Positions 1-23,917 of a DNA stretch of 23,917 nt are shown piece after piece. The notes below the pieces were generated by a model that worked only from the letters and a program-made list of their open reading frames with translations, was not told where the DNA came from and ran no database searches. The first letter of the stretch is position 1; each line of letters opens with the position of its first letter. This stretch comes from a virus, in the IMG/VR virus record IMGVR_UViG_3300000176_000053, positions 1 to 23,917 of that record. One strand, given 5' to 3'. A program made the position numbers and the translations under genes.

Positions 1-51
1 CACAATTTTCTACAAATATAAAATTTTGGAAGGGGGTATATAATACTTCCC
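1..51 (+). promoter_or_regulatory. Leader with possible hairpin over the ribosome binding site
   Basis: This short AT-rich leader precedes the small terminase gene. A purine-rich GGAAGGGGG tract (28-36) is the only Shine-Dalgarno-like sequence, but it lies about 15 nt from the ATG at 52, farther than usual. The tract can pair with the bases just before the start: GGAA (28-31) with TTCC (47-50) and GTAT (36-39) with ATAC (43-46), leaving a GGGG bulge and a 3-nt loop. If it forms, the hairpin would either hide the site or bring it closer to the start codon. This is inference; no expression evidence is visible. Confidence 0.25.
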
Positions 52-519
52 ATGAGCAGACCAAACCTTCCCCCAGAGTTGCGCCTAATAGATGGGAAAT
101 CCCCTGGCGCAGTAACCCTTCCCGATCATGTGAGCAAAAGAATTCCCCACGCAGATTGGTTGGCAAACCCAGACAACTGGAGCAAGTCAAGATTCATACA
201 GGAAACATCGGATTACTTGTATGATGTTTATGGCATAGGTGATGACCAGAACAAACATACCTTGGCCATACTTGCAGAGCAAATGGATTTGTATATTCAA
301 TGCTCTAAAGGTATTATGAATGAAGGTATTATTTCGGAATTTAATGATGGTAAAACTATTGGCCCTAATCCTTATATTACAGTTCGTGATAAAACGCTTA
401 CTCAGATTGTTCGCTTAATGAATGAATTGGGATTAACCCCTAAGAGTAGGTTAGCAAATACTAACAAAAGAGAAAATAGTCCAGCGGCAAGATTTTTGGC
501 TGGCCCACTAGCAAGATGA
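52..519 (+). CDS. terS: Terminase small subunit, P27-like family
   Basis: Probable DNA-recognition subunit of the packaging motor, which selects the concatemer and hands it to the large terminase. The 155-residue length fits small terminases. The second half holds GPNPYITVRDKTLTQIVRLM followed by NELGLTPKSR (about residues 103-132), a pattern typical of P27-family proteins, where 'NP....RDK....I..L...LGLTP.SR' is the recognisable core. The middle (residues 64-90) is predicted helical. The stop codon overlaps the start of the large terminase (ATGA at 516-519), so the two are probably translationally coupled, and this adjacency supports the call. The ATG at 52 is chosen because only AT-rich leader lies upstream. 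Confidence 0.85.
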   Translation: MSRPNLPPELRLIDGKSPGAVTLPDHVSKRIPHADWLANPDNWSKSRFIQETSDYLYDVYGIGDDQNKHTLAILAEQMDLYIQCSKGIMNEGIISEFNDGKTIGPNPYITVRDKTLTQIVRLMNELGLTPKSRLANTNKRENSPAARFLAGPLAR

Positions 520-2174
520 ATTGGCAAGACGGAATAGTTTACGCAAGAGATGTAATCAAAGGTGAAATCAATGTATGTCGGGATGTTCGCCTGGCGTGTC
601 AGCGTTTCATAAATCAATACGAAAACAAAGAATGGGAATGGGTCTTTGATGAACGCTTCCCAGATCATGTGCTGGAGTTCGCATCCATTTTGGTACATAC
701 CAAAGGCCCTGATGCTGGCAAGCCAGTAATATTAGAACCATTCCAAATACTTTTTATTTGCGCCATCTATGGGTTTCGTTCTAAAAAAGATTTAACCAAG
801 CGCATGGTGTCGGATGTAATACTATACATTCCCCGCAAAGCTGGTAAATCAACACTAACCGCCGTCATTGCTTTATACGAATTACAGTTTGGCGAAAAAG
901 GCCCAGAAGTATTTACGCTGGCTACCAATCGTGAACAGGCAACCATTGTTTTTGATTCGGCCAAAGGATTTGTTGAAGCAATGCCAAAGTGGTCAGCCGA
1001 TCTTTATGCGCCAAGCAAATACGAAATCAAAAAAGCTGGCGATTCGCAATCAATGTTTAAAGCCCTATCAAGGGACACCAAGAAAACTGGTGACGGTAAA
1101 AACCCATCATGCGTGATCGTGGATGAAGCGGCGCAAATCGTAGATCGCAATTCCATTGAAGTATTACATTCGGGTATGGTTGCCCGTCAAAATCCATTGC
1201 GGATATATATTACAACTGCCAGCTTCACTAAAGACACCAAGTTTTATGAAGATATGACAATGTATCAATCTATGTTGTATGGTGAAGCAAAAGATAATCC
1301 CCGTTGGTTTGGCTTGCTTTATGGGCTTGATCCACAAGATGATTGGAAAGACCCAGCATCTTGGGCAAAAGCAAATCCAATGCACGGCATTAGCGTGTTT
1401 GATGATGCCATTGCCGCCAGAGCCGAAGAAGCCAAGCATAAGCCAGCGGCACTTAATGAATTTCTTTGTAAAACCCTTAACATCTATGTAAGTGCCAATA
1501 GCGCATGGATTGATCGCCAGCCTTGGGATGATTCACAAGCGCAATTAAGGGATAACCCCGAAGCCGTGTTTATTGGATTTGACTTGGCGGCAACACGAGA
1601 TTTAAACGCAGTATGCACATTTAAGCGTTTTGGAGAATTAGATTATGAAGCTGAATTTCAATTTTTTTTGCCAGAAGAAGGGTTATCCCTAATACCGAAG
1701 CATTATCAAGATATTTTTCAAATGGCCATTGAATCTGGTATTTTAAAATTGACTGAAGGCAATGTAATGGATGATAGAGAAATTAGCCAATACATTCAAA
1801 ATCAAGCCGAAAAATATGATGTTAAGGAAGTTGGATACGATGCGTACAATGCGGCCAGTTTAGTTTCCAGATTGCATGATGCTGGAATACCAGTCAAAAA
1901 AGTGGGTCAAGGTATGGCCGTAATGAATAATCCATCCAAATATGTCGAAAAATTAATATTAAATAAACAAATCAAGCATGATGGAAACCCATTTGTAGGA
2001 TGGCAATTAAGTAACTGCGAAGTTTATGAAGATGTAAATGGAAATATTAAGGTTAGAAAGAACGAAGCAGATAAAGCGGCCAAGGTTGATGGAATTATTG
2101 CCATGATTATTGCGGCACATTGTTCATTAGATAACCCTTTTGTTTCAAATTCATTCGGTTTCAGAAGTTTTTGA
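516..2174 (+). CDS. terL: Terminase large subunit (packaging ATPase/nuclease), HK97-like
   Basis: Motor and headful/cos nuclease that translocates DNA through the portal into the prohead. The 552 residues match the Terminase_1/HK97 type. The N-terminal ATPase has a Walker A variant PRKAGKS (106-112) and Walker B CVIVDEA (199-205, D203-E204), followed by a coupling-like ITTAS (232-236). The C-terminal RNase H-like nuclease shows the three expected acidic sites: D356 in GFDLA, D442 in GYDAYN and D525 in KVDGI. All key residues are present, so the enzyme looks intact. It overlaps the small subunit by 4 bases and is followed 33 bases later by the portal gene. Confidence 0.96.
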   Translation: MNWQDGIVYARDVIKGEINVCRDVRLACQRFINQYENKEWEWVFDERFPDHVLEFASILVHTKGPDAGKPVILEPFQILFICAIYGFRSKKDLTKRMVSDVILYIPRKAGKSTLTAVIALYELQFGEKGPEVFTLATNREQATIVFDSAKGFVEAMPKWSADLYAPSKYEIKKAGDSQSMFKALSRDTKKTGDGKNPSCVIVDEAAQIVDRNSIEVLHSGMVARQNPLRIYITTASFTKDTKFYEDMTMYQSMLYGEAKDNPRWFGLLYGLDPQDDWKDPASWAKANPMHGISVFDDAIAARAEEAKHKPAALNEFLCKTLNIYVSANSAWIDRQPWDDSQAQLRDNPEAVFIGFDLAATRDLNAVCTFKRFGELDYEAEFQFFLPEEGLSLIPKHYQDIFQMAIESGILKLTEGNVMDDREISQYIQNQAEKYDVKEVGYDAYNAASLVSRLHDAGIPVKKVGQGMAVMNNPSKYVEKLILNKQIKHDGNPFVGWQLSNCEVYEDVNGNIKVRKNEADKAAKVDGIIAMIIAAHCSLDNPFVSNSFGFRSF

Positions 2175-2207
2175 TGTAAAATCGTTAGAAAATGTAAGGG
2201 AAAAATC

Positions 2208-3692
2208 ATGGGCGTAATGGATATATTCAACAAAGATAAATATAATTTGCCTAAAAATACGGCAAGTGAATCATTATCGCCATCCCAAAACCTTTCCGAA
2301 AACAATACACTTTTCGGACAAACCATGTTGGGAAACCAGATTCTTAGACAGAATCAAGGTGGACAACAGGGCGCAAACTTTCAATTACTGTATGTAACCA
2401 CAGCATCAGCTACCAATGCTGGTCGTATTGTGGATATGTCGGTTCTGTCCCGTAACAGCACCGTAATGTCATGCGTGAATATTATCGCTAGAGCATTGGC
2501 GCAATGTTCGTTAAGCGTGGTTTATGAGCAAGATGATGGCACTTTTGTTAATGCAATTCAATCCGATAAAGCTGGCCCAAGAGATAAAAACAAAGCCAAG
2601 CAAGTATTGAATTTGCTAAGAACGCCAAACAACTTTCAAAGCCAATATGAGTTCTGGTATCAATGGGTCATGTGGTATATGTTGGCGGGCGAAGTATTTA
2701 CGCTTCTTTATCGCAAAGATCAAAAAGACCCAAATCAAACTCCAATCGAACTTTACAACCTTGATTCCACATTAATTACGGTTCAAGCCAGCCCAGCCCG
2801 TTACCCTACATATCGGGTTTCAACTCCAACATACGGATTTAACAAAGATGAGCCATTGGCCGCATATCAAGTTATTCATGTTACTGAAGCGGCATGGCAA
2901 GGTTCTGCTGGTTTCAATAAAGGAATTTTGGCAACTGAATTGGTTGCCTTAGATACTGATATTGACTTGTATGCCAACTATGTAATGCAAAACGGCGCAA
3001 AGCCATCTGGTATTTTTAGCACAACCCAAGTTATTCCAGATACCAAATTTAAAGAAATTGCGGCCCGTTTGAAAGAAGCATGGTCAAGCATGACTGGAAG
3101 CCGACCAAGCGATCTAAGTAAGCCAGGCCAAGGTATGTTGCTAGATCAAGGTATGACATACACGCCAGTTCATATGCTTACTTTGCAAGATGCTGAAGCA
3201 AGCAAATTGAAAGATCAAACTACCAAGCGTATTTGTGCATTGTTTGGAGTTCCAGCGCAATTGCTTGGTTTGGAAATGGGTAAATATAATAATACTCAAA
3301 CATTGTTGGATGAATTTTACAAAACCACAATGTATCCAATTATTATCAATATTGAACAAAAATTCAAAATGGGATTATTAAAAGGTTATCCAAACCTTTC
3401 AATTCGTTTTGATACTAAAGACTTCTTAAAAGGCGCACCATTAGATCAAATGAACTTTGTTAATGCTGGTGTTGCTGGTGGAATATTGACACCTAATGAA
3501 GCCCGTGAATATTTGAATATGGCTAATGTGGATGGCGGCGATCAAATTGGCGCAGTTAATACACAAGCATTATCCGCAGACAACATTCCAGTTAATACAA
3601 AAACCGCTAAAATTATTCCAGGAACAAGTCCTCAAGATACTGGCGGCGGCGGTGGGAATCAAACCAAAAAGATGAATATTGGTAAAACATGA
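2208..3692 (+). CDS. Portal protein, HK97 family
   Basis: Twelve-subunit ring at the unique capsid vertex through which DNA passes. The 494 residues carry HK97-portal features: an N-terminal wing region, the stem/crown segment with KDQTTKRICALFGVPAQLLG and then GKYNNTQTLLDEFYKTTMYP (about residues 335-385), and a C-terminal barrel region NEAREYLNM (about 435). The last 30 residues are a Gly-rich, Lys-containing tail (GGGGG). Start 2208 is supported by AAGGG (about 2195-2199) before AAAAATCATG, the same leader seen before the capsid gene at 4608. The position between large terminase and protease is canonical. Confidence 0.95.
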   Translation: MGVMDIFNKDKYNLPKNTASESLSPSQNLSENNTLFGQTMLGNQILRQNQGGQQGANFQLLYVTTASATNAGRIVDMSVLSRNSTVMSCVNIIARALAQCSLSVVYEQDDGTFVNAIQSDKAGPRDKNKAKQVLNLLRTPNNFQSQYEFWYQWVMWYMLAGEVFTLLYRKDQKDPNQTPIELYNLDSTLITVQASPARYPTYRVSTPTYGFNKDEPLAAYQVIHVTEAAWQGSAGFNKGILATELVALDTDIDLYANYVMQNGAKPSGIFSTTQVIPDTKFKEIAARLKEAWSSMTGSRPSDLSKPGQGMLLDQGMTYTPVHMLTLQDAEASKLKDQTTKRICALFGVPAQLLGLEMGKYNNTQTLLDEFYKTTMYPIIINIEQKFKMGLLKGYPNLSIRFDTKDFLKGAPLDQMNFVNAGVAGGILTPNEAREYLNMANVDGGDQIGAVNTQALSADNIPVNTKTAKIIPGTSPQDTGGGGGNQTKKMNIGKT

Positions 3693-3877
3693 TAAAACTT
3701 GATTCGCAGATTAAAACTAATAGTGTTAAACTACCAGTAAAATCTAAGAAATCCCATATAATATACGACATAAATCTATCGATTACGAATGGGATAATTA
3801 ATGAATCAGAATCTAACCCTAGTTTGCGAAGCAAAACTAAGCCTAGAAAAACAAGGCAAAGAATCATCAAGTCCTAG
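3689..3877 (+). CDS. Possible small basic protein overlapping portal end and protease start
   Basis: An open frame of 62 codons begins at an ATGA overlap with the portal stop, the coupling arrangement used elsewhere in this operon, and runs 77 bases into the protease gene in another frame. The product would be Lys/Arg-rich at its C-terminus (KTKPRKTRQRIIKS) with no domain I recognise. If it is not coding, positions 3693-3800 are the longest non-coding gap in the head module. The large overlap and unremarkable composition make a chance frame quite likely. Confidence 0.2.
   Translation: MIKLDSQIKTNSVKLPVKSKKSHIIYDINLSITNGIINESESNPSLRSKTKPRKTRQRIIKS
3693..3800 (+). promoter_or_regulatory. Intergenic region with -10-like TATAAT and an inverted repeat before the protease gene
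   Basis: A perfect TATAAT lies at 3757-3762, but no good -35 element is visible 16-18 bases upstream. A 7-base inverted repeat, ATCCCAT (3751-3757) and ATGGGAT (3789-3795), encloses a 31-base AT-rich loop, and its right arm ends five bases before the protease ATG. The protease gene has no strong Shine-Dalgarno sequence apart from GGGA inside that arm. The region could provide extra transcription of the protease/capsid genes or modulate protease translation; this is inference from sequence only. Confidence 0.3.
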
Positions 3878-4598
3878 TGGCGCAATTCAAGCCCGTGTAA
3901 CATCATGGGGCAAGCGTGAAGGCGCAGACGGTAGAAAATTTAACTACCAGCCAGAGGGATTCCAAGAATGGGCAGATCAATTTAAATCTGAAGGCAAACC
4001 GTTGCCAATGTTTTTGAACCACAATGACATGGGTATGCCAGTCGGTCAATGGAATGAATTTAACTTTGACAAAGACGGAATGGTAGCAAAAGGGAACCTT
4101 TTTATGAACACATCAACTGGTTCTGATCTTTATGAAGTATTGAAATCTAGCCCAAATCTATTTGGCGGCGTTTCAGTTGGCGCATATGCTGATGAAGCCC
4201 GTTTGGTTGATGATGATGGCGAGCCATTGGATGATGATTCTGATGAAGAAGGTTATTTCCAGATCACTAAAGGCGGTTTGCGTGAAGTTTCGGTTGTTAT
4301 GTATCCAAACAATCCAAATGCTGAAATCCAAAAGTTAGAATATTTTGATGGTGAAGGCCATCCAAACCCAAGGAATATCGAGAAGGCATTGCGTGATGCT
4401 GGGCTTTCTCGTAAAGATGCGACCACCGCATCTTCAATCCTTAAAAAGTTGCTTGAAGGGCGTGATGCCATCAAGGAAGTTGTTAAGGAAGCCCCACAAC
4501 AAGGCGATCTTGAAGCGGTGGTAAACGAAGCTGATGCAATTCTTAAAGCCCTAGAGGAACGAGATTTGTTGAAAGCATTATCTAAGCGCATTAAATAA
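3801..4598 (+). CDS. Prohead maturation protease, S78 (HK97 gp4-like)
   Basis: Serine protease that is packaged in the prohead and removes the scaffolding segment of the capsid protein before expansion. The core has the expected layout: MFLNHND (70-76, catalytic His 74 of the HN/HD motif), then FGGVSVGAY (121-129, catalytic Ser 125), then LREVSVVMYPNNPNAEI (160-176), the strand that follows the Ser in this family and often carries the acidic third residue. An acidic linker (DDDGEPLDDDSDEE) and an alpha-helical C-terminal part (residues about 190-265, ALRDAGLSRKDA) follow and may bind scaffold. An in-frame stop just upstream (3795-3797) excludes an earlier start. The major capsid gene begins 9 bases later. 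Confidence 0.9.
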   Translation: MNQNLTLVCEAKLSLEKQGKESSSPSGAIQARVTSWGKREGADGRKFNYQPEGFQEWADQFKSEGKPLPMFLNHNDMGMPVGQWNEFNFDKDGMVAKGNLFMNTSTGSDLYEVLKSSPNLFGGVSVGAYADEARLVDDDGEPLDDDSDEEGYFQITKGGLREVSVVMYPNNPNAEIQKLEYFDGEGHPNPRNIEKALRDAGLSRKDATTASSILKKLLEGRDAIKEVVKEAPQQGDLEAVVNEADAILKALEERDLLKALSKRIK

Positions 4599-4607
4599 GG
4601 AAAAATC

Positions 4608-5951
4608 ATGTCTGATAAAATCATTGAAAAGTTAGATGCTATTGAAGCATCAAACGAATCTAAGATTCAAGAAGTAAAAACCGAAGCTGTTTCTGCTATT
4701 GAAGCCGCTAAAGCTGAAATGGCTGAGAAATTAGCTACTATTGAAGCCCGTGTTGCTGAAATTCATGCCGCACCTTCCATCATCAAGCCATCTAAATCCA
4801 TCAAAGAAGATGTAAACAAAATGGTTCGTGAGCAACTTAAAAAGTTTGCTAAAAAAGGTTCAATGGAAAAAGAACTCAAGATGTTTGAAGATGAAGCACA
4901 ATATCAAGCATACTTAACCGAGAGTTCAGCTTTGACTGGTGGCGGTTACAATGTGGGTGGTCGTACAGCTTACGATCCAGTATTCCATACATTGCGTTTG
5001 ATTAACCCTATGCGTGGTCTTTCCCGTAATGTTACAACTGATGGTTCTACATATCAATTTAGAGCCAAAACGGGCAATTCTGGGGCTACCTGGGGTTATG
5101 CAGTTCAAAACAACGGATCAGCTACAACTGAAAACACAAACATCTGGCAATTAGTATTGCAAGATTTGAATGTCCAGTTCCCGATCCGTACTGCGGCTCT
5201 TGATGACATCGATGGCTTGGAAGCCAATGTGGTTGATGATATGTTGATGGAATTCAGCCAAGTTGAAGGCCAATCAATGATTCAAAACAATGACCAAACC
5301 GATTCACCTAATACATACGGTGGAACACAAGGTCTGCGTGGTTTGAACCAATACGCTACATACGGTGCTAATGCTTCTTATACTGGCGGCACAATCACTA
5401 CTGCATCTTTCGGTACATCTGGTATTTCTACAAGCAACGGTTTGAACAGCCTTGCCGTATATGACCAAATCACTACCAACGGTAATGTAGTTGGTGCGGC
5501 TAATGTAACCTATGATGACATCATTAACTTTATCTACAATCTGCCACAACAATATTGGACACCAACAGCGAAGTTCTTGGTAAACCCAATTTTCTTGGCA
5601 CAGATTCGTGGCTTAAAAGATAGCAACGGCACACCAATTTTCGAAAGAATGCATCCAATGGATGAAGATGGTATTGTTGGCCGTATGCTTGGTTTCGATG
5701 TTGTTGTTAATAAGTACCTTGACAACCCAAGCGAATTCTCTGGCAATACAAAGGCAAGTTTATTCCCAATGTATTTCGGTGATTGGCAACGAGGTCATAC
5801 CATTGTTGATCGTTTGAACATGGTATTGCGTAGATATGACCAGACATTGCCTGGTTACATCACATTCTATGGTGAGAAGCGTTTGGCCGCATCAAATGTA
5901 GACCCATTCAGTATCATTGCTTATCGTTCTACTGGTACAGCAACAAGCTAA
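4608..5951 (+). CDS. Major capsid protein 1, HK97 fold with N-terminal scaffolding domain
   Basis: Main shell protein. The 447 residues divide into an N-terminal charged, Ala/Glu/Lys-rich helical region (1-about 100; strong coiled-coil character in residues 5-55) and an HK97-fold shell domain from about residue 105 (SSALTGGGYNVGG). The N-terminal part corresponds in length and composition to the HK97 delta domain, which acts as internal scaffold and is cut off by the protease. By analogy, the cut should fall near residues 95-107. Shell-domain landmarks include NPMRGLSR, FSQVEGQSMIQNND and a C-terminal GEKRLAASNVDPF. The ribosome site AAGGA before AAAATCATG is strong. A shorter paralogue lies at 6317-7348 beyond an HNH gene. 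Confidence 0.95.
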   Translation: MSDKIIEKLDAIEASNESKIQEVKTEAVSAIEAAKAEMAEKLATIEARVAEIHAAPSIIKPSKSIKEDVNKMVREQLKKFAKKGSMEKELKMFEDEAQYQAYLTESSALTGGGYNVGGRTAYDPVFHTLRLINPMRGLSRNVTTDGSTYQFRAKTGNSGATWGYAVQNNGSATTENTNIWQLVLQDLNVQFPIRTAALDDIDGLEANVVDDMLMEFSQVEGQSMIQNNDQTDSPNTYGGTQGLRGLNQYATYGANASYTGGTITTASFGTSGISTSNGLNSLAVYDQITTNGNVVGAANVTYDDIINFIYNLPQQYWTPTAKFLVNPIFLAQIRGLKDSNGTPIFERMHPMDEDGIVGRMLGFDVVVNKYLDNPSEFSGNTKASLFPMYFGDWQRGHTIVDRLNMVLRRYDQTLPGYITFYGEKRLAASNVDPFSIIAYRSTGTATS

Positions 5952-5969
5952 GTATCAAAGAAGTATTTA

Positions 5970-6296
5970 ATGCGCCATAAATGTAAACATTGTGGAAAAC
6001 CTGGGGAGTCAAAAGGTCTGACTTCCCAGGGCATTAAAAGATATAGAAATGAATGTTCGATATGTAGAAAACAGAAAAAAAGGTCTGGATTTACTTACGG
6101 AATATTCAAAAAGAATTATTGTGAGTTGTGCGGATTTAAGCCCATCCATATGTGTCAATTAGATGTGGATCATAAAGATGGTGATAGAAAGAATAATCTT
6201 GAAAGTAATTTGCAAACTTTATGTGCAAATTGTCATAGATTAAAGACTTTTTTATCTGGCGATAATGTCGATCAAATATCGTTAGAATTGAAATAA
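5970..6296 (+). CDS. HNH endonuclease, probably a free-standing homing enzyme
   Basis: Small DNA endonuclease of 108 residues. An N-terminal zinc-ribbon-like part has Cys pairs C5/C8 and C29/C32. The HNH part has CELC (51-54), then LDVDHKDGDRKNN (64-76, with the D67-H68 pair), N80, and CANCH (85-89), giving the usual zinc-stabilised beta-beta-alpha metal nuclease with all key residues. It is basic and sits between two paralogous capsid genes; its stop overlaps an ATG at 6296 (TAATG). The weak ribosome site is AAAGAAG (about 5957-5963). Position and small size favour a selfish homing endonuclease. A packaging role, as for HNH proteins next to terminases, is less likely because it is far from terL. 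Confidence 0.9.
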   Translation: MRHKCKHCGKPGESKGLTSQGIKRYRNECSICRKQKKRSGFTYGIFKKNYCELCGFKPIHMCQLDVDHKDGDRKNNLESNLQTLCANCHRLKTFLSGDNVDQISLELK

Positions 6297-6307
6297 TGAT
6301 CGATTTT

Positions 6308-6312
6308 GGAAG
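6308..6312 (+). promoter_or_regulatory. Ribosome binding site deciding the start of capsid protein 2
   Basis: GGAAG lies four bases before the ATG at 6317. The in-frame ATG at 6296, which overlaps the HNH stop, has no Shine-Dalgarno sequence and would add only MIDFGRN. The downstream start is therefore preferred. Confidence 0.55.
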
Positions 6313-6316
6313 AAAT

Positions 6317-7348
6317 ATGAAAAACGAACTAATCCTAGAAGCAATCAAGTCAGCCCTCACCGATAAAAACGGTCAAGAGGTTAAGGTAAATTTAAAAGAA
6401 GCATCTGCCCTTACTGGCTCTGGCTCTGGGGTTGGTGGTCGTGTTATTTATGATGATGCGTTTGCATCTTTGCGTATGGCTAACCCGTTGCGGGTTGCAA
6501 GCCGTGAAATTACCACGATTGGTTCAGATCAGGCTTTTGTAGTAAAAACTGGTAATGCAACTAATCCCACAAATCCTTGGGGCTATCCAGTAAATGTGAA
6601 TACTGGTACTCCAAACATTGCCACTTCATTTTGGCAACTTCCATTGCAAGCAATTACAGCCCAATTGCCTGTTCGTACTGCCGTAATGTCAGATATTAAT
6701 AATCTTGATCCATCTATTGTTGGTGACTTGATGCTGGAATTTAGCCAGCAAGAAGCCCTTTCAATGATTCAAAACAACGATCAAGCTGGCTCTAGCACAA
6801 CATCAACTGGTGCTACAAATGGTTTGCGTGGTTTAAATTATTATCCAAGTGGATCAACTGCGGCATTTGGTACAAGCGGTTCTGGCGCAACTAATGGTTT
6901 GCATACAGTTAAAACTGTAAACACCGCAACTGGTGGAGCAATTGCTTATGACGATATTGCCGCTTTAGCATCTGCATTGCCAGCCCAATATTGGAGTTTG
7001 CCAGGTACTTCTTGGCATATGCATCCATCAACCATTCTTGCATTGCGTGAACTAACAAGTTCAACTGGTCAGCCATTGTTTGTTGAAGTTGGCGATTCTG
7101 ATGGTGGCGCAGTTGCTCATGTGTTTGGATTCCCAGTTGTTCCAAACCCATATATGCAGACCGTTGCTTCTGGTGCGTTCCCTGTTTATTTGGCTAATTG
7201 GGATAAGTTTGTAACTATTGTGGATCACGAAGAATTTAGCATCCAGCGTTTAGAGCAAACACAACCAGGTACAGTAACTCTGTATGCTGAAAAGCGTGTA
7301 TGTTCTACAATTCGTGATGTATTTGCTGGTGTTCGTTTAGAATCATAA
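6317..7348 (+). CDS. Capsid protein 2: paralogue of the major capsid protein without the scaffolding domain
   Basis: A second HK97-fold shell protein of 343 residues (350 if the ATG at 6296 is used). It aligns along its length with the shell domain of the protein at 4608-5951. In the first 52 aligned residues from the SALTG motif I count 29 identities, and both share FSQ.E..SMIQNND, GLRGLN, ALPAQYW/NLPQQYW, and Y.EKR near the end. It has only about 30 residues before the conserved SALTG (residues 30-34), against 106 in the first protein, so it lacks the coiled-coil delta-like region. It may be a minor shell or penton protein co-assembling with protein 1, or a decaying duplicate, but the frame is intact. 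A connector gene follows 7 bases later. Confidence 0.9.
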   Translation: MKNELILEAIKSALTDKNGQEVKVNLKEASALTGSGSGVGGRVIYDDAFASLRMANPLRVASREITTIGSDQAFVVKTGNATNPTNPWGYPVNVNTGTPNIATSFWQLPLQAITAQLPVRTAVMSDINNLDPSIVGDLMLEFSQQEALSMIQNNDQAGSSTTSTGATNGLRGLNYYPSGSTAAFGTSGSGATNGLHTVKTVNTATGGAIAYDDIAALASALPAQYWSLPGTSWHMHPSTILALRELTSSTGQPLFVEVGDSDGGAVAHVFGFPVVPNPYMQTVASGAFPVYLANWDKFVTIVDHEEFSIQRLEQTQPGTVTLYAEKRVCSTIRDVFAGVRLES

Positions 7349-7355
7349 GGCCAAT

Positions 7356-8024
7356 ATGCCATTAGATAGTTATACAAATGGGCCGTATTTAGGTACGGCT
7401 CGTAATCCCTTTAGCTATGAAAAGATTGAGCAGACTAGCCGAGATATTCAAACTCCTTGGCTTTCTCTAGATCAAATCACCGAACAATTAAACTTGTTTG
7501 GTGATACTAGCCAAGACGATTACCTTACCAGCCTTGAATTGGCCACCCGTATGGCCATCGAGGACTATTTGGGTATGTCCATATTCCCAATTAGCTATAA
7601 AGTCTATTATGGGGCTTTTAATGGCATGAGTGGCACACAAACACTACTTAATTTGCCAGAAGTAAGCCAAGACAATCAAAATCAAATTGGCACGGTTATT
7701 AATTCCGTTGGATATTGGAATGGAAACCAGCCGCCAACATTTACTTTGCTTTCGCCTACTTCATATTATTATGATCCTACTGGCAACCAAGTTATTGCTA
7801 CTGGATTCCCAGAAGAAGTAAACCAAATAATGAGCAATCCTATTGTGGTTCAATACACAACAGGAGCAAGTCCTTATGCTCAATATCCAGTTATTCAACA
7901 AGCTGGTTTATTGCTTTTGACGCATTTATATAACAATCGTAGCGATACTGTTATGGGTAATATGACCAAAATACCATTTGGCGTAGAGCAATTATTACGG
8001 CCATACAAACCGCTGGTGTTCTAA
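7356..8024 (+). CDS. Head-tail connector (adaptor), HK97 gp6-like
   Basis: Likely adaptor ring that binds below the portal and starts the neck. The 222-residue protein has the helical N-terminal pattern of the family (SLDQITEQLNL, then DDYLTSLELATRMAIEDYLG, residues about 36-70), a variable beta middle, and the diagnostic C-terminal end IPFGVEQLLRPYKPLVF. The helix before it, AGLLLLTHLYNNR, also matches. An AAGG ribosome site precedes the ATG, and the stop overlaps the next start (TAATG at 8022-8026). Position right after the capsid genes supports the role. Confidence 0.82.
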   Translation: MPLDSYTNGPYLGTARNPFSYEKIEQTSRDIQTPWLSLDQITEQLNLFGDTSQDDYLTSLELATRMAIEDYLGMSIFPISYKVYYGAFNGMSGTQTLLNLPEVSQDNQNQIGTVINSVGYWNGNQPPTFTLLSPTSYYYDPTGNQVIATGFPEEVNQIMSNPIVVQYTTGASPYAQYPVIQQAGLLLLTHLYNNRSDTVMGNMTKIPFGVEQLLRPYKPLVF

Positions 8025-8368
8025 TGGGTATTGTTCGGTTTGAAACCGTAAATGTGAACAATGTCAGTATTTCTACTGATAGCGTTGGCCAAACCGTACC
8101 CAATATAACCCTTTGGTTTCAGACCCGTGCCAGAGTATTAGATATTAAGAATGATATGCACATCAATAAAGATGACCGCATTTATTCTGATGTTGCAAAA
8201 TTTGTATTAAATAACACACCAAATACAGTTGCAATGGCCACAAATCAAGTTGGCTATTCATTTGGCTGGCGTGGTGATGATTGGCGTATTAGTGATGTAT
8301 ATGAAAGTAACGATAAAATGAATATTACTTTCTTGGTTTATAGAAATAACCCAACAACGCAAGTATGA
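8024..8368 (+). CDS. Head-closure / stopper-like protein
   Basis: Small 114-residue beta-rich protein without membrane or catalytic motifs. The C-terminal half has WRGDDWRISDVYESNDKMNI, a 'wr..dv.e.d.....' pattern common to head-tail joining (SPP1 gp16/HK97 stopper-type) proteins. The N-terminal half resembles a beta barrel (ITLWFQTRARVLD). It is translationally coupled to the connector before it and overlaps the terminator-like gene after it, which is the usual slot for the stopper ring. The call rests mainly on position and fold pattern. Confidence 0.6.
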   Translation: MGIVRFETVNVNNVSISTDSVGQTVPNITLWFQTRARVLDIKNDMHINKDDRIYSDVAKFVLNNTPNTVAMATNQVGYSFGWRGDDWRISDVYESNDKMNITFLVYRNNPTTQV

Positions 8369-8781
8369 CAACTCAAAATAACCCGCTTAACTATGCCCAA
8401 GCGATCCAATACCAGCTTTCTAGTATTGTATCTCCTGTGCCTGTTTACGCCAATTTTAATCGTAATTTTGCTAACGAGCCTGAGTTCATTACTTGGCAAT
8501 TACGCAATATTCACCAGCCTGTTTATACGGGTTCAAACAAAACTGTAAAAGGTATTGATACACCAATATTCCAAATCAATACATTTGCCCAAGACATGAA
8601 CGATGCTTTCAATATAAGCAATTCCATATTACAATCGCTTCATGGTTACAGCGGTTTATTTGGGGGGTCAACTGGATTCCAAATATCAAAAGCCGATGTG
8701 CATTGGTTGTATAATACATACGATGATACGGTAAAGTTGAACCATATTGTTATGGATTGCACTTTATACATTCCAACATAA
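8365..8781 (+). CDS. Tail terminator / tail completion protein, DUF3168-like
   Basis: 138-residue protein fitting the tail-terminator (lambda U/HK97-type) slot immediately before the major tail protein. It shows an N-terminal helix with AIQYQLSSIV and then VPVYANF, a strand pair EFITWQLRN, a helix DAFNISNSILQSLHGY, and a final NHIVMDCTLYIP strand. This alpha-beta order is typical of DUF3168 proteins, which cap the tail tube and join it to the neck. It overlaps the stopper gene by 4 bases (ATGA). Sequence motifs are weak, so the call rests on architecture and order. Confidence 0.65.
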   Translation: MTTQNNPLNYAQAIQYQLSSIVSPVPVYANFNRNFANEPEFITWQLRNIHQPVYTGSNKTVKGIDTPIFQINTFAQDMNDAFNISNSILQSLHGYSGLFGGSTGFQISKADVHWLYNTYDDTVKLNHIVMDCTLYIPT

Positions 8782-8787
8782 TATAAT
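8757..8787 (+). promoter_or_regulatory. Candidate promoter for the major tail protein gene
   Basis: A perfect TATAAT at 8782-8787 begins right after the preceding stop codon. TTGCAC at 8757-8762 could serve as a -35 element with a 19-base spacer, which is longer than optimal. The gap before the tail-tube gene is one of the longest in the operon, and that product is needed in many copies. AT-rich DNA makes TATAAT common by chance, so confidence is low. Confidence 0.3.
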
Positions 8788-8819
8788 TTGATTAACTTTT
8801 ATTTTAAGGAATTACTAAA

Positions 8820-9341
8820 ATGGCACTTCCAGCACAAGTTCTACCTGGGTTTTCGGCATCGTTATGGTGTCAAACTGGCACAACGCCAACCCCATTAACT
8901 CTTACTCAATTGTCCACATGGACAGGCGAAGTTGATTCCATTGTTGGTACAGTTGCTAATGGTAGTGGCTCTGCTGGCGAACAGTTAAATGTTGAAGCTA
9001 TCCCTAAATTTGGTCAAGATGACGCATCCGCAAACTTTTATGTTGCTGGTAGCCGTCAATCTGATGTTATTCCTACGCAAAGCAAGCCAACTTCATTAAG
9101 CATTGTTGCCGCATGGAATCCTTCTGATGCTGGTCTTTTGCTAATGCGTAGCGATGCATACAGCGGAATTATTGATCGTACATTCGTTATTGCCGCTGTT
9201 GATGGCGCAAACACAGTTGCATATGCCTTTACTGGCCGTGTATCTGAGTTCACTATTGATACAGCACCAAATCAAGAAGCGAAATGCACATTCACGATTC
9301 ATCCTCGTGGCAACCAATATGGCTGGTCAAACAACACTTAA
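8820..9341 (+). CDS. Major tail (tube) protein
   Basis: Probable tail-tube subunit that polymerises around the tape measure. The 173-residue, beta-rich protein has a loop region with Gly/Ser/Asn (residues 40-55), a central PTSLSIVAAWNPSDAG and then LLLMRSDAYSGIIDRTFVIA, and a C-terminal strand pattern (YAFTGRVSEFTIDTA...CTFTIHPRG) that recalls tube proteins of siphoviruses. AAGGA (8806-8810) gives a good ribosome site 9 bases before the ATG. Its position between the terminator-like protein and the tape-measure chaperones is the canonical one. Confidence 0.8.
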   Translation: MALPAQVLPGFSASLWCQTGTTPTPLTLTQLSTWTGEVDSIVGTVANGSGSAGEQLNVEAIPKFGQDDASANFYVAGSRQSDVIPTQSKPTSLSIVAAWNPSDAGLLLMRSDAYSGIIDRTFVIAAVDGANTVAYAFTGRVSEFTIDTAPNQEAKCTFTIHPRGNQYGWSNNT

Positions 9342-9345
9342 TAAA

Positions 9346-9579
9346 ATGCCGACAATAAAAGATAACGCAGACTTAGCAAATTATTTTAGTTACTTGGTAA
9401 ACCAAGCCGATTCTGGAGTTAAGGATTGGTTTGGTTTTCAACAACAAAAAGTAATGGGTATTAATTTAGCGTATGAAATTGCGGCCCGTCATGCGGATTC
9501 AATGTCCCCAGACGAAATAACATCTTTTGTAAAATCTCTTAATAATTCAATATTTAATAATCTCATTAAACCAAAATGA
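9346..9579 (+). CDS. Small helical protein of unknown function in the tail operon
   Basis: 77-residue product beginning MPTIKDNADLANYF. It looks mostly helical, with a helix at FQQQKVMGINLAYEIAARH and a C-terminal SPDEITSFVKSLNNSIFNNL; there is no known domain, signal or membrane segment. The frame stays open further upstream, but earlier starts would lie inside the tail-tube gene, so the ATG at 9346, five bases after that gene, is preferred even though no clear ribosome site precedes it. An ATG at 9319 (adding MAGQTTLNK) is the alternative. Its end overlaps the next gene by 4 bases. The slot suggests a tail-assembly accessory role; I do not recognise it. Confidence 0.6.
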   Translation: MPTIKDNADLANYFSYLVNQADSGVKDWFGFQQQKVMGINLAYEIAARHADSMSPDEITSFVKSLNNSIFNNLIKPK

Positions 9580-10094
9580 CAAACTTTCGGGTTGAAGGTG
9601 TTGGGATTACAGAATTTAAAGAATTGCTAGAGCAGATTAAAGATGATTTTGGCCCTAAAGATACAAACAACATTTTAAGAAATTCCGTTCGTTTATCAAT
9701 GCGAACAGTTTTGGAAACGGCCAGAACATTAGTTCCAAGAGATACTGGCCAATTAGCGGCCAGCCTTCAGATTGAAACCAGAAAACCAACTTCACGGGAC
9801 AAAAAGTCAAAATATGTCAGCACAAATGATATTGTGATTGGTAAAGTTACAGCTTATATTGGCAAAGAAGGCCACAGAAGGACATTTAAAAGCGCAAAAA
9901 GCGGCGCAAAAACAGAAATGCAAAGCGATGCCAGAGCAATTGCAATGGAGTTTGGAACGGCAAAAGTAGCGGCAAAACCATATTTAAGACCAGCATTAGA
10001 ATCAAATGTAACTGTTATTACAACCAATCTGGGCGATTCTTTAAAACAATCCCTAGAAAAATATAAAGCAAGACAAGCGAGAAAAACACTATGA
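9576..10094 (+). CDS. HK97 gp10-like neck / tail-completion protein
   Basis: 172-residue protein with the signature of the HK97-gp10 family: an N-terminal 'G..EF...L' (GVGITEFKELLEQI, 8-21), a helix ending in VLETARTLVPRDTGQLAASL (44-64, the conserved 'A...vP.dTG.L..Sl'), and a C-terminal AMEFGTAKVAAKPYLRPALE (about 124-143, 'EfGT....a.PfmrPAl'). Family members act at the head-tail joint or in tail completion. They usually lie upstream of the major tail gene; here the gene follows it. It overlaps both neighbours by 4 bases (ATGA). Confidence 0.85.
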   Translation: MTNFRVEGVGITEFKELLEQIKDDFGPKDTNNILRNSVRLSMRTVLETARTLVPRDTGQLAASLQIETRKPTSRDKKSKYVSTNDIVIGKVTAYIGKEGHRRTFKSAKSGAKTEMQSDARAIAMEFGTAKVAAKPYLRPALESNVTVITTNLGDSLKQSLEKYKARQARKTL

Positions 10095-10579
10095 ATCAAT
10101 TTGCAAATGCGCTGGGCAAGAAGTTTTTAGAAAATCAAGAAATGTTGCGTGTTCGTTCATTTGAAATGAATGGCCATACATTTAAAGTAAAAGTTCCAAC
10201 CACTTTGGAATATGAAGCCATCAACGAAAATATTAAAGTTGTTGATGATGAATTAGTTGAAAAGTATTATCAAGAATTATCTAAGCCATTTATTGATAAA
10301 AAAGAAGAATTTGAAAAAGAATCAGATATTCAATATAAAGATAATGATGTGATTATTAAAGATCGTTCAATGCGTGAAACTGCAATTAATAAAGTTATTA
10401 CAGAAAAACGCATTACTGAAATGTTCAAATTAATCGTGCCAGAACAAGCCGATTTTGATATGAATACTATTACATATTCAATGATTGAAGAATTATTCCC
10501 ATTCTCAATTCAACTTGAAATTATTGAAGGCATTACCAATACCATTTCTCCAGGTTATAAAGCAACCAAGGGAAAGTAA
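10091..10579 (+). CDS. Tail assembly chaperone, short form (lambda G-like)
   Basis: 162-residue product of the unshifted frame. In lambda-type phages the G protein coats the tape measure before tube assembly. The sequence is charged and helical, with an early FEMNGHTFKVKVPTTLEYEA, a typical opening for chaperones of this slot, and no enzymatic motif. The last codons are AAG GGA AAG TAA; the embedded GGGAAAG is the slippery heptamer of lambda G/GT. Position directly before the tape measure gene, and the open -1 frame beyond its stop, support the role strongly. It overlaps the gp10-like gene by 4 bases. Confidence 0.85.
   Translation: MNQFANALGKKFLENQEMLRVRSFEMNGHTFKVKVPTTLEYEAINENIKVVDDELVEKYYQELSKPFIDKKEEFEKESDIQYKDNDVIIKDRSMRETAINKVITEKRITEMFKLIVPEQADFDMNTITYSMIEELFPFSIQLEIIEGITNTISPGYKATKGK
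10570..10576 (+). promoter_or_regulatory. Programmed -1 ribosomal frameshift site (GGGAAAG)
   Basis: In the upstream frame the heptamer reads G GGA AAG, followed at once by TAA (10577-10579). Slipping back one base gives GGG AAA GTA and enters an open frame that runs to 10924-10926. The heptamer is identical to the established lambda G-T slippery sequence, and its location at the last codon of the short chaperone matches that system. Confidence 0.88.
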
Positions 10580-10926
10580 TAGGGTCGATCCGTAGGCAAG
10601 TTAAAGCCTATTTAACGGCACATGGATCAGACCCAAAAACCATCGATGAAGAAACATTTGCAGACATTTGTGTAATGTATGCGGATGGCCTTATTGGTAA
10701 TCGGGGAATAATAGAAATATTGGGAAGTTTAACGGCGGGACATTTTAATTCAATGTTGCCAAAAGGTAAAACTCCATACAATTTACAAGCTATAATACCG
10801 AATATATATGATTATTTGTATCCCCCATTATCAGAGGAAGCGAAAAGGAATCAAGTAAGCGATCAGTTATTAGCGTTTGCGATGCTTGCTCCCAATGCCC
10901 CAAAAGGGTTTTTCAAAGGAAAATAG
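10576..10926 (+). CDS. Frameshifted T extension of the tail assembly chaperone (G-T fusion)
   Basis: This is the -1 frame segment reached by slippage at GGGAAAG. It adds 116 residues beginning VIGSIRRQVKAYLTAHG, so the fused product (10091-10576 plus 10576-10926) would be about 278 residues. In lambda the T part recruits tail-tube subunits while the G part binds the tape measure. The segment has DEETFADICVMYADGLIGNR and a Pro/Tyr-rich NIYDYLYPPLSEEAKRNQ. An ATG at 10675 would give only an 83-residue fragment, without a convincing ribosome site and cutting the continuous open frame, so independent translation is unlikely. It ends just before the tape measure ATG. Confidence 0.82.
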   Translation, partial: VIGSIRRQVKAYLTAHGSDPKTIDEETFADICVMYADGLIGNRGIIEILGSLTAGHFNSMLPKGKTPYNLQAIIPNIYDYLYPPLSEEAKRNQVSDQLLAFAMLAPNAPKGFFKGK

Positions 10927-12855
10927 ATGGCAAATATAGCAAGTTTGGGCGTGGTGCTAGGGTTGGATTCTGCGGAATTCACATCAGGCATCGACAAAGC
11001 CGAAAAACTGCTAGATGGTTTCCAAGAAAAACTGGTTGAACTTGCTGGTATTGCCGCATTTGCGGAAATGACAAACAAGGCAATGGAGTTTGCAAATTCC
11101 ATTGAAAAAACAGCTAAAGCAAACGATGTTGCAACGGCATCTGTTTTGCAGTTGTCAGAAGCACTTGCCAAGAATGGCGGCGAAGCAGATGATACCAGCC
11201 GTATATACGCTGGGTTTACTCAAAAATTAGAATCTGCTGTTAGCGGCAATTTAAAGGTTCAAAACTCATTTGCCAAAATTGGCGTAAGTTTAAATGACTT
11301 ACGAACATTGTCAGAACAAGATTTGTTTGAAAAAACAATTTCTGGTTTGGCGAAAATGTCCGATTCTGCTGAACGCAATGGCGTTGCTTTTCAATTGCTT
11401 GGGCGTGGCATCAAAGGCGTGGATATTGTTGGCCTTAATCGGGACATGGAAGAATCTAAAGGCGAATTTGATAAATATTCAGCCAGTATTCAACAAGCCC
11501 ATGAATTATCTTTAAAACTAGAGCAATCCAGCAAAAAATTAACCTTAACTTTTACACAAGCCGTTATTCCATCGCTAAAGCTGGTTTATGATGATTTAAC
11601 TCAAAGTAGTACCGCAATGGAAACTTTTGGTAAAGTTTTGGAAAATATTGCGGCTGGTGCGGCCATTACTTTTGCGGCAATTAAAGTTGATGTTTTGGAA
11701 TTGTGGGATATTGTCAAAGGAACAGTTCTTGTATTAAGGGATGCCGCCAATCCAGCAATGTGGGGTCAATTAGAAAATGACACCAAAAATGCTATTAACA
11801 ATATGCAATTGGATTGGTCAAAATACCAAGAATTTGTGGCAAAAGCATCAATGCCACCACAAGCAACAGAATCAAAAGAAAAAGTAAATATCAATCGTGA
11901 TGTTGTGCCTGGACTTGCTAAACAACAGGCCGCAGTCGAAGCAATTAGCGTTCAATATGAAAATCAACAAAAACTACTTCTTGAAGCATTAAAAGCAAAA
12001 GAAGAAGATGTTTATTTAACAAAAAATCAAAAAGAATTAAACGATGCCATAAATAAAGTAATTATGGATCGTGACAAAATGCTGGGCGAAATTGACAAGC
12101 GTGAAAAAGCAACTCCTGCTGGCCCGAATCGTCAAGCCATTATTGATGATCTTGAAAAGCAACGGCAAAAAGTTTATGAATTAACTGGCACATATGTGCA
12201 ATTAACAGCCATTCAAGTTCAAGAAAGCCAAGCCGCACAACAAACATTTAGCAATGGTTGGGATAAAGCATTTAATCAATATGTTGAAAGTGGTCAAAAC
12301 GCCGCACAACAAGGGCAACAATCGTTCCAAGTATTAACATCCGCAATGGATACCGCATTGGCTCAATTTGTTAAAAATGGAAAAGTAAATTTTAAATCAT
12401 TGGTTGATAACATGATTGAAGGTTTAATTATGATCCAAGCCAGAGCCGCAATGACCCAAGTATTTAGCGGTGTTGGTGGAATGTTAAGTGGTTTATTTGG
12501 CGGCGGCGGTAATGCTTTTACAAACCCCGCATCTGGTGGTTCTTTTTCTGGTTCAGCGTTTCAACTTCCAGCAATGGCAAGTGGCGGTGATTTAACTGCG
12601 GGTATGCCAACCATAGTAGGTGAAAATGGCCCAGAAATAGTTGTTCCACAAACAGGCGGTACGGTAATCCCAAATAACAAACTTGCCGATGTTATGGGCG
12701 GTTCTGGTGGCCCAGCGGTACATTACAACGGCCCATATATTGCCAATATGTCTGCAATTGACACACAATCAGCAACTCAATTTTTAGCGGCCAATCAAAA
12801 CGCAGTTTGGGGAGCATACCAGAACGCACAACGCAGTTTGCCGCAAACAAGGTAA
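10927..12855 (+). CDS. Tail tape measure protein
   Basis: Sets tail length and is ejected with the DNA. The 642-residue protein starts MANIASLGVVLGLDSAEFTSGI, a classic tape-measure opening. It is largely helical with long Gln/Lys/Glu-rich coiled regions (about 40-230 and 340-440), a hydrophobic segment near 238-258 (IAAGAAITFAAI), a Gly-rich hydrophobic stretch near 515-530, and the common C-terminal ASGGDLTAGMPTIVGENGPE (about 551-570). At about 1.5 angstrom per residue the tail would be near 95 nm (estimate). No peptidoglycan hydrolase motif is visible. AAAGGA (about 10915-10920) is the ribosome site, inside the end of the T frame. Confidence 0.93.
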   Translation: MANIASLGVVLGLDSAEFTSGIDKAEKLLDGFQEKLVELAGIAAFAEMTNKAMEFANSIEKTAKANDVATASVLQLSEALAKNGGEADDTSRIYAGFTQKLESAVSGNLKVQNSFAKIGVSLNDLRTLSEQDLFEKTISGLAKMSDSAERNGVAFQLLGRGIKGVDIVGLNRDMEESKGEFDKYSASIQQAHELSLKLEQSSKKLTLTFTQAVIPSLKLVYDDLTQSSTAMETFGKVLENIAAGAAITFAAIKVDVLELWDIVKGTVLVLRDAANPAMWGQLENDTKNAINNMQLDWSKYQEFVAKASMPPQATESKEKVNINRDVVPGLAKQQAAVEAISVQYENQQKLLLEALKAKEEDVYLTKNQKELNDAINKVIMDRDKMLGEIDKREKATPAGPNRQAIIDDLEKQRQKVYELTGTYVQLTAIQVQESQAAQQTFSNGWDKAFNQYVESGQNAAQQGQQSFQVLTSAMDTALAQFVKNGKVNFKSLVDNMIEGLIMIQARAAMTQVFSGVGGMLSGLFGGGGNAFTNPASGGSFSGSAFQLPAMASGGDLTAGMPTIVGENGPEIVVPQTGGTVIPNNKLADVMGGSGGPAVHYNGPYIANMSAIDTQSATQFLAANQNAVWGAYQNAQRSLPQTR

Positions 12856-12858
12856 TGT

Positions 12859-13548
12859 ATGACAACAACGCTTAATAATATTCTTGCCGCATCTGAATCG
12901 GTAACCATTAACGATCAAAGGATGGTTGGCCAAGTTATCAGCCGTAATCAGCGCATCAGCACTAGCGAAATTTTGACCGTTATTCCATTTCAGTTTACTT
13001 TTAAACCAAACAGCTATTTGCAATACAGCCAAAGCCGTGCATTATTGGCGAATTTGCGTCAATACGATAAATCGCTTACCCAATATTTAAATTTTGGCAC
13101 AACTGGTTGGGCAAACTATATTTCATATCAAGGTCAATTAACCCCAAGCCAAATATCAGCTTGCACATTTAGCACATCATCTTCTGGAACAAATTTAATC
13201 CTTACTGGAGTTCCGACTGCGAATCCTACATATAATGCGGTTGTTGTTGGTGACTTTATACAAGCTGGTCAATATACATATATTGCAACTGCAACTGTGC
13301 AATGCGGATCATCTGGAACAATTACAATTCCAGTTCATCGCAGTTTAATTGATGGCCCTTTATCTTCTGGAATTTCAGCGGTAATTGGTCAATATGGCAC
13401 AACTCAAGCAATGGGCGGCAATACATATACTGGCGTTACATTCCCAGTAATATTGCAACAATATCCAACATATACTTTAATTCCAATTACCAACGATTCT
13501 TTTATTCAATGGTCTGGGCCATTTAAGGCATTTGAAGCGGTATTATGA
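12859..13548 (+). CDS. Distal tail / minor tail protein (tail-tip assembly)
   Basis: 229-residue protein directly after the tape measure gene, the slot of distal tail or lambda M-like proteins. It is beta-rich with no enzymatic motif. An N-terminal FQFTFKPNSYLQYSQS, repeated short strands rich in Thr, Ser and Gly, and a C-terminal FIQWSGPFKAFEAVL can be seen. The last motif recalls distal tail proteins, but I cannot assign a family with certainty. It overlaps the next gene by 4 bases (ATGA), which fits stoichiometric synthesis of tip components. Confidence 0.6.
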   Translation: MTTTLNNILAASESVTINDQRMVGQVISRNQRISTSEILTVIPFQFTFKPNSYLQYSQSRALLANLRQYDKSLTQYLNFGTTGWANYISYQGQLTPSQISACTFSTSSSGTNLILTGVPTANPTYNAVVVGDFIQAGQYTYIATATVQCGSSGTITIPVHRSLIDGPLSSGISAVIGQYGTTQAMGGNTYTGVTFPVILQQYPTYTLIPITNDSFIQWSGPFKAFEAVL

Positions 13549-14150
13549 CAACACCAATAACACCAATACAAAACACAAACAATATTCGATATGCGGATTT
13601 TGTTCAAGTTATTGCGGGTTCTGAAACATTTATGTTTGCAACAACCCCATCATCCATTACCGTTCCAGCAGTAAGTAGCCAGCCTTTTGACGGCCTTGGC
13701 CAATTGGTAAATATTGGAAAAGTCCAACGAGATATTAAATCTACCGCAAGCCAAACAACCATTGTAATGAATGGTATTGACACAGCAATGCTTGGATGGG
13801 TTCTTGGCCAAGATATTAAAGGCGCACAAATTACCATGTGGAAAGGGTTTTTTGATACATCTGGTAACCTTATAACAACTGGCGGTACTGGCGGTTTATA
13901 TCAATACTTTTATGGGTTTGTAAATACCTTTACTATTGGCGAAACATGGAATGAAGAAGCCAGAGGGTTTGTTGCAAACATTACTGTTAGTGCGGCAAAT
14001 ATTCAAATGATTTTGCAAAACAGAATTGTTGGTCGGTTTACAAATGATGCAAGCTGGCAATACTTTACGCCTGGCGATACATCAATGAATCGTGTTGCAA
14101 CAATTTCAACCATCTATTATGCGTTTGGGGCTTCTGCTGGCGTTCTATGA
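13545..14150 (+). CDS. Tail tip hub-like minor tail protein (DUF2163-like / lambda L slot)
   Basis: 201-residue beta-rich protein in the hub position before the large tip protein. It contains DFVQVIAGSETFMFATTPSS near the start, a central TMWKGFFDTSGN, and a C-terminal block SAANIQMILQNRIVGRFTND followed by ASWQYFTPGDTSMNRV (about 148-185). That block matches the 'R..gR.tn...q....PGDtsf..v' pattern of hub or DUF2163-type tail proteins. It probably joins the tube end to the J-like protein. It is coupled by ATGA overlaps to both neighbours. Confidence 0.62.
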   Translation: MTTPITPIQNTNNIRYADFVQVIAGSETFMFATTPSSITVPAVSSQPFDGLGQLVNIGKVQRDIKSTASQTTIVMNGIDTAMLGWVLGQDIKGAQITMWKGFFDTSGNLITTGGTGGLYQYFYGFVNTFTIGETWNEEARGFVANITVSAANIQMILQNRIVGRFTNDASWQYFTPGDTSMNRVATISTIYYAFGASAGVL

Positions 14151-14563
14151 TCCGTTACGCCAACAAGTTTGATAACCATAAAATATGGGAATTATTAAAA
14201 GATTTTTGTTACAAAAAGCAGTTTAATGTTAGTTTGAATGAATCGGAATGGTCTGAAGATTTTGTTAATAAAAGACTTTCCATGATTTATGCGGGTTTGG
14301 GGTTTGTATTAATTGCTGAAGATGGGTTTTTGGTTGCAATTAAAAATCCTTGTTTTTGGTTAGATAATGTATTTGTTTTGCAAGAAATAATGTGGCATAG
14401 CAAAAGCAAAAAAACAGCGGTTGCATTATTAAAGAAGTTTATGGAAATAGGAAAAAAAATGGTTAAATCTGGCGAAGTGCGTGAAATACATTTTGCTAGT
14501 TTTGAAGATTCTGATTTTGGAAAATACGGCGCAATTAAGCACCAAACAGCCTGGAAGATATAA
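14147..14563 (+). CDS. GNAT-like N-acetyltransferase fold protein
   Basis: 138-residue protein whose layout fits a GNAT fold: an N-terminal MIRYANKFDNHKIWELLKDF (strand plus helix), a middle GLGFVLIAEDGFLVAIKNPC beta hairpin, then WLDNVFVLQEIMWHSKSKKT, where LDNVFVLQE resembles the strand preceding the acetyl-CoA loop. The SKSKKTAVALLKKF segment occupies the place of the Q/RxxGxG/A loop but lacks clear glycines, so catalytic activity is uncertain. It sits within the tail tip cluster with a 4-base overlap to the hub-like gene, and may modify a tail or host protein. Similar small GNAT-like genes are common phage passengers. Confidence 0.55.
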   Translation: MIRYANKFDNHKIWELLKDFCYKKQFNVSLNESEWSEDFVNKRLSMIYAGLGFVLIAEDGFLVAIKNPCFWLDNVFVLQEIMWHSKSKKTAVALLKKFMEIGKKMVKSGEVREIHFASFEDSDFGKYGAIKHQTAWKI

Positions 14564-17500
14564 ATGCAAGCAATTGTTGGCGCAGTCTTAACAGCGGCCA
14601 GTTTTATACCTGGTATGCAATTCTTATTGCCAATGGGATTAACTCTCATGGCATCTGCTGTTATATCCAAATTACTTGGCCCACAACAACCAAGCACACC
14701 AAGCCAATTAAGCACGGGATCAAGTTTACAGATTCAGCCAGGTACAAGCAATAAATTGCCAGTTGTATATGGTGATTGCTATGTTGGTGGAACTATTGTT
14801 GACATTTCTATATCTTCAGATAATCAACAACTTTATTATGTTTTAGCTCTATCAGAGGTTACGGGAAATGGAACGGATACTTTTAGTTTTGGCAATGTTA
14901 ATTACGGTGGCCGCTTTTGCTTGTTCTCTGGATATTCTTACAACTCATCGGGCATCACAGTCGCAAGCATATCTGGAAACCAAATAACCTATACGGGAAC
15001 GCCAAGCATCACAATTGAAGCTGGCGCAACCCTAACATTTAACAATGGTTCAAATGCAATTGTTTATTTTGTAAGCGGAACAAACCCATCAACCAAGGTT
15101 ATTGAGTTTTCTATTGCAATCGATCCAACCGTATCAACTGGCGCAACCATTTATCAATTTGTAAATGGCTCATCATCGCCACAAGTAGTTGGATTGCAAG
15201 ATTTATCAACTGGCGCAATTAATACCAACATTAACGGCTATATCAATATTTATTTATATAGCAATGGATCAAACAGCCCATATAACAGTAGCCAATCTGC
15301 AATTAGCGTAATGCAATCTAGCGGATTGACTTACACATGGGATTCAAGCAAATTAATGACCAACACGGCTTTTGCTATTGTTCATCTTACTTATAATTCA
15401 AGCGTTGGAGTGACTGGCATTGCACAAACTCAATTTGAAGTTATAAATTCAAGAAATGCGCCTGGCGATTGTATTTACGATTATTTGACAAATACTGTTT
15501 ATGGTGGCGCAGTACCAACAGCACAAATAAACACTTCAAGCATTACAACGCTAAACACTTATTGTGCTCAAACTATTACTTTTAATAATTATCTTGGCGT
15601 TCCATTAACGCAACCAAGATTTACATTTAATGGCGTAATCGATACAACACAAAATGTCATGCAAAATTTACAAAACATGACAAATTGTTGCGATTGCTTG
15701 CTTACATTTAATCAAATTTATGGCCAATGGTCGGTGATTACTCAATCACCAACATATACAGTTGCAATGGATATTGATGATTCCAATATGGTTTCAACGC
15801 TTACCATTCAGACATTGGATATTAGTAATACATATAACATTGCTCAATGTCAATTTCCAGACATTACATTGTTTAGTTCATTTAACACAAGCACTATTAA
15901 CTTAACCACAGTTGATCCAAGTTTGCTTTACCCCAATGAGCCAGCAAACAGCCAAACAATTCAATTGCCATTGGTGAATGATGATGTTCAAGCCCAATTG
16001 CTTGCAACTCGTTTTTTGAAAGCGGCCAGACTTGATTTGATGGTTCAATGTACCGTGAATTACATTGGATTGGAATTGGAAGCGGGCGATGTCGTAACGC
16101 TTACAAACGCCAATTATGGCTGGGTTGCCAAACTAATGCGTGTAATGAAAGTGGAGCAAAACTTTGCCGCAGATGGCGCAATTACTGTGGCATTGAATTT
16201 GCAAGCATATGACCCAACGGTGTTTAATGACGCTTCCATTACTCAATATAATCCATTGCCTAATAGCGGTTTGCCAAGTCCAAATATTTTTGGCGTAGTG
16301 CCAGCACCAGTTGTTATAAGCAATCTTAATAATTTGCCTATTCCCACCATTGGAATTCAAGTAACAACCAGCACAATTGGCATTGTTCAATACGCTGAAG
16401 TTTGGTATTCGGCCTATTCAAATCCAAGCCCATCACAAATGATTTTGGCTGGCACAACTGCAGTTCAACCCGCTGGCGTTCCATATGGAAATAGCGTGGT
16501 TATGCCAACCGTTAATTTAACTGGAATTCCTGCTGGAAATTGGTATTTTTTTAGTAGAATGGTTAATTCGTTGACCAAATCAGCATACAGCCCAGCATCT
16601 AGTGTATTAGATTGGACACCATTAACATTTCAATATTCACAGCGTTATTTATCAATTGCTTATGCGACAAGCGCAACTGGTTCTGGTTTTTCTTCAAATC
16701 CTAGAGGAAAGACTTATTTTGGCATTTTAAGCACATCAGCGGCCACATTTGATACCAACCCATCAGATTACACATGGTATCCAGCAAGCCCTGTTTTTGG
16801 AAGTTCTGGAACATTAAATTATTTATTGTTTTGCAATCGTGGCAATGATTTGGTAAGTTTTGCCACAGGAAATGCGGCATTATCCGCTGGTACGGCTTTG
16901 TTTGTTCCAACCGATCCAAGTTACGATCCAACCATTTGGCAAGGTTTACAAGATGGATTTAATGTAATTGATCTTAATGCTCGTACTGGACAATTGATCC
17001 AAACTGGAACAACCACAGTTGGAACGGGTGAAATTGCTATTACTAATAATCCACAGGGGCAAGTTGTAGCATCATTGGCACAATTGCTTAGTTTCCCAGG
17101 CGGCGCACCAACCCTTACATCCTCAGTTGCAACATTAACTATTGATACATATGGTCGTGTTGTAGGATTTAGCCAGCCAGATAATTTTTATTACACAATG
17201 ACTGCTTTTGTTGCATCTAGCGGGCAAACTGTGTTTAGTGTTACCAGAGGTTCTGAATACTTAATTAATAACTGTTTTGTGTTTAGAAATGGTTGTTTCT
17301 TAGATTCTTCCAACTTTACTGATACTGGTGGATCAACTGGAACGGTTACATTAACAACTGGTGCAACTGCAAACGATATTATTACAATTATTTCTTTTGC
17401 TTCAGTCAATACATCAACTGGAACATACAATTCATTTAGCAGAAATTCAGCCACATTAAGCAATGTTGGCTCTTATACTGCATCAGGGTTTACATTGGTA

Positions 17501-17866
17501 AGCGGCAATGAATTGCTTTTCTTAAATGGAACGGTAATTAATGCCCAAGACTATAATATATTTGGCCAAACAATTAGTTTTGTAAATGCGGTATCTGGTG
17601 ATTTGCAAATTATTCAATGGACAGATAATAACCTTGGCGTTCCAAATGGAACACCATCCAATACTGATACTTATACAACAATTGGACAAGCACTTTATCC
17701 ATTTACATTTAATCCATTAGCATTTAACCTATATAATAATGGGGTATTATTATTGGAAACTGTGGATTTTTCCGTTACAACTGGAAGTTATACTTTGGCA
17801 CAAACACCGACCAGCAATTTAAATATATTAGTTGAACAATCATTTAACAGGACAGGCGCAGTATGA
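14564..17866 (+). CDS. Tail tip / host specificity protein, lambda J-like
   Basis: Large 1100-residue central tip protein that likely contacts the receptor and seals the tube. The N-terminus has two hydrophobic stretches (residues about 3-12 and 20-37), typical of phage tip proteins with an I/K-like start, then QPGTSNKLPVVYGDCYVGGT (about 57-76), a conserved entry into the J-type hub. A middle part has Cys-rich NMTNCCDCLLTFNQIYGQWS (about 370-390), ALNLQAYDPTVF (about 542-553), and fibronectin-like strands around 580-690. The last 225 residues (about 875-1100) look like three degenerate beta repeats sharing 'F...G.e.lfl.NG..l...Dy...g'. The ribosome site GGAAGA (14553-14558) is good. Confidence 0.85.
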   Translation: MQAIVGAVLTAASFIPGMQFLLPMGLTLMASAVISKLLGPQQPSTPSQLSTGSSLQIQPGTSNKLPVVYGDCYVGGTIVDISISSDNQQLYYVLALSEVTGNGTDTFSFGNVNYGGRFCLFSGYSYNSSGITVASISGNQITYTGTPSITIEAGATLTFNNGSNAIVYFVSGTNPSTKVIEFSIAIDPTVSTGATIYQFVNGSSSPQVVGLQDLSTGAINTNINGYINIYLYSNGSNSPYNSSQSAISVMQSSGLTYTWDSSKLMTNTAFAIVHLTYNSSVGVTGIAQTQFEVINSRNAPGDCIYDYLTNTVYGGAVPTAQINTSSITTLNTYCAQTITFNNYLGVPLTQPRFTFNGVIDTTQNVMQNLQNMTNCCDCLLTFNQIYGQWSVITQSPTYTVAMDIDDSNMVSTLTIQTLDISNTYNIAQCQFPDITLFSSFNTSTINLTTVDPSLLYPNEPANSQTIQLPLVNDDVQAQLLATRFLKAARLDLMVQCTVNYIGLELEAGDVVTLTNANYGWVAKLMRVMKVEQNFAADGAITVALNLQAYDPTVFNDASITQYNPLPNSGLPSPNIFGVVPAPVVISNLNNLPIPTIGIQVTTSTIGIVQYAEVWYSAYSNPSPSQMILAGTTAVQPAGVPYGNSVVMPTVNLTGIPAGNWYFFSRMVNSLTKSAYSPASSVLDWTPLTFQYSQRYLSIAYATSATGSGFSSNPRGKTYFGILSTSAATFDTNPSDYTWYPASPVFGSSGTLNYLLFCNRGNDLVSFATGNAALSAGTALFVPTDPSYDPTIWQGLQDGFNVIDLNARTGQLIQTGTTTVGTGEIAITNNPQGQVVASLAQLLSFPGGAPTLTSSVATLTIDTYGRVVGFSQPDNFYYTMTAFVASSGQTVFSVTRGSEYLINNCFVFRNGCFLDSSNFTDTGGSTGTVTLTTGATANDIITIISFASVNTSTGTYNSFSRNSATLSNVGSYTASGFTLVSGNELLFLNGTVINAQDYNIFGQTISFVNAVSGDLQIIQWTDNNLGVPNGTPSNTDTYTTIGQALYPFTFNPLAFNLYNNGVLLLETVDFSVTTGSYTLAQTPTSNLNILVEQSFNRTGAV

Positions 17867-18120
17867 CACAGGCACTTAATTTAGCTAATTTAGCAAATAA
17901 TGTTAATTCATCTGGACAATTGGCTGGTTCTGCGGTTAATGGCGCAGTTTCATCATCCACAACTGCTACAAATGCAACACAATTAGTAACAACTGATTTT
18001 TCAGTTAAAGAATCTGGCGGTAAACTGTATTTTTATTATGGGCCTACAGCAATTGCTTCACTAGATTCTTCTGGCAACTTTACCACTTTAGCGTCAATGA
18101 ACGCTTCTGGTACCCCTTAA
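17863..18120 (+). CDS. Small tail fibre protein
   Basis: 85-residue protein with an N-terminal Asn/Ala/Leu-rich helix (LNLANLANNVNSSGQL), a Ser/Thr/Ala linker, and the motif FSVKESGGKLYFYYGPTAIA followed by SLDSSGNFTT (about 46-75). That motif recurs in phage fibre tips ('G.L.F.y....a..d.sGn....'). It is too short for a full fibre, so it may be a fibre subunit or tip attached to the J-like protein, with which it overlaps by 4 bases. The role is inferred from motif and position. Confidence 0.6.
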   Translation: MTQALNLANLANNVNSSGQLAGSAVNGAVSSSTTATNATQLVTTDFSVKESGGKLYFYYGPTAIASLDSSGNFTTLASMNASGTP

Positions 18121-18139
18121 TTTTAGGAGCTAATTAAAT

Positions 18140-18739
18140 ATGAGTACATCAATCGGAACATCCGGAGTAACTTTTCCAGATTCAACTGTTCAAACAACTG
18201 CGGCAACCGCTGGTATTCCTGGTATTAAAGGTCAAGTTTTTACATCGTCTGGAACTTTTACTATCCCTGCTGGTGTTACTGCTATCAAAGCAACTCTTGT
18301 GGGTGGCGGTGGCGGTGGCGCTAATGGTGTTAATAATGCGTCTTCTGGGGGCAACACAACTTTAACTTCTGGGACACAAAGTATAACCACAGTAACCGCT
18401 GGCGGTGGTGGTGGCGGTAGAACTGGATCTTATGCAACTGGCGGCAGTGCAAGTGGGGGAGTAATTAATATTGTAGGAACTCGTCTGGGGGCTGGAACAC
18501 TTTTTGGTTTTGGCAGTGCTAATGGTTTCGGTGGCGTTGGTTATGGAATCGGTGGTGGTGCTGCTGGGGGTGGGTATGTTGGTGCAACAGGCGGGAATGT
18601 TATTGCATTATTAACTAGTTTAACGCCCGGGCTCACATTATCTGTAACTATTGGTGGCGGTGGAGCTGGGGCTTCGGCAGGTGGATGTTGCGGAGCTGGT
18701 ACTGCTGGTACGCAAGGTATTGTTTTAATTGAATGGTAA
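18140..18739 (+). CDS. Glycine-rich tail fibre adhesin-like protein
   Basis: 199-residue protein. The N-terminus GTSGVTFPDSTVQTTAA (6-22) is the widespread phage fibre 'FPDGT.Q.TA' motif. FTSSGTFTIPAGVTAIKATL (33-52) then leads into very glycine-rich segments (GGGGGG at about 55-60, and again near 88-93, 140-150 and 170-180), ending GIVLIEW. Glycine-rich adhesins such as T-even Gp38 pack polyglycine helices with variable loops that bind receptors, so this is a candidate receptor-binding tip. Ribosome site AGGAG (18125-18129) is strong. Confidence 0.7.
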   Translation: MSTSIGTSGVTFPDSTVQTTAATAGIPGIKGQVFTSSGTFTIPAGVTAIKATLVGGGGGGANGVNNASSGGNTTLTSGTQSITTVTAGGGGGGRTGSYATGGSASGGVINIVGTRLGAGTLFGFGSANGFGGVGYGIGGGAAGGGYVGATGGNVIALLTSLTPGLTLSVTIGGGGAGASAGGCCGAGTAGTQGIVLIEW

Positions 18740-18751
18740 TAGGAAAATAAA

Positions 18752-19060
18752 ATGACTGCTCAAAACTATTTTTTAATTGAAAATAATGTTGTAACAAATA
18801 TAGAAGTTTGGGATACACCACTTCCAACTGATATTACTTTAATTCCACAAGCTACAACTCCTGCAAAAATTTGGACTGCTAACTTCACAACAACTCCATA
18901 TTCATGGGAAATAAATACTGTTATTGGGGCTGGGGATATTGGATTTACTTGGGACGGAACGGTTTTAACAACAAATCAATCACAACCTTCAACACCACCT
19001 GAAGTAGCTAAACCAGCAACCAATCAAGCTACAACAACTGGCACAACAACAATAGCATAA
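18752..19060 (+). CDS. Small tail fibre-associated protein, possibly fibre assembly-like
   Basis: 102-residue protein that begins NYFLIENNVVTNIEVWD (5-20), a pattern seen in small phage fibre-assembly or fibre-tip proteins ('y.lienn.v.nv...d'). It continues with IGAGDIGFTWDGTVLTTNQ (about 58-76, 'iG.gyt.dG..f'), and ends in a Pro/Thr-rich, low-complexity tail. This layout resembles short Tfa-like companions of the adhesin gene just upstream, suggesting folding help for that protein. An AGGA sequence precedes the ATG. The family assignment is tentative. Confidence 0.5.
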   Translation: MTAQNYFLIENNVVTNIEVWDTPLPTDITLIPQATTPAKIWTANFTTTPYSWEINTVIGAGDIGFTWDGTVLTTNQSQPSTPPEVAKPATNQATTTGTTTIA

Positions 19061-19341
19061 TGGTAATTTCTGTAAAACCTAAACATGATATGACTTATGA
19101 TGGTGCTACTGTCAGGGTATATCATGCTAATAAAGGTGAAGGAATACCAATGCATAGCCATGCATACTCCCACGCCACTATTTGCATGAATGGTTCTTGC
19201 AAGCTAACCCAAGAAGGAAAATCAGTAATTACCGATAAAGATTCAACCCCTGTAAACCTTCTTGCTGGAAAATTACATGAAATTGAAGCCTTGGAAGATG
19301 GCACAGTATTTGTAAATGTATTTGCTGAAGGCAAGTATTGA
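19060..19341 (+). CDS. Cupin-fold protein
   Basis: 93-residue single-domain cupin. Motif 1 is visible as GEGIPMHSHAYSHATICMNG (26-45) with His 32, 34 and 38, and motif 2 as NLLAGKLHEIEA (66-77) with His 73. The four histidines could bind one metal ion inside the small barrel. No full catalytic partner domain is present, so it could be a metal-dependent enzyme, a sugar-binding protein or a structural piece. Its start overlaps the preceding stop (TAATG), placing it firmly in the fibre operon. A cupin here is unusual; the substrate is unknown. Confidence 0.75.
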   Translation: MVISVKPKHDMTYDGATVRVYHANKGEGIPMHSHAYSHATICMNGSCKLTQEGKSVITDKDSTPVNLLAGKLHEIEALEDGTVFVNVFAEGKY

Positions 19342-19418
19342 AGTAAAATAACAAAAAACAATACATGATTGCGGCTTCTGGGAGTGCCTAGGGCTATTAA
19401 CCGAGATTTAGGAAAATC
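19342..19418 (+). other. Intergenic gap without a clear element
   Basis: 77 bases between the cupin gene and the next gene. It holds a TAGGAAAATC ribosome site just before the ATG at 19419, similar to the leaders of the portal and capsid genes. A TTGCGG (19369-19374) and TATTAA (19395-19400) pair is 20 bases apart, too far for a good promoter. No convincing terminator hairpin with a U-run is visible. Confidence 0.4.
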
Positions 19419-19907
19419 ATGGCAATTTTTAACAAAAACACCTTAACCCAGGTATCGGGTTTTAACAATCCAATTATTGCTGGTGAACTTGTATGGGATC
19501 AAGCGACCTTTTGGAATCTTGTAATTACTGGCGCAGATAATGTAACTCCAGTTGATTTAACTGGCGCAACCATTGATGCTCAGATTATTCGCAGAGAAGT
19601 ATCCAATATTACCGATACTCGTTATGGCTTACAGTTTGATATTGCTGATTATTCTCCAACTCCAAGCCCAGTTTCATTAACAATCACCAATCTTTCAGCA
19701 ACCAATGGATTATTTACATTAGTTATTGATTCATCTACATGGGGATTGATGTCTGATGATCCAGAATTAGATATTAATGCCACAGATTGCGTGGGGTATT
19801 CTGGAAGAATTAAAATCAGCTTTCCCGAAAACGGGTCAACTCCAGCAAATGATTACATCATTTTCTTGCTTTTCCTAGTTCGTTCAGATGGCATCATTGT
19901 GGAATAA
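19419..19907 (+). CDS. Putative fibre-associated beta protein upstream of the collagen-like fibre
   Basis: 162-residue beta-rich protein of unknown family. Features are a DLTGATIDAQIIRREVS segment (46-62, 'DLTGa.i.aqir'), reminiscent of BppU-like upper-baseplate or fibre-attachment domains, followed by TNLSATNGLFTLVIDSSTWG (about 88-107) and DYIIFLLFLVRSDGIIVE at the end. This order ('vdltGat......i.......dG.f.l.i......l......y......') suggests an immunoglobulin-like adaptor. It lies two bases before the giant fibre gene, so it may anchor that fibre. Ribosome site AGGAAAATC precedes the ATG. Confidence 0.5.
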   Translation: MAIFNKNTLTQVSGFNNPIIAGELVWDQATFWNLVITGADNVTPVDLTGATIDAQIIRREVSNITDTRYGLQFDIADYSPTPSPVSLTITNLSATNGLFTLVIDSSTWGLMSDDPELDINATDCVGYSGRIKISFPENGSTPANDYIIFLLFLVRSDGIIVE

Positions 19908-19909
19908 TC

Positions 19910-22606
19910 ATGGCAAATATTAATGTAACAACTATTGATGAAAACAATATTCAAGTAACCGTAACGCCACAACCAGCCAATGTAATTTCTATTGACCAAG
20001 GTCAATTTGGCCCATCTGGATTTAGTGGCATTTCTGGGTATAGCGGATATTCTGGATATAGTGGTCAATCTGGGCAATCAGGATTTTCTGGATATTCTGG
20101 TAGTGGTGTATCGGGCTGGTCTGGATTTTCTGGATTTAGCGGCGAATCTGGGTACTCAGGCGCAATTGGTATTAGTGGCTTCTCAGGTATTAGCGGATAC
20201 TCAGGCGCAGTTGGCCAGTCTGGAACATCAGGATATAGCGGATTTTCTGGCATATCTGGTTACAGCGGTTCTGGCGTAAGTGGCTGGTCTGGATTTAGTG
20301 GAATTTCTGGATACTCAGGTTTTTCTGGATATTCTGGTTCTGGCGTAAGTGGTTGGTCTGGATTCTCAGGCGAATCAGGATTTAGCGGAATTAGCGGATT
20401 TTCTGGATACTCAGGATATAGCGGTATTTCTGGGTATTCTGGTTCTGGTGTATCTGGCTATTCTGGATTTAGCGGATACAGCGGCCAACAAGGTACATCC
20501 ATTAACATTAAAGGATCGGTTGCAACACCAACAGATTTACCCGCTACTGGCAACAATCCTAATGATGCTTATATTGTCGATTCCAATGGTGATCTTTATG
20601 TATGGACAGGATCAACTTGGAACAATGTTGGTCAAATTGTTGGCCCAACTGGGGCAAGCGGGATTAGCGGTTATAGCGGATATAGCGGCATTAGTGGGTA
20701 TAGCGGATATTCTGGCATTAGCGGATTTAGCGGGGAAATTGGGCAATCAGGTATAAGTGGTTATAGCGGCTTTAGCGGCATTTCTGGGTATTCTGGAAGC
20801 GGCATATCGGGCTGGTCTGGTTTTAGCGGTATAAGCGGATATAGTGGCTTCTCAGGGTATTCTGGAAGCGGTGTATCTGGTTATTCTGGATTCTCAGGAA
20901 TATCTGGATATTCTGGCGCAATAGGTTTATCTGGAACATCAGGTTATTCTGGTTTTAGCGGTGCAGTTGGCGCACAAGGTACATCTGGATATTCTGGTAT
21001 TTCTGGTTGGTCTGGATATAGCGGTATTGATGGCGCATCAGGTTACAGCGGATTCTCAGGAATTAGTGGGTATTCTGGACAAGATGGTCAGTCTGGAACA
21101 TCAGGATATAGTGGATCAGGAATCAGCGGGTATAGTGGATATTCGGGCATTTCTGGATACAGCGGAATTGACGGCCAATCAGGGTATTCTGGAATATCAG
21201 GGTTTAGTGGATACTCAGGAATTAATGGAGCATCTGGATACTCAGGAATCAGCGGATTTTCTGGATACTCAGGCATTAGCGGTTACAGCGGCTCTGGCGT
21301 AAGTGGTTATTCTGGATATAGTGGCTCTGGCATTAGTGGTTATTCTGGTTATTCTGGAGCAATTGGAACAAGTGGATTTTCTGGAATTAGCGGGTATAGC
21401 GGGTACTCAGGGATTAGCGGTTACAGCGGTTCTGGCGTATCGGGATATAGCGGTTACAGCGGTTCTGGTGTAAGTGGATATTCGGGCTATTCTGGATATT
21501 CTGGATCAGGAGTATCAGGTTATAGCGGTTATTCTGGTAGCGGGGTATCAGGATACAGCGGTTATTCTGGAATCAGCGGTTATAGCGGGTATTCTGGTTC
21601 TGGATTTTCTGGATACAGCGGTTATTCTGGAATCAGCGGTTATAGCGGGTATTCTGGTTCTGGAATTTCTGGATATAGTGGATACTCGGGAATATCAGGG
21701 TATAGCGGCTCTGGTGTAAGTGGATATAGCGGTTACTCAGGATATAGCGGTATTTCTGGGTATTCTGGTTTTAGCGGTATAAGCGGATATAGTGGCGCAA
21801 TCGGTCAATCTGGGACATCAGGTTACAGCGGATACTCTGGAATTAATGGTACAAATGGCGCATCTGGATATAGCGGATACAGCGGGGCAACTGGCGCACA
21901 AGGTTTAAGTGGTTACTCAGGCATAAACGGTACAAATGGCGCAAGTGGTTATTCTGGATACTCAGGATATTCTGGAATAAATGGCAGTAATGGAGCAACT
22001 GGAGCATCAGGATATAGCGGTTATTCTGGGCAAAATGGTGCTACTGGTGCGACAGGCGCAAGCGGTTACTCAGGTTATAGCGGAGCAACTGGCCCAACTG
22101 TTTATCCTGGTGCTGGAATTCCTTTATCAACAGGATCATCTTGGGGGACTTCTTATAGCGCATCAACATTAGCATCGTTTCTTAGTGGTCAAACGATGAA
22201 CATTAATGGTTCATCAACATCATGCACAGGAAATGCGGCAACAGCCACTACTGCGACTACTGCAAATGGTTTAAATACTGGCAATAGCTATACAGCGGTA
22301 GCATTTACAGCAACATCTGATGAACGATTAAAAACTAATTGGCGATCTGTTACTTCAAATTTTGTTGCAAAATTGGCAAAAGTAAAATCAGGTATTTTTG
22401 ATAGAAAATCTAACGGATTATCTGATTCTGGTGTTTCAGCACAATCATTGCGTGAATTATTACCAGAAGCCATTATTGAAGATAAAGATGGGTTTTTATC
22501 AGTAAACTATGGCGGTGCGGCATTAGTTTCTGCGATAGAATTGGCAAAAGAAATTGAATTTCTTAAAAAGGAAATAGCAAAGCTAAAAACATCAATAAAA
22601 AAATAG
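19910..22606 (+). CDS. Collagen-like Gly-X-Ser tail fibre with C-terminal S74 self-cleaving chaperone
   Basis: Long trimeric fibre of 898 residues. Residues 1-33 form a short beta head. Residues 34-193 and 247-729 are collagen-like triplets, mainly Gly-Tyr/Ile/Phe/Val/Trp-Ser, with Gly-Ser-Gly breaks. Residues 194-246 are a compact insert (KGSVATPTDLPATG...DAYIVDSNGDLYVWTG). Residues 730-802 are Thr/Ala/Ser-rich (SCTGNAATATTATTANGL), like fibre tips. Residues 803-898 are a Peptidase_S74 chaperone: SDERLK begins at S803 (codon 22316), GVSAQSLRELLPEAI follows, and the end is a coiled coil. In characterised S74 proteins (EndoNF), the chain cuts itself just before the Ser of S-D-x-R-L-K after trimerisation. 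It is probably one of the long side fibres. Confidence 0.9.
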   Translation: MANINVTTIDENNIQVTVTPQPANVISIDQGQFGPSGFSGISGYSGYSGYSGQSGQSGFSGYSGSGVSGWSGFSGFSGESGYSGAIGISGFSGISGYSGAVGQSGTSGYSGFSGISGYSGSGVSGWSGFSGISGYSGFSGYSGSGVSGWSGFSGESGFSGISGFSGYSGYSGISGYSGSGVSGYSGFSGYSGQQGTSINIKGSVATPTDLPATGNNPNDAYIVDSNGDLYVWTGSTWNNVGQIVGPTGASGISGYSGYSGISGYSGYSGISGFSGEIGQSGISGYSGFSGISGYSGSGISGWSGFSGISGYSGFSGYSGSGVSGYSGFSGISGYSGAIGLSGTSGYSGFSGAVGAQGTSGYSGISGWSGYSGIDGASGYSGFSGISGYSGQDGQSGTSGYSGSGISGYSGYSGISGYSGIDGQSGYSGISGFSGYSGINGASGYSGISGFSGYSGISGYSGSGVSGYSGYSGSGISGYSGYSGAIGTSGFSGISGYSGYSGISGYSGSGVSGYSGYSGSGVSGYSGYSGYSGSGVSGYSGYSGSGVSGYSGYSGISGYSGYSGSGFSGYSGYSGISGYSGYSGSGISGYSGYSGISGYSGSGVSGYSGYSGYSGISGYSGFSGISGYSGAIGQSGTSGYSGYSGINGTNGASGYSGYSGATGAQGLSGYSGINGTNGASGYSGYSGYSGINGSNGATGASGYSGYSGQNGATGATGASGYSGYSGATGPTVYPGAGIPLSTGSSWGTSYSASTLASFLSGQTMNINGSSTSCTGNAATATTATTANGLNTGNSYTAVAFTATSDERLKTNWRSVTSNFVAKLAKVKSGIFDRKSNGLSDSGVSAQSLRELLPEAIIEDKDGFLSVNYGGAALVSAIELAKEIEFLKKEIAKLKTSIKK
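20009..22096 (+). repeat. Tandem Gly-X-Ser (collagen-like) coding repeat
   Basis: The repeat region encodes hundreds of 9-base Gly-X-Ser units, interrupted at about 20495-20644 by a unique insert. At DNA level the units differ strongly through synonymous codons (Ser as tct, agc, agt, tca; Gly as gga, ggt, ggc, ggg), so most are not exact copies. Gly-Ser-Gly breaks that shorten the register by one residue recur about 16 times. Confidence 0.92.
21551..21664 (+). repeat. 54-bp perfect direct repeat with 60-bp period inside the fibre gene
   Basis: Positions 21551-21604 and 21611-21664 are identical, starting GGATACAGCGGTTATTCTGG. The encoded unit is GYSGYSGISGYSGYSGSG. Most other parts of the repeat tract differ at synonymous sites, so this copy pair looks like a recent 60-bp tandem duplication. 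It is in frame, adding 20 residues. Confidence 0.9.
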
Positions 22607-22613
22607 GATAAAA

Positions 22614-23282
22614 ATGAATAAAACAATATATGGCCTTGATGTGGCTACTCAATGGAATCAGATTCTTGAACTCCATTGTTTAGCCCTTGCCAAAGAGCAT
22701 CACCCAGACTGGTATAGATGGCGGCTTACAAATAATTATGAACGAGCCGTATTTCTCAAAGGCGATCCAGTATTTCCAAGGGAAACGCAAAGATACGAAT
22801 GGGCAAGGAAAAATTTATTTGGTAAATATGTATTAGAAATAGGATGTTCAACAGGGTATGGTTATCAATTTTTACCAGATAACACAAATTATTTAGGTTT
22901 AGATTACGACCCAATTATTATCGATGTTGCAAATGAACAAAACTGGCATCCAAATGCTTTTTTTCAATGTGCCAATATTAATAATTATGAGTTTCTTAAT
23001 TACGATACCATTATCGCTTTTGAAGTTATTGAGCATTTAGATAATGGGCTGGACATTGTAAAGTTATTACAAAAGCATTGTAAAGTATTACTAATTACCG
23101 TTCCCCATAATGAACCAAAAGGATTTTGGGGCGAACATCATAAGTTGCATGGATTGACCGAAAAAGATTTTCCTGGATTTAAATTTAATTACATTAACGA
23201 GCATGGCCGCATCAGCGATACATTAGAGCCAATCTCAGAATCTAATCGTTGCAATTTAATGATTGGGCGTTGGGATGCCTAA
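22614..23282 (+). CDS. Class I SAM-dependent methyltransferase
   Basis: 222-residue Rossmann-type methyltransferase. Motif I is YVLEIGCSTGYGYQFL (72-87, SAM-binding ExGxxxGxG-like). The acidic strand-2 end is YLGLDYDP (93-100, D97 likely ribose-binding). Motif 'post-II/IV' is DTIIAFEVIEHLDNG (131-145), typical of the Methyltransf_11/23 group that acts on sugars, small molecules or proteins rather than on DNA; there is no DPPY-type DNA motif. The residues before 70 may form a substrate lid. AGGA before the ATG gives a good start. It overlaps the glycosyltransferase gene by 8 bases, suggesting a shared pathway such as glycan decoration. Confidence 0.85.
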   Translation: MNKTIYGLDVATQWNQILELHCLALAKEHHPDWYRWRLTNNYERAVFLKGDPVFPRETQRYEWARKNLFGKYVLEIGCSTGYGYQFLPDNTNYLGLDYDPIIIDVANEQNWHPNAFFQCANINNYEFLNYDTIIAFEVIEHLDNGLDIVKLLQKHCKVLLITVPHNEPKGFWGEHHKLHGLTEKDFPGFKFNYINEHGRISDTLEPISESNRCNLMIGRWDA

Positions 23283-23917
23283 AATTTTATGTTCTGTGGC
23301 CACACGGGGTAGATATTTCACCACCCTTCCATTGGTATTAAACGCGATTATTAATCAAACGCAATTGCCAGATAAGCTGGTGATATTTGATGATAACGAT
23401 GAACCGCTAGATATGCGAAAAGAAATGATTTATCAATATTTCTTTCAAATGCTAGACATTAAAGGCATCAAATGGGAGTGGCTATTTGCCGAAAAAAAAG
23501 GTCAACATCATATTCATCAAAAAGCCAATGAAATGGGTTTTGATTGGGTTTGGCGTGTCGATGATGATGCTATTCCAGAGCCAAATGTATTGCGTAATTT
23601 AATGCTATATGCTGGCCCTAAAGTTGGCGCAGTTGGCGGTGAAATTCTCACATTACCTTTACAGTTTGATACATCCCAATCAACTGGTAAGGTAAAAAAT
23701 ATAGATTCAGAACCCAATATTCAATGGAATCGTATAAAGAAAACCAAGGAAGTTGAGCATTTACATTGTTCATTTTTGTACCGTTCTGGAATACATGATT
23801 ATAACTTGGGCTTATCCAGAGTGGCACACAGGGAAGAAACGCTATATACCTATGGTATATACCAAAAAGGATACAAAGTATTAGCAGTACCCCGTGCCGT
23901 TACTTGGCACATGAAAA
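23275..23917 (+). CDS. GT-A family glycosyltransferase, 3' end outside the window
   Basis: Partial gene of 214 visible codons that runs off the window. The N-terminus MPKILCSVATRGRYFTTLPL matches the nucleotide-sugar entry strand of family-2-type glycosyltransferases, and ALINQT-like NAIINQTQLPDKLVIFDDND (23-42) follows. The metal-binding DxD-type site is WRVDDDAIPEPN (93-104, D96-D98), followed by AVGGEILTLP and a Trp-His end VTWHM that is often near the catalytic region. The ATG at 23275 overlaps the methyltransferase stop; no strong ribosome site precedes it, so translation is probably coupled. Its sugar and acceptor are unknown. Confidence 0.8.
   Translation, partial: MPKILCSVATRGRYFTTLPLVLNAIINQTQLPDKLVIFDDNDEPLDMRKEMIYQYFFQMLDIKGIKWEWLFAEKKGQHHIHQKANEMGFDWVWRVDDDAIPEPNVLRNLMLYAGPKVGAVGGEILTLPLQFDTSQSTGKVKNIDSEPNIQWNRIKKTKEVEHLHCSFLYRSGIHDYNLGLSRVAHREETLYTYGIYQKGYKVLAVPRAVTWHMK

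Follow-up and report, generated by a model that had tools for sequence, protein, structure and literature searches.

The window, meaning the whole stretch of DNA analysed, is a virus record of 23,917 bases and represents a fragment of a genome that reaches ~36-39 kb in the longest relatives. Its genes follow the order terminase large subunit, portal, S78 prohead protease, MCP1, HNH, MCP2 and head-tail adaptor. The first-pass annotation had read two intact capsid frames here, and both are indeed open, at 4608-5951 and 6317-7348. The features of the head region are as follows.

516..2174, + strand: terminase large subunit (Pfam TerL_nuclease, 2.3e-39)
2208..3692, + strand: portal protein (Pfam Phage_portal, 3.4e-62)
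3801..4598, + strand: prohead protease, Peptidase_S78 (Pfam, 1.7e-9; PHROG head maturation protease)
4608..5951, + strand: MCP1, major capsid protein with an N-terminal scaffold-like (delta) region, 447 aa (Pfam Phage_capsid, 2.7e-28; PHROG major head protein)
4608..4913, + strand: N-terminal delta/scaffold-like region of MCP1, residues 1-102 (from the alignment; mostly missing from MCP2)
5970..6296, + strand: HNH endonuclease gene in the MCP1-MCP2 spacer, 108 aa, 327 bases (Pfam HNH, 3.7e-5; PHROG HNH, 6.4e-12)
6000..6030, + strand: 12-bp hairpin within the 5' part of the HNH gene (-21.8 kcal/mol, z -4.4)
6308..6312, + strand: probable ribosome-binding site of MCP2, GGAAG (from the sequence; GGA lies 5' of MCP2 in 87 of 89 distinct loci)
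6317..7348, + strand: MCP2, scaffold-less capsid paralogue and proposed penton protein, 343 aa (Pfam Phage_capsid, 1.9e-23; PHROG major head protein; HK97 fold; homology to MCP1)
7356..8024, + strand: head-tail adaptor, first gene 3' of MCP2 (PHROG head-tail adaptor, 5.7e-12)

Further along, 3' of other tail genes, positions 19910-22606 encode an 898-aa protein made largely of GYSGISGYSG-type, collagen-like repeats, which is followed by a methyltransferase-domain gene at 22614-23282.

MCP1 and MCP2 are homologous. BLASTP aligned them with 137 identities in 344 positions (40%; 211 bits, E 4e-69), the 29 identities counted by the first-pass annotation were recovered in 51 alignment columns running from SALTG to KTGN, and the FSQ.E..SMIQNNDQ and EKR segments that it had noticed are common to both proteins. 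Against the PF05065 profile MCP1 scored 99.6 bits and MCP2 83.7 bits, both above the curated cut-off of 24.2 and hence members of the family. The predicted structure of MCP2 (AF2, moderate pLDDT of 70) has the HK97 fold along its length, the best VIA-align match (Z 21.6, 249 residues, rmsd 4.8) being the RcGTA capsid 6tsu. The model of MCP1 (pLDDT 41) was too poor for a fold test, and an HK97 fold is predicted for this protein from sequence homology.

The two proteins differ most visibly at their N-termini. About 105 residues precede the SALTG motif in MCP1 and about 29 in MCP2, and in the alignment MCP2 is without ~75 N-terminal residues of MCP1. This part of MCP1 contains a long helix at about residues 3-53 (block pLDDT 54-72 in an otherwise poor model). 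The arrangement of a fused delta region, with 102 residues before the shell domain and an S78 protease encoded upstream, was found for MCP1 and not for MCP2, so that MCP2 amounts to a shell domain in which most of the fused scaffold-like (delta) region is missing, and the N-terminal region of MCP1 would act as the scaffold. The loops of MCP1 that are missing from MCP2 fall mostly in the region of the G-loop and axial (A) domain (17 and 9 columns); an A-domain loop of MCP2 is found at residues 255-270. The likely start of MCP2 is ATG 6317 and not the in-frame ATG 6296, because GGAAG stands at 6308-6312 and the start position is conserved in relatives. The two genes also have 17 identical bases (TCAATGATTCAAAACAA) at 5276-5292 in MCP1 and 6763-6779 in MCP2, coding SMIQN; as this site reads SMM.NN in the MCP2 of most relatives, local gene conversion or convergence is possible in the lineage of the window.

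To place the pair among its relatives, we compiled 462 loci from searches with MCP1, MCP2, the two proteins of Methylophilaceae phage P19250A and further queries, some of which overlap on the same contig. Both genes were adjacent in 433 of the 462, after 215 of 237 in the first search round. Of the other 29 loci, 28 show a single gene only where the contig ends and one is a match of 41 residues only. No relative with one copy, the loss in relatives that the first-pass annotation had suggested looking for, was found among the 462 loci, and none of those with at least 1 kb of room carried only one of the two genes. The pair is also present in the isolate P19250A, whose annotation calls MCP1 a 'gene transfer agent capsid protein' and leaves MCP2 (P19250A_0006) as a 'hypothetical protein'; this isolate is the sole match of MCP2 among 50,697 phage records. 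Six metagenome-bin contigs match as well, one of them reaching only MCP2 before the contig end. The next matches of MCP1 with coverage of most of its length come from phages with a single capsid protein and reach at most ~26% identity. One contig of 75,987 bases (IMGVR_UViG_3300022748_000017; L223 and L275) carries two different MCP1-MCP2 pairs ~40 kb apart, probably because the assembly fused the genomes of two related phages.

In a maximum-likelihood tree of 30 pairs and four single-MCP outgroups, MCP2 formed one clade (support 100/100) on a stem of 1.58 changes per site, far exceeding the branches within the clade; the single-MCP relatives (~26% identity or less) are too distant for a confident root of the MCP1/MCP2 split, and the long branches are to be read with that caution. 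As MCP2 is a single clade with a long stem, the duplication predates the sampled group. Purifying selection acts on both copies, with a median dN/dS of 0.128 for MCP1 and 0.131 for MCP2 over 1,122 locus pairs with unsaturated synonymous sites, and no internal stops were present in 166 full-length pairs. Selection on the second copy, the other point on which its role had been questioned, is equal to that on the first and not relaxed; together with the retention of the pair, this bears out the earlier suggestion of two kept, functional copies. Relaxed selection or frame loss of MCP2 is rejected on the dN/dS values and the lack of stops, except for two loci (L415 and L435) whose MCP2 frame is broken in its early part, through sequencing error or rare loss. 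Over the longer term 99 columns are conserved only in MCP1 and 34 only in MCP2, with mean distances of 0.41 and 0.56, respectively. This stronger long-term constraint on MCP1 fits a main shell protein with a more local partner. By distance-matrix correlation there was no special co-evolution of MCP1 with MCP2 (r 0.68, against 0.67-0.73 for MCP1 with portal, protease and adaptor). As the matrices show no tighter link between the two proteins and their subtrees disagree in places, MCP1 and MCP2 probably recombine among lineages.

The junction between the two genes was found to carry a conserved signal. Nearly all relatives have a spacer of 47-82 bp in which a GC-rich hairpin follows closely on the MCP1 stop codon, setting MCP1 apart from MCP2 and from the genes for neck and tail. 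Stems of five or more G-C pairs were detected in 226 of 228 distinct junctions and can be seen by eye in the remaining two, while a T-rich tail follows the hairpin in 209 of the 228. The density of such hairpins is 9.8 per kb in the spacer, compared with 0-0.02 per kb in both genes and 2 kb on either side, and the folding z was below -2 in 77 of 89 spacers. By inspection, and with no covariation statistic attached, the stem sequences vary widely between lineages with the pairing retained. The hairpin is thereby a candidate intrinsic terminator or attenuator that would end part of the transcripts after MCP1, and it may have a role in mRNA stability. The sequence before the start codons, with AAGG at 86 of 89 loci for MCP1 and at 11 of 89 for MCP2, points the same way, as it agrees with MCP1 being made in greater amount than MCP2.

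In the window itself, the HNH gene has replaced the usual spacer. The hairpin at 6000-6030, ~50 bases 3' of the MCP1 stop, lies at the position of the terminator-like hairpin of the relatives but is without a T tract, and its activity is therefore doubtful. A consensus terminator scan of the window alone returned nothing between MCP1 and MCP2, because the spacer of the window is altered; the signal shows in the relatives. The spacer is also an insertion hotspot, holding the HNH gene in the window, GIY-YIG-like genes recognised by eye at three loci (L134, L403 and L422) and a small ORF of unknown function at three others (L049, L050 and L057); at L134 and L050 the usual hairpin is kept upstream of the insert.

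The sites at which the two paralogues differ are unevenly distributed as well. In HK97, the A-domains come together at the capsomer centre and the N-arm, E-loop and spine make most of the inter-capsomer contacts. Here, 12 of the 26 fixed sites that discriminate MCP1 from MCP2 are in the A-domain, which takes up 87 of 335 aligned columns (26%; Fisher p 0.02), and residues conserved in common are rarest in the same domain (14 of 87 columns against 69 of 248 elsewhere, p 0.03); the bias is modest and the domain limits were taken from one model. The N-arm, E-loop and spine are contact elements conserved in common. Lattice contacts kept and a ring centre changed would be the expected look of a dedicated penton protein. 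In T4, the mutations that let gp23 replace gp24 (bypass) fall within the capsomer (PMC3012670), in the A-domain (PMC12407261).

On these grounds we favour, as a reasonably probable though far from settled reading, a two-protomer HK97-type head with hexamers of MCP1, pentons of MCP2 and a ratio set by the hairpin. MCP1, with its scaffold-like (delta) region, would form hexamers and start procapsid assembly. MCP2 derives from one old duplication, having lost the scaffold-like region or never had it, and would fill the pentamer positions at the non-portal vertices, docking on the MCP1 lattice via the common N-arm, E-loop and spine, with an A-domain specialised for the five-fold ring. By ending part of the transcripts after the MCP1 stop, the hairpin would yield a surplus of MCP1 and keep MCP2 at the lower level of the neck and tail genes further downstream. 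We infer from the 36-39 kb genomes a T=7 geometry; a head of this kind, expected for ~37 kb, would hold ~55 penton against 360 hexon copies if MCP2 is present in virions and at the five-fold positions, and a terminator between the two genes would push the amounts the same way. The first-pass annotation had offered a mixed lattice, a penton protein or a size switch; the penton is favoured among them by the hairpin, the A-domain divergence and the missing scaffold region, none of the three being proven. Other points weigh against a penton-specific reading. A terminator after the shell gene would also be expected for any other low-copy role of MCP2, and single-MCP phages of similar size need no penton paralogue.

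A rather unlikely alternative is that MCP1 and MCP2 share capsomers whose composition follows the expression ratio, as in a Family 2B encapsulin. Random co-assembly of two HK97-fold paralogues has a precedent there (PMC12407261), and the common N-arm, E-loop and spine speak for it; however, MCP1 and MCP2 are 40% identical against ~70% across all Enc1 and Enc2 shell proteins, the A-domains that meet at the capsomer centre are what differ most, and the hairpin suggests unequal amounts. In a stricter form of sharing, which we regard as unlikely, the head would be an obligate heteromer, in which capsomers may mix both proteins at a ratio fixed by the hairpin and the choice between pentamer and hexamer is encoded genetically and not conformationally. 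If this were true, quasi-equivalence would have been abandoned throughout this group of small tailed phages from aquatic habitats.

It is quite unlikely that MCP2 serves a special site or head shape, as a portal-vertex collar, a ring of an elongated head or a size switch. The position of MCP2 3' of the hairpin, in one string of genes with the adaptor and neck genes, would suit such a role, and RcGTA provides a related shell able to change shape (PMC7296036). Against this, P19250A is described as a siphovirus and unusual heads go unmentioned in the mostly open literature consulted, which did not include the original P19250A description, and throughout the group the longest contigs gather around 36-39 kb, with no hint of two head sizes. 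Highly improbable is a role outside the lattice, in which MCP2 would be an assembly factor or decoy such as an assembly inhibitor or anti-satellite factor. Without the scaffold-like region MCP2 could poison assembly if overmade, and the hairpin probably keeps its level low; yet it retains a full-length shell domain, is under purifying selection equal to that on MCP1 and occurs in every relative with room for it, whereas a dispensable decoy would be expected to be lost in some lineages. The idea of a recent, neutral duplication that travelled with the HNH element, suggested by the HNH gene lying exactly between both copies in the window, deserves virtually no credence and is rejected, as the pair is universal and predates the group, and nearly all relatives are without the HNH gene.

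The closest working analogue of the proposed penton arrangement is T4, with gp23 in the hexamers and gp24 in the vertex pentamers. Both systems have two HK97-fold paralogues, the minor one at the vertices (as proposed here), both have a prohead protease, and the T4 bypass mutations and the fixed differences found here both lie in the A-domain. The gp23 and gp24 proteins are 17% identical (PMC12407261), against 40% here, and a propeptide is cleaved from gp24 (PMC5694885). In T4, a large prolate myovirus, the scaffold is a separate core, whereas the present phages have a genome of ~37 kb and a scaffold-like region fused to MCP1 only; the hairpin between the genes further sets the pair apart from gp23/gp24. 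Like gp24, MCP2 is a paralogue of the candidate hexamer protein in the same genome. Descent of MCP2 from gp24, which was compared by description only, is nevertheless unlikely because its nearest relative is MCP1, and an independent duplication is likely.

The Family 2B encapsulin Enc1/Enc2 of Streptomyces lydicus likewise has two HK97-fold shell paralogues encoded together, but it is a non-viral cellular compartment with random mixed capsomers and ~70% identity among its shell proteins; a complete phage head operon surrounds MCP1 and MCP2, and an assignment to the two-component encapsulins does not apply. The nearest solved structure by sequence for both proteins, and by fold for MCP2, is the Rhodobacter capsulatus GTA capsid Rcc01687, a single shell protein that makes hexamers and pentamers, unlike the present pair. 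HK97 gp5 and single-MCP phages such as Burkholderia phage Bcep176 have the same order of TerL, portal, protease, capsid and adaptor, and their capsid protein has an N-terminal extension before the shell domain, as does MCP1, but it is their only shell protein. According to PMC12407261, T4 is the other HK97-fold assembly known to use two protomers, and our survey of mostly open-access literature for phages with duplicated major capsid genes yielded T4, giant phages and the encapsulin only.

Two-protein heads have thus far been well documented mainly in the much larger T4, and the novelty here lies in the setting, a group of small HK97-type phages with an obligate scaffold-less second shell protein and a conserved hairpin between the two genes. 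In the textbook picture an HK97-type phage uses a single protein for pentamers and hexamers alike, and hundreds of small-genome phage contigs are now seen to keep two shell proteins with apparent control of their ratio. The heads of a large group of small aquatic tailed phages, most of them uncultivated, are probably built from two related shell proteins, of which one would form the faces and the other, lacking the scaffold, the corners. As the pair is present in the small isolate P19250A, the long-standing question of what sends an HK97-fold subunit into a five- or a six-fold ring becomes directly testable, and with it the question of whether loss of the fused scaffold-like region commits a subunit to the vertex.
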